From: Herbinix hemicellulosilytica
Lineage (GTDB): Bacteria > Bacillota > Clostridia > Lachnospirales > Lachnospiraceae
DNA: 64,000 bases
Assembly (NCBI RefSeq): GCF_002904165.1
Contig: NZ_CVTD020000025.1
Coordinates: forward strand, 1-64,000
Reading direction: 5' to 3'
The first letter of the stretch is position 1; every line of letters begins with the position of its first letter. The notes under the pieces were generated by a model. That model searched no databases and was not told where the DNA came from. It saw nothing but the letters and a program-made list of their open reading frames with translations. A program made the position numbers and the translations under genes. Shown here in pieces: positions 1-64,000 of this stretch.

Positions 1-154
1 AGTCTCTAACGACAACTTAATACGCTTATCGTTTAAAACCTTCTTTTTTGCTGCCGCTTGTTAACGTCAGCTTTAAAATATTATCATGCCTCATTTATTT
101 TGTCAACTACTTTTCAAATATTTTTTTGATTTTTATTTTACTTGAAAAGCAGAA

Positions 155-243
155 CGGAGAAAGAGGGATTTGAACCCTCGCGCCGCTATTAACGACCTAC
201 TCACTTTCCAGGCGAGCCCCTTCAACCACTTGGGTATTTCTCC
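155..243 (-). tRNA. tRNA-Ser (anticodon GGA)
   Basis: The minus strand folds as a class II tRNA. The acceptor stem GGAGAAA pairs with TTTCTCC and is followed by discriminator G, as expected for serine. The anticodon stem CTCGC/GTGAG encloses loop CTGGAAA, giving anticodon GGA (reads UCC/UCU). A long variable arm follows, and the T-loop is GGTTCAAATCC. The 3' CCA is not encoded. It lies about 150 bp from a second tRNA-Ser on the same strand. Confidence 0.95.
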
Positions 244-395
244 GTATTAATTACAATACAACATTTTGATAATTATGTCCATATCAAATTTTGTCTGTTT
301 AATCAAATTGTCAAACTTTTTAAATTGTTTGGACAATTCAATATATTCAACATATACATATATGATTATTATAAATCCATATAGTATATGTTAAA

Positions 396-481
396 CGGAG
401 AGGGTGGGATTCGAACCCACGGTTCCTTGCGGAATCACTGGTTTTCAAGACCAGCCCCTTAAGCCGCTCGGGCACCTCTCC
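396..481 (-). tRNA. tRNA-Ser (anticodon TGA)
   Basis: Class II tRNA on the minus strand. The acceptor GGAGAGG pairs with CCTCTCC, with discriminator G. The anticodon stem CTGGT/ACCAG encloses loop CTTGAAA, giving anticodon TGA (reads UCA and probably UCG/UCU). The variable arm is long, the T-loop GGTTCGAATCC is canonical, and CCA is not encoded. With the GGA isoacceptor next to it, this is a two-gene serine tRNA cluster. Confidence 0.96.
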
Positions 482-618
482 CTACGTCGTATTTCGAACG
501 TCGCTAAGCTATTGTATCACCACAACAAATTTGTGTCAAGTGGTTTTCTGTTTTTCATTTTAGAATTGTTTGTACTTTAATTACAATTTCAAAAATTTAG
601 GAAGCCATCAACTATAAT

Positions 619-1410
619 CTACCTGGTTTTCCCTTCAAGAATACCTTTTGCAAATATCAAATCTTCAGGTGTAGTAATCTTTATGTTATAATAATCGCCC
701 CTCACAACTTTAACAGGCATATTTATAAACATATTAAACACCATGGCATCGTCTGTAATATTTTCCCTTAGCAACTCTTCAGAATTAAACAAATCCTCAT
801 AAGCTTTTTTTATCAATCCATATTCAAAAGCCTGAGGGGTTTGGGCAGCCCATAACAATTTTCTGTCCGGTGTATCTTTAACCCATCCGCCTTTATCAAC
901 CATTTTTATTGTATCCTTAACCGGAGCAGCAACTATACAGGCTTTGTCTTCATACACTGTTTTAATAACTTCGTTTATCAGGTCAACAGATATAAAAGGT
1001 CTTGCTCCGTCATGTATAAGAACGTAATCGGTGTTTTTTATTGCCAAAAGTCCATTATATACAGAATCATATCTTTCCTTGCCGCCTTCTATAATATGCC
1101 TTACCTTTTTAAAACCATATGCTTTTATTATATTTTCTTTGCAGTAATCAACCTGCCCTTGTCCGCAGATCAAAATTATATCGTCAACGCAGCTTTCTTC
1201 AAATGCCTTGACAGAATAATAGATAATCGGCTTTCCATCCAGCATAATAAATTGCTTTGCCACCGGCATATTCATTCTCTTACCCTGTCCGGCTGCCAGG
1301 ATTATTGCAGTAACATATTTTTTTAACTCATATACCCCGTCTATTTCCAAATGACCGGCATCCGATTTAAGTATATCGTCCATCGTATGCGTTTTGTGCA
1401 AATTTTGCAT
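619..1410 (-). CDS. ispD: 2-C-methyl-D-erythritol 4-phosphate cytidylyltransferase
   Basis: IspD transfers CMP from CTP to methylerythritol phosphate, the third step of the MEP isoprenoid pathway, in the cytoplasm. The nucleotide-binding signature LAAGQGKRM lies near the N-terminus. HDGARPF, APVKDTIK and a TPQAF segment, all typical of IspD, follow, as does a C-terminal ITTPEDL. The open frame extends to an ATG at 1419, but the GGAG lies only one base from it; the ATG at 1410 has about 10 bases and is preferred. Even so the protein carries some 35 residues before the first beta strand, more than usual, so a still later start is possible. It is the last gene after tsaD, separated by about 140 bp. 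Confidence 0.93.
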   Translation of the reverse strand: MQNLHKTHTMDDILKSDAGHLEIDGVYELKKYVTAIILAAGQGKRMNMPVAKQFIMLDGKPIIYYSVKAFEESCVDDIILICGQGQVDYCKENIIKAYGFKKVRHIIEGGKERYDSVYNGLLAIKNTDYVLIHDGARPFISVDLINEVIKTVYEDKACIVAAPVKDTIKMVDKGGWVKDTPDRKLLWAAQTPQAFEYGLIKKAYEDLFNSEELLRENITDDAMVFNMFINMPVKVVRGDYYNIKITTPEDLIFAKGILEGKTR

Positions 1411-1553
1411 TTTAATCATTCTCCGTTATAAACCTTAAAATCCTTATCAAGGTTTACCCAATACTCCTTATTCTGCTATTATGGAGCTAAAACTTGTAGG
1501 TAATATAAAATATTTATTTACCCCTTTTAATCAAAATAAAAGCAAGTAATTTT

Positions 1554-2576
1554 TTACCGCTCCCCTATTCTGAGATTAGGAACAGCGTTCAGGTCAAGGC
1601 CGCTTAGTCTGCCCTTTATATATTCATAATAAGCTGCGCAGCCTATCATAGCCGCATTATCAGTACAAAATACAGGTGACGGATGATAATATTCAAAACC
1701 ATGCTCTATGCAGGCTTCCTTCATAGCTTTTTGCAGAGCCGAATTTGCAGCAACTCCCCCTGCAATGGCAACCTTTTTCATATTATAATCTTTTGCAGCC
1801 TGGATAGTTTTTGACACAAGAACGTCCACTACGGCTTCCTGGAAAGATGCCGCCACATCCGCCCTGTTTATATCTTCATGTTTCATTTCACAGGAATTTA
1901 AGTAATTTAGCACAGCAGATTTCAACCCACTGAAGCTGAAATCATAAGGGGCCCCTTCAATATGAGCCCTGGGAAAGACTATAGCCCGGCTGTTTCCTTC
2001 CTTAGCCAGTTTGTCTATCTTTGGCCCTCCGGGATAACCCAGTCCTATCGCTCTTGCCACTTTGTCATAGGCTTCTCCGGCAGCATCATCCCGGGTCTTT
2101 CCTATCACTTCATATTCACCGTAATCCTTAACCAATACCAGATGGGTGTGTCCTCCCGACACAATAAGGCATAAAAAAGGAGGTTCAAGTTCTTTGTTTT
2201 CAATGTAGTTAGCTGATACATGTCCTTCGATATGATGTACACCTATTAGGGGTTTATTTGCTGCAAAACTTATGGCTTTAGCCGTTGCAACTCCGACTAA
2301 AAGTGCCCCGACCAATCCCGGACCATAAGTTACACCAATTGCATCTATATCATCCAGAGTAACATTCGCTTCTTTAAGCGCTTCTTCGATAACTTGGTTG
2401 ATTTTTTCAATGTGTCTTCTTGATGCAATCTCCGGAACAACCCCTCCGTATATTTTATGAATTTCAATTTGGGATGATATTATGTTAGAAAGGACCTCCC
2501 GACCGTTTCTTACTACTGAGGCAGCAGTTTCGTCACAGGAGGTTTCTATTGCCAAAATATTAATGTTGCTTTTCAT
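1554..2576 (-). CDS. tsaD: tRNA N6-adenosine threonylcarbamoyltransferase TsaD
   Basis: TsaD is the catalytic subunit that transfers threonylcarbamoyl to A37 of ANN-decoding tRNAs (t6A), working with TsaB and TsaE. The 340-residue length is normal. Visible signatures are [10 protein letters not shown] at the N-terminus, the iron-binding HxxxH (His115 and His119, in HHIEGH), SGGHTHL, and a C-terminal [12 protein letters not shown] block. tsaB and tsaE lie about 2.5 kb away on the same strand but upstream of a strong terminator, so tsaD is probably transcribed with rnz and the small membrane protein gene rather than with its partners. Confidence 0.97.
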
Positions 2577-2622
2577 AATTTCCTCTTTTCGTCATGAGTT
2601 ATATTTTGTCTAATAACTATTT

Positions 2623-3198
2623 TTATTTATCTGCTATATATTCCCATCCAAGAATTTTCCATCTGTTGTCTTTGTCTTTTCTCATCAGATATTTTCTGAG
2701 TTCCGATGTTTTTCCCTTTTCTGTCACGGTAAAGGAAATATACGCCGTAGCATATTCTTTGCCGTCTTTTTTATAATTTTCTTCTTTTTCTTCATTAACG
2801 ATAAAGTTATTTTCTATCTTTCGGTCAACCTTACGCCACAAAGATATATCAGAATATAAATCAGTCAGATATTGCTCCATAGGATTAAGTTCCAAAAACT
2901 CTTCGTCACACAGTTCTCTTATTTTTATCGCCAGCTCTTCGATTTCCTCATCCTTAATTCCCGAATATAAAAGCCTGGTCATATCCCCATGAAGTTTAGC
3001 CACCTCCCTGGGGGTTTTAGGATAATCGTTTACCAAATCCATTTTCAATATTCTTTGTACTTCAGTCAACTTTTCTATTGAAGTTTCTCTTTGCTTGTTT
3101 GCTTTTTGCGATTGATTTACGATAAACAGCACTACTATAACCGCAACTAGCGATATTAATGTAAATATATTAGCTAAAGGTTTTTTTGCTCTTTTCAT
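2623..3198 (-). CDS. Single-pass membrane protein of unknown function
   Basis: I do not recognise a named family. The protein has a short basic N-terminus (MKRAKKP), one hydrophobic helix at about residues 10-26 and then a charged, mostly helical extracytoplasmic region. The last 60 residues look like a small beta domain (ATAYISFTVTEKG, RWKILGWEYI), reminiscent of NTF2-like or lipoprotein-type stress domains. There is no lipobox Cys. It sits between rnz (41 bp) and tsaD (46 bp) on the same strand and is probably co-transcribed with both; the context says nothing clear about its job. The start is an ATG preceded by GGAGGTGCA. Confidence 0.8.
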   Translation of the reverse strand: MKRAKKPLANIFTLISLVAVIVVLFIVNQSQKANKQRETSIEKLTEVQRILKMDLVNDYPKTPREVAKLHGDMTRLLYSGIKDEEIEELAIKIRELCDEEFLELNPMEQYLTDLYSDISLWRKVDRKIENNFIVNEEKEENYKKDGKEYATAYISFTVTEKGKTSELRKYLMRKDKDNRWKILGWEYIADK

Positions 3199-3239
3199 GA
3201 CTGCACCTCCGGCTTATAAATACTGAACGGTTTTAAATA

Positions 3240-4160
3240 TTAATCCTCCCCGTCATCCTCAAATTTCAAAGTAACACTCTTTCTGTCCCTACCTGCTTTA
3301 GTATTGGTAAAAATCCTCTTTGCCTCATTTATAAAATCCTCAGGCCTAACTAAAGACGGGCTGTAATGAGTAAGCCACAGCTCTTTAACCTGTGCCTTTT
3401 TTGCAATTTTAGCAGCTTCGCAAAATGTCATATGCTTGTATTCTTTTGCCTTGATATCCTTGTCTTTTTCACCGTACATACCTTCACATATAAATAAATC
3501 GGCATTTTTTGCATTTTCTATAATAGAATTCGTCGGCCTGGAATCGGTGCAATAGGTAAGCTTGATGCCTTTTCTTTCGGGGCCGAGTACCATTTCCGGA
3601 GTATATATTTTTCCATCATCCTCTACGGTTTCACCTTTTTGAAGTAAATTCCAATACTTTATAGGTATATTGTTCTCCTTGGCCTTTTCCGGATAAAATT
3701 TACCGCCCCTTTTTATAATTAAGCTGTAACCGTAACATGGGATATTATGATTGACCTGAAATGCCCGTATTGTATAACCGCATAGCTCTATTTCATGTTC
3801 AGCTTCGTTTAATTCGATAAATTTAAGTTCATATGGAAGTTCAGGGGCTATAACCCGCAGGCAATCAACCACTTTTTTTAATCCCGCCGGTCCCACCATA
3901 TACACCGGTTTTGTCCGGTCAGAATTCCCCATCGATAGTAATAAACCTGGAAGGCCGCTTATATGATCTCCGTGAAAATGAGTAATGCAGATAATGTCTA
4001 TCGAATGAACACTCCACCCCTTTTCTTTAATAGCTATTTGCGTCCCTTCTCCGCAATCAATGAGTAAACTGCTTCCGTTATATCTTGTCATAAGAGCCGT
4101 CAGCCATCTTCCGGGCAACGGCATCATTCCGCTTGTTCCCAATAAGCATACATCCAACAT
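3240..4160 (-). CDS. rnz: Ribonuclease Z
   Basis: Metallo-beta-lactamase-fold endonuclease that removes 3' trailers from tRNA precursors lacking encoded CCA. That fits the two serine tRNAs nearby, neither of which encodes CCA. The zinc motif HFHGDH is at residues 61-66, with GEGTQ before it and the further ligands in CTDSRP and LTHYSPS. The length of 306 residues matches the bacterial RNase Z family. A good promoter lies directly upstream (4198-4226), behind the terminator of the tsaE cluster, so rnz appears to begin the rnz-membrane protein-tsaD transcript. Confidence 0.95.
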   Translation of the reverse strand: MLDVCLLGTSGMMPLPGRWLTALMTRYNGSSLLIDCGEGTQIAIKEKGWSVHSIDIICITHFHGDHISGLPGLLLSMGNSDRTKPVYMVGPAGLKKVVDCLRVIAPELPYELKFIELNEAEHEIELCGYTIRAFQVNHNIPCYGYSLIIKRGGKFYPEKAKENNIPIKYWNLLQKGETVEDDGKIYTPEMVLGPERKGIKLTYCTDSRPTNSIIENAKNADLFICEGMYGEKDKDIKAKEYKHMTFCEAAKIAKKAQVKELWLTHYSPSLVRPEDFINEAKRIFTNTKAGRDRKSVTLKFEDDGED

Positions 4161-4197
4161 TACATTTCGTACCTTTCATGTCATATCAGTATATTAA

Positions 4198-4226
4198 ATT
4201 CTACTATAAAGAAGTATAGGCTACAA
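4198..4226 (-). promoter_or_regulatory. Sigma-A-type promoter of rnz
   Basis: On the minus strand TTGTAG is followed after 17 bases by TAGAAT. It lies between the terminator at 4297-4325 and the rnz start at 4160, giving a leader of about 30 bases. Confidence 0.6.
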
Positions 4227-4296
4227 TATCATTTTACCACATTCTGCGAAATCATATAAGTGCTATTATGCTTATTTTACATTTTACCTAAAAAAA

Positions 4297-4325
4297 GGAA
4301 GGCGGTACATTTTATGCCGTCTTCC
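4297..4325 (-). terminator. Rho-independent terminator of the tsaE-tsaB-rimI transcript
   Basis: On the minus strand a 9-bp stem GGAAGACGG/CCGCCTTCC (one G-T or A-C type mismatch) with an 11-base loop is followed by seven T residues. It stands right after the 82-residue gene and separates the tsaEB-rimI cluster from rnz-tsaD. Confidence 0.85.
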
Positions 4326-4337
4326 CTAAATTTACGT

Positions 4338-4586
4338 TTACATGATTTCTGTTTTATTTTTAACTTCAACGGGAATTTTAAATTCACCGGTAATTTTCTT
4401 ATAACACATCTCACATAAATTAAATCGATGAATCTGTGTATCCCACTCGGAAAAATATCCCCATTCCTTAACTGCCTCAAAAGCATCCTCTTTTAATATT
4501 CCGTTTTCGACTTTAAGCTTTTTACCGCATGCGTTGCAGTAGATTTGCATATCATCATTTTTGTTGCTTGCTGCTCTTTTCACCAC
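4338..4586 (-). CDS. Small CxxC-pair protein, probable zinc ribbon
   Basis: 82 residues, no family recognised. Two Cys pairs, C17xxC20 (YCNACG) and C58xxC61 (LCEMCY), flank an acidic-aromatic middle, the pattern of a small treble-clef or zinc-ribbon domain. The two pairs and their spacing resemble small uncharacterised ribbon proteins of clostridia. It is the last gene of the tsaE-tsaB-rimI cluster, followed after 12 bp by a strong terminator. An overlapping frame at 4277-4486 lacks coding character and is not annotated. Confidence 0.75.
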   Translation of the reverse strand: MVKRAASNKNDDMQIYCNACGKKLKVENGILKEDAFEAVKEWGYFSEWDTQIHRFNLCEMCYKKITGEFKIPVEVKNKTEIM

Positions 4587-4666
4587 TTATCCCTCCTGAA
4601 ATATAGACAGCCCTGCCCGTATCTTATTACATTATAAACGCAACACACTTATATTTACAGTGGGAA

Positions 4667-5107
4667 TTAATGTATGTCGTTCCTCCACATAATAATTGCA
4701 TCCTCAGTGGGCTTGGTATAAAAATCTTTTCTTAGACCGGCTTCGACAAATCCCAGCTTTTTATATAAATTTATTGCCGGCAAGTTTGATTTTCTAACTT
4801 CCAGGGTCAAAGAATATATTCCTCTCTCCTGTGTATGCCTTATAAGTTCCTTAAGCATCTTATACCCTATGCCCTGTCTTCTGAAGTTAGTTCTTACCGC
4901 AACATTGCATATATAACCTTCTCCGGCAACTTCGTAATAACCGCAATATCCGGCTATAGTACCCTCTATGTCAACTACAAAAAAGTGGTTATTATCGCCG
5001 GACAGAGATTCTATAAAGGCTGCCTTGCTCCAGGGTTCGGAAAAGGTTTCCTTCTCGATAGTACATACTTCTTCCAAATCGCTTTCTTCCATCTTTCTGA
5101 CTAACAT
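4667..5107 (-). CDS. rimI: Ribosomal protein S18-alanine N-acetyltransferase
   Basis: GNAT-fold acetyltransferase. The acetyl-CoA loop is RRQGIGYKML, and the C-terminal strand-helix EVRKSNLPAINLYKKLGF is typical of RimI. At 146 residues the length is standard. The start ATG has GGAG eight bases upstream. Its place directly after tsaE-tsaB is the widespread arrangement in Firmicutes. RimI in E. coli acetylates the S18 N-terminus; in Firmicutes its true substrate is less certain. Confidence 0.9.
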   Translation of the reverse strand: MLVRKMEESDLEEVCTIEKETFSEPWSKAAFIESLSGDNNHFFVVDIEGTIAGYCGYYEVAGEGYICNVAVRTNFRRQGIGYKMLKELIRHTQERGIYSLTLEVRKSNLPAINLYKKLGFVEAGLRKDFYTKPTEDAIIMWRNDIH

Positions 5108-5124
5108 CCGATTGGCTCCTTATA

Positions 5125-5856
5125 TTAAATGTTATCGGTATTATTTTCATTTTCCCGTTTAAGCCGCTCGGCCCGCTCTCTTTCGGCCTGGCTCATTCTA
5201 AGATATACAGGCTGGTGGTCTGCGGCTGATTCAATTCGTCCGGCTTTAAAATATTCTATTCCTAAAGCAGCTAAGCTTCCGGCCCTTTGCCTGTTCATAT
5301 GCACCGGTGCGAATACATACTCTGTTGTTATTTGCCTTGTAATTTTTTCCTTATGAACCGGTACCCCATCCCCCAGAAATACCGTTTTTCGTCCGGTCTT
5401 ATTTACTTCCTCAATAATTTCATCAATACTTACGGCCTTTTGAGGGGTGATAACTTTAAACTCATCATTACTAAACTCATACAGTCCCGTATATATCTGA
5501 TCTCTTCTTGCATCCATCATGGGGCAGATTAACATATCCGTGCCGTATAAATTATAAGCCATACAGTCCAAAGTCGGAACGGAAACTATCGGTTTTTTTA
5601 AAGCAAGTCCCAAACCTTTGGCTGTCGCCGAACCTATCCTAAGTCCCGTAAAAGAACCGGGTCCTGCCGTAACTGCTATAGCATCTATATCGGCTAAGTC
5701 AAGGTCAAGCATTCGGACCACTTCATCAAGCATTGGAAGTAAAGTCTGTGAGTGGGTCTTTTTATAGTTAAATGTATATTCGGCCAGCAGCGCTTCTTCT
5801 GATGCCACCGCAACGGAAGCAACCAGTCCGGAGCTGTCCAGTGCCAGTATTATCAT
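5125..5856 (-). CDS. tsaB: tRNA t6A biosynthesis protein TsaB
   Basis: ASKHA-fold partner of TsaD in tRNA t6A synthesis, without catalytic metal ligands. The N-terminus IILALDSSG and the GPGSFTGLRIG block are the hallmark segments; the HxxxH of TsaD is absent, as expected. Length 243 residues is normal. The start codon overlaps the stop of tsaE by four bases (ATGA), so the two are translationally coupled. Confidence 0.95.
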   Translation of the reverse strand: MIILALDSSGLVASVAVASEEALLAEYTFNYKKTHSQTLLPMLDEVVRMLDLDLADIDAIAVTAGPGSFTGLRIGSATAKGLGLALKKPIVSVPTLDCMAYNLYGTDMLICPMMDARRDQIYTGLYEFSNDEFKVITPQKAVSIDEIIEEVNKTGRKTVFLGDGVPVHKEKITRQITTEYVFAPVHMNRQRAGSLAALGIEYFKAGRIESAADHQPVYLRMSQAERERAERLKRENENNTDNI

Positions 5857-6314
5857 AATGTTTCTCCTTTTAAATCCTCAAATGGTTTAATTGCATTAAT
5901 AATTTCTATTTCTCTGTAATCAAAACCTTTTTGCAGGTTCTTTTTTATATTTATAACTATCCTGTTTTCGGGCAATATATCTTCTATCAGTCCCGCCCAT
6001 TCTATAAGGCAGACACCGTCTCCGTAAAAATATTCCTCATATCCTATCTCTTCCATTTCCAATACATCGCCTATACGGTATACATCAAAATGATAAAAAG
6101 GCATGTCTTTTCCCATATATTCCTGGACAATGGTAAATGTAGGGCTGTTTACGGGCTCGTCTACTCCCAGCCCTTTTGCAAACCCCTGGGTAAATACGGT
6201 TTTACCTACTCCCAAATCGCCGTTTAGGCAATACACTTGTCCCCTTTTTGCTTTACAGCCAATATCATATCCGATTTTATAGGTTTCTTCAGGACTAAAG
6301 CTCTCAATAATCAT
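5853..6314 (-). CDS. tsaE: tRNA t6A biosynthesis ATPase TsaE
   Basis: P-loop ATPase of the TsaBDE complex. The Walker A motif GDLGVGKT lies near residue 35, followed by NSPTFTIVQEY, HFDVYR and LIEWAG, all diagnostic. An in-frame ATG four codons upstream (6326) exists, but GAGG stands six to seven bases before the ATG at 6314, which is therefore preferred. First gene of the tsaE-tsaB-rimI-CxxC cluster. Confidence 0.94.
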   Translation of the reverse strand: MIIESFSPEETYKIGYDIGCKAKRGQVYCLNGDLGVGKTVFTQGFAKGLGVDEPVNSPTFTIVQEYMGKDMPFYHFDVYRIGDVLEMEEIGYEEYFYGDGVCLIEWAGLIEDILPENRIVINIKKNLQKGFDYREIEIINAIKPFEDLKGETL

Positions 6315-6326
6315 AATTTCCCTCAT

Positions 6327-6586
6327 TTAACCAACATCTCGTTAGCAAAAGATAACAAACGATATCTTTATTTCATGTATCATGTATGTTATAACATTTC
6401 CTTAAATTTTTGCAAGACAATTATAGCAAAAAAACCAAAAAAAATAAACAAATACCCATGCCTTTATTTGTGTGCCATCTGACATAGAATACTTATTAAG
6501 GTGAACATAAGCATTTAATCTTTTGCCTATTCATAAATATTTGGTTTTGCCTGCACCCTCTTTTTATATTTTTAAAGAAAATTTAT
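6327..6586. other. Spacer between tsaE and the ribU terminator
   Basis: AT-rich non-coding DNA holding the upstream region of tsaE. I see no RNA gene, no repeat and no convincing small ORF in it. Confidence 0.5.
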
Positions 6587-6618
6587 AAGACTGCCGCAAG
6601 ACAAGTTGCGACAGTCTT
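6587..6618 (-). terminator. Terminator downstream of ribU
   Basis: Inverted repeat with 5' arm AAGACTG-CCGCAA, a 6-base loop and 3' arm TTGCG-A-CAGTCTT. On the minus strand it is followed by an A/T-rich stretch with short T runs rather than a clean T tract. It lies 37 bp after ribU. The arm sequence GACTGCCGCAA recurs in the hpf terminator at 22506. Confidence 0.7.
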
Positions 6619-6654
6619 ACTTGATTTAGTATTCAATCATTTCTTATAGTTCTA

Positions 6655-7296
6655 TCACATTCCTGTAACGGCTTTTATAACTCTGCTTAGTCTTTTATAA
6701 AGCAAAAGTGTTATGAGCGATACCGCCGTTCCTTTAAAAAGGTTAAACGGTACTACCGCATAGAAAATAAAAGTTGACATACTTTTTATGGAAGAATTTA
6801 TCTTTGTTCCCATTTCTATTATGGTGTTAATAGGCATTTTAAAGAAATAAGCGTAAGTAGGAAGAAGGACAAAGGCATTCATAAAGCTTCCCAAAACAAC
6901 CATACACAATGTTCCCGCAATTAATCCTGTTATTGCCGACTTTAATTTCTTATTTCTGTGATATATAAGAGCTGCGGGTACAACCATGGAACAGCCTATA
7001 AGAAAGTTAGCCATTTCACCTACTCCGGCAGTATCCGTAAAATTAATGACGAAGTTCAAAAGTATCTTGATCATCTCAATTATAATGCCTGCTGCCGGTC
7101 CCAGGGCAAAAGCTCCTATAAGTACCGGGACCTCACTAAAATCAAGCTTATAAAAGGGTGGAGCAAACCACAGCGGAAAATCAAACAGCATAAGTACCAC
7201 GGAAATTCCGCCAAGCATGGCCATAATAGTCAGGGACTCTATAGACAAGACCCCTGCAGTTTTCTGATTCTTATTCGGATTCATATTTGCTTTCAT
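6655..7296 (-). CDS. ribU: Riboflavin ECF transporter substrate-binding component RibU
   Basis: Membrane S-component that binds riboflavin and works with a shared energy-coupling module (EcfA1A2T), which is not in this window. The 213 residues contain about six hydrophobic helices; the segment FDFPLWFAPPFYKLDFSEVPVLIGAFALG is the typical ECF substrate-binding region, and GVGEMANFLIGCSMV is a second conserved stretch. The assignment to riboflavin is supported by the FMN riboswitch in its leader. The start ATG has GGAGAGG upstream. Single-gene transcript with its own terminator. Confidence 0.93.
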   Translation of the reverse strand: MKANMNPNKNQKTAGVLSIESLTIMAMLGGISVVLMLFDFPLWFAPPFYKLDFSEVPVLIGAFALGPAAGIIIEMIKILLNFVINFTDTAGVGEMANFLIGCSMVVPAALIYHRNKKLKSAITGLIAGTLCMVVLGSFMNAFVLLPTYAYFFKMPINTIIEMGTKINSSIKSMSTFIFYAVVPFNLFKGTAVSLITLLLYKRLSRVIKAVTGM

Positions 7297-7357
7297 TTTA
7301 CCTCTCCTTTTTTTCTAAAGGAAATCCCGGTTTAATAGGCAAAAAGGTAAAAATTAA

Positions 7358-7379
7358 GCCCCGATACGAATATCGGGGC
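7358..7379 (-). terminator. Terminator of the FMN riboswitch expression platform
   Basis: A 9-bp perfect stem GCCCCGATA/TATCGGGGC with loop TTCG, followed by TTAATTTTT on the minus strand. It lies between the aptamer and ribU. Segments TAATAGGC (7393-7400, at the aptamer's 3' edge) and GCCTATTA (7333-7340) flank it and are complementary, so the region may refold with the aptamer state. Confidence 0.85.
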
Positions 7380-7399
7380 CAGTAATAACTAAGCCTATT

Positions 7400-7524
7400 A
7401 TTCTTCTCTCATCCAGACTTTACTGTCGGTTTTGGAATTTCACCAAATCGGTCACAGTAAAATTTATTTACTGTGATTCGCGGACTATACCGCCGGTCGG
7501 GAATTTCACCCTGCCCCGAAGATT
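7400..7524 (-). ncRNA. FMN riboswitch (RFN element)
   Basis: On the minus strand the conserved RFN blocks appear in order: CTTCGGGGCAGGGTGAAATT, CCCGACCGGCGGT, AGTCCGCGA, a variable hairpin TCACAGTAAA/TTTACTGTGA, TTGGTGAAATTCCAAAACC, GACAGT and GTCTGGATGAGAGAAGA. It binds FMN and turns off the gene by transcription termination, here ribU, about 100 bp downstream. Confidence 0.97.
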
Positions 7525-7664
7525 TGCCTTTATTCTATTTTTCCATTATATAATATATCACTGTTTTTATATTGTCAATCCGGCAACTTTACAAATACTG
7601 TCTCTATAATATGCAGTTTCTGTACGATTTGCATAAAACACCGGAATCATAAATTATATATAAA

Positions 7665-7702
7665 AGCAGATAAACCTGCTGGACCGGTATTTGCAAGCAG
7701 GC
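7665..7702 (-). terminator. Possible terminator after the YdcF-like gene
   Basis: Two overlapping hairpins just after the stop: a long-loop pair CCTGCT/AGCAGG and a compact one AGCAG-GTTTAT-CTGCT followed by TTTATATAT. Either could terminate on the minus strand; both are weak. Confidence 0.4.
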
Positions 7703-7704
7703 TA

Positions 7705-8460
7705 TCACATATTTCCGTATAAAAAGTCTTTTATAACACCAAAAGCTTCTCTTACATAATAATTTACTAAAAGAATCCTGTCACAGGGTGCCGATAAGCC
7801 CTGAACATTTTTTAATCCCTGTTTTTTTGCTATACAAAGTGAACGGAATATATGAAAACCGCTGGTTACCACCACTACCCCGGCATCATCTTTACATAAT
7901 AATTTTTTACTGTATAAAATATTTTCAAGGGTATTTTTTGATTTATCTTCAACCAAAATTCTTTTTTCTTCTATGCCGTTTTCCTGTAAAAATTTCTTCA
8001 TTACCTGCGCTTCCGGCACATCTTCCCCCGGTCCCTGTCCGCCGGACACGATTACCAGAGTTTTATGATTATCCTTAAGGTACTCCTTCGCCGTTTTAAG
8101 CCGCATATACAGGCTTCTGGTAATCTTTGTTCCCCTTATCCGGGCTCCCAAAACTATTAAATATTCCGCATCAGGCTTAGCTTTCATAACTGAATGATAT
8201 ATAATCAAGCCCTCAATTATGACAAAAGTACATATTCCGCCTAAAAGTATAATAATAGCACCTAATCTGGTCTGCCACGGCAAGGTTATGTTTTTTATAG
8301 TCATATATCTTTTTGATATATACAATAATACGCAGGATATGCCGGTAAAAAGCCAGAACCGGGAAAAAGCAGCCCCGATTCCGGCATAGCAAATTATAAT
8401 TCCGTAATAAATTAAACAAAGTATCCCCACTGCCAGTATCAAATAATTGACCGTATTCAT
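7705..8460 (-). CDS. YdcF/SanA-family membrane protein (DUF218)
   Basis: The N-terminal half holds about four hydrophobic helices. The C-terminal half is a DUF218 domain: AEYLIVLGARI, SGGQGPGEDVPEAQVM and an acidic-Lys segment with NTLENI, ending GFHIFRSLCIAKKQG. This family is linked to envelope or exopolysaccharide metabolism, but its biochemistry is unsettled. The longest frame begins at a GTG at 8523 with no ribosome binding site; the ATG at 8460 follows a GGGG six bases upstream and starts directly with the first membrane helix, so it is chosen. It ends close to ribU's leader and lies just downstream of tex. Confidence 0.85.
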   Translation of the reverse strand: MNTVNYLILAVGILCLIYYGIIICYAGIGAAFSRFWLFTGISCVLLYISKRYMTIKNITLPWQTRLGAIIILLGGICTFVIIEGLIIYHSVMKAKPDAEYLIVLGARIRGTKITRSLYMRLKTAKEYLKDNHKTLVIVSGGQGPGEDVPEAQVMKKFLQENGIEEKRILVEDKSKNTLENILYSKKLLCKDDAGVVVVTSGFHIFRSLCIAKKQGLKNVQGLSAPCDRILLVNYYVREAFGVIKDFLYGNM

Positions 8461-8526
8461 CTCATACCCCGCAAGAAACAGATTACCGCAGTTTATAATA
8501 TCACAGAAAAACACATATGACACAAC

Positions 8527-10851
8527 TTATAATATCATAGAAAGCTGAATCCTGTTTTTAGTAACATCCACACCGATTACTTTTACATCCACTATATCTC
8601 CTACACTGACTACTTCCAATGGATGCTTTACAAATTTCTTGTTTGTAAGCTGTGAAATATGAACCAGTCCGTCCTGATGAACTCCGATATCGACAAAGGC
8701 TCCGAAATCTATGACATTTCTTACAGTACCTTTTAAAATCATTCCTTCCTTAAGGTCGGATATCTCCAAAACATCAGTCCTAAGAATAGGCTTTGGCATT
8801 TCGTCTCTAGGATCCCTGCCCGGTTTTTCCAGTTCTTTAATTATATCGCTTAAGGTAATTTCTCCTATACCCAACTCATTAGCCAGTTTTTTAATATCCT
8901 TTATTCTGTCACTTAATAATGTTGAACTATATTCAGGCAGGTCTGTACCGGTCTTCATATCCTCCGATACTGTTTCATTTTTTACAGCTGATGCCAGAGC
9001 TTTTGCCACTTCGGTGTTATCGGATTTTACGACCAAGTTTTGCTTTTTCTTTGCGGTTTTCTTGCGAATGCTTTCCGGATTTAATTTAGCCGCTGCAGCC
9101 TGAGCCTGAATGTTTTTTATATCCTCCAAGCTTAATCCCAGTTTATTAAGTAAAGCATTTGTAGCTTCGTAAGATTCCGGATGAACACCGGTTGCATCCA
9201 GGGGATTTTCACCGTCACGGATGCGAAGAAAGCCGGCGCACTGCTCAAAAATTTTCGGGCCAAGCTTAGGCACCTTAAGCAGTTCGTTTCTGTTTTTAAA
9301 CGGCCCGTTAGCTTCGCGATATGCAACAATATTTTTAGCCACCGTTTTAGTGATTCCCGAAACGTATTCGAGCAGGGAAACGGATGCGGTGTTAAGGTCA
9401 ACTCCAACTTTATTTACGCAGTCTTCCACGACCCCTGCCAAAGCTTCGCTGAGCTTCTTTTGATCCATATCATGCTGATATTGTCCCACCCCTATGGACT
9501 TAGGGTCAATCTTTACAAGCTCAGCCAGAGGGTCCTGCAACCTTCTTGCTATGGATACAGCACTTCTTTGTCCCACATCAAATTCCGGGAATTCCTCCGA
9601 GGCAAGCTTGCTTGCCGAATATACTGAAGCTCCCGCTTCGTTTACGATAACGTAACTCACCGGTCTGTCTATCTCTTTAAGGAGTTCTACTATCACTTTT
9701 TCGGATTCTCTGGAAGCCGTTCCGTTTCCCAGAGATATAAGTGTAATATTATATTTATCAATTAATTCTTTAAGAATTTTCTTAGATTCATCGATTTTAT
9801 TCTGGGGAGGGGTAGGATATATTACCACCGTATCAAGCACCTTACCTGTAGGGTCAACAACAGCCAGTTTACATCCTGTACGAAAGGCCGGGTCCCATCC
9901 CAGTACCGTATGGCCGGCTATAGGAGGCTGCATAAGCAGTTGCTTCAGATTCTTTCCGAACACTTTTATGGCTCCGTCTTCCGCCTCTTCGGTAAGTTTA
10001 TTCCTAATTTCCCTTTCTATAGCAGGACCAATCAGCCTTTTATAGCTGTCTTCTACCATAGCCTTTAATAAATCGTTTGTATATGGATTGTCCTTAATTA
10101 TAACCTTTCTTTCCAGATAATTAAGTATTTTTTCTTCCGGAGCAGCTATTTTTACCGAAAGATATTTTTCTTTTTCTCCGCGGTTAATGGCCAGCACCCG
10201 GTGTCCCGGTATTTTTTGGACTTCTTCTTCGAAGTTATAATACATCTCGTATACAGATTCTACATTCTCATCCTTAGCCTGAGATATAATCTTTCCTTCT
10301 TTAATTGTTATATCTCGGATATAGCTCCTATACTCCGCTTCGTCAGATACTTCTTCGGCAAGGATATCTAGTGCTCCCGCAATGGCTTCTTCGACTGTAT
10401 TAACTTCTTTTTCTTCGGATAAGAATTGCACCACCAGTTCACTTATGGGCTTGTCCGTATCCTGGGCTTTTATAAGTTCTGCAAGGCCGTCCAGACCCTT
10501 TTCCTTGGCTATTGTAGCCCTGGTCCTTCGCTTTGGCCTGTAAGGCCGGTACAAATCCTCCACTTCAACCAGGGTCTTTGCCTCAAGAATTTGATTTTTT
10601 AATTCTTCGGTAAGTTTTCCCTGTTCATCAATACTGTTTATAACCTGATTCTTTTTTTCTTCCAAATTTCTTAAATACTGCAGTCTTTCATACAATAATC
10701 TTAACTGCTCGTCATTTAACGAGCCTGTTGCCTCTTTACGGTATCTGGCTATAAAAGGTATGGTGTTGCCTTCGTCAATAAGCCTGACTGCTGCCTCTAC
10801 CTGTTCCAGTCTTATACTTAGTTCTTCTTTCAATTGATATAAAATATCCAT
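8527..10851 (-). CDS. tex: Tex family RNA-binding transcription accessory protein
   Basis: 774 residues, the standard length for Tex. Order of domains: helical N-terminus with IPFIARYRKEATGSL, an RNase H-like/YqgF domain (GWDPAFRTGCKLAVVD, YIVNEAGASVYSAS), a helix-hairpin-helix region (LNTASVSLLEYVSGI, PKLGPKIFEQCAGFLR) and a C-terminal S1 domain (GTVRNVIDFGAFVDIGVHQDGLVHIS). Tex binds nucleic acid and associates with RNA polymerase. GGAG lies six bases before the ATG. Confidence 0.95.
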   Translation of the reverse strand: MDILYQLKEELSIRLEQVEAAVRLIDEGNTIPFIARYRKEATGSLNDEQLRLLYERLQYLRNLEEKKNQVINSIDEQGKLTEELKNQILEAKTLVEVEDLYRPYRPKRRTRATIAKEKGLDGLAELIKAQDTDKPISELVVQFLSEEKEVNTVEEAIAGALDILAEEVSDEAEYRSYIRDITIKEGKIISQAKDENVESVYEMYYNFEEEVQKIPGHRVLAINRGEKEKYLSVKIAAPEEKILNYLERKVIIKDNPYTNDLLKAMVEDSYKRLIGPAIEREIRNKLTEEAEDGAIKVFGKNLKQLLMQPPIAGHTVLGWDPAFRTGCKLAVVDPTGKVLDTVVIYPTPPQNKIDESKKILKELIDKYNITLISLGNGTASRESEKVIVELLKEIDRPVSYVIVNEAGASVYSASKLASEEFPEFDVGQRSAVSIARRLQDPLAELVKIDPKSIGVGQYQHDMDQKKLSEALAGVVEDCVNKVGVDLNTASVSLLEYVSGITKTVAKNIVAYREANGPFKNRNELLKVPKLGPKIFEQCAGFLRIRDGENPLDATGVHPESYEATNALLNKLGLSLEDIKNIQAQAAAAKLNPESIRKKTAKKKQNLVVKSDNTEVAKALASAVKNETVSEDMKTGTDLPEYSSTLLSDRIKDIKKLANELGIGEITLSDIIKELEKPGRDPRDEMPKPILRTDVLEISDLKEGMILKGTVRNVIDFGAFVDIGVHQDGLVHISQLTNKKFVKHPLEVVSVGDIVDVKVIGVDVTKNRIQLSMIL

Positions 10852-11032
10852 CTCTTACTCCTGTTTCATAATAGTTTTTTATGTTTTAATAAACCGATAT
10901 AATAACCATATTTTTACTTATGGATACGCGTTATTTTTATATTATCAAAATGATTAACGAAAATCAATATAAAACCTGCCTGTGACAGACAGTGTAGCAT
11001 TATTAATTTACCTATAATCCAACTATAAAAAT

Positions 11033-11085
11033 GGGGTATACGGTCTAAACACGCCTCTTTCTTGGTGTTTACAACCGTATACCCC
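11033..11085 (-). terminator. Terminator of the hom-apgM-lysC operon
   Basis: A long two-part hairpin: outer stem GGGGTATACGGT/ACCGTATACCCC and an inner GTAAACACC pairing with a GG-GTGTTTA segment, followed on the minus strand by ATTTTTATAG. It lies 43 bp beyond lysC. Confidence 0.88.
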
Positions 11086-11127
11086 TGTCAATTCAACTAT
11101 TTATATTTTATCTTTATAAGCAACCGG

Positions 11128-12342
11128 TTAATTCATTTGGGTAGGAAAGAATTTATCATGAACAGCATTCATGGCTTTTTCTACTTGTGATTCATCAATA
11201 AGTACGGTAACTCTGATTTCTGAAGTAGATATCATTTTGATATTTACTCCCACATCGTACAGAGCCTCAAACATCTTTGCTGCTACACCGGCATTGGACA
11301 TCATACCTGCACCGACTATGGATACTTTTGCGACTCCCTTTTCTATATCCAGCTTTTGATATTTTATGCTTTCGCGGTGACGTTCTATTGTAGCAACCGC
11401 TTCATCAAGATCGTCTTCTTTTACGGTAAAGCTTATATCCTTGGTTCCGTCCCTCCCGATGGACTGTAATATGATATCAACATTAATATTATGCCTTGCC
11501 AGATGGTGGAATAATTTAAATGCCACACCGGGCTGATCCTCCAATCCTATTACCGCAATACGGGCTGCATTTTTATCGGCTGCCACACCGCTAACAAGCA
11601 TTTTCTCCATATTAACTGCCTCCTTAACTATTGTACCTTCGTTTTCATTCATACTGGAACGAACAACCAACTGTACCCCGTATTTTTTAGCCATTTCTAC
11701 AGAACGGTTATGCAATACACCGGCTCCAAGCGAAGCCAGTTCCAGCATTTCATCATATGTAATTTCATTTAACTTTATAGCATTCTTAACAATCCGCGGA
11801 TCGGCCGAATATACTCCGTCGACATCCGTATATATTTCGCACATGTCGGCATGTAAAGCAGCTGCCAATGCAACCGCAGTGGTATCCGAGCCTCCTCTTC
11901 CCAGGGTGGTATAGTCTTCAAATTTGTTTACTCCCTGGAATCCCGTAACCAATACTACCCGTCTGTTTTGCAGTTCGTTTCTGATCCTGTCGGTATCAAT
12001 TCTTTTTAATCTGGCATTGCCGTAAACCGATGTGGTATGCATTGCAACCTGAAAAGCATTCAGTGAAATTGCAGGCACACCAAGGACATCAAGGGCCATG
12101 GCCATTAGGGCAACGGACACCTGTTCTCCGGTCGTAAGCAGCATATCCAGTTCCCTTTTTGACGGATTGGGATTAATGTCTTTTGCCATCTGTATTAAAA
12201 TATCCGTTTGCTTTCCCATAGCAGACAGTACTACCACAAGTTCATGCCCTTTTTTATAGTCTTCGGCAATTCTTCTTGCAACATTAAAAATCCTCTCTTT
12301 GTCTCCTACAGATGTTCCGCCAAATTTCTTAACTATTAACAT
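11128..12342 (-). CDS. lysC: Aspartate kinase
   Basis: Phosphorylates aspartate, the entry step to lysine, threonine and methionine. N-terminal kinase domain opens with KFGGTSVG and contains VVVLSAMG, TTGEQ and GRGGSDTTA; two ACT domains follow (GVAFKLFHHLARHNINVDII and AGVAAKMFEALYDVGVNIKM). Length 404 is typical of the single-function clostridial enzyme. GGAGG lies five bases before ATG. It is the third biosynthetic gene in the hom-apgM-lysC series, 39 bp after apgM. No lysine riboswitch is visible, so feedback through the ACT domains is the likely control. Confidence 0.96.
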   Translation of the reverse strand: MLIVKKFGGTSVGDKERIFNVARRIAEDYKKGHELVVVLSAMGKQTDILIQMAKDINPNPSKRELDMLLTTGEQVSVALMAMALDVLGVPAISLNAFQVAMHTTSVYGNARLKRIDTDRIRNELQNRRVVLVTGFQGVNKFEDYTTLGRGGSDTTAVALAAALHADMCEIYTDVDGVYSADPRIVKNAIKLNEITYDEMLELASLGAGVLHNRSVEMAKKYGVQLVVRSSMNENEGTIVKEAVNMEKMLVSGVAADKNAARIAVIGLEDQPGVAFKLFHHLARHNINVDIILQSIGRDGTKDISFTVKEDDLDEAVATIERHRESIKYQKLDIEKGVAKVSIVGAGMMSNAGVAAKMFEALYDVGVNIKMISTSEIRVTVLIDESQVEKAMNAVHDKFFPTQMN

Positions 12343-12381
12343 AGATGCCTCCTAAATCAAAGTTATAGTGCTTACTCATAA

Positions 12382-13581
12382 TCATTGGTGAAATAACCTC
12401 CCTATGATGGTATGACCTTCGCTGATTACAATACCGCTTTTTGCGGCATCAATTTCGTCAAATAAATAAATATTTTTTTTGTCTTCCCGGCTGTCATACA
12501 GCATATAAGGTACCGGATCAGCAGTATGGGTCCGGCAGCGGATCGGTGTGGGATGATCGGGCATAATAAGCAGTCTGAAATCCACACCTGCCTTTTCCAA
12601 ACCTTCCGTAACGGGTTTTACTACTCTTTGATCCAGATACTCTATCGCTTTTATTTTATTCATGACATTGCCCTGATGACCCATTTCATCGGGGGCTTCC
12701 ACATGAATATAGACAAAATCGTAATTTTCTTTTAAAAGCACCTCCAAGGCTGCTTTAGCCTTCCCTTCATAATTTGTATGAAGGGTCCCGTTCGCCCCGG
12801 GTACTTCAATAACTTTCATACCGGCACCGACAGCTATTCCTTTAAGCAAATCCACAGCCGATATCATAGCACCTTTCTTTTTATATTTCTCTTTAAAGGA
12901 AGTAAGAGCCGGCCTTGTTCCTGCGCCCCAGAACCATATGGAATTGGCTTTATTAAGTCCTTTATTTTTTCTCTCAATATTTATAGGATGATTGTTAAGG
13001 ATATCAAAGCTGTCCTTCATCATTTTTTTAAGGGCAGGATCTTTAGGCAAATAATCTCCGATTACCTTTCCCAATATATCGTGGGGTTGAGATAACGGAA
13101 CCACTTCTCCCTCTTTCCATACGGTCAAATGTCTGTAACTGGTTCCGACATAAAATTTATATACTTCATTTTCAAAATAATTCTTAACTTCATTAATTAA
13201 AACGGCGGCATCTTCCGTTGAAATCTCTCCGGAACTGTGATCTATTATAACTTTGTCTTCATATCCCCCATCCTCAGAAAGGGTAACAAGATTGCATCTT
13301 AATGCTATATCGGTATCATCAAGATCCACTCCGATACTTAATGCTTCCAAAGGAGATCTTCCGGAGTAATAAATGCGTGGATCATAGCCGAGTACCGAAA
13401 GGTTGGCCGTATCACTGCCAGGACTCATCCCTTCCGGAATAGTCTTTACCAAACCTATTTCCGCCTTTTTGGCCAGAGCATCCATACATGGAGTATTGGC
13501 CGCCATCATGGGGGTTTTCCCGCCAAGGCTTTGGATCGGTTCGTCAGCCATCCCGTCTCCCAGTACTATAATGTATTTCAT
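12382..13581 (-). CDS. ApgM-like phosphoglycerate mutase family protein, proposed homoserine kinase
   Basis: Alkaline-phosphatase-fold protein of the archaeal-type cofactor-independent phosphoglycerate mutase family. Visible marks are YIIVLGDGMADEP with the metal-binding Asp, SPGSDTANLSVLGYDP carrying the nucleophilic serine, VHVEAPDEMGHQGN and MPDHPTPI. The subgroup found with threonine genes has been proposed to act as an alternative homoserine kinase, and here it lies exactly between hom and lysC while no classical thrB is in the operon. The listed frame could begin at TTG 13599, but the ATG at 13581 gives the family's normal N-terminus. Glycolytic mutase activity is the alternative. Confidence 0.85.
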   Translation of the reverse strand: MKYIIVLGDGMADEPIQSLGGKTPMMAANTPCMDALAKKAEIGLVKTIPEGMSPGSDTANLSVLGYDPRIYYSGRSPLEALSIGVDLDDTDIALRCNLVTLSEDGGYEDKVIIDHSSGEISTEDAAVLINEVKNYFENEVYKFYVGTSYRHLTVWKEGEVVPLSQPHDILGKVIGDYLPKDPALKKMMKDSFDILNNHPINIERKNKGLNKANSIWFWGAGTRPALTSFKEKYKKKGAMISAVDLLKGIAVGAGMKVIEVPGANGTLHTNYEGKAKAALEVLLKENYDFVYIHVEAPDEMGHQGNVMNKIKAIEYLDQRVVKPVTEGLEKAGVDFRLLIMPDHPTPIRCRTHTADPVPYMLYDSREDKKNIYLFDEIDAAKSGIVISEGHTIIGRLFHQ

Positions 13582-13622
13582 TTTCTCCAATCCCTTCAAA
13601 CGTAAGATTCGTTTATTTTTAT

Positions 13623-14837
13623 TTAAAACCTTACTCTGATGCTTCCCAAGAATCCGCTTAATTTCTCTTTCTTATCCTTCATCTCTTTTTCCGCAATTTC
13701 CTTTGTAATAAAAGCAATTTCATTCTCAACCACTTCGGGAGCAATCTCAATATCCCCGAATAATTCTCTTAAACTATCAATTGAGTTTTCATTCTTTAAA
13801 ACCCTTACAAAAAATCTGTGTTTTACTTTGTTAATATCAGTTAATTCGAGTTTCTTGCTGCTCCATATGGTCCATATGTTCCTGTTAAAATGCTTTGCAC
13901 AGTCCACCACATCGGCTACAACTGCACTGGCAGTAGGAAGTTTTCCCGCTCCGCTTCCGTAAAACATTACATCCCCAATTACATTGCCGCGGACAAAAAT
14001 ACCGTTAAATACATCATTCACACTGTATAGGGGGTGATTAGCCCTGATCATAACCGGTGCAACCATCGCATATACACTATCGTCATCTTCCCTTATGCTG
14101 GTTGCAAACAGTTTTATCCTGGCACCAAGCGCTTTGGCATATTTTATGTCGGTATCGGTTATCTTAGAAATGCCTTCCGTGTAAATATCCTCATAATCCA
14201 CCTGCATACCGTATGCCAGGGATGAGAGTATGGCTATCTTCCTGCAGGAATCGTACCCTTCCACATCAGCACTGGGATCCCTTTCGGCATATCCGAGGCT
14301 TTGTGCGTTTTTTAGCGCCGTTTCAAAATCGATACCTTCTTCTGCCATCTTAGTCAGTATATAGTTTGTTGTACCGTTTAGAATGCCGGTAATTTCAACA
14401 ATTTCATCCGCAGTCAATGACTGGTTTAAGGGTCTTATAATAGGTATTCCTCCACCTACACTGGCCTCAAAAAGAAAGTTTGTATTCCTTTCTTTTGCTA
14501 TATCAATAAGTTCTGCACCGTACTTTGCCACCAATTCCTTGTTTGATGTAACAACACTTTTCCCTCTTAACAACGCTTCCTTCACATAAGTGTAGGCAGG
14601 TTCTGTTCCTCCCATGACCTCAACCACAATTTTAACATCAGGATCATTAAGAATTATATTAACGTCATGAACCAATATCTCCATAATGGGATTACCGGGA
14701 AAATCTCTTATATCCAATACATACTTTACATTAATTCTGTCACCGGCTCTTTTGCATATGCTGTCCCCGTTTAATTTCAAAACTTCGACAACACCAGAAC
14801 CTATTGTTCCGTATCCTAGAACCGCTATGTTAATCAT
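13623..14837 (-). CDS. hom: Homoserine dehydrogenase
   Basis: Reduces aspartate semialdehyde to homoserine with NAD(P)H. The Rossmann loop VLGYGTIGSGVVE is at the N-terminus, the catalytic region contains TSNKELVAKYG, ASVGGGIPII, GILNGTTNYIL and AERDPSADVEGYD, and the C-terminal 70 residues form the regulatory ACT-like part. Length 404 is slightly short of the usual 430 but all catalytic segments are present. GGAGG lies upstream of ATG. It follows the ACT-domain gene by 44 bp. Confidence 0.96.
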   Translation of the reverse strand: MINIAVLGYGTIGSGVVEVLKLNGDSICKRAGDRINVKYVLDIRDFPGNPIMEILVHDVNIILNDPDVKIVVEVMGGTEPAYTYVKEALLRGKSVVTSNKELVAKYGAELIDIAKERNTNFLFEASVGGGIPIIRPLNQSLTADEIVEITGILNGTTNYILTKMAEEGIDFETALKNAQSLGYAERDPSADVEGYDSCRKIAILSSLAYGMQVDYEDIYTEGISKITDTDIKYAKALGARIKLFATSIREDDDSVYAMVAPVMIRANHPLYSVNDVFNGIFVRGNVIGDVMFYGSGAGKLPTASAVVADVVDCAKHFNRNIWTIWSSKKLELTDINKVKHRFFVRVLKNENSIDSLRELFGDIEIAPEVVENEIAFITKEIAEKEMKDKKEKLSGFLGSIRVRF

Positions 14838-14881
14838 TGAAAACCTCCATTTCCTAGCTATAGTAATTGTTTTTATATGAA

Positions 14882-15322
14882 CTATTCTCTTGCCAATATC
14901 TTTACATAATGAATACCATCCAAATCTTCTATGGCTTTCAGCATCAGTGAAATATCGTCCGTCTGGGGTAAGATTTCTACGCTTAAGGTTAACATTGCTA
15001 TCTTGTTAACCGGAATAGACTGATGTATTGTCAGAATATTCGCCTGAGCTTTAGCCACATTATTCAGAACTTTTGAAAGCAACCCCGGGGTATCGTCCAT
15101 TTGAATCATAAATGTTATTGTTTTGCCCCTGGAATGATCATAAAAAGGAAAAATGTCATCACGATATTTATAAAATGAACTTCTGCTGATCTGAACGGCA
15201 TCCGTTGCCTCCTGCACGGTCATAGCCCGCTCAGAATCAAGAAGTCTTTTAGCCTCCACTACTTTTAAAAGCACTTCAGGCAAAGCCTTCTTTCTTACAA
15301 TGTAATACTCGTCATCCCGCAC
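14882..15322 (-). CDS. ACT domain-containing protein (UPF0735/PheB-like)
   Basis: 146 residues: an N-terminal helix-turn-helix-like segment (AMTVQEATDAVQISRSSFYKYRD) and a C-terminal ACT domain (DDTPGLLSKVLNNVAKAQAN). The family occurs in front of hom or pheA in Firmicutes and is presumed to sense an amino acid, but no activity is proven. The start is GTG with GGGAGG nine bases upstream. First gene of the aspartate-family operon, behind the promoter at 15394-15422. Confidence 0.88.
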   Translation of the reverse strand: MRDDEYYIVRKKALPEVLLKVVEAKRLLDSERAMTVQEATDAVQISRSSFYKYRDDIFPFYDHSRGKTITFMIQMDDTPGLLSKVLNNVAKAQANILTIHQSIPVNKIAMLTLSVEILPQTDDISLMLKAIEDLDGIHYVKILARE

Positions 15323-15393
15323 AACAAAATACCTCCCAATTTTTATTTTTCAGTTGTATTTTCTACGGATACAATTGTCTTTGATAGAAAGAA

Positions 15394-15422
15394 ATCTTAT
15401 CATATAATTATGCATAATGCAA
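15394..15422 (-). promoter_or_regulatory. Promoter of the ACT-hom-apgM-lysC operon
   Basis: On the minus strand TTGCAT, 17-base spacer, TAAGAT; leader of about 65 bases to the GTG start. No T-box or other riboswitch is seen in the leader. The rest of the gap (15423-15698) holds no gene or clear terminator. Confidence 0.55.
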
Positions 15423-15698
15423 GACGAAATTACAAAGCCGCGGTCGGAAAAAATAACTTTTGTCACTTATGACAGATTATGTAAGTTATCTATTGAATTC
15501 TTTGTATAAAAATACATATTTTCTTATAAGAATAAATTTGATGTTTTAATTATAAATAAAGGGTTAAGAACCTAATTCACGATATATACAGAAAAAACAC
15601 CTGCTGCAATCCTTTGCGCCACTAACCGGATCAAAAATCCCGCTTATGACTCTCAAATCACAGCACGTGTTCTTAAGTTTGAATTATTATAATTTATT

Positions 15699-16421
15699 TT
15701 ACAATATTTTAGAAAGGAATTCCTTTAATCTCGGATGCTGTGGATTATCGAAAAACGCCTCCGGCGTATTCTGTTCAACTATCTTTCCTTCATCCATAAA
15801 CATGACTCTTGTGGCAACTCTCTTTGCAAATCTCATCTCATGGGTTACCACAACCATAGTCATTCCTTCCTGAGCCAGGGCTTCCATAAGCTCCAGTACT
15901 TCCCCTACCATCTCCGGATCCAGGGCGGAAGTAGGCTCATCAAAGAGCATCACATCAGGATTCATTGCCAGAGCCCTGATTATGGCTATACGCTGTTTTT
16001 GACCTCCGGACAACTGATTCGGATATGATAACGCTTTTTCTTTAAGTCCGATTCTGTTAAGAAGCTCTATTGCTTTATCGTCGGCTTGATCTTTGGTCAT
16101 AATGCCAAGCTTTGTCGGAGCCAATGTTATATTTTCCAAAACCGTAAGATGAGGAAATAAATTAAACTGCTGAAACACCATGCCCATTTTTTGCCGGATT
16201 TTATTTATATCAACATTTTTATCGTTTATCTTTTTTCCTTCAAACCAAATCTCACCTTCCGTAGGCTCTTCAAGCAAATTCAGGCAGCGCAAAAATGTGG
16301 ATTTTCCGGACCCTGATGGTCCTATAACTACCACCTTTTCTCCCTTGTTTATAGTTTCGTCAATACCGTTTAAAACCCAGTTGTTTCCGAAAACCTTTTT
16401 TAGATTTTTAGTTACGATCAC
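15699..16421 (-). CDS. Polar amino acid ABC transporter ATP-binding protein
   Basis: Walker [11 protein letters not shown]-loop FQQFNLFPH, signature LSGGQKQR, Walker [15 protein letters not shown] and the H-loop VVVTHE are all intact. The set matches the GlnQ/ArtP/HisP group. The best start is the GTG at 16421: the GGAGG that serves it lies inside the last codons of the permease gene, ten bases upstream, so the two overlap by 14 bases and are coupled. The frame is open to TTG 16442. Confidence 0.94.
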
Positions 16422-17145
16422 CCTTAGCCAGCCTCCTTTCAAATAAGGATAAAAGTTTAGATAAGCCCATTACAAGGACAAGATAACATAAAGCTGCTAT
16501 TATTAACGGAGGCAGTATTTTCCATGTTCTTGATCCGATATATTGAGCGGCTTTTGTAAGCTCTGTTACCGCAATAACACTTGCTACGGAAGTTTCTTTA
16601 ATTAAGGTAATAAACTCGTTTCCCAAAGCCGGAAGAATATTCTTAATAGCCTGTGGCAAAATAATCTTTCTCATAGTCTGCACATAACTAAGCCCCAAAG
16701 AACGGCCTGCTTCCATCTGCCCTTTATCTACGGATTCTATGCCTGCTCTGATAATTTCAGCCACGTATGCACCGGAATTAATACCAAAGCAAACAGCCCC
16801 TACCACAATTTCATTGGTATTTCTGGATGTAAATATAAGATTGTATATAATGAGAAGCTGAACCATCAGCGGTGTACCTCTGATAACGTTAACATAAATA
16901 TTGCAAATGTTTGACAGCCACCGCATTTTATAGTTTACGGAAGCGACTTTTAAAACCGCTACCAGTATACCGATTAAAATACCGATAATAACCGCAAAAA
17001 ATGAAATTAACAGGGTTATTTTCAGGCCGTTAATATATGACATATACCGCTGGTTTGGAATTAACGCATTGTAAAATGACTTATATAAATCATTTGCCCA
17101 GTTAAACCATGAACCTGATAAATACAAAATTTTCTCTCCTTTCAT
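16408..17145 (-). CDS. Polar amino acid ABC transporter permease
   Basis: Integral membrane subunit with about five helices. The N-terminal [21 protein letters not shown] and the conserved loop [23 protein letters not shown] identify the His/Glu/Gln/Arg/opine family. The start is uncertain: the ATG at 17145 has AAGGAGG only two bases away, while a TTG a few codons later has GGAG eight bases away. It lies about 150 bp after the binding-protein gene, with a hairpin between. Confidence 0.92.
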
Positions 17146-17209
17146 AACCTCCTTGGAAAAAATTAATGCAACAAGATATAAGGGACGACTTTCTTTTTGC
17201 ATTAATATA

Positions 17210-17232
17210 GGGCTGCACTATAGATACAGCCC
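17210..17232 (-). terminator. Stem-loop between binding-protein and permease genes
   Basis: Perfect 6-bp stem GGGCTG/CAGCCC with an 11-base loop and no T tract after it. Such hairpins after a solute-binding-protein gene often protect its mRNA 3' end or lower read-through, giving more binding protein than membrane subunit. That role is inferred. Confidence 0.5.
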
Positions 17233-17293
17233 TTACATTTAAAGGTAGGTCTACAAAGATACACATGCAAGGATATGTGTACCTTCGGCAAAA

Positions 17294-18046
17294 TTATTGA
17301 TTTTTGCTTTTGCTTGTATGGTTTGCTATAAATTCTTCAATTTTTCCTTCGGTTTTAAGTTGTTCTATAACCGTATTTATTGCCTCCAGCAGTTCTTTGT
17401 TGCCTTTCTTTACGGCTATGGCATACTTATCCTCAAACAATACCCCGTCAAGAATAGTAAGTTCGGGATTTGCTTCTACCATTTCTTCGGCCGGCAAATT
17501 ATCCATAACTATACAGTCAATTTTACCGTTCTTTAAATCTTCCGCTGCCTGGCCAAACTTTGTATAGCGTCTGATTTCTTTTGCGTTTACGTTTTCTTCA
17601 ACCCAGAAATCAGCTATATTCCCTTGCTGAACACCGATAATCTTTCCGTCCAGATCATCTAAACTTGAGACGGTAGGATTCTCCTTATTTACTACAACAA
17701 CTTCCGTGTTATCCACATACTCAACGGAAAAATCCATCGTTTCCAATCTTTCTTCGCTGATGGATACGCCTGCTGCCACAAAATCTACCTGGCCGCTTGC
17801 CACCGCAGCCAGTGCCCCGTCAAAATCCATATTCTTTATTACAAGCTCTTTTCCAAGGTAATCCGCTATGGCTTTGGCTATATCCATATCTACTCCGACT
17901 ACCTCATCGCCTTCCAAATATTCATAAGGCGCAAAACTTGCTTCTGTACCTACTATTATGGTATTATCCTGCTTTGATTTGCATCCCGTAGCTAAAATCA
18001 TTAAAAATATTGCTAATGTTACAATACCGATTATCCTCTTTTTCAT
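17294..18046 (-). CDS. Polar amino acid ABC transporter substrate-binding lipoprotein
   Basis: Signal peptide of lipoprotein type: MKKRIIGIVTLAIFLMILATGC, with the lipobox Cys. The mature part is a family 3 solute-binding protein (TEASFAPYEYLEGDEVVGVDMDI, DFVAAGVSISEER, VDFVAAG, GVQQGNIADFW). The specific amino acid cannot be read from the sequence. The ATG at 18046 has GGAGG five bases upstream and is preferred over an in-frame GTG at 18058. First gene of the three-gene importer. Confidence 0.93.
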   Translation of the reverse strand: MKKRIIGIVTLAIFLMILATGCKSKQDNTIIVGTEASFAPYEYLEGDEVVGVDMDIAKAIADYLGKELVIKNMDFDGALAAVASGQVDFVAAGVSISEERLETMDFSVEYVDNTEVVVVNKENPTVSSLDDLDGKIIGVQQGNIADFWVEENVNAKEIRRYTKFGQAAEDLKNGKIDCIVMDNLPAEEMVEANPELTILDGVLFEDKYAIAVKKGNKELLEAINTVIEQLKTEGKIEEFIANHTSKSKNQ

Positions 18047-18097
18047 CTTGTCCTCCACTCTAAAACCCGATCGGAGAATTTGACTTTTTAGCCATAC

Positions 18098-18553
18098 TTA
18101 ATTACTTTTAGGCATTTTTAAAGCATTCACTTCATCGTCTGAAAGAAGTAAATTACTGTCTAAAAGCAAAATAAGTTCTCCGTCTGAATATGCTATAGAT
18201 TTTAAATAAGAGGTGCCGCTGTTTTTTAATACCTCGGGAACATCAAATACATCGGATTGGTCAAAATCTTTAATACCCTTTACAAGGTCTACCTCAAGGG
18301 CAATTTGCACATCTCCTGCATTGGTAATCAAATACCTTGTATCTTTATCTGCTTCTTCATCAGGAAGGTTAAATTTCCTCCTTAAACTGAATACGGGAAT
18401 TTCAGTTCCTCTCAAATTTATCTTGCCCTTTATGTTTTTTGGCATTTTTTCGGCTTTAACTACTTCCAAATCCTTTTCAATCGTACTTACCTTGGTTATA
18501 TCCAATCCGTATTCTTCTCCGTTTATCTGAAAAACCGCTTGCTTTATACTCAT
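18098..18553 (-). CDS. CheW-like chemotaxis coupling protein
   Basis: 151 residues forming one CheW domain: QAVFQINGEEYGLDITKVSTIE, the KGKINLRGTEIPVFSLRRKF core and a C-terminal ELILLLDSNLLLS. CheW links chemoreceptors to the kinase CheA. The gene is not in a chemotaxis operon here; it stands alone between an amino acid importer and prfB, so a stand-alone CheW paralogue is likely. GGAGG precedes ATG. Confidence 0.9.
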   Translation of the reverse strand: MSIKQAVFQINGEEYGLDITKVSTIEKDLEVVKAEKMPKNIKGKINLRGTEIPVFSLRRKFNLPDEEADKDTRYLITNAGDVQIALEVDLVKGIKDFDQSDVFDVPEVLKNSGTSYLKSIAYSDGELILLLDSNLLLSDDEVNALKMPKSN

Positions 18554-18591
18554 TTGTAAACCTCCTTAAGCTGTCCCGCCTTAATAACCGG

Positions 18592-19714
18592 TTATTTCGA
18601 TTGTAACTTTCTTTGTGCATTCCATTTTAAATAAGCGTTTATAAAGGGATCCAGGTTCCCGTCAAGGACGCTCTGTGCGTTACCGACTTCCTCATTCGTC
18701 CTGTGATCTTTTACTAAAGTATACGGCTGCAGAACATAGGAACGAATTTGATTGCCCCAGCCAATTTCTTTTACTTCCCCTCTGAGTTCGGATATTTTCT
18801 CCTGATTTTCCTGCTGCTTCATCATATACAGTTTCGCCTTCAGCATTTGCATGGCCTTTTCCCTGTTCTGTATCTGTGAGCGTTCGTTCTGACACTGTAC
18901 TACGATATTGGTAGGAAGATGGGTTATCCTGACTGCGGATGCGGTTTTATTTACATGCTGTCCGCCTGCACCGCTTGCATGATAAGTATCGATTCTTAAA
19001 TCTTTTTCATCGATTTCTATGTCTATATCTTCTTCAATATCCGGCATGACATCACAGGATACAAAGGAAGTCTGTCTTTTTCCTGCCGCATTAAACGGTG
19101 ATATTCTTACCAGGCGATGAACTCCCCGCTCCGATTTTAAATAACCGTATGCATATTCACCGTTAATTTGAAGGGTAACAGATTTTATTCCTGCTTCTTC
19201 ACCGTCCAGATAATCAAGTACCTGTACGGTAAAACCTTTTTTGTCGGCCCATCTTTGATACATTCTGCATAACATTCCGGCCCAATCGCAGCTTTCAGTG
19301 CCGCCCGCTCCCGCATGCAGTGTTAAAATCGCATTGTAACTGTCATACTCCTCGGACAGTAATGTTCTAAGTCTTAGCTCCTCAAAATCTTCCTCAAATT
19401 TGTCCAATGCTTCTTTTATTTCAGGAAGCAGCGACTCATCATTTTCCTCATATCCTATCTGAATAAGAGTTTCTAGATCCTCATATTCATTCTTAAGTCT
19501 GTTGTATTTTTCGACAATGTTTTTTAGCCCGTTTAATTCTTTTATAATTTCCTGAGCCTTTTTTGCATCATCCCAAAATCCCGGGGCTTCCATTATCGAA
19601 CTTATCTCTTTTATTCGCGATTCCTTACCTGCCAGGTCAAAGTGCATCCCCCACTTCAGCCAGCGGTTTTTCAAAATTCTCCAAGGTATATTTATATTGA
19701 TCTAACTCTACCAC
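18592..19714 (-). CDS. prfB: Peptide chain release factor 2, programmed +1 frameshift
   Basis: RF2 terminates translation at UGA and UAA. The gene has two frames. Frame one starts at GTG 19714 (AGAGG seven bases before) and runs 25 codons to an in-frame TGA at 19637-19639. The shift site reads GGGGG-ATGCA-CTTTGAC, the classic internal Shine-Dalgarno plus CTT TGA C; after slipping +1 the second frame continues from Asp at 19638 for 348 residues, total about 373. The codon-reading tripeptide SPF and the catalytic GGQ (ASGAGGQHVNKTAS) are present. The shift gives autoregulation: scarce RF2 favours frameshifting. Gene order hpf-secA-prfB is typical. Confidence 0.97.
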
Positions 19715-19786
19715 TGTATCACCTCTTTCTAGTATTATATACTACCATTTATAAAAATTCAACCAAAATTGTATAAAAATTCGTTA

Positions 19787-22360
19787 TTAAGCATTACGTC
19801 CGCAGCAATGCTTATATTTTCTTCCGCTTCCGCAAGGACACGGATCATTGGGCATAATCTTTTTGCTTGCTCTTTTAATCGGAGTCCTTGCCACAGTGTC
19901 ATCCCTGTTTGTTCCTGTTACTTTAGCAACTTCTTCCCTTTCAACCTTTTGCTCGACTCTTACGTGCATAAGAGCCTTAACGGTTTCCTCGCGGATGGAG
20001 TTTATCATTGCTTCAAACATTTCAAAGCCCTGGAATTTATATTCAACTATAGGCTGACGGTTACCATATGCCTGAAGCCCGATACCCTGACGCAGCTGGT
20101 CCATATCATCTATGTGATCCATCCATTTACGGTCAATAACCCTAAGCAGAATAACCCGTTCTATCTCTCTTAAATGTTCGCTGTCAGGAAATTCGGCTTC
20201 TTTTTCCTCATAGAATTTTACCGCTTTTTCTTTAAGCTGCTGAATCAGGTCATTTTTCTTCATGGATTTCATCTGCTGCGGTGTAAGCACTACAGGCTCC
20301 ATAGGTATTATAGGAAGCAGCATATTATTTAACTCATCCAAATCCCATTCGGACGGAGACTGATCATCACCGATACAAGTATTTACACACCCTTCTACGG
20401 TATCGGTAATCATCTTGAATATGGTATCCCTCATGTTTTCTCCGTTCAGGACCCTTCTTCTTTCGGCGTAAATAACTTCTCTCTGTTCGTTATTTACCTG
20501 GTCGTATTCAAGCAGGTTCTTTCTTATACCGAAGTTGTTGTTCTCTATTCTTTTTTGTGCTTTTTCAATGGCGCTGGAAAGCATCTTGTGCTGTATCTGC
20601 TCTCCCTCGGGTATACCCAAAGAATTAAATATATTCATAAGTCGTTCCGAACCGAACAGACGCATAAGGTCGTCTTCCAATGAAATATAAAAGCGGGATT
20701 CACCGGGATCTCCCTGTCTTCCTGAACGTCCTCTTAACTGGTTGTCAATACGCCTTGATTCATGACGTTCGGTACCGATAACTTTCAGTCCGCCTACTTC
20801 GGCAGCACCTTCTCCCAGTTTAATATCTGTACCACGGCCGGCCATATTTGTGGCAATTGTAACTGCTCCGAGTTTTCCGGCCTCGGCTATTATTTGAGCT
20901 TCCATCTCATGATATTTGGCATTAAGTACGTTATGAGGAATTCTCTTCTTCTTCAACAACTCACTGATTTCTTCCGACGCCTCGATAGAAATAGTACCCA
21001 CCAGTACCGGCTGTCCTTTCTTGTGGGATTCTTCAATATCTTTTATTATGGCAGCCAGCTTTTCCTTCTTTGTCTTATAAACCGCATCTTCATGGTCTAT
21101 ACGGATTACGGGAACGTTGGTAGGAATTTCAATTACGTCCATACCGTAAATTTCTCTGAATTCTTGCTCTTCTGTAAGCGCCGTTCCGGTCATACCGCAT
21201 TTTTTCTTATACTTGTTAAAGAAGTTCTGGAAAGTTATGGTAGCTAAGGTCTTTGACTCTCTCTTTACCTTAACCCTTTCTTTAGCCTCTATTGCTTGAT
21301 GAAGTCCGTCACTGTAGCGTCTTCCCGGCATAATACGGCCCGTAAACTCATCCACAATAAGGACCTCATCGTCTTTAACTACATAATCTTTATCTCTGTG
21401 CATAAGATAATGAGCCCTGAGGGCAAGGATTACATGATGCTGGATTTCCAGGTTCTCAGGATCGGCAAGGTTTTCAATATTAAAAAACTGCTCTACCTTT
21501 TTAATTCCCTGCTCTGTCAAATGTACATTTTTCTCTTTTTCGTTGACTATAAAGTCGCCTTCTTCTTTTATTTCTTCTTTCATTATGGCCGCCATCTTGG
21601 TAAGCTCGCCGCTGGCTTTACCTTTTACCAGCTGTCTTGCCAGTATATCACATACCCTGTATAATTCGGTGGACTTACCGCTGCTTCCTGATATAATCAA
21701 AGGTGTTCTTGCCTCATCTATAAGAACAGAGTCAACCTCGTCAATTATGGCATAATGAAGATCCCTTTGAACCAGTTGTTCTTTGTAAATGACCATGTTA
21801 TCCCTAAGATAATCAAAGCCGAACTCATTGTTGGTACCGTAAGTAATATCGCAAGCATAGGCCTTTTTTCTTTCTTCCCTGTCCATGCTGTTTAAAATTA
21901 CCCCGACCGACAAACCTAAAAATTCATAAATCTTGCCCATCCATTCGGTATCACGCTTGGCCAGGTAGTCGTTAACTGTAACGACATGTACGCCTTTTCC
22001 TTCCAAAGCATTTAAATATGCCGGAAGCGTAGCCACCAGGGTCTTTCCTTCACCGGTTTTCATCTCGGCTATGCGTCCCTGATGCAAAATTATACCACCG
22101 ATCAGCTGTACTCTGAAATGCCTCATTCCAAGGACCCTTTTTGCGGCTTCTCTTACCGCCGCATAAGCTTCTACCAATATATCATCAAGGGTTTCACCGT
22201 TTTTCAGTCTGTTTTTAAACTCGACAGTTTTGGCTCTTAGAGCTTCGTCGGACAGCTTCTCCATCTCAGGCTCAAGAGCTTCTATCCTGTCAACTAAAGG
22301 CAACACACGCTTAACTTCTCTTTCACTGTGTGTTCCAAATATTTTTTCTATCAGTCCCAT
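19787..22360 (-). CDS. secA: Preprotein translocase subunit SecA
   Basis: ATPase motor of the Sec export pathway, cytosolic and membrane-bound. 857 residues. Walker A in [31 protein letters not shown] in the DEAD-like box, [15 protein letters not shown] in motor domain 2, and a C-terminal zinc motif [13 protein letters not shown] (SEC-C) that can bind SecB or ribosomes. It lies 73 bp upstream of prfB and 230 bp after hpf; the hpf terminator and a separate promoter at 22434-22463 suggest partly independent transcription. Confidence 0.98.
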
Positions 22361-22433
22361 TATATACTCACTCCCGTATCTTTCTTTTCAATCTTATAAC
22401 GTCTGGGTTCTTCAATGTAATAATTCACCTATT

Positions 22434-22463
22434 ATTGTAACATTACCGTTTATATTTTTTCAA
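22434..22463 (-). promoter_or_regulatory. Promoter of secA
   Basis: TTGAAA, 18-base spacer, TACAAT on the minus strand, between the hpf terminator and the secA start. Confidence 0.5.
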
Positions 22464-22505
22464 CTTAATTTTATCCCCTAGGCATATCCATAGCAAATAC
22501 AAGAA

Positions 22506-22543
22506 GACTGCCGCAAATAATGTCGGAAATATTTGCGGCAGTC
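22506..22543 (-). terminator. Rho-independent terminator of hpf
   Basis: Perfect 14-bp stem GACTGCCGCAAATA/TATTTGCGGCAGTC with a 10-base loop, followed by TTCTTGTATTT on the minus strand. It lies about 50 bp after hpf. Confidence 0.85.
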
Positions 22544-22591
22544 CTTATTATCTAGTTAAGTATTCACACATCTAACTGTGTAACACCCATC

Positions 22592-23119
22592 TTAATACTC
22601 GGGTTCTATCAGTCCATAGGTATTGCCTTTTCTTTTATATACCACATTAACTTCATTTGTCTGCGCATTTCTGAATACAAAGAAATTATGTCCCAAAAGC
22701 TCCATTTGCACACAAGCTTCTTCAGGGTCCATAGGTTTTATGGCAAATTTTTTAGTCTTGACTATTTTTACGCCATCGTCTTCGGCATAATCATCTTCCA
22801 TAAACGCCTTGTTAAAATTGGCAGCAGCCTGCTTGTGGTTTATCAGCTTATTTTTGTATTTTCTTAATTGGCGTTCAATGATTTCTTCAACCAAATCTAT
22901 AGAAACATACATATCATTGCTTACTTCTTCTGCTCTTATAATACTTCCTTTAACAGGAATTGTTACCTCAATTTTTTGCCTATCTTTCTCGACACTAAAC
23001 GTCACATGAACTTCTGTTTCAGGAGTGAAATAACGTTCCAGTTTTCCGATCTTTTCATATACTGCGTTCTTCAAACTTTCCGTTACATCAATATTTTTTC
23101 CACTGATAATATAACGCAT
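22592..23119 (-). CDS. hpf: Ribosome hibernation promoting factor, long form
   Basis: 175 residues: the N-terminal HPF/YfiA domain (MRYIISGKNIDVTESLKNAVYEKIGKLERYF) and a C-terminal dimerisation domain (EACVQMELLGHNFFVFRNAQTNEVNVVYKRKGNTYGLIEPEY). The long form binds 70S ribosomes and dimerises them to 100S during slow growth. Its place upstream of secA and prfB is common in Firmicutes. It is preceded by a clear promoter and followed by its own terminator. Confidence 0.96.
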   Translation of the reverse strand: MRYIISGKNIDVTESLKNAVYEKIGKLERYFTPETEVHVTFSVEKDRQKIEVTIPVKGSIIRAEEVSNDMYVSIDLVEEIIERQLRKYKNKLINHKQAAANFNKAFMEDDYAEDDGVKIVKTKKFAIKPMDPEEACVQMELLGHNFFVFRNAQTNEVNVVYKRKGNTYGLIEPEY

Positions 23120-23179
23120 ATGATCAACTCCTTTTCATAATTAGCACATAAACTAATATGCTAATTTGATTGTAGTTTT

Positions 23180-23208
23180 ATTATATCATAGCCAAAATCT
23201 TGTTACAA
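23180..23208 (-). promoter_or_regulatory. Promoter of hpf
   Basis: On the minus strand TTGTAA, 17-base spacer, TATAAT, about 55 bases before the start codon. Confidence 0.6.
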
Positions 23209-23449
23209 GCTTTTTAAGATTAAGGTTCATTTATACAGATAAAACTCTATTTATTTTCATATTACCATATTTTCCAACAATTTTCGTTAAATATTAATCA
23301 ATTAATCCTATAAAAAACTATTATCCGACAATATAAAAATCAGCTACTTTTTCGTATAGATTTACATAAAATGTCGATTTATCAGAAGTAACAAAACGAA
23401 TTTTCGAACTTTACATGAATTTTAACGTGCGACAAGAGTAGTTTATAAA

Positions 23450-23542
23450 TGTGGATAATGTGGATAAATTCGTGTATAACTTCTTTTCAATTAAAATTAG
23501 TGCTTTTATTATGTGGATAACTTCTTAATAAAGTTATCCACT
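23450..23542. promoter_or_regulatory. DnaA-box cluster in an AT-rich spacer
   Basis: Within 93 bp there are three exact DnaA boxes (TGTGGATAA at 23450-23458, 23459-23467 in direct tandem, and 23512-23520) and two near matches (CGTGTATAA at 23471-23479 and TTATCCACT at 23534-23542). The last two sites in the series form an 11-bp perfect inverted repeat, GTGGATAACTT/AAGTTATCCAC, at 23513-23541. The surrounding gene-free spacer (23120-23862) is very AT-rich, especially from 23630 to 23760. DnaA binding is inferred from the consensus. The cluster may control hpf, titrate DnaA or belong to an origin; see findings. Confidence 0.6.
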
Positions 23543-23792
23543 TAAAGTTACTATATCCATTTTATGTAAATAACTTTTCTTCTTTTGTGCAAGATAACCA
23601 TATCCGGCTTTGTCAATAGGTTTTTGTTAATGATTTTTTTGATCTTATTTCAAATTAAAATTTCTCTAATTTAATCAATTTTCAAAACTTTATGAAAGTT
23701 GATAAATTTTATTGCAAATACTACGATTTAATTCGTAATTTGCTTCCTTTTTTTTAATATATCCCATTTATCATGCATTTTATTAATAAAAA

Positions 23793-23828
23793 AGGCCGTC
23801 CTAAATGATGACTCACTTAGTACAGCCT
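23793..23828 (-). terminator. Terminator of the PilZ gene
   Basis: Imperfect hairpin AGGC-GT-CTAA-TGA / TCA-TTAG-AC-GCCT followed by six T residues on the minus strand, 35 bp after the PilZ gene. Confidence 0.75.
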
Positions 23829-23862
23829 GCTATCACGCTTATTTTATTTAATAACTATAATA

Positions 23863-24225
23863 TTAAGACATTAAACTCTTTTCATATTTATCAACTTTAT
23901 CTGCCAGAAAAGGTGCAAGCCCCACAAATTCCGCTCCATAAGCATATAAATTTTTTTCCACCTTCTGCGTCCGGACAATGCGCATTACAACCCTAATGAA
24001 ATCTCCGTTATTTAAATTAATAGTCCCTCTAAAATAGTATCCAACGGGTAAGACTGCTTCGCTTACAAAACCAATACCGCTTTTTGAAATATCGTAAACC
24101 CTTATCGAAACCCCTAAATTTTTTACTACTATATTATCTTGCTTAAATAGCTCGTCTACTTCCATTTTAAGATCAATAGGCAGTCTTTTATACCTTCTTC
24201 TTTCATTTATTTGTTTGTTATCCAC
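23863..24225 (-). CDS. PilZ domain protein
   Basis: About 120 residues. The c-di-GMP binding signature is complete: RRRYKR near the N-terminus and DISKSGIGF some 40 residues later. PilZ proteins bind cyclic di-GMP and often adjust motility or surface polysaccharide; the partner cannot be told here. The frame opens further upstream, but the GTG at 24225 has GGGG seven bases before it and leads straight into the domain, so it is preferred. The ISL3 element begins about 130 bp upstream and leaves the promoter intact. Confidence 0.85.
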   Translation of the reverse strand: MDNKQINERRRYKRLPIDLKMEVDELFKQDNIVVKNLGVSIRVYDISKSGIGFVSEAVLPVGYYFRGTINLNNGDFIRVVMRIVRTQKVEKNLYAYGAEFVGLAPFLADKVDKYEKSLMS

Positions 24226-24284
24226 ATGAACACCCCTTCTGGAATTAGAAAAGATATTACAAATTATACGGGTATCACAATAAA

Positions 24285-24313
24285 ATAATAGCACAAATTC
24301 AATTATTTTCCAA
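24285..24313 (-). promoter_or_regulatory. Promoter of the PilZ gene
   Basis: TTGGAA, 17-base spacer, TATTAT on the minus strand, about 40 bp inside the left edge of the ISL3 element's flank; the insertion did not destroy it. Confidence 0.45.
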
Positions 24314-24353
24314 TAATTTTATTAAAATACAGCTTAAATAACTACAAAAAAGA

Positions 24354-25789
24354 GGTTCTATAATAAATGTTGGGGTAAGTGAATCATTTAGTTCACAACC
24401 CCAGCATTTTAGTTTATAATAAAAAAACCTCCCAGTGCCAGTCAATAAGTAGACCACCAGGAGGTAAATAAATATGCTTAATAAGCATATCACATCTTTA
24501 TTAAATTTGGAAGGTATTTTTGTAAAAAAAATCAACCACGCAGATAATTATTTAAAAATTTATATTGAAACAAAAGCCACAACACAGATTTGCCCTTGTT
24601 GTCATCAACAAACTAAACAGATACATGATTACCGTTATCAAAAAATTAAAGATTTACCTTTACAGTTCAAAGACTGCTATCTAATTCTTAAAAAAAGGCG
24701 GTATCGTTGTAAGTGTGGAAAACGTTTTTATGAAAAATATCCCTTTTTAGCTAGATATCAGCAACGAACCACTCGTCTTACTCAATACATAGCTAATGAA
24801 TTACGAAATTCGGTTTCTATAAAAGCTGTTGCTGAAAAATCTAATGTATCTCATTCAACGGTCACTAGAATTCTGGATACTATTCATTATTCTAGTTTCC
24901 CTTTGAAAGATGCTATTGCTATTGATGAATTTAAAGGTAACGCTGAAACAGGTAAATATCAATGTATTATTGTTAATCCTAAAAAGAATTACATTATGGA
25001 CATCCTACCTGACAGAACTCAATCTCATCTTTCTGCTTATTTTAGAGAAATGAATCGTAATGAAAGGCATCGGGTAAAATTCTTTGTTTGTGATATGTGG
25101 CAGCCATATGTTGATTTAGCTTATAGTTATTTTCCTAATGCTGTAGTAATTATTGATAAATATCATTTCATAAGGCATGTAACCTGGGCAATAGAAAATG
25201 TACGTAAAAGAATACAAAAATCCATGTCTCCTACTTTGAGAAAATACTACAAAAGAAGCCGTAAATTAATTCTTACCAGGTATTATAAGTTAAAGGATGA
25301 AGATAAAAAAGCCTGTGATCTTATGCTGCTTTATAACGATGATTTAAGGAAAGCTCATATGCTTAAAGAATGGTTTTATGATATTTGTCATAATGAAAAG
25401 TATTCTATTCAAAGAAAAGAATTATTTGAATGGATAAAGAATGCAGAAAACTCAGGCATTAAAGAGTTTAAAAAATGTGCAGCAACTTTCCGACATTGGT
25501 CAAAAGAAATACTAAATGCATTTAAATATGGCTTAACCAATGGTGTAACAGAGGGATTTAATAATAAAATAAAGGTACTTAGCGTATATCTTATGGTATA
25601 AAAAACTTTGAAAGATTTCGTACACGTATCTTACATTCTTGCAATTAAATAAAAATAAATATGACTGGCACGAGGTTTATTTGTCATGCCCAAAAACAGG
25701 TATTGGTGAGTCAATCATAAAAATAGGCTCTAAGCCTAGTGTTTTAGCATGATTCAAACATATCATACCCCAACACTAGACAAAGAGCC
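24354..25789 (+). mobile_element. ISL3-family insertion sequence
   Basis: About 1,436 bp. The left end GGTTCT-(14)-TGTTGGGGTAAG and the right end, read inward, GGCTCT-(8)-TAGTGTTGGGGTATG form imperfect terminal inverted repeats sharing TGTTGGGGTA. The element is flanked by exact 8-bp direct repeats AAAAAAGA (24346-24353 and 25790-25797), the target duplication size of ISL3. Both ends also contain internal hairpins (24374-24414 and about 25726-25789) that could block transcription from outside. It carries one transposase gene, with a frameshift near its end. The base composition is more AT-rich than the neighbours. Confidence 0.93.
24474..25648 (+). pseudogene. ISL3 transposase, frameshifted near the C-terminus
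   Basis: Open for 375 residues to a stop at 25599-25601. N-terminal zinc finger (CPCCHQQTKQIHDYR, CKCGKRF), a helix-turn-helix (AEKSNVSHSTVTRIL) and the DDE region with AIDEFK, CDMWQPY and VTEGFNNKIKVL. The family normally continues with a YGYRNFERFRNRILH-like tail. That tail is present in the next frame (RISYGIKNFERFRTRILH, stop 25646-25648) and joins if one base is added after CTT at 25578-25580. A single-base deletion, or a sequencing error, thus removes about 20 conserved residues. Activity is doubtful. Confidence 0.85.
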
Positions 25790-25794
25790 AAAAA

Positions 25795-25827
25795 AGACTG
25801 TCCTGCTTTTACTCCAGGACAGTCTTA
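25795..25827 (-). terminator. Terminator of the SH3-NlpC/P60 gene, abutting the IS
   Basis: Stem AAGACTGTCCTG/CAGGACAGTCTT with a 9-base loop, followed on the minus strand by six T. The T tract is itself part of the IS target duplication, so the ISL3 copy landed in the tail of this terminator. Confidence 0.9.
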
Positions 25828-25838
25828 TATTAGCTTAT

Positions 25839-27089
25839 TTAATCAATAACATTTCTTATAGTATATATTTTTCTGTAATTATATTTGGAAGTTATAATAC
25901 CTTGTCTTGAATTTGCTGCATGTACTATTTTTCCATCACCGATATATAAGGCAACGTGGTTTACAACGTTACTGCTGTTGGCATAAAAGATCAAATCACC
26001 CGGCTTAAGTTCTCCTTCGCTTATTTTACGCCCTTGTTTAGCCTGCTGCCTTGACTGTCTTTCAAGGGAAATACCGAATTTAGCAAAGACCAGTTTAACA
26101 AAACCGGAGCAGTCCGTTCCGTTGGTAAGGCTGTTGCCACCGTATACGTAACGGTTGCCGACGAATTTAAGGGCATAATTAACTATTTCCTTCCTTAGCT
26201 GGCTTACGTTGCCTATATTTACGGTTGTTTTTTCTTCATTATTAGATTGCTTCTGTTCATTTTTCTTCTGCTCTGCAGCCTTTCTTGCTTCTTCCTGTCT
26301 TCTTGCTTCTTCTTGGCGTCTTCTCTCTTCTTCTTCAGCCAGCCGCTGCAGTCTTTCAGCTTCCGCTCTTTCCGCTTCCTGCTGCATGCGGATTAATCTT
26401 TGCTCCTCTTCTATAGAAATGGCTTTTTTAAATATTACTTCTATTTCTACATAATCTTTATGTACATAACCTGTCAAATCATTGCCGTATTCGTCGGAAG
26501 TTATAAGGATTTTTGCCCATTCATCGGTTTCCTCCAGAACAGGATAACTCTCACCCAAAGGTATCAATTCCAGAGTTCTTGATTCTTTACTGGGTTCTTC
26601 ACGAACTCTCAAAGTTTGGGTATTTATTACCGTAGCATATTTTTCAGCATACTTGTCTATCAATCCTTCCGCATCTTTGCCCACTGCAAGATAATTGGCA
26701 GCGATATAACCAGTCACATCACCGGATATTATTTTTACCCAGTCTCCGGGAAGCCATTCAAGAATATCGGCTGCACTTCCTTTGTATAACTTTCCGACTA
26801 TCTCACTTTCGGTAGACGGTTGGTTTCTGATATTTACATAATTAGCGGCAATCGAAATCCCCAAATTAGCATAAGGAGAATATAATTCTGTCTTATATAT
26901 TTCCGTTATTTTATCTGTAACCGAACTATCTCCGCATGAAAATACACTATTCAAGGTTTTTGATATTCCGGCCACACCACAATCAACCAATGTCGACTGC
27001 TCGGCGTATGCTTTATCTTTAGAACTTAATAAAACTATTATGGCCGATGCTGCCAATACGGCAACTCTCAAAGCCGGACATTTTTTCAT
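25839..27089 (-). CDS. Secreted SH3-domain NlpC/P60 cell-wall peptidase
   Basis: About 416 residues. Signal peptide (ALRVAVLAASAIIVLLSSKDKAYA), two bacterial SH3 domains (NYVNIRNQPSTESEIVGKLY and TLRVREEPSKESRTLELI), a highly charged coiled coil rich in EEERRRQEEARRQEEA, and a C-terminal NlpC/P60 domain with catalytic Cys in GTDCSGF, His in NHVALYIG and a third polar residue in HAAN. It should cleave muropeptide stems between D-Glu and diamino acid. The ATG at 27089 has GGGAGG seven bases upstream. Its two SH3 domains and linker match those of the hydrolase at 49022. Confidence 0.95.
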   Translation of the reverse strand: MKKCPALRVAVLAASAIIVLLSSKDKAYAEQSTLVDCGVAGISKTLNSVFSCGDSSVTDKITEIYKTELYSPYANLGISIAANYVNIRNQPSTESEIVGKLYKGSAADILEWLPGDWVKIISGDVTGYIAANYLAVGKDAEGLIDKYAEKYATVINTQTLRVREEPSKESRTLELIPLGESYPVLEETDEWAKILITSDEYGNDLTGYVHKDYVEIEVIFKKAISIEEEQRLIRMQQEAERAEAERLQRLAEEEERRRQEEARRQEEARKAAEQKKNEQKQSNNEEKTTVNIGNVSQLRKEIVNYALKFVGNRYVYGGNSLTNGTDCSGFVKLVFAKFGISLERQSRQQAKQGRKISEGELKPGDLIFYANSSNVVNHVALYIGDGKIVHAANSRQGIITSKYNYRKIYTIRNVID

Positions 27090-27194
27090 CTGTATTCCTC
27101 CCAAGTACGCTTATAGCTATTCTTCTCTCGTATTCATTTTGCTACGGGTTGAACTGTTTCAAATTGTTACAAAATTATTACATTGTTTAAAATC

Positions 27195-27223
27195 ATTATA
27201 GCAAACCCTATACTTGGTGTCAA
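27195..27223 (-). promoter_or_regulatory. Consensus promoter of the NlpC/P60 gene
   Basis: Perfect sigma-A sequences on the minus strand: TTGACA, 17-base spacer, TATAAT, giving a leader of about 100 bases. Confidence 0.8.
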
Positions 27224-27309
27224 TAAATTAATGTAAAGTAAAACCGGAAAATCAGGTATTTTCTTATATTTTTAACTTTTCGAAAAAAATTGCATTTAAT
27301 TGTCCGGCA

Positions 27310-28227
27310 TTAGTTATTGTTCAAATATTTTTCTACTGCTGTAATAGCATTTGCTCCGTCAGATGCCGCAGTAATAATCTGCCTTAACTCTTTTGTCCTT
27401 ATATCACCGGCGGCAAACACTCCGGGAACATTGGTTTCGCAGTTTTCTCCGGCAATAATGTAACCGTATTCATCTGTGGCAACAATTTTATTAAATATAT
27501 GTGAATTTGGTATATAACCGACCGCAATAAACACACCTGCTACTTCCACATTAGATATTTCACCGGTTTTTACATTTTTTATGTCAAGAGATTCTACAGT
27601 TTCCGTTCCGTTTATCTTCTCTACCACACTGTCCCATAAAATCGTTACATTTTCCAATGCCATAAGCTTGTTAACGCTGCTTTTTGCCGCCCTGAACTGA
27701 TCTCTTCGGTGTATTATATAGACTTTTTCACATAGCCTGGACAAAAATATAGCATCCTCAACGGCTACGTCTCCTCCCCCGACAACCGCCACCGTTTTGT
27801 TTTTAAAGAAGGCTCCGTCACAGGTAGCGCAATATGATACACCAAGCCCAGAAAATTTATCTTCTCCTTCCACGCCTAAACGACGGGGTTGGCCTCCTGT
27901 CGCTATAACTACCGTTTTTGAACGGTATTCATTACCGTCATCCAATGTAATTACTTTTATTTCATTGTCCAGCCTAAAATCCGTAACCTCACCTGTAATA
28001 AATTTTGTATTTAATTTTTCGCAGTGCTCCCTGAACTTAGTACTAAGATCAAATCCGCTGATACCGGGAGTACCAGGATAATTATCCACTTCATAGGTAT
28101 TTATTATTTGTCCCCCGCTAATAACGTTTTTTTCGATAACTATACAATTAAGTTCAGCCCTTTGGGCATATATGGCAGCAGCCAGTCCCGCAGGCCCTGA
28201 GCCGATTATTATTACATCATAAACCAT
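27310..28227 (-). CDS. trxB: Thioredoxin-disulfide reductase
   Basis: 305-residue FAD enzyme that reduces thioredoxin with NADPH. FAD loop GSGPAGLAAAIYAQRA, redox centre CATC (Cys133, Cys136 in YCATCDGAF), NADPH loop VVGGGDVAVEDA, and C-terminal GVFAAGDIRTKELRQIITAASDGA. All active residues are present. Its 5' end faces the CvfB-like gene across a 440-bp divergent spacer. Confidence 0.96.
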   Translation of the reverse strand: MVYDVIIIGSGPAGLAAAIYAQRAELNCIVIEKNVISGGQIINTYEVDNYPGTPGISGFDLSTKFREHCEKLNTKFITGEVTDFRLDNEIKVITLDDGNEYRSKTVVIATGGQPRRLGVEGEDKFSGLGVSYCATCDGAFFKNKTVAVVGGGDVAVEDAIFLSRLCEKVYIIHRRDQFRAAKSSVNKLMALENVTILWDSVVEKINGTETVESLDIKNVKTGEISNVEVAGVFIAVGYIPNSHIFNKIVATDEYGYIIAGENCETNVPGVFAAGDIRTKELRQIITAASDGANAITAVEKYLNNN

Positions 28228-28592
28228 GTTAATCCTCCTTTTATTCCTGATAATATGTTTGAAATCCGGTTTTTATATGTTATACTAAATTCATCCATTT
28301 TCGCAATTATGACAGCCGGGATATTTTAATTCGGCATATCTGCTTAATTAAATATATCTATATCCCGGTATTTATAATTGCTGTGCTCAGCTTAGATTCA
28401 TTTACAAGCGTCTATAAATTTTTTCTTAAGTTAGTCTTGTAATTGCTTGTTCTTACCCTCATTTTGGTTAAACATATTATAGCAGAGCAAAATAATAAAT
28501 ACCAGCAATTTATATTATTAAGTTTAATAAAGATTTTTATATCGGTAAGATTTATTTAAATTCAGAAATTGCAATTAAGAGTGAATTTAATA
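28228..28592. other. Divergent spacer between trxB and the CvfB-like gene
   Basis: Non-coding. It holds a 9-bp perfect inverted pair CCGGGATAT (28316-28324) and ATATCCCGG (28360-28368) separated by 35 bases; no T tract follows, so it is not a normal terminator and might be a regulator site. No RNA gene is recognised. Confidence 0.4.
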
Positions 28593-28621
28593 TTTACCTG
28601 AAATATATGATATTCTATTAT
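28593..28621 (+). promoter_or_regulatory. Promoter of the CvfB-like gene
   Basis: TTTACC, 17-base spacer, TATTAT, about 40 bases before the ATG. Confidence 0.45.
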
Positions 28622-28667
28622 CAGAAATAATTTTCTTACACATAAGAATTAAGAAAGGAATATTAAA

Positions 28668-29513
28668 ATGATAGAATTAGGAAAGTATCAGCTTTTAGAA
28701 GTATGTAAGAAGACAGATTTCGGCATATATTTATGTGAACCCGGCTCAGACAAAAGTCACACGGTTCTTCTCCCTCAGAAGGAAGTACCGGAAGGCACTC
28801 AGCTTAACGATAAAATTACTGTATTTGTTTATAAAGATTCGGAAGACAGGGAAATTGCAACAACGGCAAAAGTTCCTCTTACCGTCGGTGAACTGGCTGT
28901 TCTTAGGGTAAAAGAAGTAACAAAGATAGGCGCATTTTTAGACTGGGGCCTATCAAAAGACCTGCTGCTGCCTTTTAAAGAACAGACAGCTAAGATTAGC
29001 GAGGGCGATGAGGTTCTTGTATCCCTGTATGTAGATAAAAGCAATCGGCTTTGTGCCACTATGAAGGTATATGACCTTCTTTATACAAATTCCAATTATA
29101 AAAAAGGAGACACGGTATCGGGTATCGTCTATGAAATAATTGAAGCATTCGGTGCATTTGTGGCGGTTGACAACAAGTATTCGGCTCTTATTCCAAAAAA
29201 AGAACTGTTTAAACCCTTAAAAATAGGCGACATTGTTGAAGCCAGGGTTATTGAAGTAAGAGATGACGGGAAACTTACCTTAAGCTTAAGAGACCGGTCT
29301 TATATTCAGATGGATTATGATGCCGCTGTTATATTGAAAATATTAAAAGAAGCCGGCGGTTATTTGCCCTACCATGATAAAACCGATGCCGCTGTTATAA
29401 AGAATAAATTCCAAATGAGTAAAAAAGCATTTAAAAGGGCTATAGGCAAACTCTATAAAGAAGGGGCCATTATCATAGAAGAGGACGGTATACGCCTTAA
29501 AAATAAGCCATAA
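28668..29513 (+). CDS. CvfB-like S1 RNA-binding protein
   Basis: 281 residues with three S1-type beta-barrel segments followed by a winged-helix end (YDAAVILKILKEAGGYLPYHDKT, FQMSKKAFKRAIGKLYKEG). This is the CvfB/YitL architecture, an RNA-binding factor that affects virulence genes in staphylococci; its role in clostridia is unknown. It is one of few plus-strand genes in this part, transcribed away from trxB and toward yvyF, with a shared hairpin between the stops. Confidence 0.9.
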   Translation: MIELGKYQLLEVCKKTDFGIYLCEPGSDKSHTVLLPQKEVPEGTQLNDKITVFVYKDSEDREIATTAKVPLTVGELAVLRVKEVTKIGAFLDWGLSKDLLLPFKEQTAKISEGDEVLVSLYVDKSNRLCATMKVYDLLYTNSNYKKGDTVSGIVYEIIEAFGAFVAVDNKYSALIPKKELFKPLKIGDIVEARVIEVRDDGKLTLSLRDRSYIQMDYDAAVILKILKEAGGYLPYHDKTDAAVIKNKFQMSKKAFKRAIGKLYKEGAIIIEEDGIRLKNKP

Positions 29514-29627
29514 AACAATGTTTCGTATTTAAATGGCTTTAATATCATTACTAAGTTTAACCCGTAAAAACTTACAATAACTATTTTTAAATTTAATATG
29601 AGGCCAGGCAATTGGTAAAAATAAAAC

Positions 29628-29647
29628 GGCGAACATTAATGTTCGCC
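29628..29647 (-). terminator. Bidirectional terminator between cvfB-like gene and yvyF
   Basis: Perfect 20-bp palindrome with arms GGCGAACATT/AATGTTCGCC, followed on the minus strand by GTTTTATTTTT and on the plus strand by TATATTATTT. It sits between converging genes and can serve both. Confidence 0.8.
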
Positions 29648-29667
29648 TATATTATTTAGAATGTATA

Positions 29668-30093
29668 TCAATCCTTTTGTATTCTTTCAGATTGATCCAA
29701 AAAACGCATTTTGGCTTGGTCTTTGAAATCTTTGATTTTTTTCTTATCTTCAGTCTTCGGATAGAGCTCCTGAAACCCACGGGCCAATTTGTCCTTACAG
29801 GCTTTGCAAAATCTTCCCGTTTTTATGGTGGCACCACAGCCTTCACAATCTATTCCTATAACGGAATCGTCCGAAAAAGCAAGTCTTTCTTCCCGTATCC
29901 ATTGCTTTATCTGTCCAATGCTTACATTACATACCTCGGATACTTCATGCATCTCGGCTTTCGGATGATCATACACATATTGCTTTACTTCCTGAAATTT
30001 TTCTTCCAATGCATTCATACAGGTGGGGCATAAAGGAGGCCCACTTAAATAATTAAACAATTTTCCGCATGTTCTGCAATTTCTTACATCCAT
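29668..30093 (-). CDS. Flagellar operon zinc-finger protein YvyF
   Basis: 141 residues. N-terminal zinc-ribbon (NCRTCGKLF, PLCPTCM), a central helix-turn-helix-like segment (HEVSEVCNVSIGQIKQWI) and a second Cys cluster (CEGCGATIKTGRFCKAC). The family is found next to comF and flagellar genes in Firmicutes, as here (comF 37 bp upstream), and is thought to act in flagellar gene control. GGAGG precedes ATG. Confidence 0.9.
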   Translation of the reverse strand: MDVRNCRTCGKLFNYLSGPPLCPTCMNALEEKFQEVKQYVYDHPKAEMHEVSEVCNVSIGQIKQWIREERLAFSDDSVIGIDCEGCGATIKTGRFCKACKDKLARGFQELYPKTEDKKKIKDFKDQAKMRFLDQSERIQKD

Positions 30094-30130
30094 TCGATAT
30101 CCTCCCCTTCATGGCTTCGGATTCAGACTT

Positions 30131-30853
30131 CTAAAAGCCTTTTCCGGTACATAAGGTTATAAAATAAACACAACTTATTCCTTTTTGTTTCAACACGCTG
30201 GCACAAGCTTCAATTGTACTTCCTGTGGTATAAATATCGTCCACTAGCATTAATCTGTTTAGTTTACTTATCTTATTTTCATCGTAGGCCTTGTTAATTT
30301 CAAATGCTTCCCTGAGATTTTTAAGCCTTTCTTTGTCGCTTAGCTGCTTTTGAGGTAAGGTTTTTTTATTTCTAACCAATAAATCCGGTAGAACAGGTAT
30401 ATTAAGCTCTTTTCCGATACTTCTTGCCAAAATTTCCGCCTGGTTATACCCTCTTTCACGGTATTTGCTTTTATGTAACGGCACCGGCACAAGAGCGTCC
30501 GGAGCCAGATAAAGAATTTTATTTCCGTACCTTTCGACTACTGCCTGGGTAAAATATTTCGCATACTCTTTTTTATGCCTGTATTTAAAGTCCATAATTG
30601 CTTTCTTAATTGCAGAATCGTAAATCCATACGGAAAAGCCCTGCTCATAATGATATTCCCTTTTCTCGCAGTCGATGCAATATTCTTTTTGCTCATCGTC
30701 TATAGGCTTACTGCATTTCTTACAGCGAGGCTCGCTGATAAACTGAAGCTTATCTTCACATTGGGTGCAGATATTTCTGTCCTTCGGAATGACAATGTTA
30801 CCGCATACCGGACACCTTACCGGATATAACATATCTAAAAATGTCTTAAGCAA
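30131..30853 (-). CDS. comF: ComF family phosphoribosyltransferase-like protein
   Basis: About 240 residues. N-terminal zinc finger with paired Cys (CPVCGNIV, CTQCED, CKKCSKPID, YCIDCEKR) and a C-terminal phosphoribosyltransferase fold with the PRPP loop VDDIYTTGSTIE. In B. subtilis the homologue supports DNA uptake. Two starts are possible: ATG 30874 without a close binding site, or TTG 30853 with GGGAG six bases upstream, which is preferred. Followed by yvyF, the order seen in Bacillus. Confidence 0.88.
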   Translation of the reverse strand: MLKTFLDMLYPVRCPVCGNIVIPKDRNICTQCEDKLQFISEPRCKKCSKPIDDEQKEYCIDCEKREYHYEQGFSVWIYDSAIKKAIMDFKYRHKKEYAKYFTQAVVERYGNKILYLAPDALVPVPLHKSKYRERGYNQAEILARSIGKELNIPVLPDLLVRNKKTLPQKQLSDKERLKNLREAFEINKAYDENKISKLNRLMLVDDIYTTGSTIEACASVLKQKGISCVYFITLCTGKGF

Positions 30854-30897
30854 TGCAAACTCCCGTATTGCCATATAATATTAACCAACCTTAAAAA

Positions 30898-31815
30898 TTA
30901 ATTCCTGTCAAAAAGTTTTACAGGATAAACTCCTTTATCGATAAGGTTTCTTATTGACGAAACTACCAAGTCTTTATCTTCCTTATAAGTTACCCCAAAC
31001 CACTGATCCGTTGTTTTTAATACTTTAACTTTTACTTTGCCCGAATTAACCAATTTACCTACTACTTCCGGAAGAAGATATTCTTTCTTGACTTCATCCG
31101 GTTTAAGTTCTGCTAAAAATTCTTCGAATCCCTTCTTAAGCTCATTAAACAGACTGGGTTTAAATCCCCACATATTCATTGATACCACACTGTCAAGGTC
31201 TATGGTAATTTCTTTTTCATTCTTATCCCGGGCTTTGGCAACATTTCCGTCTCTTATAATTCCGCCTGTTTCAACAATATCCACCAGCCAGCCGTTATCA
31301 TCCGTTTTACAGATACCGCGGGTAACGGCCCCATTTTCACTTAAGGTGTTGCCAAGGACAAAACCTGCCATGCAATACACATACGGATCATTTTCGGAGT
31401 TAAGAAAATTATATATTAACCTGAAAGACTCCTTTCCGTAGTAATCGTCTGCATTAATAACAGCAAAAGGTTCGTTTACTACATTTTTACAACATAAGAC
31501 TGCCTGGCCTGTCCCCCAGGGTTTTGTTCGCCCTTCCTGCACCTTATATCCGTTAGGCAAATCATCAAGTTCCTGAAATACATATTCTACATTTATAAGT
31601 TTCTCTATACGGTTTCCGATAACTTCTTTAAAATCTTTTTCCAAATCCTTGCGGATGATAAATACAACTTTGTTAAATCCCGCTTCGATAGCATCATATA
31701 TGGAATAATCCATAATTATTTCGCCGTTTGGTCCAACAGGCTCCAGTTGTTTAATTCCCCCGTATCTGCTCCCCATACCTGCTGCCATAATAACTAATGA
31801 TGTAACAGAAGACAA
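30898..31815 (-). CDS. Sugar-phosphate nucleotidyltransferase family protein
   Basis: 305 residues. The nucleotide loop MAAGMGSRYGGIKQL is the NTP-transferase signature, with INADDYYG as the metal-binding Asp region. It differs from the GlmU, GalU and RmlA groups in length and C-terminus and belongs to an uncharacterised clade common in clostridia and Bacteroidetes; the sugar is unknown. Start TTG with GGAGG eight bases before it. Confidence 0.82.
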   Translation of the reverse strand: MSSVTSLVIMAAGMGSRYGGIKQLEPVGPNGEIIMDYSIYDAIEAGFNKVVFIIRKDLEKDFKEVIGNRIEKLINVEYVFQELDDLPNGYKVQEGRTKPWGTGQAVLCCKNVVNEPFAVINADDYYGKESFRLIYNFLNSENDPYVYCMAGFVLGNTLSENGAVTRGICKTDDNGWLVDIVETGGIIRDGNVAKARDKNEKEITIDLDSVVSMNMWGFKPSLFNELKKGFEEFLAELKPDEVKKEYLLPEVVGKLVNSGKVKVKVLKTTDQWFGVTYKEDKDLVVSSIRNLIDKGVYPVKLFDRN

Positions 31816-31886
31816 TGTAAAAACCTCCGTTCCTAAAAATTTCTATATATATTATAACCTACTTGTTATATTTTTTCACTAACTAT

Positions 31887-34106
31887 TTATAGGGCCATAT
31901 CTCTAATCTGATCACAAAGCCTGGAATAGCGGCTTTGCTCATTCTTATTGTCAATCATAAATTTTACCATAGATTCACTGCCTACAATTACAACACAGCG
32001 TTTGGCCCTGGTTACGGCAGTATATAAAATATTCCTGTTAAACAAAAGTTTAGGTCCGTCCAAAATCGGCATTACAATCGCCGGATATTCGCTTCCCTGA
32101 GACTTATGAACAGTTACGGCATAAGCCAGTTCCAACTCATCCAGCTGGCTGAAGCTGTATTCCACAAGCCTGTTGTCATCAAATTCCACCAGCAAACTTT
32201 CGGAAAAAAAGTTGATCTCTTTTATAATACCGGAATCACCGTTAAATACACCGGTACCGATCTGAACTGTTATCCCGAAGTTGTTTTTTATTTCCCAGGC
32301 CAGCTGATAATTATTTTTTATTTGCATTACCTTATCGCCTTCACGAAATATATTCTGATTATACTCTTTTTCTTTTTTATTTTCGGAAGGAGGATTAAGT
32401 GCAGCCTGCAAGGCTTTATTTAATCTTTCGACTCCCAGTTCACCTTTTTTCATAGGTGTAAGTACCTGTATATCAAAAGATGTGGCATCAACGTATTTAG
32501 GAAGCTTATTTTTAACCAAATTAATAATTACGGCAGTTATTACGGCTGAATTATCCCTTTTTAGCATAAAGAAGTCCATACTTTTGTTGTCAAGGTTAAT
32601 TTGCTCTCCTGCATTTATTTTATGGGCATTTACAATAATATCGCTGCCTTCCGCCTGCCTGAAAATTTTAGTTAGCATAACAACATTAAAACAATGAGAA
32701 TTAATAATATCTTTTAGAACATTTCCCGGTCCGACACTGGGAAGCTGATTAACGTCACCAACCAATATAAGCCTGGTCCCGACAGATATGGCTTTCAATA
32801 GAGCATGCATCAGGCCCAAATCAACCATGGACATCTCGTCTATAATTATCACATCAGCTTCCAAAGGATTATATTCGTTTCTTTCAAATGTAAAGCTGCT
32901 TCCTTCCCCTTGTGTGAGTTTGCTAAGCTCCAGCATTCTGTGGATAGTTTTCGCTTCATAGCCGGTGGCTTCGCTCATTCTTTTTGCAGCCCTGCCGGTC
33001 GGAGCTGCAAGAAGGATATCTAAACCTTCCGCTTCAAATACCTTGATAATTGCATTTATGGTCGTAGTTTTACCCGTCCCCGGTCCGCCGGTTATAATCA
33101 AAAGGCCATTCCTTACGGCCTCAAATACCGCAGTCCTTTGCTGTCCGTCAAGAACTGTTTTTGTCTGTTCTTCAATCTGGGCCACCCTGTTGCTTAAGGC
33201 CTTTTGATCATAATCATATTTTATATTTAAATCATGAAGCATCCTGGCTACGTTTAATTCCATATAATAAAATACGGAAGAATAAATTAACCGTCCCTCT
33301 TTTCCGTCAACCACTACAATTTTCTTTTCTAAACTTAAATCGGTTATTTGGCGGTAGATTGATTCTTCGTCGGATAAAAGCAAACTTTTTGCTCTAGCTA
33401 TAAGATCAGTTTCAGGCAAATATACATGCCCCTCTGTATTAGCCTGCATAAGCAAATACAAAATACCTGCTTTAATTCTGAATTCCGAATTCGGTTCTAT
33501 ACCCACTCTTCTTGCAATTTCATCTGCGGTTTTAAATCCTATCCCGGTTATATCTTCAGCCAGTTTATAGGGGTTTTCCCTTATTATGTCGTACATCCTC
33601 CGACCGTATTCTTTAAATATCTTTACGGCCAAATTCCCGGTAATATTATATTTTTGCAGGAACATCATGGCATCTCTCATGTCTCTTTTTTCTTCAAACT
33701 GCCTGTATATGTCTATAGCCATGCGTTCACTTATGCCTTTTACCTCCGAAAGCCTTTCAGGCTCTTCAATTATTATTCTGAAAGTGTTGTCACCAAACTT
33801 TTTAACTATTCTGGATGCAAGAACTTTTCCTACGCCTTTAATGGCACCGGAACCCAAATATAACTCAATAGAATAGGCATCTTCAGGTTCTTTGATTTCA
33901 TATGACTCGATCAGAAATTGCTCTCCATACACCGGATGCTCCGTAAAGGCGCCCGTTGCCTGAATAAATTCTCCCTCATTTATGAATGTAATGTAACCGA
34001 CACAGGTAATTTCTGTTTCATTTTGTATTATTGTAAAAATCGTATAACCGTTTTCATCGTTACGAAAAACGATCCTGTCTACAAAACCTTCTACTGTTGC
34101 AGCAAT
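31887..34106 (-). CDS. recD2: RecD2-type ATP-dependent DNA helicase, likely AUU start
   Basis: About 739 residues. N-terminal OB-like domain (TVEGFVDRIVFRNDENGYTIF), helix-hairpin-helix region (EPERLSEVKGI), Walker A ITGGPGTGKTT, DEMSMVD, GDVNQLPSVGPG and the UvrD-like C-terminus (TVHKSQGSEYPA, LYTAVTRAK). RecD2 is a 5'-3' helicase acting in replication-fork and mismatch repair processes. The start is odd: the in-frame GTG at 34115 overlaps the AGGAGG, so it cannot be used with it, whereas an in-frame ATT at 34106 has exactly eight bases. No other start codon fits the family's N-terminus. The initiation codon is inferred. Confidence 0.93.
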   Translation of the reverse strand: MAATVEGFVDRIVFRNDENGYTIFTIIQNETEITCVGYITFINEGEFIQATGAFTEHPVYGEQFLIESYEIKEPEDAYSIELYLGSGAIKGVGKVLASRIVKKFGDNTFRIIIEEPERLSEVKGISERMAIDIYRQFEEKRDMRDAMMFLQKYNITGNLAVKIFKEYGRRMYDIIRENPYKLAEDITGIGFKTADEIARRVGIEPNSEFRIKAGILYLLMQANTEGHVYLPETDLIARAKSLLLSDEESIYRQITDLSLEKKIVVVDGKEGRLIYSSVFYYMELNVARMLHDLNIKYDYDQKALSNRVAQIEEQTKTVLDGQQRTAVFEAVRNGLLIITGGPGTGKTTTINAIIKVFEAEGLDILLAAPTGRAAKRMSEATGYEAKTIHRMLELSKLTQGEGSSFTFERNEYNPLEADVIIIDEMSMVDLGLMHALLKAISVGTRLILVGDVNQLPSVGPGNVLKDIINSHCFNVVMLTKIFRQAEGSDIIVNAHKINAGEQINLDNKSMDFFMLKRDNSAVITAVIINLVKNKLPKYVDATSFDIQVLTPMKKGELGVERLNKALQAALNPPSENKKEKEYNQNIFREGDKVMQIKNNYQLAWEIKNNFGITVQIGTGVFNGDSGIIKEINFFSESLLVEFDDNRLVEYSFSQLDELELAYAVTVHKSQGSEYPAIVMPILDGPKLLFNRNILYTAVTRAKRCVVIVGSESMVKFMIDNKNEQSRYSRLCDQIRDMAL

Positions 34107-34139
34107 AGGGGCCACCTCCTAAAACGTGTGTTTGTAAAA

Positions 34140-34190
34140 AATGTCATTTCAAACTATAACCCATAAGGGCTATATGTTTAAAATGACATT
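34140..34190 (-). terminator. Terminator of the mbl-flagellar operon
   Basis: Long stem with outer arms AATGTCATTT/AAATGACATT and inner CCC/GGG pairs, followed on the minus strand by six T. It separates the flagellar genes from recD2. Confidence 0.88.
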
Positions 34191-34223
34191 GACAAAACTA
34201 TAATTCAACTGTTGCCTATGTAA

Positions 34224-34553
34224 TTAGCCGTTTCTTTTTATTGACTCATAAAGCATCTGAGCCAGACCCAGCCCCTGGTTTTCTGTGGCACTTTTTGCAT
34301 ACTCCTGATAAAGCATGTCACCAAAAAACTCTCTGTATGAATTCTTTTTCTCTTCATAAGGAATTGTTTTTTCCATACCTTTCATGACCTGCTCAAGGAA
34401 ATATGCCTCAAAGCTTTTGCATACTTCCATAAGTTCATCATCGGTGGCAATTTTTGATTTTAATTTGTCTTCTAATGTTTTTGCCTGAATATCACCGGCT
34501 GCAACTTTACCCGCCGTTAAATACTGCATATTAGAATCTATTGAAAAACTCAT
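34224..34553 (-). CDS. Flagellar rod-binding protein (FlgJ N-terminal type)
   Basis: 109 residues equal to the N-terminal rod-binding domain of FlgJ, without the muramidase domain: FEAYFLEQVMKGMEKTIP and a C-terminal NQGLGLAQMLYESI. Short versions like this are common in Firmicutes. It caps the growing rod in the periplasm-equivalent space. Last gene of mbl-flhO-flhP-rod binder. Confidence 0.9.
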   Translation of the reverse strand: MSFSIDSNMQYLTAGKVAAGDIQAKTLEDKLKSKIATDDELMEVCKSFEAYFLEQVMKGMEKTIPYEEKKNSYREFFGDMLYQEYAKSATENQGLGLAQMLYESIKRNG

Positions 34554-34648
34554 TAAGGCTTCTCTCCTTTTCTCTTAGGAAGCGTTGGTGTCTAAAAGTT
34601 TATTATGTAATATCTTAAACTCTTTTTGTAAAAACCGTTTAAATTTTA

Positions 34649-35461
34649 TTATCTAAGATTATTAGCCTGTTGAAGCATTTGGTCAGCCGCTGTAATAACC
34701 TTGGAGTTCATTTCATATGCCCTTTGAGCAACTATAAGGTTAACTATTTCGTCAACCGCCTGGACATTGGAACCCTCCAGATATCTTTGCCTCAACTTAC
34801 TTTTTGACAATGTTTCATCCTCAAATTCCAATCTGGGTGCTCCGGAGCTTTCAGTTTCTTTCAGTATACTTCCGGATACTTTCAGAAGGCCGGCCGGATT
34901 ATTAAACTGAGCCACTCCGATTGTTATGTCCATAAAAATCTGTTCGTTATTTTCATTGCTATAATAAAATTCCCCGTATTCGTTTACGGTAATGTTTGAT
35001 GGATTATATATGTCATCTATAACTATGGGTTCTCCGTTGATATCAAGAACCGGGTTTCCGTCAGAATCGGCCAATGTTAAACCTAAAGGCCCGTTAGCCA
35101 GTCCGAATGATCCGTTTCTGGTATAGCCTACACTTCCGTCAGGCAAAGCTATCATGAAAAATCCTTTTCCTTCTATGGCAAAATCGAAATCGTTGCCTGT
35201 TTCAACCAAAATTCCCTGGGTATATTGAGAAGTAACCGCCGAATTTCTTACACCCAATCCAACCTGTATGCCTACCGGTTTAGGATTACCGTTATTGTCA
35301 TAGGATTCTTCCTGAATTGTCTGATATAAAAGGGTTTTAAACTCTGCCGATTCTCTCTTATAACCTGTAGTATTTATATTAGCCAGATTATTGGATATAA
35401 TGTCTACGTTTGTTTGCTGGGCCGTCATACCTGATGCTGCGGTCCACAATGATCTCATCAT
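34649..35461 (-). CDS. flhP: Flagellar basal-body rod protein FlgG/FlhP
   Basis: 270 residues. N-terminal rod motif ISNNLANINTTGYKRE, central domain with GKGFFMIALPDGSVGYTRNG and C-terminal SNVQAVDEIVNLIVAQRAYEMNSKVI. Similar to its upstream neighbour, so the pair is a tandem paralogue as in B. subtilis flhO-flhP. GGAGG lies eight bases before ATG. Confidence 0.93.
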   Translation of the reverse strand: MMRSLWTAASGMTAQQTNVDIISNNLANINTTGYKRESAEFKTLLYQTIQEESYDNNGNPKPVGIQVGLGVRNSAVTSQYTQGILVETGNDFDFAIEGKGFFMIALPDGSVGYTRNGSFGLANGPLGLTLADSDGNPVLDINGEPIVIDDIYNPSNITVNEYGEFYYSNENNEQIFMDITIGVAQFNNPAGLLKVSGSILKETESSGAPRLEFEDETLSKSKLRQRYLEGSNVQAVDEIVNLIVAQRAYEMNSKVITAADQMLQQANNLR

Positions 35462-35501
35462 AATATTTTCCTCCTATTCGGGTAAGAAATTAAAGTTAAA
35501 A

Positions 35502-36275
35502 TTAAACTTTACCGACTGAATTTGCAGCCAAATCAAGGGTTTGATCGATGGACTGTATGACCTTCTGATTGGCTTCATATGCTCTGGTTATAGCAATCAT
35601 TTCAACCATTTCCGTCACGACGTTTACATTGGATTGCTCGGTATAACCCTGCATAACCTTTGCTTCGGCAGGCACGGTCACTGCACCGTCAACAGCCTCA
35701 AACATAGTGTCTCCCGTTTTTTTCAGATAGTTATAATCCTCAAAATCGGTAAGTAAAACAGTATCCACGTAATTACCGTCTGCATAGATAGCGCCGGTTG
35801 CATCAACAACTATATCTGTTGCATCTAAAGGAACTACTATCTCTCCTGCTTCACCCATAAGGCGGTTTCCTTCTGTATCCACAATATAGCCTTCATTCGT
35901 CATTGTAAAGCTGCCGTTACGTGTATATTTGGTAGTGGTATTGCCGTACCTGTCCGTAACCGACAGGGTAAAAAATCCTTTGCCTTCCAATGCAAGATGA
36001 TAAGGTTGTCCTGTTTGCCTTAAAGAACCCTGTGAAAAGTTTGTATAAACTTCACCCAGCTTTACTCCAAGGCTCATCCTTCCGATTGGCCTGTCGTTAT
36101 AGGCTTCGGAAGCGTCCCTTACCTTTATGGTAAGGACATCGTCAAATGCCTGATTGGTTACATTATCTGTTTTATAACCTACCGTAGCGGCATTTGCCAA
36201 ATTGTTTGCAATTATATCCAATCTTTTCTGCTCATTTGACATTCCTGTGTAAGCTGTAAATAAGCCTCTTACCAT
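35502..36275 (-). CDS. flhO: Flagellar basal-body rod protein FlgF/FlhO
   Basis: 257 residues, with IANNLANAATVGYKTDN at the N-terminus, EGKGFFTLSVTDRYGN in the middle and TEQSNVNVVTEMVEMIAITRAYEANQKVI at the end. It starts one base after the stop of mbl, with its binding site inside mbl. The arrangement mbl-flhO-flhP is the Bacillus/Clostridium one. Confidence 0.93.
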   Translation of the reverse strand: MVRGLFTAYTGMSNEQKRLDIIANNLANAATVGYKTDNVTNQAFDDVLTIKVRDASEAYNDRPIGRMSLGVKLGEVYTNFSQGSLRQTGQPYHLALEGKGFFTLSVTDRYGNTTTKYTRNGSFTMTNEGYIVDTEGNRLMGEAGEIVVPLDATDIVVDATGAIYADGNYVDTVLLTDFEDYNYLKKTGDTMFEAVDGAVTVPAEAKVMQGYTEQSNVNVVTEMVEMIAITRAYEANQKVIQSIDQTLDLAANSVGKV

Positions 36276-36276
36276 T

Positions 36277-37269
36277 TTATTTTCCTCTTTTCCCGCTTAA
36301 AAATTCAACAAATTTACCTGTACCTATAGCAACTGCAGTCATAGGATCTTCAGCAGTCATTGTAGTAATGCCCGTTTTTTCCTGGATAAGCTGTTCTATA
36401 CCGTATAACAGGCAACCTCCGCCTGTTAGTACTATACCGCGGTCCGCTATGTCGGCTGCCAGTTCCGGAGGGGTTTTTTCTAAAACACTATGAACCGCTT
36501 CAACAATCTGTGCTGTCGGCTCTCTTAGTGCTTCTTCGGTTTCCTCCGAAGTTACAACTATAGTCTTTGGAAGACCTGTTACCAGATTTCTTCCTCTTAC
36601 TTCCATTGATACCGATTCGGGTCTGCGGTAAGCCGAACCTATCTTTATCTTTATTTCTTCGGCAGTTCTTTCACCGATTAACAGATTATGTTTCTTTCTC
36701 ATATACCTTACTATGGCATCGTCAAAGTCATCTCCGGCAACCTTAACCGAAGTACTTACTACGGTGCCTCCCAGGGAAATAACTGCTATATCTGTAGTTC
36801 CGCCACCAATATCTACAATCATATTTCCGCAAGGTCTTGATATATCTATACCTGCACCTATAGCTGCGGCAATGGGTTCTTCAATTATAGCTACTTCTCT
36901 GGCACCTGCCTGGTATGTTGCATCTTCAACTGCCTTCTTTTCAACCTCAGTTACACCGCTTGGGACACAGACACTGATTCTGGGTTTTCTGAATCTGTGC
37001 TTGCCTACGGCTTTTTGAATAAAATATTTAAGCATTTTTTCGGTTACCGTATAGTCGGATATTACACCCTGTCTTAAAGGTCTTACCGCCACAATATTTC
37101 CTGGGGTTCTTCCCAGCATAAGCCTGGCTTCTTCTCCAATAGCCTTAATTTTATTGGTATCTCTGTCGAATGCAACTACAGACGGTTCTCTAAGAACAAC
37201 ACCTTTCCCTTTTATATAAACCAATACACTTGCCGTTCCCAAATCAATTCCTATATCGGTGCTCAACAT
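36277..37269 (-). CDS. mbl: MreB-like rod-shape actin homologue (Mbl)
   Basis: 330 residues. Actin fold: [21 protein letters not shown], the phosphate-2 loop [19 protein letters not shown] and the adenosine loop [14 protein letters not shown]. The gene order before flhO-flhP argues for Mbl rather than MreB. It polymerises along the membrane and guides wall synthesis. In Bacillus spoIIID lies upstream; here no such gene exists in the 680-bp upstream gap. GGAAAGGAG precedes ATG. Confidence 0.92.
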
Positions 37270-37797
37270 CTTGTAACTCCTTTCCTATACCGTAAAAATT
37301 ACATTTTATCTGGTATTTTAGCAAATAGTTCTTAATAAAATTCTTCACAGAAAAAAAGAAAATAATGCAGTATTTCTTCATTTCTTTGGCGTAAAATCTT
37401 AATTTCTCTTCAAGTCTGCCGAACTTAACATATTAATATAAATTCTGAAATATATTATATCTTATTTTCCGTTTTTTTCAAAGGTTATTTTATAAAGTTG
37501 GATAAATCGTCAAAATATACACCATACTTTTGTGGCAACTTAAATCTATTTTAAACTTAAACTCCATATATTTCTGTGTCTCGGAATATTTTCAATATAC
37601 ATTAACATAAAATGAACTTGCTTATTTTCATCCTATCAAAATAAATCGATAGTATAAAATTTACGAAACAATATCTTACTTAATATATTTATCGTAATTT
37701 TTTTAAAACTTATTTAGCCTAATAACAGTATTATTATAAAATTTATATTACATCCAATTATTGACTCAAAATCATATTTTTCATAGTTATTGTAAAA
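37270..37797. other. Gene-free AT-rich spacer between tuf and mbl
   Basis: No ORF of coding character, no tRNA and no riboswitch recognised. It must contain the mbl promoter; a weak TTGACG/TAAAAT pair with 15-base spacing occurs near 37475-37515, too uncertain to annotate. Confidence 0.5.
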
Positions 37798-37832
37798 AAC
37801 TCCCGGATATAAGCATGCTTAATCCGGGAGTT
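37798..37832 (-). terminator. Terminator of the str operon after tuf
   Basis: Stem AACTCCCGGAT/ATCCGGGAGTT with a loop of about 13, followed by TTTTTA on the minus strand, 115 bp after tuf. Confidence 0.9.
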
Positions 37833-37946
37833 TGAATTACCAAGATATATTTAATTGTTGCAGGTCAGATATATTTCGGCATTTTTACCGTTTCTCCTTG
37901 AAAAAATCACCATAATTTCTCCAAGGATTAACCCGCTTACGTTTAA

Positions 37947-39140
37947 TTATTCGATAATAGCAGCAACCTTACCGGAACCTACGGTTCTTCCGCCTTCACG
38001 AATAGCGAAGCCTAAACCTTGTTCCATAGCGATAGGATAAATGAGCTCGATAGTCATTTCTACGTTATCGCCAGGCATGCACATCTCTACGCCTTCAGGC
38101 AGAGTGATAACACCGGTAACGTCAGTTGTTCTGAAATAGAACTGAGGTCTGTAATTGTTGAAGAAAGGAGTATGACGTCCGCCTTCTTCCTTGGTCAATA
38201 CGTAAACCTGAGCTTTGAATTTCTTATGGCAAGTAACTGTGCCGGGTTTGCACAGAACCTGTCCTCTTTCAATTTCATTTCTCTGAACACCACGAAGAAG
38301 TGCACCGATATTGTCGCCGGCAACAGCTTCGTCAAGAAGCTTTCTGAACATTTCGATACCGGTAACAACAACCTTGCGGTTTTCTTCGGTAAGACCTACG
38401 ATTTCAACTTCCTCAGAAACTTTTAAGGTACCACGCTCTACACGGCCGGTAGCAACTGTACCACGACCGGTAATGGAGAATACGTCCTCAACAGGCATAA
38501 GGAAAGGCTTATCGCTTTCTCTTTGAGGATCGGGAACCCAATTGTCAACAGCCTCAATAAGCTCAAGAATCTTGTCGCCCCACTCACTGTTAGGATCTTC
38601 AAGAGCACCGAGAGCTGAACCACGGATAACAGGAGTCTCATCTCCAGGGAAGCCATACTCGTTAAGAAGGTCTCTAACTTCCATCTCAACCAGGTCTAAT
38701 AATTCAGGATCGTCAACCATGTCGCACTTGTTCATGAATACTACGATGTAAGGAACACCTACCTGACGGGAAAGAAGGATGTGCTCTTTAGTCTGAGCCA
38801 TAACACCGTCAGTAGCAGCAACTACCAGGATAGCGCCGTCCATCTGAGCAGCACCGGTAATCATGTTCTTAACGTAGTCAGCGTGTCCTGGGCAGTCAAC
38901 GTGAGCATAGTGTCTCTTATTGGACTCATACTCAACGTGAGAAGTGGAAATTGTGATACCTCTTGCTCTCTCTTCGGGAGCCTTGTCGATCTTATCGAAA
39001 GGAATTTCTTCACCGGTACCAAGTCTTGCATGAAGGGTCTTGGTAATAGCTGCGGTAAGAGTTGTCTTGCCGTGGTCAACGTGACCTATTGTACCGATAT
39101 TACAATGCGGTTTTGATCTTTCAAATTTAGCCTTAGCCAT
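37947..39140 (-). CDS. tuf: Elongation factor Tu
   Basis: 397 residues. GTPase motifs [16 protein letters not shown] and NKCDM are intact, with the C-terminal domains normal ([17 protein letters not shown]). It delivers aminoacyl-tRNA to the ribosome. It is the last gene of the str operon, 194 bp after fusA, with its own promoter and a small leader palindrome. Confidence 0.99.
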
Positions 39141-39199
39141 TTTACAACGTCCTCCTTTAATTATTAAATGCTTCTAAGCAAATATTTACGCCCGGATAT

Positions 39200-39211
39200 T
39201 CCCTCTAGGGA
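39200..39211. repeat. Leader inverted repeat of tuf
   Basis: TCCCTCTAGGGA, a 5-2-5 perfect inverted repeat between the tuf promoter and its ribosome binding site. Similar but unrelated palindromes precede rpsL, rpsG and fusA. Confidence 0.5.
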
Positions 39212-39252
39212 TCTCCTCATACGGCTTGTTTATATATTGTCTCATATGCCCT

Positions 39253-39281
39253 ATTATATTTCAACTTAGAAATATTTTCAA
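39253..39281 (-). promoter_or_regulatory. Internal promoter of tuf
   Basis: TTGAAA, 17-base spacer, TATAAT on the minus strand, in the fusA-tuf gap; allows extra EF-Tu synthesis. Confidence 0.7.
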
Positions 39282-39334
39282 GCACTAAGAAATGAAATTA
39301 TACTAATTGTTTAATAAATTATTTACAGGCAAGC

Positions 39335-41455
39335 CTATTTTTTAATTTTAGTTGCCAATACTTTTTCCTGAACATTCTTAGGCACCTGTTCATATGAATG
39401 GAAGAACATGGAATATGCACCACGACCTTGTGTACGAGAACGAAGTGATGTTGCATATCCGAACATTTCTGCCAAAGGAACATATGCCCTTATCAGCTTG
39501 GAGCCGTTAAGATCTTCTGTAGCTTCGATACGACCGCGACGGGCGTTGATATCACCGATAACATCACCCATGTAATCATCGGGTACCGTAACTTCTACTC
39601 TCATAATAGGCTCAAGCAGTACAGCATCACCTTTGCTCATAGCATCCTTAAATGCCATGGAACCGGCAATCTTAAATGCCATTTCACTGGAGTCAACTTC
39701 ATGGTATGAGCCGTCAAATACAACTGCCTTAATACCAAGTACAGGATATCCGCCAAGAATACCGGCTTTTGCGGCTTCTTCTATACCGGCACCGACAGCA
39801 GGAATGTATTCCTTAGGAATAGCGCCTCCGACAACTTCAGATGAAAACTCGAATGTCTTCTCTCCGTTGGGATCGATAGGCTCAAAGCGAACTTTACAGT
39901 GACCGTATTGTCCGCGTCCGCCGGATTGTCTTGCATATTTGCTGTCAACTTCAACAGTCTTGGTGATTGTCTCCTTATAAGCAACCTGCGGAGCACCTAC
40001 GTTAGCTTCAACCTTGAATTCACGAAGCAGTCTGTCTACGATAATATCAAGATGAAGCTCACCCATACCTGCAATAATTGTCTGACCGGTTTCTTCGTTG
40101 GTATAAGCCCTGAATGTCGGATCTTCTTCAGCCAGCTTAGCCAGAGCTTCACCCATCTTATCCTGTCCTGCTTTAGTCTTAGGCTCGATTGATACCTCAA
40201 TAACCGGTTCAGGGAATTCCATTGACTCTAAAATTATCGGATGCTGTTCATGGCAAAGGGTATCACCTGTTGTTGTAAACTTAAGGCCTACTGCAGCAGC
40301 AATGTCTCCGGAATATACTTTTTCCAGCTCTTCTCTCTTGTTTGCATGCATCTGCAGAAGACGGCCTACTCTTTCCTTCTTGCCTTTTGTGGAGTTAAGC
40401 ACGTATGAACCGGAGTTTAATGTACCGGAATATACTCTAAAGAATGCCAACTTACCTACAAAAGGATCGGCCATAATCTTAAACGCCAATGCCGCAAACG
40501 GTTCGTCATCCGAGGATTTTCTTGTAATTTCATTTCCGTCCGGATCCACACCTTTAACATCTGCTATATCGGTAGGAGCCGGCAAGTATTCAATAACGGC
40601 ATCCAGTAACTTCTGAACACCCTTGTTGCGATATGCCGAACCGCAAAGTACCGGAATAATTTGAACGTCTATTGTAGCTTTTCTTAACGCAGTCTTAAGT
40701 TCCTGTATAGTAATTTCTTCGCCTTCCAGGTACTTTTCGGTAAGCTCATCGTCTGTTTCGGCGATGGCTTCAATCATTTTGGCTCTGTACTCTTCAGCTA
40801 AATCCTTCATATCTTCCGGTATATCGGTAACTTCGATATCTTCACCCTTATCGTCCTTATAATAGTATGCTCTCATTTCAAATAAATCTATAAGGCCTTT
40901 AAAGGTATCTTCTTTACCGATCGGAAGTTGGATGGCAACCGGGTTTTTGCCCAGTCTTTCTCTGATCATTTTTATAACATTAAAGAAATCTGCACCGGCA
41001 ATGTCCATTTTATTTACAAATGCCAGTCTCGGTACATGATATTTGTCGGCTTGACGCCATACAGTTTCAGACTGAGGCTCAACCCCGCCTTTTGCGCAAA
41101 ATACGCCGACCGCACCGTCCAGAACACGAAGGGAACGTTCAACCTCAACGGTAAAGTCCACGTGTCCGGGAGTGTCGATAATATTAATACGGTGCGGCAA
41201 TGCGCCGGGAGCCTTTTTATGCTCGATTTCCTGAGTCCAGAAACATGTGGTCGCTGCCGAAGTTATGGTGATACCTCTTTCCTGTTCCTGCTCCATCCAG
41301 TCCATGGTAGCGGTACCTTCATGTGTATCACCGATTTTGTAATTTACACCGGTATAGTACAAGATACGTTCGGTCAGTGTAGTCTTACCCGCATCTATGT
41401 GTGCCATAATACCGATATTTCTGGTTCTTTCTAACGGATATTGTCTTTCTGCCAA
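39335..41455 (-). CDS. fusA: Elongation factor G
   Basis: 706 residues, standard. GTPase motifs [17 protein letters not shown] and NKMDIAGAD; domain IV tip [11 protein letters not shown] is present. It drives translocation of the ribosome. A promoter and a perfect palindrome precede it. Confidence 0.99.
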
Positions 41456-41559
41456 AGATAATTCCTCCTTAATTCATGACAAGCAAATCATGTCTATAAC
41501 TTGCTTGATAATGGCATAGAATGATAAACGATTTTCTGATTTCATGTTCGCACGATTTA

Positions 41560-41575
41560 GTTTATCATGATAAAC
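41560..41575. repeat. Perfect palindrome in the fusA leader
   Basis: GTTTATCATGATAAAC, 8-8 with no spacer, about 20 bases beyond the presumed fusA transcription start; a further half-site ATGATAAACG is at 41521-41530. Confidence 0.55.
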
Positions 41576-41602
41576 CAAATGCAATTCTAATAGACCTTCT
41601 CC

Positions 41603-41630
41603 TTTATACAAATGCTTAACAAATTGTCAA
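41603..41630 (-). promoter_or_regulatory. Promoter of fusA
   Basis: TTGACA, 16-base spacer, TATAAA on the minus strand in the rpsG-fusA gap. Confidence 0.65.
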
Positions 41631-41664
41631 GAATTAAAGAAGAACATGCTATGATACTTTTCTA

Positions 41665-42189
<525 letters not shown>

Positions 42190-42356
42190 TCACAGGTACT
42201 CACAAATGAAAGATCATTGCTTTCCTTTTTTGTGTCCGTGCCCAGCTTAATTTATATTCCATCTTGAAATATTTCTACTTCATAATTTGTAACCCACAGA
42301 AATACAAATCAAAAGGAAATAAAAAATTAATCCGGCACTTAACACACTTTTTTCAA

Positions 42357-42779
42357 TTATTTCTTCGCATCTTTAGGTCTCTTAGCACCATATTTTGAAC
42401 GGCCCTGTCTTCTGTTGGCAACGCCAGCAGTATCAAGGGTACCTCTGATAATATGGTATCTGGTACCGGGCAGATCCTTAACTCTTCCGCCTCTGATCAG
42501 TACAACGCTATGCTCCTGAAGGTTGTGGCCTTCACCGGGAATATAGGCTGTAACTTCGATACCGTTGGACAGACGAACTCTCGCAATCTTACGAAGAGCC
42601 GAGTTAGGCTTCTTAGGAGTTGCGGTTCTTACGGCAGTACATACACCTCTCTTTTGCGGTGAGGGTGCGTCCGTAACTTTCTTTTTCAGTGAGTTAAATC
42701 CCTTCTGCAAAGCAGGTGCAGTGGACTTATACTCAACTGTCTTTCTGCCCTTTCTGACAAGCTGGTTAAATGTAGGCAT
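42357..42779 (-). CDS. rpsL: 30S ribosomal protein S12
   Basis: 140 residues, starting [12 protein letters not shown] behind GGAGGTGAAAAATTA. The frame is open for another 29 codons upstream but these are leader. The decoding-centre segments [13 protein letters not shown] and [12 protein letters not shown] are wild type, with lysine in the streptomycin-sensitive position. First gene of the str operon. rpoC, the usual upstream neighbour, is absent. Confidence 0.99.
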
Positions 42780-42879
42780 TAATTTTTCACCTCCTGAAAT
42801 TAAATAAAGAAGTTCTGTGGTTTTAAGTTGTATCGTATATGCTATAATCATCAGCAAAATACGCACAAAAAATACATTA

Positions 42880-42895
42880 CATGCAAGTTTGCATG
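42880..42895. repeat. Perfect palindrome at the rpsL transcription start
   Basis: CATGCAAACTTGCATG, a 7-2-7 inverted repeat about 8 bases after the -10 box, so at the predicted RNA 5' end. Confidence 0.6.
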
Positions 42896-42902
42896 CTAAA
42901 TG

Positions 42903-42931
42903 ATTATAAGGTTTTCGTTATTAATTGTCAA
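42903..42931 (-). promoter_or_regulatory. Consensus promoter of the str operon
   Basis: Perfect TTGACA, 17-base spacer, TATAAT on the minus strand upstream of rpsL; leader of about 115 bases. Confidence 0.88.
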
Positions 42932-43041
42932 GAAAAAATTTTATTGGTACCTGACACTGTAAACAAATTATGAACAATATGTAACTTTTTTGTTAACATT
43001 TCTTTATTTTCTTATATATTATTAACTGTACTTGTACATCT

Positions 43042-43566
43042 TTATACCAATATATTAGGCAACAACATAGCCACTGTCGCAGCATACACCGCATCCAGCC
43101 AGAAAACCGATCCCACAGCACCGATATATATTAAGCCAATAATAGGTGCAGTTAGAATTTTAGGAATAATACCGATATTTTTATTTTTTAGAATGTGTTT
43201 AATCATTGCTTTAGCGTCCACGGTACTGGGGAACGCATGCATTAAAATTGAAAATCCGGCCCATACAAGTATAATGTTTATAAAATCCGTCCTTACCTTA
43301 AATGCAAAAAACTCTATAGAAGCCGGCAATATAATGAGGCACCCCAATAAAGTATTTATAATAAACGGTCCTACAGATGTCAGAAACACTTTGCCGGGAT
43401 GGTCGGTTGATTCATGAATAACATAGCCGTTCGGATTTTTAAACTGAAAATATTTAACTTCAATAACTTTAATACCACATAAGTAACAAAATATCTGATG
43501 AGCCAATTCGTGAACTATCACTCCGGGAAATGTTAAGATTGATATTATAAATCCAGGAATTACCAT
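43042..43566 (-). CDS. Membrane metallopeptidase-like protein (M50-type HExxH)
   Basis: 174 residues, almost all membrane. The motif VHELAHQIF (HELAH at residues 19-23) lies in the first hydrophobic helix, and FPSTVDAKAM near residue 115 could hold the third zinc ligand Asp, the arrangement of site-2 type proteases. No PDZ domain. It resembles small DUF3267/M50-like proteins; activity is inferred. The start lies 7 bp inside the end of the TPR gene, so the two are coupled. Confidence 0.75.
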   Translation of the reverse strand: MVIPGFIISILTFPGVIVHELAHQIFCYLCGIKVIEVKYFQFKNPNGYVIHESTDHPGKVFLTSVGPFIINTLLGCLIILPASIEFFAFKVRTDFINIILVWAGFSILMHAFPSTVDAKAMIKHILKNKNIGIIPKILTAPIIGLIYIGAVGSVFWLDAVYAATVAMLLPNILV

Positions 43567-44630
43567 GCATATACCTCCCAGTCAAGATAATATTCTTCCA
43601 ATGTTAAGTCTCCATTTAAAAGACTTAAAGTATCCAGGTCTAGCTGTCCGTTCAATTCGATAATTTCGTTTTTAATTGCTTCTGCTTCTTTGTTGTTTCC
43701 GTTAAAATTTAAAGCTATCATATAGGTTTCACGTATGTAGTTTCCGTCAGGATTATAATTATAAGCTTCTTGTGCTGCCTTTAAGCCCTCTGCAAAATCT
43801 CCTTTTAGCATATGAATAATCGATAAAGCTCTTAAAGCCCCTGCGTCCCTTTTATCTTTTGCCAAGGCCTCATATATATATAGTAGAGCATTCTCATAAT
43901 CGCCGGCTCTCCTGTATCTGTTACCCAACTGTACACGAACATCATAGCATTCTGGATCATCTCTGTAGCAATCCATAAAATAATTAATTGCATATTCCGT
44001 ATTATACTCATATAATCCCAGAAAATAATTGACAACCGCATGATTAATATTTTCATCAAATAATAGCCCTATTAAATTATAAATAATTTCCTGTCTGATA
44101 GTTTCTTCATCACTGTAATCTAAAGCCTGATTTATTATTGCATTAACCTGATCCGTAGTATAAAAATATTTGTCCAACCAAGATGTATATGTCTCTACCC
44201 ATTGATACTCAGCATTAGTCAATTTCTTCCCGACCATATATGTATCATGAACATATGCAGCATATTCATAATAACCGTTTTCCAAAGACTGTTCTATTGT
44301 CCTGATTATTATAGGAAGTGATTCAGGATATTTTTCTGTCAAAATATGCAGGTCATTTAAAACCTGTGATGTCTCACCGTATTCTACTCTTTCTTTTGCG
44401 GTCTTAAATGTTCTGTAATCTTTTAAAATGCCGGGAAATTTAATCAGGCTGATAACACTCACTATAATGATAGTGCCCAAAAATAATATAACCGGAAGCG
44501 GAACTTTAAGCTTGATATCGTTTGCACTATCACAAGCTGTCTCAGCCATACTGTTATCAGAGCTTTGCTCATTCATAGCTTCATTAGTATTTTGATTATT
44601 TTCTCCGATTAAATTGTTTGGTACTTCCAC
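43560..44630 (-). CDS. Membrane-anchored TPR protein
   Basis: About 356 residues. A cytoplasmic polar N-terminus rich in Asn and Ser (to about residue 45), one membrane helix (VPLPVILFLGTIIIVSVISL), then helical repeats outside the membrane; NRYRRAGDYENALLYIYEAL and SIIHMLKGDFAEGLKAAQEAYNY are clear tetratricopeptide units. No enzyme domain. The ATG at 44639 touches the AAAGGGG, so GTG at 44630 with nine bases is preferred. It is encoded upstream of, and overlaps, the membrane peptidase, suggesting a substrate or adaptor role. Inferred only. Confidence 0.8.
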   Translation of the reverse strand: MEVPNNLIGENNQNTNEAMNEQSSDNSMAETACDSANDIKLKVPLPVILFLGTIIIVSVISLIKFPGILKDYRTFKTAKERVEYGETSQVLNDLHILTEKYPESLPIIIRTIEQSLENGYYEYAAYVHDTYMVGKKLTNAEYQWVETYTSWLDKYFYTTDQVNAIINQALDYSDEETIRQEIIYNLIGLLFDENINHAVVNYFLGLYEYNTEYAINYFMDCYRDDPECYDVRVQLGNRYRRAGDYENALLYIYEALAKDKRDAGALRALSIIHMLKGDFAEGLKAAQEAYNYNPDGNYIRETYMIALNFNGNNKEAEAIKNEIIELNGQLDLDTLSLLNGDLTLEEYYLDWEVYAW

Positions 44631-44747
44631 CCTATTCATCCCCTTTAAGCAAAAATATAATTACATCACAAATTCTATCATTTTTTTATAATTTTTTAAA
44701 TATTTTTATCAATTTTACATAATTTTTTTATTTCTAAAATTGCAATT

Positions 44748-45939
44748 TCAAATTGAACACTAATAGAATTAAGTTACCTGTACTTTGGCAATCGAATACA
44801 CCTGATCCAAAAACTCATCAAATAGTTCTGTTGGTGTCCGGTATCCAAGATGCTTACGAGGAAGTTCATTCATCTCATCAGCAAACCACAGGATCTGTTC
44901 TGCAGTATATCTCTCTATTGATACTCCTTTGGGTAGATATCTGCGGAAAATCCTGTTATGACGTTCATTTTGGGCCCTTTCCCAGGATGAATATGGATGA
45001 GCAAAATATATCTTCACTCCCCATGCCTCAAGTTCAGACAGCCTCTCAAATTCATTCCCGTTGTCTGCAGTTATGGTTTTGAAGATTTCACTGAATTTTG
45101 TTTCTCCGTATTCTTCCCTTAGGGTTTCCATGGCTGCCATTACAGATGCCGCATCTTTGCCGGGAATTTTAAGTGCTATATAATAATCGCTCTTCTTCTC
45201 AACCAGCGTGAGTACGACAGATTCATGACCAGCCTTGTGCCCGACAACCGTATCGATTTCCCAGTGGCCGTATTCCTCTTTAATGTTTGCTATTTCAGGG
45301 CGTTCATCAATACTCCTTCCAAGAACACGTTTGTTCCTGCGAGCATTATTCTTCTTGGATTTCCTTGACAAGGCTTCTGGTAAATCGTGCGGTACCAACG
45401 GCAAATTTCCGGCCCACAGTTCGTTATAAAGCGTCTTGGTACAGACAATCTCCTCATCAGAAAACAGCTTATGGAGTCTGGCATAACCTACGCAGGCATC
45501 AAAAGACCAATGATACTCCTTAACCTGTTTAACAACCCATTGTAGGAACTTTGAATGTTGTTTTAGAGTATGTGGCTTATGGCATCTTGACCTGTTGATT
45601 TCGTAGTTCAACTGGCCACGTTTTGGCGAATACTCAGGGTTTCGTCCTCTGTTTCCATTCCGCTTGCCTGTTCCACGCCGAAGCTCATACATTACGGTAG
45701 AAGCAGAACAATTGATTGCTTCTGCGGTTTTTCGAAGGGAGTAGCCGAGTTTGATAAAAATTTTGATGCTGCAACGGTCTTCAAAATTTAAGTGCTGGCC
45801 CCTTTCGCGATCGGGTGTAAATGTGGTAGAATAGGTTTGATCCATGGTCGTGCTCTCCTTTGGCAGGTTTTGTTGTGGTGACTTAATTCTACCAAAAGAA
45901 ATCCGACATGGATCTCTTTTATTTAGTTGTTCAATTTGA
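44748..45939 (-). mobile_element. IS30-family insertion sequence
   Basis: About 1.19 kb. Both ends, read inward, begin TCAAATTGAACA and then diverge (CTAATAG at the left, ACTAAAT at the right). The exact outer limits are uncertain by two or three bases because the short target duplication cannot be fixed here. It contains one complete IS30 transposase gene on the minus strand. Confidence 0.85.
44769..45845 (-). CDS. IS30 family transposase
   Basis: 358 residues, complete. N-terminal helix-turn-helix (LRKTAEAINCSASTVMYELRRG) and DDE integrase core with GHWEIDTVVG, ITADNGNEF and SSWERAQNERHN giving Asp, Asp and Glu, followed by the family's C-terminal LGYRTPTELF. All active residues are present, so this copy may be functional. 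Confidence 0.95.
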   Translation of the reverse strand: MDQTYSTTFTPDRERGQHLNFEDRCSIKIFIKLGYSLRKTAEAINCSASTVMYELRRGTGKRNGNRGRNPEYSPKRGQLNYEINRSRCHKPHTLKQHSKFLQWVVKQVKEYHWSFDACVGYARLHKLFSDEEIVCTKTLYNELWAGNLPLVPHDLPEALSRKSKKNNARRNKRVLGRSIDERPEIANIKEEYGHWEIDTVVGHKAGHESVVLTLVEKKSDYYIALKIPGKDAASVMAAMETLREEYGETKFSEIFKTITADNGNEFERLSELEAWGVKIYFAHPYSSWERAQNERHNRIFRRYLPKGVSIERYTAEQILWFADEMNELPRKHLGYRTPTELFDEFLDQVYSIAKVQVT

Positions 45940-46032
45940 TTTTACAATCAACCAATTTTTTTATTTGCTTATGATAATACTTATTTTTATGCATAAATTT
46001 ACATAATTTGATTATAATATCTAATTTATGTA

Positions 46033-46061
46033 TTGACATTTTTTATTCTTCTATTTATACT
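46033..46061 (+). promoter_or_regulatory. Promoter of the trpB2 T-box transcript
   Basis: TTGACA, 17-base spacer, TATACT, about 20 bases before the T-box stem I. Confidence 0.75.
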
Positions 46062-46088
46062 AATAAAAAATCTAATATTTACCATAAA

Positions 46089-46362
46089 CCGTTGAGTAAG
46101 AAGAGTAGATATTACGATTTATTTACAGAGAGCTGCAGAGGGTGGAATTGCAGTAATAAATGTAATATCGAATGGGCTTACGAGGGCAGGAAGAAAGTCG
46201 GCTTAAGCCGACAAGTAATGCCTGACGGGAACTCCGTCCGTTATCAAGGGAGCATGTATGTCAGTACATGGAAATGAGGGGGTGCTTTGCACCAAAGTGG
46301 GTGGTACCGCAGAAGCAATAAAGCTTTTGTCCCAGTAAAATTACTGGAGCAAAAGCTTTTTT
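46089..46362 (+). ncRNA. T-box leader of trpB2 (tryptophan)
   Basis: Stem I opens with GAGTAAG and contains AGAGTAGAT; the specifier region reads GAATGGGCTTACGAG, with TGG at 46173-46175 as the Trp codon. The T-box sequence GGGTGGTACCGC (46299-46310) can pair with the free tRNA 3' end. The terminator is a hairpin of AAAGCTTTTG/CAAAAGCTTT with an inner CCAGTAA/TTACTGG, followed by TTTTTT. Uncharged tRNA-Trp should allow transcription of trpB2. AUG (Met) in the adjacent register is less likely because of the downstream gene. Confidence 0.95.
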
Positions 46363-46418
46363 AATTTCTTAAATTATCAATTGTATAAATTTAAATTTAA
46401 AAAGAAAGGAGAATTAAT

Positions 46419-47792
46419 ATGGCTAAAAAAATACCGCACAGACTGTATTTGACCGAGGAGCAGATGCCCAAGCAATGGTACAATCTCAGAGCCGATATGA
46501 AAGAACAGCCGGATCCTTTGCTGAATCCCGCAACACTTAAACCAGTTACGGCAGAAGATTTATATCCTGTTTTCTGCGAAGAACTTGCCCGTCAGGAATT
46601 GGACTCAACAACAAGGTATATCGATATTCCGGAAGAAATACAGGAATTTTACAAAATGTATCGCCCCTCTCCTTTAATCCGGGCATATAACTTAGAAAAG
46701 GCCCTGCAAACTCCCGCAAAAATCTATTTTAAATTTGAAGGCAACAACACTTCAGGCAGTCACAAATTAAACTCAGCTATTGCTCAGGTATATTACGCCA
46801 AAAAACAGGGACTTAAAGGCCTTACTACCGAAACGGGAGCAGGCCAATGGGGGACCGCACTGGCAGAAGCCTGTGCTTACTACAAACTTCCCCTTACCGT
46901 ATTTATGGTAAAGGTATCTTACGAGCAAAAGCCTTTCCGCAAAACTGTTATGCAGACATTCGGAGCAGAAATAATCCCAAGCCCTAGCAATACCACAATA
47001 ATAGGCAAGGAAATCTTAAAAAATGACCCGGAAACTACGGGAAGTTTAGGATGCGCCATTTCCGAAGCCGTTGAAAAAGCCGTATCCACCCCCGGTTACC
47101 GTTATGTTCTTGGTTCAGTTTTGAATCAGGTACTTTTACATCAGTCTATAATCGGCCTGGAAGCCAAAACAGCAATGGAAATGCTGGACGAATATCCCGA
47201 TATTGTTATCGGATGTGCCGGTGGAGGTTCAAACCTGGGGGGACTTATAGCGCCTTTTATGCAGGATAAGTTAACCGGAAAGGCTTCTCCCAGGATAATT
47301 GCGGTTGAGCCAGCCTCATGTCCTTCATTTACCAGAGGAAAATATGCATACGATTTTTGCGATACCGGAAAAGTTACGCCTCTTGCCAGAATGTATACAT
47401 TAGGAAGCAGCTTCATCCCTTCGGCCAATCATGCCGGCGGCCTTCGTTATCACGGTATGTCTCCTATTTTATCAAAGCTGTATCATGACGGTTATATGGA
47501 AGCAGTTGCCGTTGAACAGACCAAGGTATTTGAAGCAGCCGTATTTTTTGCAAAACAGGAAACCATCCTTCCCGCACCTGAATCGGCTCATGCCATCCGG
47601 GTGGCAATTGATGAAGCTATAAAATGCCGTGAAACCGGTGAAGAAAAAACCATTCTTTTCGGTCTTACAGGCACTGGTTACTTCGATATGACCGCCTATA
47701 ATGCATATTTAAGCGGTACAATGACAGACTATATTCCCAGTGATGAAGATTTGCAGAAAGGTTTTGACCTGCTTCCTAAAGTTGATATTTAA
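46419..47792 (+). CDS. TrpB2-type tryptophan synthase beta chain
   Basis: 457 residues, the longer TrpB2 group rather than TrpB1. PLP lysine in NNTSGSHKLNSA, TETGAGQWG, and the phosphate loop CAGGGSNLGG. It joins indole and serine to make tryptophan; stand-alone TrpB2 enzymes may salvage free indole. No trpA is next to it. It is controlled by the Trp T-box directly upstream. GGAG lies before ATG. Single-gene transcript with its own terminator. Confidence 0.94.
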   Translation: MAKKIPHRLYLTEEQMPKQWYNLRADMKEQPDPLLNPATLKPVTAEDLYPVFCEELARQELDSTTRYIDIPEEIQEFYKMYRPSPLIRAYNLEKALQTPAKIYFKFEGNNTSGSHKLNSAIAQVYYAKKQGLKGLTTETGAGQWGTALAEACAYYKLPLTVFMVKVSYEQKPFRKTVMQTFGAEIIPSPSNTTIIGKEILKNDPETTGSLGCAISEAVEKAVSTPGYRYVLGSVLNQVLLHQSIIGLEAKTAMEMLDEYPDIVIGCAGGGSNLGGLIAPFMQDKLTGKASPRIIAVEPASCPSFTRGKYAYDFCDTGKVTPLARMYTLGSSFIPSANHAGGLRYHGMSPILSKLYHDGYMEAVAVEQTKVFEAAVFFAKQETILPAPESAHAIRVAIDEAIKCRETGEEKTILFGLTGTGYFDMTAYNAYLSGTMTDYIPSDEDLQKGFDLLPKVDI

Positions 47793-47862
47793 TATTTTTT
47801 ATAAACGTTGTATATGTTGTTCAAAGATAAATTATTAGATAACATACATAAATATCTGCCGA

Positions 47863-47918
47863 AAAATAGGTATTATGATTGGAAATATTAATTATATAAA
47901 CATCATAATACCTATTTT
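47863..47918 (+). terminator. Terminator of trpB2
   Basis: Stem AAATAGGTATTATGAT/ATCATAATACCTATTT with a 22-base loop, followed by TTATTTG. The remainder of the 47793-48175 gap shows no gene. Confidence 0.75.
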
Positions 47919-48175
47919 ATTTGTGTCATGTTTACTTTCCCAAATTCTTACTTGTTTTCTAAAAATTATAGCTGTGTTATAATATAGAGCAATGTTGTTT
48001 TCACAGGTAATAATGGGCTATGTTTGAAATAGTATTAGGATTTGCCATAAATATCATAATTTATAATAATATAAAAAAGAATTCCCCAGCCAAATGATTC
48101 TAAGATTTTTTAATATGCGTTTCGTTAAATAGGCAGTAAAACGGAACTTAAAAAACATATTGGAAAGGAATGTTT

Positions 48176-48889
48176 ATGAAAAGAATTTTATTAATGGTCT
48201 TTAGAAGCTTATTTAATCTTCCTTTTTGGCTTTTTAAGATATTTAAGTTATGCAATACGGAAAAATATGATGCCAGGACCAGATATGCATTTTTGCATAA
48301 AATTATGCCTACCATAGTCAGACGGGGCAGAATAAATATTCATGTAACAGGACTTGAAAATCTCCCCAAAGAAAACGGGTATATAATGTTCCCCAATCAC
48401 CAGGGACTTTTTGATGCTCTGGCTTTTATACAGACACATGAAAGGCCTTTTGTGCCTGTTATGAAAAAAGAAGTTAAGGATATATTCCTGATTAAACAGG
48501 CGATAACTTTACTCCAGGCCGAAATTATAGACCGTGAAGATATCAGACAGTCTTTAAAAGTAATTAACAATATGACCGAACGAGTTAAAAACGGGGAAAA
48601 TTTTTTGATATTTGCCGAAGGTACCCGCTCAAAACAGGGCAATACTCTGCTTGAATTTAAAGGCGGAACCTTTAAAAGTGCCATAAATGCCAAATGCCCA
48701 ATTGTTCCTGTAGCCCTGATTGATTCATATAAGGCCTTTGATACCGGGTCCATAAAAAAGATAACGGTACAGATTCATTACTTAAAACCACTCTATTACG
48801 AAGACTATAAAGATATGAAATCAACCGAAATAGCCCGAACTGTCTCTGACATGATACAGAGCAAAATACTATCTGTAAATAAAGCATAG
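48176..48889 (+). CDS. plsC: 1-acyl-sn-glycerol-3-phosphate acyltransferase
   Basis: 237 residues. Catalytic FPNHQGLFDALAF (HX4D variant with His-Asp), and FAEGTRSKQGN for glycerol-phosphate binding, with PIVPVALIDSYKAF. It makes phosphatidic acid at the membrane. The in-frame ATG at 48170 is directly against the AAAGGA; the ATG at 48176 has six bases and is preferred. Confidence 0.93.
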   Translation: MKRILLMVFRSLFNLPFWLFKIFKLCNTEKYDARTRYAFLHKIMPTIVRRGRINIHVTGLENLPKENGYIMFPNHQGLFDALAFIQTHERPFVPVMKKEVKDIFLIKQAITLLQAEIIDREDIRQSLKVINNMTERVKNGENFLIFAEGTRSKQGNTLLEFKGGTFKSAINAKCPIVPVALIDSYKAFDTGSIKKITVQIHYLKPLYYEDYKDMKSTEIARTVSDMIQSKILSVNKA

Positions 48890-49021
48890 AATAAATTATT
48901 TGGAAAATGTATATAATATTACCACATTTGTCCAACATAATAATTTATGCCTAGCCTGCTTACTTACAAACTATGCTAATATGACTACAGCAGGCGGCCA
49001 TGCAAAAACGGAAGGTGAATT

Positions 49022-50290
49022 ATGAGAATAAAAAAAGCCTTATTTTTGGCGGTGTTTTTGTCAATTTACTGTATCTTCATTTTAATATGCATTTTTAAAC
49101 CTCCATATATGGCAGCCAATGAAGATACGGCGCTTATAGAAGAAAATAATAGCAATACTATAGAAAATTTTAACAACAATGAATCGATAGCTTCCATTTC
49201 AACTAAAACATTTATTTACGAAAAGTACCAGAATGCCAAAGCAGACGTCGCCACACCTGAAGATTCGCAGGAAAGTCTTACTCTTAAAGCGGAATCTGAA
49301 ACCGGCCTGAAATTAAGCGATGAATCATTAAATGAGATTAATGAAACAAGCGATTTAATTCAGGAGCTTGTTCCATCTGATTATTCCGATATAGGAATAT
49401 CCATAGCGAATACTTATGTAAATATCAGAGAAAAAGCCAGTACCGACAGCCCCGTTAAAGGTAAACTTTACAGGGACGGTGCAGCCAAAATCCTTAATAC
49501 GGTCGGTGATTGGTATTATATAGAATCGGGGAACGTTAAAGGATATATAAAATCCAAATATCTTAAAACAGGTATTCCAACTTTAGATCTGATAGAAAAA
49601 TATGGCACCTTACGTATAACCGTAAATACCGACGGTTTAAATGTAAGAAAAAGCCCTGAAATTGACTCGGAAAGAATAGGTGTAATATATCGGAATGAAT
49701 GTTATACCGTAACCGGTTTTTTAGGCGAATGGGTAGAAATTGAAGTACCTGATAAAAATATCACAGGTTTTGTTAGCAAAGAATATGTTAATTTGCTCGT
49801 TGATTTTAAAACAGCAATATCCATAAATGAAGAAGAACTCAATAAATCAGAACAAAAAGAAAAAAACAAATATAATACCGGACTTAAAAACCGAGATCCT
49901 TTAGATTACTCCAAAGAAGACTTAAAACTTTTAGCCTGCCTGGTCTATGCGGAGGCAGGCAATCAGAGTTATGAAGGGAAACTGGCTGTGGCAAATGTTG
50001 TTATAAACAGGGTAAAATCCTCAAAATTTCCGAACACTATAAAGGATGTTATCTATCAACCGGGCCAGTTTACTGTGGTAAAAAACGGTTCTTTGGCAAA
50101 GCAGCTGAAAAAATACGACAATTATTCGTCAAAATCCCAACTGCAGGCTATTAAAGCCGCCAAGGCAGCCCTGGAAGGCGAAAATAATATTGGCAACCGT
50201 TTATATTTTAACGGATATAAGGCTTCGGTAAAAAAAGGCTATCATAAAAATAAAAATTGCATCAAAATTGGCGATCAACTGTTTTGGTAG
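49022..50290 (+). CDS. SH3-domain cell-wall hydrolase (SleB/CwlJ-like)
   Basis: 422 residues. Membrane anchor or signal (residues 6-27), a variable linker, two SH3b domains (TYVNIREKASTDSPVKGKLY; GLNVRKSPEIDSERIGVIY) and a C-terminal hydrolase_2 domain starting LLACLVYAEAGNQSYEGKLAVANVVINRV. SleB/CwlJ enzymes are lytic transglycosylase-type wall hydrolases, many active on spore cortex. The SH3 part resembles that of the NlpC/P60 gene at 25839. GGAAGGTGA precedes ATG. Confidence 0.93.
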   Translation: MRIKKALFLAVFLSIYCIFILICIFKPPYMAANEDTALIEENNSNTIENFNNNESIASISTKTFIYEKYQNAKADVATPEDSQESLTLKAESETGLKLSDESLNEINETSDLIQELVPSDYSDIGISIANTYVNIREKASTDSPVKGKLYRDGAAKILNTVGDWYYIESGNVKGYIKSKYLKTGIPTLDLIEKYGTLRITVNTDGLNVRKSPEIDSERIGVIYRNECYTVTGFLGEWVEIEVPDKNITGFVSKEYVNLLVDFKTAISINEEELNKSEQKEKNKYNTGLKNRDPLDYSKEDLKLLACLVYAEAGNQSYEGKLAVANVVINRVKSSKFPNTIKDVIYQPGQFTVVKNGSLAKQLKKYDNYSSKSQLQAIKAAKAALEGENNIGNRLYFNGYKASVKKGYHKNKNCIKIGDQLFW

Positions 50291-50329
50291 TTGTCAGCAA
50301 ATATCTTCATTGTAAAAATCAAAAAAACA

Positions 50330-50361
50330 GAGGCTGTAACCGTATTTAACGGTTCAGCCTC
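50330..50361. terminator. Bidirectional terminator between the hydrolase gene and pfp
   Basis: Stem GAGGCTG-AACCGT/ACGGTT-CAGCCTC with one bulge. Plus strand is followed by ATTAATTTTTT, minus strand by TTTTTTTGA. It serves both converging genes. Confidence 0.88.
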
Positions 50362-50370
50362 ATTAATTTT

Positions 50371-51591
50371 TTAGTAAAGTCTCAGATGCTTTGGAATACC
50401 GTTCTCATACTTGACGTTAGTCTCTCCGATAATAAGCGGTCTGAGATATTCCATCATTTCTTCAGTCACATCATTGCCCTCCGGAGTAATCCAGTCAAGG
50501 GGTACGGTTTTTTCGTGATTTGCAACTTCACTTACGGGAACGGAAATAAATTCAACCCTGTAAGGATTATTGCTAACTCTTTTAATAGCCGCCATCTTGC
50601 CGGTTTCGCCGTTAAGAGCACAATTTACGGCCTTCTGGCCAAGCATGGTAGATTCTATAATATCGGTTTCGCTTCCTATATGAGCGGCAGCTCTTTGCAT
50701 CAGGTTAAGTTCAACGGCCCTTACCTTGCATCCGATTCTGTTTCTTACCAGTTGTTCCAATGCCCTTGCAGCACCGGCGATATATTTATGTCCGAAATTG
50801 TCTACAGCACCGCTGGACATGGAATCTGAAACATATGATCCGTCTTTGTATTTAATACCTTCGCTTACGGCTACCAAAAGGCCGGGTTTAACAGCCTGTT
50901 TCTTCTTAATATCCTCTATGAATCTGTCGTCGTCAAAGTCTTTCTCACACAGATAAATCAGATCGGGACCCGGTCCGCCGTTAACTCTTGCCAAAGCAGA
51001 TGATGCGGTAAGCCAGCCTGCGTTTCTTCCCATTATTTCTACAATCGTTACCGCAGGTATATCATAAACGCTGATATCTCTTTCAAGTTCTGCTATGGTT
51101 GTAGCTATATATTTAGCCGCAGAACCAAATCCGGGACTGTGGTCAGTAAGGTTAAGATCGTTGTCAACTGTTTTGGGAGCTCCCATAATATAATAATCAT
51201 AGTTGTTAACGCTGCAATATTCCGACAGCTTATTAACCGTGTCCATGGAATCATTGCCGCCAATATAGACAAAATACTTAATATCGTATTTTTTAAATGT
51301 TTCAATTATTTTCTTATAGCTTTCTTCATCTACTCTCCAGTCTTTCATCTTAAATCTGCATGAGCCTAAAGCAGAAGAAGGAGTGTAGGTAAGAGTATCC
51401 AATGCCTGAGTATCCTTCATCAGGTCACTCAAATCAAGAAGGTTTCCTTTAATTGCCCCTTCAATACCATTTTTGGCACCGTAAACCTTATCAACCTTAC
51501 CGCTTATACGTGCTCCCTGCAAAACTCCAACCAGGGTAGCATTAATCGCTGCAGTAGGTCCTCCCGATTGTGCCACTAACAAATTATTCAT
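50371..51591 (-). CDS. pfp: Pyrophosphate-dependent 6-phosphofructokinase
   Basis: 406 residues. LLVAQSGGPTAAINATLVGV at the N-terminus; GGNDSMDT in place of the GGDGS of the ATP enzymes points to PPi as phosphate donor; MGAPKTVDNDL and EIMGRNAGWLT are the sugar-phosphate loops. It phosphorylates fructose 6-phosphate reversibly in glycolysis. ATG 51591 has AAGGAGG six bases upstream; the frame opens to 51618. Confidence 0.93.
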   Translation of the reverse strand: MNNLLVAQSGGPTAAINATLVGVLQGARISGKVDKVYGAKNGIEGAIKGNLLDLSDLMKDTQALDTLTYTPSSALGSCRFKMKDWRVDEESYKKIIETFKKYDIKYFVYIGGNDSMDTVNKLSEYCSVNNYDYYIMGAPKTVDNDLNLTDHSPGFGSAAKYIATTIAELERDISVYDIPAVTIVEIMGRNAGWLTASSALARVNGGPGPDLIYLCEKDFDDDRFIEDIKKKQAVKPGLLVAVSEGIKYKDGSYVSDSMSSGAVDNFGHKYIAGAARALEQLVRNRIGCKVRAVELNLMQRAAAHIGSETDIIESTMLGQKAVNCALNGETGKMAAIKRVSNNPYRVEFISVPVSEVANHEKTVPLDWITPEGNDVTEEMMEYLRPLIIGETNVKYENGIPKHLRLY

Positions 51592-51640
51592 TATAGCCCT
51601 CCTTATGATATGGTTCATTTACCATTATTACCAACTACCA

Positions 51641-51670
51641 ATTTTATCATGCCCTGTATAGAAGCGTCAA
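51641..51670 (-). promoter_or_regulatory. Probable promoter of pfp
   Basis: TTGACG, 18-base spacer, TAAAAT on the minus strand, between the transporter ATPase gene and pfp. Confidence 0.45.
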
Positions 51671-51674
51671 GGCA

Positions 51675-52448
51675 CTAGTTTCCGCATTCAACACTGATTT
51701 CATTAAATATATCCAGAATATCATCTACCCGTAGCTTTTTTTTATCTTCTCCCGATTTATCCAGAACTATACCCCCCTGGTGCATCATCAGTAAGCGATT
51801 TCCGTATTCGACAGCATAACGAAGATTATGGGTAACCATAATAGTGGTTATCTTCTTTTCTCTTACAATGGCATCTGTAAGAACCATAATTAATTCCGCC
51901 GTTTTAGGGTCCAGAGCCGCCGTATGTTCATCCAGTATCAAAAACTCTATAGGAGTCATGGTAGCCATAACAAGGGCAAGGGCCTGCCTTTGTCCGCCGG
52001 ACAGGGAGCCTACTTTAACATATAACTTATCCTCAAGGCCCAAGCCCAGCTTCCTTAAAAGGTCTTTATAGTAATCAATTCTTTTTTTATCGGTCCCCCG
52101 GCTTAGGTTAAATACTTTTCCTTTATTGTCAGCCAGGGACATATTTTCCAAAATGGTCATATTAGGGCATGTGCCTAAAGCAGGATTTTGATAAACCCGC
52201 CCTATTTTCATCATTCTTTTATACTCGGCCATATGAGTAATGTCCTGTCCGTTAATTTCTATTCTTCCTTGATCTACGGGAATACTGCCGCAAATAATAT
52301 TCAGCATGGAGGTCTTGCCTGAACCGTTGCTGCCCACGACTGATACAAATTCTCCCTCTTTTATAGTCAGGTTAAATCCTTTGAACAGACACATTTCATT
52401 GACAGTCCCGGGATTGTAATATTTATTAATATCAATCAGCCTGAGCAT
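51675..52448 (-). CDS. trpZ: TrpZ-type ABC transporter ATP-binding protein
   Basis: 257 residues. Walker A GSNGSGKTS, signature LSGGQRQALALV, Walker B FLILDEHTAALDP (His in place of the usual Pro), H-loop MVTHN. Its partner genes overlap by 17 bp (permease) and follow the binding protein. The family is the uncharacterised-substrate import class with PF04392 binding proteins; the Trp T-box argues for tryptophan. Confidence 0.88.
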   Translation of the reverse strand: MLRLIDINKYYNPGTVNEMCLFKGFNLTIKEGEFVSVVGSNGSGKTSMLNIICGSIPVDQGRIEINGQDITHMAEYKRMMKIGRVYQNPALGTCPNMTILENMSLADNKGKVFNLSRGTDKKRIDYYKDLLRKLGLGLEDKLYVKVGSLSGGQRQALALVMATMTPIEFLILDEHTAALDPKTAELIMVLTDAIVREKKITTIMVTHNLRYAVEYGNRLLMMHQGGIVLDKSGEDKKKLRVDDILDIFNEISVECGN

Positions 52449-53328
52449 GGTTTTTTGCCCTCCTCTTCTTTTCGTTGCTTGTTATAAGTATTATAAGGAA
52501 CAATACGGAGGTTATCAGCTTTTGATCCTGCGCCTTAAGCCCTAAGTTTATCGCAACAGCAACACATGCTTTATATAGTACGGACCCTATGATAACTGCA
52601 GTCGTAGCCTTAACTTTTGAAAACCTTTGAAAGGTATTTATACCTATAATAACACTTGCTACACCGGTAACAATTGCCCCGGTACCTATAGATATATCAA
52701 AATAACCGTTCTTTTGGGCAAATATGCTGCCGGATACGGCAACAAAGGCATTGGCAATGGAAAGTCCTATTATCTTCATTACTCCCTTATCCTTAGCAAG
52801 TGAAGTCACAACCGTTTCGTTGTCACCGACCGCCCTTAAAAGGTATCCGGATTTAGTCCCCAGATACAAATCCAGCAGAACTTTCATAATTACAACTATT
52901 AAAAAGAGTATGGTTACTACCAGATAAGGATTGAACCGGTCGGGTATAAGTCTTTCGGTAAACCTGTTTTCGAAAATCGAATCCTTCATAAAAATCGGCA
53001 CATTGGCACTGCCGGCAACTCTTAAATTAATTGAGTACAGGCCGGTCATTACAATAATTCCTGAAAGCAGGTCCCGTACCTTAAATTTAACATGAATAAT
53101 CCCCGTTACAATACCTGCCACAGCTCCGATCATGAAGGAAAGAAGCAGGGCAAGCAAGGGATTAACCCCTGCCGTAATTAAAATCGCAGTCAAAGCCCCT
53201 CCCAACGGAAAGGTTCCGTCCACCGACAAATCAGGAAAATCCAATATTTTATAAGTTATGTATACCCCCAAAGCCAGGATTGCATATGCAAATCCTTCTT
53301 CCAATATACCGAGAATAAAAGTCTGCAT
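52432..53328 (-). CDS. trpY: TrpY-type ABC transporter permease
   Basis: 298 residues, about eight membrane helices, of the branched-chain-type permease superfamily (PDLSVDGTFPLGGALTAILI, VRDLLSGIIVMTGLYSINLR, GYLLRAVGDNETVVTSLAKDKG). It lies 157 bp after the binding-protein gene and overlaps trpZ. Substrate is inferred from the leader. Confidence 0.88.
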   Translation of the reverse strand: MQTFILGILEEGFAYAILALGVYITYKILDFPDLSVDGTFPLGGALTAILITAGVNPLLALLLSFMIGAVAGIVTGIIHVKFKVRDLLSGIIVMTGLYSINLRVAGSANVPIFMKDSIFENRFTERLIPDRFNPYLVVTILFLIVVIMKVLLDLYLGTKSGYLLRAVGDNETVVTSLAKDKGVMKIIGLSIANAFVAVSGSIFAQKNGYFDISIGTGAIVTGVASVIIGINTFQRFSKVKATTAVIIGSVLYKACVAVAINLGLKAQDQKLITSVLFLIILITSNEKKRRAKNHAQAD

Positions 53329-53485
53329 TTTTCCTCCTTAGTCAGCTTAAACCTAAAATCATTATTCTGCCTTATGCCAATATTTAAGCTAATCTGTATT
53401 ATTCGAATTTTTTAATATAACATATCCTGAATTCTCTTACTATAATTATATATGATTTTGTATAAACCCCAATATATCTCTGTCA

Positions 53486-54475
53486 TTATTCCGCTATACT
53501 GTCAAACATTTCCTTTGCGTTATTTACCAGGTCATCGGGTAAAGTTATCCCAAGATTTTCTGCCACTGCAAAGTTGCCGTAGAATGCAAATTCCTCTATA
53601 ATTTCAAACTTAATATCACTGGCCTTTTTCTCTCCTTTAAGAACCTGTGCCGCCATTCTGCCTGTCTGTTTGCCAAGGTCATAATAATCAAGCCCCATAG
53701 TTGCAAGGCAACCTATCTTCACCTGTTCAACTTCGCTGCCGAATACGGGAATGTTCTTTTTGGCAGCCTTATCAAGAATAATAGGCAGGGCGCTGACCAC
53801 TGTGTTATCCGTCAGATTATTGATACAATCCACTTTTTCCAGCAGATTATCTGCTGCCAGAGGAATATCGGCCGCAGTAGAGATTCCGCTTTCTATGATT
53901 TCAAAACCAAAACCGGGAGCGGCAGCCTTATACTCTTCTATAGCCGACAGGGAGTTAACCTCGCTGGTAGTGTACATTATACCTATTTTTTTTGCTTCCG
54001 GCAGAATTTTTCTTATCATTTCCAGTTGCTTTTCAACCGGAAGCTTGTCACTGGTACCTGTTGTATTGCCGTTAGGGGTACCGTCTTCTTTCGCCAGTTC
54101 CGCTTTTATAGGATCAGTAACCGCTGTAAATATTACCGGAATATTCGTATTTTTTGCTGCGCCAAAAGCACTTTGAGCCATAGGAGTGGCAATGGCACAG
54201 ATTAAATCAACTTTTTTTGCTATAAAATTCTTTGAAATCTGGGAAGCCATATTGGCATCGGCCTGAGCGTTCTCATACAAGACTTTTAGGTTTTCTCCCT
54301 CCTTAAATCCGGCTTCCGCAAGTCCTGCTATAAAACCTTCCCTGCAGTTATCAAGTGAACCGTGCTCTGCAAATTGCCCTATGCCTATAACAACTTCATT
54401 GTCTTTCTTGGAACATCCGGCAAAAAGTGCTGCAAGTAAGGATAAAGACAAAATTACAGTGATAATTTTTTTCAT
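53486..54475 (-). CDS. trpX: TrpX-type substrate-binding lipoprotein
   Basis: 329 residues. Signal peptide with lipobox (LSLSLLAALFAGC). Mature part is PF04392-like: IGQFAEHGSLDNCREGFIAGL, AIATPMAQSAFGAAK, IPVIFTAVTDPI, GIMYTTSEVNS. The group includes TrpX of the predicted tryptophan importer TrpXYZ. First gene after the T-box. GGAGG precedes ATG. Confidence 0.88.
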   Translation of the reverse strand: MKKIITVILSLSLLAALFAGCSKKDNEVVIGIGQFAEHGSLDNCREGFIAGLAEAGFKEGENLKVLYENAQADANMASQISKNFIAKKVDLICAIATPMAQSAFGAAKNTNIPVIFTAVTDPIKAELAKEDGTPNGNTTGTSDKLPVEKQLEMIRKILPEAKKIGIMYTTSEVNSLSAIEEYKAAAPGFGFEIIESGISTAADIPLAADNLLEKVDCINNLTDNTVVSALPIILDKAAKKNIPVFGSEVEQVKIGCLATMGLDYYDLGKQTGRMAAQVLKGEKKASDIKFEIIEEFAFYGNFAVAENLGITLPDDLVNNAKEMFDSIAE

Positions 54476-54632
54476 ACTTACTCCTCCTCTTTTAAAATTA
54501 AAATGATATCTCTAAAAATGCTTGGATATAAAAATATTATCTGATTGCTTAATTTATGTTTTTCGATATTTCAGCACATCTTTTACACTTACTTGAGTAA
54601 TTGTCAGATTTAAAGCGGATATTTTCCCAATA

Positions 54633-54890
54633 AAAAAATCTCAAGTATAAAATACTTGAGACGAATAAAATCCGCGGTGCCACTCAATTTGGCAAATACT
54701 TGCCCACCTCTTACATATACGTTACATATATGCCATCCTTTTAACGGAGATGGATTCCGTCAACGCCTACTGCAATTTCGGGTTGCCCTCGAAAGCCCAT
54801 TCAGCTAAAGACTCCATATCGCACTCTCACCGCCGGCGACTCTCTGTGATTTCGTACAATAGCCTACTCCTCTTTCTCATCGGTTTAACT
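54633..54890 (-). ncRNA. T-box leader of trpXYZ (tryptophan)
   Basis: On the minus strand: GATGAGAAAGAGGAGTAGGC at the base of stem I, specifier region GAATGGGCTTTCGAGGGC with TGG at 54797-54799, T-box sequence GAGTGGCACCGCGG (54671-54684), and the terminator CTCAAGTA/TACTTGAG followed by ATTTTTTT. The TGGC of the T-box pairs with GCCA, so the discriminator base is G, as in tRNA-Trp and unlike tRNA-Met. It matches the trpB2 leader closely around the specifier. Confidence 0.95.
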
Positions 54891-54908
54891 ATATTATTTA
54901 TTATGAGC

Positions 54909-54937
54909 ATAATAATACGACTTAAAAATTTTGTCAA
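54909..54937 (-). promoter_or_regulatory. Promoter of the trpXYZ T-box transcript
   Basis: TTGACA, 17-base spacer, TATTAT on the minus strand; start about 15 bases before stem I. Confidence 0.75.
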
Positions 54938-54965
54938 GTATCTTCTGTCATAAAAGTGAATATTT

Positions 54966-54998
54966 ATTCAGCTTATTAACGAGATAATCAAGCTGAAT
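54966..54998. terminator. Possible terminator downstream of the GH94 gene
   Basis: Stem ATTCAGCTT-ATTA/TAAT-CAAGCTGAAT with one bulge. On the minus strand no T tract follows; on the plus strand TTTTATAT does, but no gene points that way. It lies 130 bp beyond the GH94 gene and just upstream of the trpX promoter, so a regulatory role is also possible. Confidence 0.35.
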
Positions 54999-55130
54999 TT
55001 TATATCATCGTCTTTGCGTATAGCAGATTTCTTTGCTCTTGTTCTGCTGATTTTTGCCTAGATTGGTCTCCACAGCACTCAAAAATGAGCATTTACATTT
55101 TACCACTCCGGTGATTAAAAAGATAAGCTT

Positions 55131-57563
55131 TCACAACACAATAACCTCATGTTTTTTGCCGTCGTCAACCAGCTTAAGGCGCTTGCCATTCACCCTGTTG
55201 CCATCTACCAGCAGTGCTTCGGTAGTGAGCCTGCCCCTTTTCCTGTTTTCCACCCTTATCTCATATTCCGAACTTCCATATTTATACCAAACCGTATAAT
55301 CTCCGAAGCCGGCCGGAGTGGCCGGATCGATAACAAGAGTATCCGCCTCCTTCCTTATGCCCAAAAACCAAAAAAGCAAACCCTGGTACATCCAGCCTGC
55401 TGAACCCGTATACCAGCTCCAGCCGCCGCGTCCGGCATATGGCGGACAAGAGGAAATATCCGCCACCATTACATAGGGCTCCTTTTCATACCTGATTGTA
55501 TCCCTGCTGTTGGAGCAAATATGGATAGGATTAAGCATGGTAAAGAGTTTATGGGCCATGTCATACTCCCTCATCATGGCGGTGGCAATAGCCAGCCATA
55601 TGGCGGCATGGGTATATTGGCCGCCGTTTTCCCTGATACCCGGCAGATAGTTCTTTATATAACCGGGATTTTTGTTAGTCTTGTTAAAGGGAGGGGTAAG
55701 AAGCAAAGATACAAAGTCCTCCTCCCTCACCAGATAGCGCCATGCCGACCGCATGGCCTGTATACTTTTTTCCCTGCTGCCGGCCCCCGATATGATACTC
55801 CAGGACTGGCTGATGGAATCTATCATACACTCGTCATTGTCCTTGGAGCCCAGCTTTGTGCCGTCATCATAAAACGCCCTCAGATACCAATTGCCGTCCC
55901 AGCAATTTTCATTAAGGCTTCTTTGCAGGCCGTCCCTTTTTGCCTCAAGCTGAGCCGCATATTCGGTATCCTTCATATGCAGACACAAAGGAATAAAATC
56001 CGTCAGCACCTTATAAAAGAACCAGCCCAGCCATACGCTTTCACCCTTTCCTCCTATTCCAACCTCGTTCATTCCGTCATTCCAGTCTCCCCCTCCCATC
56101 AGCGGGATACCGTGCTGTCCAAAATGGATTCTGTCTATTGTTTTCTTGCAATGTTCATACACACTTCCGGCCTTAGGCGAAACCTCAGGGGTAAACATAA
56201 TTTCATGTTTACTTTCATCAAGCAAAGGCCCCTTTATATAGTTTACCTCCTCCTTAAGTATAGAATAATCCCCCGTTGCCCTTATATAGACTTCCACCGC
56301 ATAGGGCAGCCACAGCAGGTCATCACTTATCTTAGTGCGGACTCCCACACCATGAGGAGGGTGCCACCAGTGCTGAACATCCCCTTCTTCAAACTGCCTG
56401 CTGCAGGCAATCAAAATCTGAGTGCGCAAAGCATCAGGATCAGCAAGCTGCAATGCCAGCGAATCCTGCAGCTGGTCACGAAAGCCTATGGCACCTCCGC
56501 ACTGGTAAAAGGCGGTCTTGGCATTTAGTCTGCAGGAAATGGTCTGATATAGGAGCCATCTGTTAATAAGTATATCAATTGCCCTGTCGCCGGTCTTTAC
56601 CCGAACAGTTCCCAGAATTTTATCCCAGTATTGCCTAACCCTTTCAAGTTCAATTTCAGCATTTGCAATATCCCTGTATTTGCTGCGAAGCTGCTTTATC
56701 TCATTCGGATCGTTGCTCTGTCCCAAGGCAAAAAGGACGGTGGAGCTTTCACCGGGCTTCATTTCAAGTGATACCTGTATAGCTCCGCAAGAGTCGTAGC
56801 AAACACCGCAATTTTTAGAAAGAGTCTTATCCGCTCCACTGGGGCTTTGTATGGAGCCCTTTAAGCCTATAAACTCCTTCCTGTCACCTGTATAGCCCAG
56901 GGTGGGAAGATTAGAAAAGATATATGAAATTCTGTCGCCAAAGTTAAATGTATACAAGTTTTTCGCATAGAAGTAATCCTGCTCCTTGTCATATCCGGTG
57001 CATATATAAGGGCTGGTATGCTCCCTGCTGGTCCCCAGCACCCACTCAAGATAATAGCTAAGCCTCAGATACCTGTTCCTGTATGAATTATTGGTTAGCT
57101 TAAGCAGCCATAGCTTGATTGACTCATCAATGGGGGTAAATACCACAAGTTCCTGTGCAAGCTCCTCTTCCTCATGCAGGAATTTGCTATAGCCGATTCC
57201 GTCTCTGACCCTGTAAAGGCCCCGATCAGTTCTGCCAAGCGACATTGGAGTCATTATGGTACCGCTGGTTTCATCAAGAATATAAATAGCTTCGGAAGAC
57301 CTGTCACAAACAGGGTCATTGCTCCAGGAGGTGATTTTGTTTTCCCGGCTGTTGATTGCCCAGGTGAAGCCTCCTCCTGATTCCGATATCTGAAAGCCGA
57401 ATTTCTTGTTTGCAACAACATTGATCCAGGGGACAGGCGGCCGCTTATGTCCATCCAGCACTATTTCATACTCGCTTCCGTCATTAATAAAGCCTCCAAA
57501 TCCATTAAAGAACTCATATTCGGCCAAATTTAACATCTGCAGGTTTCCTGGCTTTCTATCCAA
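55131..57563 (-). CDS. GH94-type glucan phosphorylase, C-terminal half of a split cyclic beta-1,2-glucan synthase
   Basis: About 810 residues. N-terminal supersandwich (FFNGFGGF, PWINVVANKKFGFQISESGGGF, SWSNDPV) and a GH94 alpha/alpha-barrel with GAIGFRDQLQDSLAL, QHWWHPPHGVGVRTKISDD and the general acid Asp in GGGDWNDGMN. In Brucella and Agrobacterium this domain is the C-terminus of Cgs and trims glucan length. Here it is a separate gene in the same frame as its partner, divided by TAG GAG. TTG 57563 has GGAGG eight bases before it and is preferred to GTG 57572, which overlaps that site. Confidence 0.93.
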   Translation of the reverse strand: MDRKPGNLQMLNLAEYEFFNGFGGFINDGSEYEIVLDGHKRPPVPWINVVANKKFGFQISESGGGFTWAINSRENKITSWSNDPVCDRSSEAIYILDETSGTIMTPMSLGRTDRGLYRVRDGIGYSKFLHEEEELAQELVVFTPIDESIKLWLLKLTNNSYRNRYLRLSYYLEWVLGTSREHTSPYICTGYDKEQDYFYAKNLYTFNFGDRISYIFSNLPTLGYTGDRKEFIGLKGSIQSPSGADKTLSKNCGVCYDSCGAIQVSLEMKPGESSTVLFALGQSNDPNEIKQLRSKYRDIANAEIELERVRQYWDKILGTVRVKTGDRAIDILINRWLLYQTISCRLNAKTAFYQCGGAIGFRDQLQDSLALQLADPDALRTQILIACSRQFEEGDVQHWWHPPHGVGVRTKISDDLLWLPYAVEVYIRATGDYSILKEEVNYIKGPLLDESKHEIMFTPEVSPKAGSVYEHCKKTIDRIHFGQHGIPLMGGGDWNDGMNEVGIGGKGESVWLGWFFYKVLTDFIPLCLHMKDTEYAAQLEAKRDGLQRSLNENCWDGNWYLRAFYDDGTKLGSKDNDECMIDSISQSWSIISGAGSREKSIQAMRSAWRYLVREEDFVSLLLTPPFNKTNKNPGYIKNYLPGIRENGGQYTHAAIWLAIATAMMREYDMAHKLFTMLNPIHICSNSRDTIRYEKEPYVMVADISSCPPYAGRGGWSWYTGSAGWMYQGLLFWFLGIRKEADTLVIDPATPAGFGDYTVWYKYGSSEYEIRVENRKRGRLTTEALLVDGNRVNGKRLKLVDDGKKHEVIVL

Positions 57564-57575
57564 ATCATTCACCTC

Positions 57576-60500
57576 CTAGTCCTCGGAATCGGAAAATTCC
57601 TCACTGAATTTTCTGAAATAAATGCCGCTTTTTTCAGTAAATACAACCCTTGCCACAGTATATATAAGATTTATTTCATCCTCGCTCATATCATAGGTAT
57701 GCAGGACATGAAAGCCGGGTTTGCTGCCTGCATCATAAATCCTAAGCGAGCTTGTCATGTCATTTATCATTTCATCCAACTCCTGCAAATAGACTTGCTT
57801 GGTTTCTATCATTATTACCAAATCCACATCCAGGCGGTTGATTCTGTAGTATTCATAGGCCTTCAGAACATCCTTTATTATTCCGGCATTCTGGACTGAC
57901 TTTACAATTAAAAGCATAATCGGATTATCACCTGATATACCAAATCTCCACAAAGCACTCTGGTTTTTAATGTTCCTTATTATATTTTTCTGAGGCCCCC
58001 TGTAGGCTGCATTCGGATAGAATATCGGGCTAATAAGATCCTGAAAGGCCGTCAGCTGATTTCTGCCTATTTCAAGATACTTGAGCTCTATTTCACTCTG
58101 CAGCTTGAACTTTTCGAATACATCATCAATCCTGTATTCATTATCAAGCTCCTCGGAAATCATAACTGCCTCTTCCACGCTTTCGCATACCCCGGTTATA
58201 AAGCTGACGGATGCACTTTGGCCGGCTGGTATAATTATAGTCACACGAAGGCTCATAATCGGGTCATTGCAAAAGCCTGCCTGATTGGAGAAAGGTAGGC
58301 TTTCTACTACTGCCGCCGGATTTTCAGGACTGTTATTTCTGCCTATGAATCTCATCCTGTCATTTTCATATTCAATCTTTTTAACCGGCCTTCTGTCGGT
58401 TTTTACTGTATGCATCAGGTAGAGGCTTTCTCCTGTTTTGCCGGAACGTCTCCTGGAGAGGAATATTTTTTGCTCAGGCAAAAATTCGCTTTCTATAAAT
58501 AATTTGTTGAATGCCGGATGGCTCAGCTCAGCCAGATGGCTGTCTGCCACCACCTCAAGATAGCTGGTAATTTCCAGTCTTTTTGCTTCCTTTGAACGGT
58601 TTGTAAGTTTTACCTTTCTGATTTCAATATTATGGCTGGGTGACAGGCTCACCTGGGTATGGGTGGATATATCTCCGTCTCTCCTTTTAAACTCTGCCTT
58701 ATACGGAGAGAATATGGCCTGGTATTCGTCAGGCTCAGTCCTTGTGGGATGGTAGGTGCTGCTCCAAAGCTTGCCTGTGCCAAGATCCTTTATATAGATA
58801 TACTGACCGGTATTGGCATGGACATCAGCCCTAAAACGATGAATCATCATATTCATATATTTACTGAAGCCGTCTCCGTCCGAAGTTATCATCAGGGAGT
58901 ATTTGTTGTTGGACAGATAACATACAATCGGAACGTCCGGAGCAGGGCTTCCGACATATCTGTTGCTGTAAAGATTTTCGCGAAAATAGCTTTTGTCTAT
59001 ATTTATCGTATATCCCCTCTTGGCAAGCGATATCAAATAGGATTGCCTTTTTTCTTCAAGAAGGGCTTCGGCCGACTTCACCATAGGCTCTGCATGAAAT
59101 CTTTTTCTCATGACGCCATCATTTAAAAGATTATTGACGGCAACCAGATTCATTCCCTGATGATGGGCCATAAAGGAAGTTACGATTTTATAAGGCTTCA
59201 TATTAATGGCATCAGGTCCGTTAAAGTCCACCGCTTCGTAAAAGCCGTACTTACCATATACCCCCAGTTTTTTTAGCAGCCTTAAGTTCTTTATGCCGGC
59301 ACTGCCTGCATATTCAAGTGCTAACATTGTTGAATATGGAGATACGACAAAGGAATTTTTGCGTACCGGCTGCAGCCTCAGCTTTGGAACACCAAAGGCC
59401 CTGTATTGATAATTTGCATTCAAATCAAAGCGGTAATACTGGGATTCAGATATACCCCAAGGAATTTTCTTGGTTTTTGCATAGTGCATTTGCTGCAATA
59501 CAGCAGCTTTAGCGCTTTCTGCAAAAACCGAGCCGGAAAATTCCTTCATCACCAGATTTGGCATCAGGTATTCAAACATGGTACCACTCCAGGAGACAAA
59601 ACAGGGTATTCCCTTGATTAAGGTAAGTGGCCTGCCCAGACGGAACCAGTGCTTTAAGGGCACATCTCCCCTGGCTATAGCCAGAAAGCTGGTAAGGGCA
59701 GATTCAGAGGCTATTAAATCATAGCAGCCGCTGTCAAGGGTATTTGATGATACATGATAGCCTATATGAAACAGAAGCCTTTTTCTGTTAAAGAGGAAGC
59801 CAAAATCCATGTCGTTTAAAATACCGTCAATTTTTTTGCACAGCTCATTGATTTTTTCTGCAGTTGCCCTTGCCTTTTTGTTATCCTGAAAGACCAGCTC
59901 CATAAGGCTTGGACATGAAGCAACTGCATAATCTTTAAGATTATAGCCGGTTATTTCATCAATCAGTGTTTCTATATTTTCAGCAAGCTGGGCAAACCAG
60001 ACAGGATTTTCCTTGGGCTTTGGCTCCCTTTCTGAAATATCATCCCAGATATAGCTGATATCCTCCAATAGGTCATTAAAGGTTGAATAGCTGTCTTTAA
60101 TTTCAAATTCCGGATTGCATAACCTTGCGGTTTTTTTAATCTCCCGCAGCAAATCCCCCGTTATAACCGGAGTTCTCAGCTGTTGAAGGAGGCCGTTTTT
60201 TAAGGCAATCATATGACCGAGAAAATTACCGCTGTCAACTGTGGAAATATAATCCGGATTAAGCACCTCAAGCGTTTTTATCTGATACCAGTTATACAAA
60301 TGCCCCTTCCACTTAGGAAGCTGCATAACCGTATCAAGCAGTTTTTCAATTCTGTCTATGGTTGAGCTCAGACTTTCAAAACCCAGATCCCTGGCGGACA
60401 AAATGGCAAGGAACTGGAGGCCTATATTGGTTGGTGAGGTTTTATCGGTAATTTTTACGCTGCTTGTTATCTGATAATTATCCGGACACAGCCAATTGTT

Positions 60501-63500
60501 TTCTTGGCCGGATAACTGTTTGAAAAACTGCCAGGTATGCCTGCAGGTATCCAATAAAAATTCCCTGTCATCGGCACTGAGCGCGGCTCCTTTTTGCTCC
60601 TTGGGCCTGCTTATTAAATAGGCAATATAAAAGGCCATAATCCATAACAATACAAGTATGCCGTATATTAAATTGCCTGCTACATTAAGCCTTGCTAAAA
60701 AAAGCAGGGGCAAAATAACTGCCACAGGAAGCAGAGAACTCCACATGGATAAAAAATATCCCTTTTTAGTATTTCGTATTGAGGCATCTACCGCTTCAGC
60801 CGTGTTCCAGTTTAGTAAGTTCTTTTTACTAACGGTCAGCCGGTATAGGGTCCTGATAATTGCATCATAAGCGGAATATGCCCGGTAAGGGGTAAGCACC
60901 AGCTCAAGAAAGCTTCGCTCAAGCGTATAGTATATATCCTTAATCAGTTGCCTATACAGCAGAGCGAGCTTTGGACGGCTGATTTTCTTGGCTATTATTG
61001 TGACCAGCAAAATTATCAGGTTAAGAATATCATTGAAAAACACCAAAGGCAGCCAGAGATAAAATAGATCCGGAAGCAGAGCAAGATTTAAGATAATGAA
61101 CAGTATCTTGCTGCCAGGAACAAGGCTGCGCCTCAGATTGTCAAATATCTTCCATTTTGATAAGGCACATAAGCTTCTGCCGGTTTTGTCCTTCTTAAAG
61201 AGCCAGGGCAGAAGCTGCCAGTCGCCCCTTATCCATCTGTGTTCTCTCTTTATATACGAAAGCACACTACTTGGAAAGCTGTCCATTATTTTGGCTGCAC
61301 TTGAAAATGCGCATCTGGTATAACAGCTTTCCAGCAGGTCATGGCTTAAAACCGTATTTTCCTGAATAACTCCGTCAAGTAAATAGTGGAAGGCCTCTAC
61401 ATTATAAATTCCCTTGCCTGTGTAAATTGCCTGGCCGAAAATATCCTGATATATATCGGATATCACGGTTGAATAGCTGTCCAGCCCGGATTGACCGCCA
61501 AATATTAGGGTAAAGCGGCTGCAGTTTGCAGGGGGGATATGATTTCTTACCTCAGGCTGAATAATAACGTAACCCTCTTTCACCTTTTTAGTTTCCCTGT
61601 CAATAACCGCCCTGTTCAACGGATGATCTATAAGGCCCACAAGTTTTGCGGCATTGTCCCTGATCAGGTCAGAATCTGCATCAAGGGTAATTACATATTT
61701 GAAGCTTTTCAGCAACTGTCTGTCGCACAGAATATGTGAGAAACTGGTACCGGCCTCATCCTGTCCAACCAAAATCCTGTTAAGCTCCTCAAGCTTTCCT
61801 CTTTTTCTTTCCCAGCACATGTAGCATTTTTCCGATGGGTTCCACTTACGATAGCGGATAAAAAGGCTAAAGCGCGCAGGCTGTGCCGGATATAGCTCAT
61901 TAAGTTCATTAAGACGGTTAATAAGCGCTTCTTCTATAACAACATCTGTCTCCATCTTCTCTGCCGGAGCGTCCATGTAGTCGGCCAAAAGGGCAAAATA
62001 GAGATTATCCTGCCGGTTGGCAAGATATAGCTTATGGAGCCTTTCCATATACTCGAGTGCCTGCTCTTTTGAGGATACAATAACAGGCATGACAACAAAA
62101 GTTCTTGCACTATCCGGAATCCCGTCAAGATAGTCTAGGGCAGGTATTTTCTTAGTCTGAACAGCTCTGGTAAAGATGTTATTTACTATCTCCTGAGCTA
62201 TCCCCATAAGCAAGGGCAAGGCTGCAATTATCATTAAGATGGTTGCCACCTGCTTTGGAACTAAGCCTATAGCTTCCTTGTTCCTATAGAAGCTTGCGGC
62301 TATAATTGACGCAAGCAGGCTAATGCTTACAGCCAGCACAAAAATATATGTGGCAAAATACATTAAGCCCTTGATATTAATTCTTTTTCGTTTTATATCA
62401 GGCATGGCTTTGTGCAATAATTTTGCCTTCAACAGCTTATAACCATTGCCCATAAGATAGCTGCCTACATGATGGGGGAAGTTTAGTTCAGCCTTACCCT
62501 CCACAGCAAGCCTCAAGCATTCATCTGCAATATCAACCTCACTCAGTTTATACCTAATGGCAAGTTTTACTATTTTGCCGCGATATAAACCCTTGCTCTC
62601 TGAATCCATCCTGGGATAAACACCGTCCGGGTCCTTTGACAGGATATGCTCCAGGCTGGAAAATTCGGCATAAAATTTTTCTTCATCAATCTCATTGATT
62701 TCCCGGAGGCTGATAACCAGGGCACGGATGATAGCCTCCAGATGGGACTGGGTTTTACCCTCCTCCTGGAATATATGTGTCGGGCTAAGCTTCATGCCAT
62801 TGCCATTGCAATGGTATTCGACATAGCGCAATATATCGGTATCACTGAATGACATATTTTTAAGCAGATATATAACATGCGAGTGGAAGGAATAGTTATC
62901 CTTGCAATCCGGCTCGGTTTCACATAGCAAGGATGCGATATCCGTTATTTCCTTCCCCTGGCGCAACTTTTCCTTAACCAGTTTGTCAGCCTTAGCCTTG
63001 ATTTTGATTATTTTAAGAATATCGTCAGCAACCTCTATTATGTTTTCCAGCAGGCAAAAGCCGATAACCTCAGGAAGAACCCAGATCTCCTTGTCTGTCA
63101 AGGGTATTTCCTCCTGGTAAGCCTTCAGCATAAGGGAAATGTTTTCATAGTTGAGATGGCCTCCGGAAAGGGCGACCATTTTCTTTGCCAGTATATAAAC
63201 CCTCGGGTATCCGCGATACTGCCGGGCTTTCAAAATCGGAAGTACCTCATAGCTGGTCCCTGAGCTTCTTACCTTCTTAATCTGACGATACATCATCTGA
63301 TAATTGTCAAACAGCCATCTTGCTGCCGGTATCATGGCAATAATATCGGACGGAACAGCCGTAATGCTTTTTCTGATTTTATTCAGCCTTTTATATGCAA
63401 CCTGATTATAGTCATCGAGGACAAAATTATATCTCATCAGCCTGACATCCTTGTGCTCCGCTGCCAGAGCAAGCATTTGCCTTCTTATGTCTTCGGGCTT

Positions 63501-63677
63501 GTACATGCTTATTGTGTCTTCAGTTTCCATCTGAAAATGTATCCGTTTTCTCAAATGCCTGTAGCGGATGTACAAAAACACAAGAATGCACCAGAAAATA
63601 GCTGTCAGTACAAGTATTGCTATTAATCTGTCAGGCATATTGAGGAAAAATCTATATCCAAGCAATATGTTAAGCAC
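57576..63677 (-). CDS. Cyclic beta-1,2-glucan synthase, synthase half (GT84)
   Basis: 2,033 residues. Membrane helix at 17-37, two more near 435-500; GT84 glycosyltransferase with VITLDADSDLI (about residue 665), GKGIYNVEAF, SHDLLE and HRWIRGDWQ (about 812); further helices at 850-900 and 975-1025; a glucoamylase-like domain (about 1075-1545, TVDSGNFLGHM, CFVSWSGTMFEYLMP, TSFMAHHQGMN) and the first GH94-type supersandwich (1590-1740). It should start, elongate and cyclise beta-1,2-glucan at the membrane. With the next gene it totals about 2,845 residues, the size of intact Cgs. Start GTG with GGAGG about ten bases upstream. It ends at TAG 57576-57578. Confidence 0.93.
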   Translation of the reverse strand: MLNILLGYRFFLNMPDRLIAILVLTAIFWCILVFLYIRYRHLRKRIHFQMETEDTISMYKPEDIRRQMLALAAEHKDVRLMRYNFVLDDYNQVAYKRLNKIRKSITAVPSDIIAMIPAARWLFDNYQMMYRQIKKVRSSGTSYEVLPILKARQYRGYPRVYILAKKMVALSGGHLNYENISLMLKAYQEEIPLTDKEIWVLPEVIGFCLLENIIEVADDILKIIKIKAKADKLVKEKLRQGKEITDIASLLCETEPDCKDNYSFHSHVIYLLKNMSFSDTDILRYVEYHCNGNGMKLSPTHIFQEEGKTQSHLEAIIRALVISLREINEIDEEKFYAEFSSLEHILSKDPDGVYPRMDSESKGLYRGKIVKLAIRYKLSEVDIADECLRLAVEGKAELNFPHHVGSYLMGNGYKLLKAKLLHKAMPDIKRKRINIKGLMYFATYIFVLAVSISLLASIIAASFYRNKEAIGLVPKQVATILMIIAALPLLMGIAQEIVNNIFTRAVQTKKIPALDYLDGIPDSARTFVVMPVIVSSKEQALEYMERLHKLYLANRQDNLYFALLADYMDAPAEKMETDVVIEEALINRLNELNELYPAQPARFSLFIRYRKWNPSEKCYMCWERKRGKLEELNRILVGQDEAGTSFSHILCDRQLLKSFKYVITLDADSDLIRDNAAKLVGLIDHPLNRAVIDRETKKVKEGYVIIQPEVRNHIPPANCSRFTLIFGGQSGLDSYSTVISDIYQDIFGQAIYTGKGIYNVEAFHYLLDGVIQENTVLSHDLLESCYTRCAFSSAAKIMDSFPSSVLSYIKREHRWIRGDWQLLPWLFKKDKTGRSLCALSKWKIFDNLRRSLVPGSKILFIILNLALLPDLFYLWLPLVFFNDILNLIILLVTIIAKKISRPKLALLYRQLIKDIYYTLERSFLELVLTPYRAYSAYDAIIRTLYRLTVSKKNLLNWNTAEAVDASIRNTKKGYFLSMWSSLLPVAVILPLLFLARLNVAGNLIYGILVLLWIMAFYIAYLISRPKEQKGAALSADDREFLLDTCRHTWQFFKQLSGQENNWLCPDNYQITSSVKITDKTSPTNIGLQFLAILSARDLGFESLSSTIDRIEKLLDTVMQLPKWKGHLYNWYQIKTLEVLNPDYISTVDSGNFLGHMIALKNGLLQQLRTPVITGDLLREIKKTARLCNPEFEIKDSYSTFNDLLEDISYIWDDISEREPKPKENPVWFAQLAENIETLIDEITGYNLKDYAVASCPSLMELVFQDNKKARATAEKINELCKKIDGILNDMDFGFLFNRKRLLFHIGYHVSSNTLDSGCYDLIASESALTSFLAIARGDVPLKHWFRLGRPLTLIKGIPCFVSWSGTMFEYLMPNLVMKEFSGSVFAESAKAAVLQQMHYAKTKKIPWGISESQYYRFDLNANYQYRAFGVPKLRLQPVRKNSFVVSPYSTMLALEYAGSAGIKNLRLLKKLGVYGKYGFYEAVDFNGPDAINMKPYKIVTSFMAHHQGMNLVAVNNLLNDGVMRKRFHAEPMVKSAEALLEEKRQSYLISLAKRGYTINIDKSYFRENLYSNRYVGSPAPDVPIVCYLSNNKYSLMITSDGDGFSKYMNMMIHRFRADVHANTGQYIYIKDLGTGKLWSSTYHPTRTEPDEYQAIFSPYKAEFKRRDGDISTHTQVSLSPSHNIEIRKVKLTNRSKEAKRLEITSYLEVVADSHLAELSHPAFNKLFIESEFLPEQKIFLSRRRSGKTGESLYLMHTVKTDRRPVKKIEYENDRMRFIGRNNSPENPAAVVESLPFSNQAGFCNDPIMSLRVTIIIPAGQSASVSFITGVCESVEEAVMISEELDNEYRIDDVFEKFKLQSEIELKYLEIGRNQLTAFQDLISPIFYPNAAYRGPQKNIIRNIKNQSALWRFGISGDNPIMLLIVKSVQNAGIIKDVLKAYEYYRINRLDVDLVIMIETKQVYLQELDEMINDMTSSLRIYDAGSKPGFHVLHTYDMSEDEINLIYTVARVVFTEKSGIYFRKFSEEFSDSED

Positions 63678-64000
63678 TTTCGTGGCTCCTCCTTACCAAA
63701 AGTTAATTCTTCAAATATATGCCAATCAAGACTAAAGCATTATCTTATATATAGTTTGTCTTTTTTTAAAATAAAAAAACAGCCCAATATTATATTGTGC
63801 CATTTTTGTCATATCTTATTATTTTTTAATTTAATTATGTTATATATTGCTGCCACCACTTAATAGGCATTCATATTTGGTTGGCAAACCCACTTTTATG
63901 ATAAACATATAAGGTTTAATATTAAAATACTAATCGGAGACATACCTGCACAGCAAATAGTTTTATTGTATAAAACAAAAAAAGCCCAAAAGCATGCACT
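63678..64000. other. Upstream region of the glucan synthase gene
   Basis: No gene found. It must hold the promoter of the synthase; a TAAGAT/GATAAT-like -10 lies near 63735-63750 without a clear -35. The last bases (poly-A then GCCC) may be the edge of a terminator of a gene beyond the window. Confidence 0.4.

Follow-up and report, generated by a model that had tools for sequence, protein, structure and literature searches.

Two adjacent genes on the minus strand of the window, the 64,000-nucleotide stretch of Herbinix hemicellulosilytica DNA that was analyzed, encode the putative halves of a cyclic glucan synthase (Cgs). The features of the two genes and of their junction are:

57576..63677, minus strand: coding sequence of the synthase subunit, 2,033 aa, with a GTG start and a TAG end, comprising an N-terminal domain, GT84, the GH189 cyclase (CY), the GP1 supersandwich and RFL
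63688..63694, minus strand: AAGGAGG, Shine-Dalgarno (SD) sequence of the synthase, 10 nt before the GTG start
57576..57578, minus strand: TAG stop codon of the synthase, reading at 57578-57576
57570..57577, minus strand: AGGAGGTG, SD sequence of the GH94 gene, overlapping the synthase stop
57561..57563, minus strand: TTG start codon of the GH94 gene
55131..57563, minus strand: coding sequence of the GH94 phosphorylase subunit (GP2-GP3), 810 aa from the TTG, with the stop codon TGA at 55133-55131

Across the junction the minus strand reads GAG GAC TAG GAG GTG AAT GAT TTG GAT, and the GH94 open reading frame (ORF) lies in frame 0 relative to the synthase, directly after the TAG. An earlier note on this DNA had described an in-frame TAG between the 2,033-residue synthase and the GH94 part, with GGAGG over the stop and 8 nt from a TTG; the letters at 57578-57576 and the ORFs agree with this description, and the GGAGG is present at 57576-57572, overlapping the stop, with a spacing of 8 nt to the TTG at 57563. 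The same note held that the two products add up to about the length of a fused Cgs, and this stands: the frames of 10 of the 11 fused loci compared span 2,779-2,963 codons, the eleventh being L105, which has a frame break further upstream. A GTG at 57572-57570 is in frame and has a candidate GAGG 8 nt before it. As the GH94 start it was considered and rejected, for its position is within the SD core, and the codon there is GCA in L083, L085 and L094, all of which keep the TTG.

The Cgs transcription unit is probably just these two genes. Among frames of at least 120 aa, the nearest one upstream is divergent, and the genes downstream, at 54475-51675 on the same strand (minus), encode an ABC transporter and are preceded by a leader:

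54654..54889, minus strand: T-box leader preceding the ABC-transporter genes (Rfam RF00230, 120.6 bits, E 2.1e-27)

Because the ABC-transporter genes are preceded by a promoter-like site of their own (54937-54909, 11 of 12 matches), the T-box leader and a terminator-like stem at the end of that leader (54662-54638), they most likely form a separate transcription unit. The transporter itself is probably controlled by uncharged tRNA.

Where in the enzyme does the break fall? Pfam assigns a glucoamylase-like cyclase and one supersandwich domain to the synthase; the second ORF has another supersandwich and the GH94 catalytic domain, and its match to PF17167 has an E-value of 2.1e-114. The two proteins align consecutively with the same chain, that of Agrobacterium Cgs (PDB 8RF0): residues 100-2018 of the synthase with residues 71-1997, and residues 16-780 of the GH94 protein with residues 2042-2809. 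According to the excerpted text of PMC10901819, the C-terminal half of Agrobacterium Cgs consists of GP1, an inserted Rossmann-like subdomain, RFL (residues 1847-2012), GP2 and GP3. The synthase alignment stops at 1997 with 15 residues remaining, which projects the C-terminus of the protein to about residue 2012, where RFL ends:

57579..58076, minus strand: RFL subdomain, approximate, projected by alignment from Agrobacterium residues 1847-2012

GP1 is encoded in the synthase gene and not in the 810-residue GH94 protein. The break comes after RFL, which follows the first supersandwich, and just before the second supersandwich, the GP2 of Agrobacterium Cgs. The placement of the break between the two supersandwich domains in the earlier note is right as regards the second domain and needs refinement as regards the first, after which RFL intervenes. 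In the 18 fused rows listed, the break site is a linker of variable sequence. The predicted model of synthase residues 1560-2033 has a mean pLDDT of 83, with values below 50 only in the first 11 and last 11 residues, and its GP1-RFL structure matches Agrobacterium Cgs 8RF9 with a TM score of 0.89 by query length over 456 columns. The GH94 protein was predicted with middling confidence (pLDDT 72).

Four residues of known role in the Agrobacterium enzyme have counterparts in the two proteins:

61473..61475, minus strand: synthase Tyr735, aligned with Tyr694 of Agrobacterium Cgs
59703..59705, minus strand: synthase Glu1325, aligned with Glu1300 of Agrobacterium Cgs and invariant in 24 aligned rows
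59445..59447, minus strand: synthase Glu1411, aligned with Glu1386 of Agrobacterium Cgs and invariant in 24 aligned rows
56076..56078, minus strand: GH94 Asp496 (counting the TTG as 1), aligned with Asp2528 of Agrobacterium Cgs and invariant in 25 aligned rows

In the parts of the papers available, Tyr694 is the autoglycosylated priming residue and Asp2528 the catalytic acid of the phosphorylase (PMC10901819), and Glu1300 and Glu1386 are the cyclase residues (PMC11842490). Since the alignments show the expected letter at each of these four positions, the numbering of 8RF0 is that of the papers. Between them, the two proteins retain the priming Tyr, both cyclase Glu and the phosphorylase Asp, and by homology the pair would act as a cyclic glucan synthase. 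Nei-Gojobori dN/dS values of 0.083 against G033 and 0.119 against G020 for the synthase, and of 0.12 and 0.14 against the same two genomes for the GH94 gene, indicate that both halves are under purifying selection. In L081 (G033 C217) the GH94 gene is interrupted by a TAA at codon index 77, counted after the TAG; the window has GAA there, and the difference is either a loss or a draft error.

How does this arrangement compare with known systems? Agrobacterium Cgs (PDB 8RF0, 8RF9 and 8RFE) has the same domain order and the same priming Tyr, cyclase Glu pair and phosphorylase Asp, but it is one chain, whereas here there are two, cut between RFL and GP2. The best match of the window's cyclase stretch is 8WY1 (E 3.8e-79), with the record name Glycosyltransferase 36, which we take to be the GH189 cyclase domain of the Thermoanaerobacter italicus CGS. 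Unlike the window's enzyme, that of a Thermoanaerobacter relative (L215, not T. italicus itself) is fused. The 1,2-beta-oligoglucan phosphorylases (SOGP), including Listeria innocua Lin1839 and L. phytofermentans 5H3Z, resemble the second protein of the window in being free GH94 proteins. However, 5H3Z, with 1,113 residues, carries GP1-GP3 in one chain according to the excerpted PMC10901819, whereas the window protein consists of GP2-GP3 only, and the latter matches Cgs far better than it matches 5H3Z. Cellobiose phosphorylase, another GH94 enzyme (e.g. 3QDE), has the same size and fold as the window's GH94 protein, but is 24% identical in the structural match and by sequence gives an E-value of 6.8e-83, compared with 2e-216 for Cgs. 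In the portions of the literature covered by our search, no mention of a split Cgs was found. Judged by a stop codon and a separate start codon in at least 48 distinct junctions, the system is a two-gene variant of Cgs and not a standard member of the family.

These junctions come from a survey of relatives. The search for the GH94 protein covered 61 genomes (that of the window and 60 relatives); the search for the synthase part covered 392 from the order and 398 from the phylum, with matches at a threshold of E 1e-60 in 15 and 57, respectively. The 15 matches in the order set comprise 11 (the window's own included) with frames of 1,939-2,084 codons at 66-69% identity (own, 100%), three with frames of 2,837-2,963 codons at 35-40% identity, and one that begins at a contig end. 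Most of the other frames, those of the phylum set, span 2,727-3,037 codons; 11 rows have fewer than 2,700, and one of these, G545, was inspected, so that further splits may occur elsewhere. Its 2,083-codon frame (L105, G545 C11) was rejected as a third split form: it is a fused Cgs gene broken in frame inside the N-terminal part, with the GH94 part still fused. Junctions were read in 25 split loci, and a scan of GTDB genomes was added, of which the best 80 of at least 580 confirmed matches were used. Among these 80, 31 were called split and 45 fused; in the other four (L174, L181, L214 and L221), the synthase frame reaches the end of the contig before any GH94. L218 was taken out of the split set for a run of N inside it, leaving 30 split loci from the best 80 of 580, and the removal of seven duplicates left at least 48 distinct split junctions, the window's included; the rows are mostly close kin, and the junction counts are not independent events. 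In the scored segment, synthase identity is at least 43% for the 30 split loci and at most 40.2% for the fused ones (best 80 of 580). Within the matches listed, the GH94 gene adjoins the synthase gene in all 36 distinct split loci found with the synthase query (10 from the order set and 30 from the best 80 of 580 of the GTDB scan, less four duplicates). Within the genus, a Cgs-type GH94 at 65% identity or more was found in only 14 of 33 genomes, two being partial matches at contig ends, and the operon is therefore patchy. Genome G016 has two copies of the Cgs-type GH94.

The register of the two genes varies among relatives. In the 48 distinct split junctions listed, the GH94 gene is in frame 0, 1 and 2 in 6, 15 and 27 cases; a shared frame, expected by chance in about 1 case in 3, is not conserved. 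The synthase stop is TAG in 28 of these junctions, TAA in 16 and TGA in four, and the distance from stop to start ranges from 1 to 220 nt; it is 215-220 nt in L093/L170 and L167, and 1-70 nt in the other 46 listed. Comparisons among close relatives carry more weight than these counts. Of two near relatives of the window, G033, whose GH94 is 90% identical, shares the in-frame TAG, and G020 (88% identical) has TAAGGAGG where the window has TAGGAGG, a TAA plus one extra base that puts the genes in different frames. A second close group contains L101 (TAG) and L104 (TAA), both in frame, and their near relative L102, out of frame.

What has been kept at the junction is the arrangement for starting translation. 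Under a rule that asks for a match of at least 5 nt to TAAGGAGGTGA at a spacing of 4-12, an SD sequence precedes the GH94 start in 37 of the 48 distinct split junctions listed, always with a spacing of 7-9 nt, and the other 11 have no match of 5 nt. The start codons of the 37 are TTG in 30, ATG in five and GTG in two. In a control anchored by BLAST, an SD with a start codon was found in six of 55 fused loci (two duplicate pairs included) within the last 30 codons of the linker before GH94. Among the 29 frames of at least 200 codons in the window, genes or not, that have a start under the SD rule, ATG serves in 23 and TTG in four. By this count the TTG of the GH94 gene is unusual for the window, and it is kept in relatives, the rows being kin. 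The same TTG start recurs across many genera, though ATG dominates the window's other frames. An orthologue comparison of the stop and of the GGAGG-TTG arrangement, proposed in the earlier note, thus gave a divided answer: the SD-start arrangement is widely kept, and frame and stop drift. The suggestion that the gene has split with separate, coupled initiation is supported by the 37 junctions, 30 of them with TTG, the coupling itself being suggested by the geometry of the junction. The near-perfect SD sequence together with a weak start codon may set the subunit ratio.

Is the amber codon then a lesion in an intact gene, a site of read-through, or neither? A single codon parts the halves in this genome, as in a recent disabling mutation or a sequencing error, a reading that has next to no likelihood: among the junctions read, no fused gene was found at a synthase identity of 43% or more, against at least 48 distinct split ones, and selection has acted to preserve both halves. 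It is ruled out by a split that, on the evidence of these junctions, is old and common to the whole clade and did not arise from one amber mutation in this genome. Programmed or leaky read-through, raised in the earlier note as a way for the TAG to give both forms, would yield the short synthase together with a full-length Cgs, and would fit the summed length and the in-register frames with the same TAG in the window and G033. As a rare event confined to this lineage it is also compatible with the comparison; yet only six of the 48 distinct junctions listed are in frame, G020 has lost the register, L102 differs from L101 and L104, and the gap exceeds 200 nt in two junctions. The drift of frame and stop and the length of the gap speak against read-through, and we hold it to be very improbable. 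Weaker support comes from the decoding machinery. ARAGORN, run on stretches covering all 35 tRNA genes found, showed none with a CUA anticodon (the count of 35 comes from 150 of 167 candidates scored, in a draft genome of 35 contigs), but that list is visibly incomplete, with Phe, Tyr, Ile and Asp among the absentees, so the absence is no proof. Two matches to PylB in the draft genome, of 165.5 and 107 bits, lie under the curated cut-off of 348.2. Ordinary read-through needs neither a suppressor tRNA nor a pyrrolysine system. Taken together, the junctions point to the in-frame amber being incidental, a chance register between two old genes.

How did there come to be two genes? The GH94 tree has 105 rows, 44 split and 53 fused (among the matches listed) and eight other phosphorylases as outgroup; it omits duplicates, rows of fewer than 600 aa, and L081, L157 and L190, which have no usable GH94 match. 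All 44 split rows group into a single clade (SH-aLRT 99), and the fused L182 is sister to it (100). In the CY-GP1-RFL tree of 95 rows (42 split and 53 fused), which is without an outgroup and cannot tell direction, split and fused rows lie on opposite sides of one branch (100); this tree was rooted on a fused row, and the sister place of L182 in it is not independent of that rooting. Both trees are quick searches, and L182 has a long branch in both. Several split genes (L097, L101, L164 and L165, from another family of the order, and L160 and L183) are placed among Lachnospiraceae in the GH94 tree; most such records or group codes name other families, some being metagenome bins, which hints at horizontal transfer of the split Cgs. 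That the genes were separate from the outset and were joined later into the fused Cgs is unlikely in our view. The AU test stops short of clearly rejecting a tree that keeps every fused GH94 domain on one side (p 0.06), and fused and split rows facing each other across one branch of a tree without an outgroup would also suit ancestral separation. Against this, the tree that has an outgroup places a fused gene as sister to the split clade with support of 100, fused genes in the GH94 tree set come from records whose title or classification names Pseudomonadota, Myxococcota and Bdellovibrionota, and LpSOGP carries GP1-GP3 in one chain, as the available text of PMC10901819 describes. On this evidence, the single chain of LpSOGP included, one old fission of a fused gene is favored over ancestral separation; because of the AU result and the lack of an outgroup in the second tree, and with the long branch of L182 as a further caution, it is favored but not proven. 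Most likely, a fused gene would have undergone a single fission in the RFL-GP2 linker, in an ancestor of a Lachnospiraceae-centred clade, after which frame and stop codon would have drifted, leaving a frame that is shared by chance in this genome.

We therefore read the locus, with a probability of about 0.83, as encoding a cyclic glucan synthase of two polypeptides that are translated independently but with coupling, the split being old and clade-wide and the shared frame due to chance. The first gene would give the membrane synthase, with glycosyltransferase, cyclase, GP1 and RFL, and the second a separate polypeptide, GP2-GP3, which is the phosphorylase that controls chain length; ribosomes would terminate at the stop codon and restart by coupling at the TTG just downstream, under the strong SD sequence. 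Whether GP2-GP3 would still dock on the synthase can be approached through the Agrobacterium enzyme. In the excerpts of PMC10901819, truncations within its C-terminal half (1-1540, 1-1587 and 1-1846) are detrimental, loss of the GP catalytic acid has a minor effect only, glucan density runs from RFL to GP2 to GP3, and the C-terminal half is proposed to be both a scaffold and a length-controlling phosphorylase. If the scaffold view is valid here, GP2-GP3 must rejoin the synthase as a second subunit; if it is not, GP2-GP3 would be a free phosphorylase that trims glucan length. According to the part of PMC3960220 available, the GT part can make beta-1,2-glucan without the GH94 domain, which argues against docking being strictly required.

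That finding would also suit a free beta-1,2-oligoglucan phosphorylase, trimming or breaking down glucan without binding the synthase, as would the complete GH94 unit with its own start codon and the Listeria GH94 enzyme, which the same excerpt describes as acting on free 1,2-beta-oligoglucans (PMC3960220). We nevertheless consider this rather unlikely: in the tree the GH94 protein falls among the GH94 domains of Cgs, apart from the eight other phosphorylases, it adjoins the synthase in every one of the 36 split loci, and in Agrobacterium truncating the C-terminal half is harmful whereas mutating the GP catalytic acid is minor (PMC10901819, as excerpted). We favor a GH94 protein that functions together with the synthase. 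A more specific form of this, a natural two-subunit Cgs whose rigid RFL-GP2-GP3 glucan-binding surface, unbroken in the solved enzyme, is assembled by non-covalent docking, and in which the conserved weak TTG and its near-perfect SD sequence set the ratio of phosphorylase to synthase and hence the chain length, is put forward tentatively, at rather less than even odds.

An in-frame amber codon between the halves of an enzyme tempts one to a read-through reading, and here it is the relatives that correct that reading. In the single-chain enzyme, the scaffold and phosphorylase roles of the C-terminal half are hard to separate; where the enzyme is naturally divided between RFL and GP2, either half can be produced, left out or varied in amount on its own.
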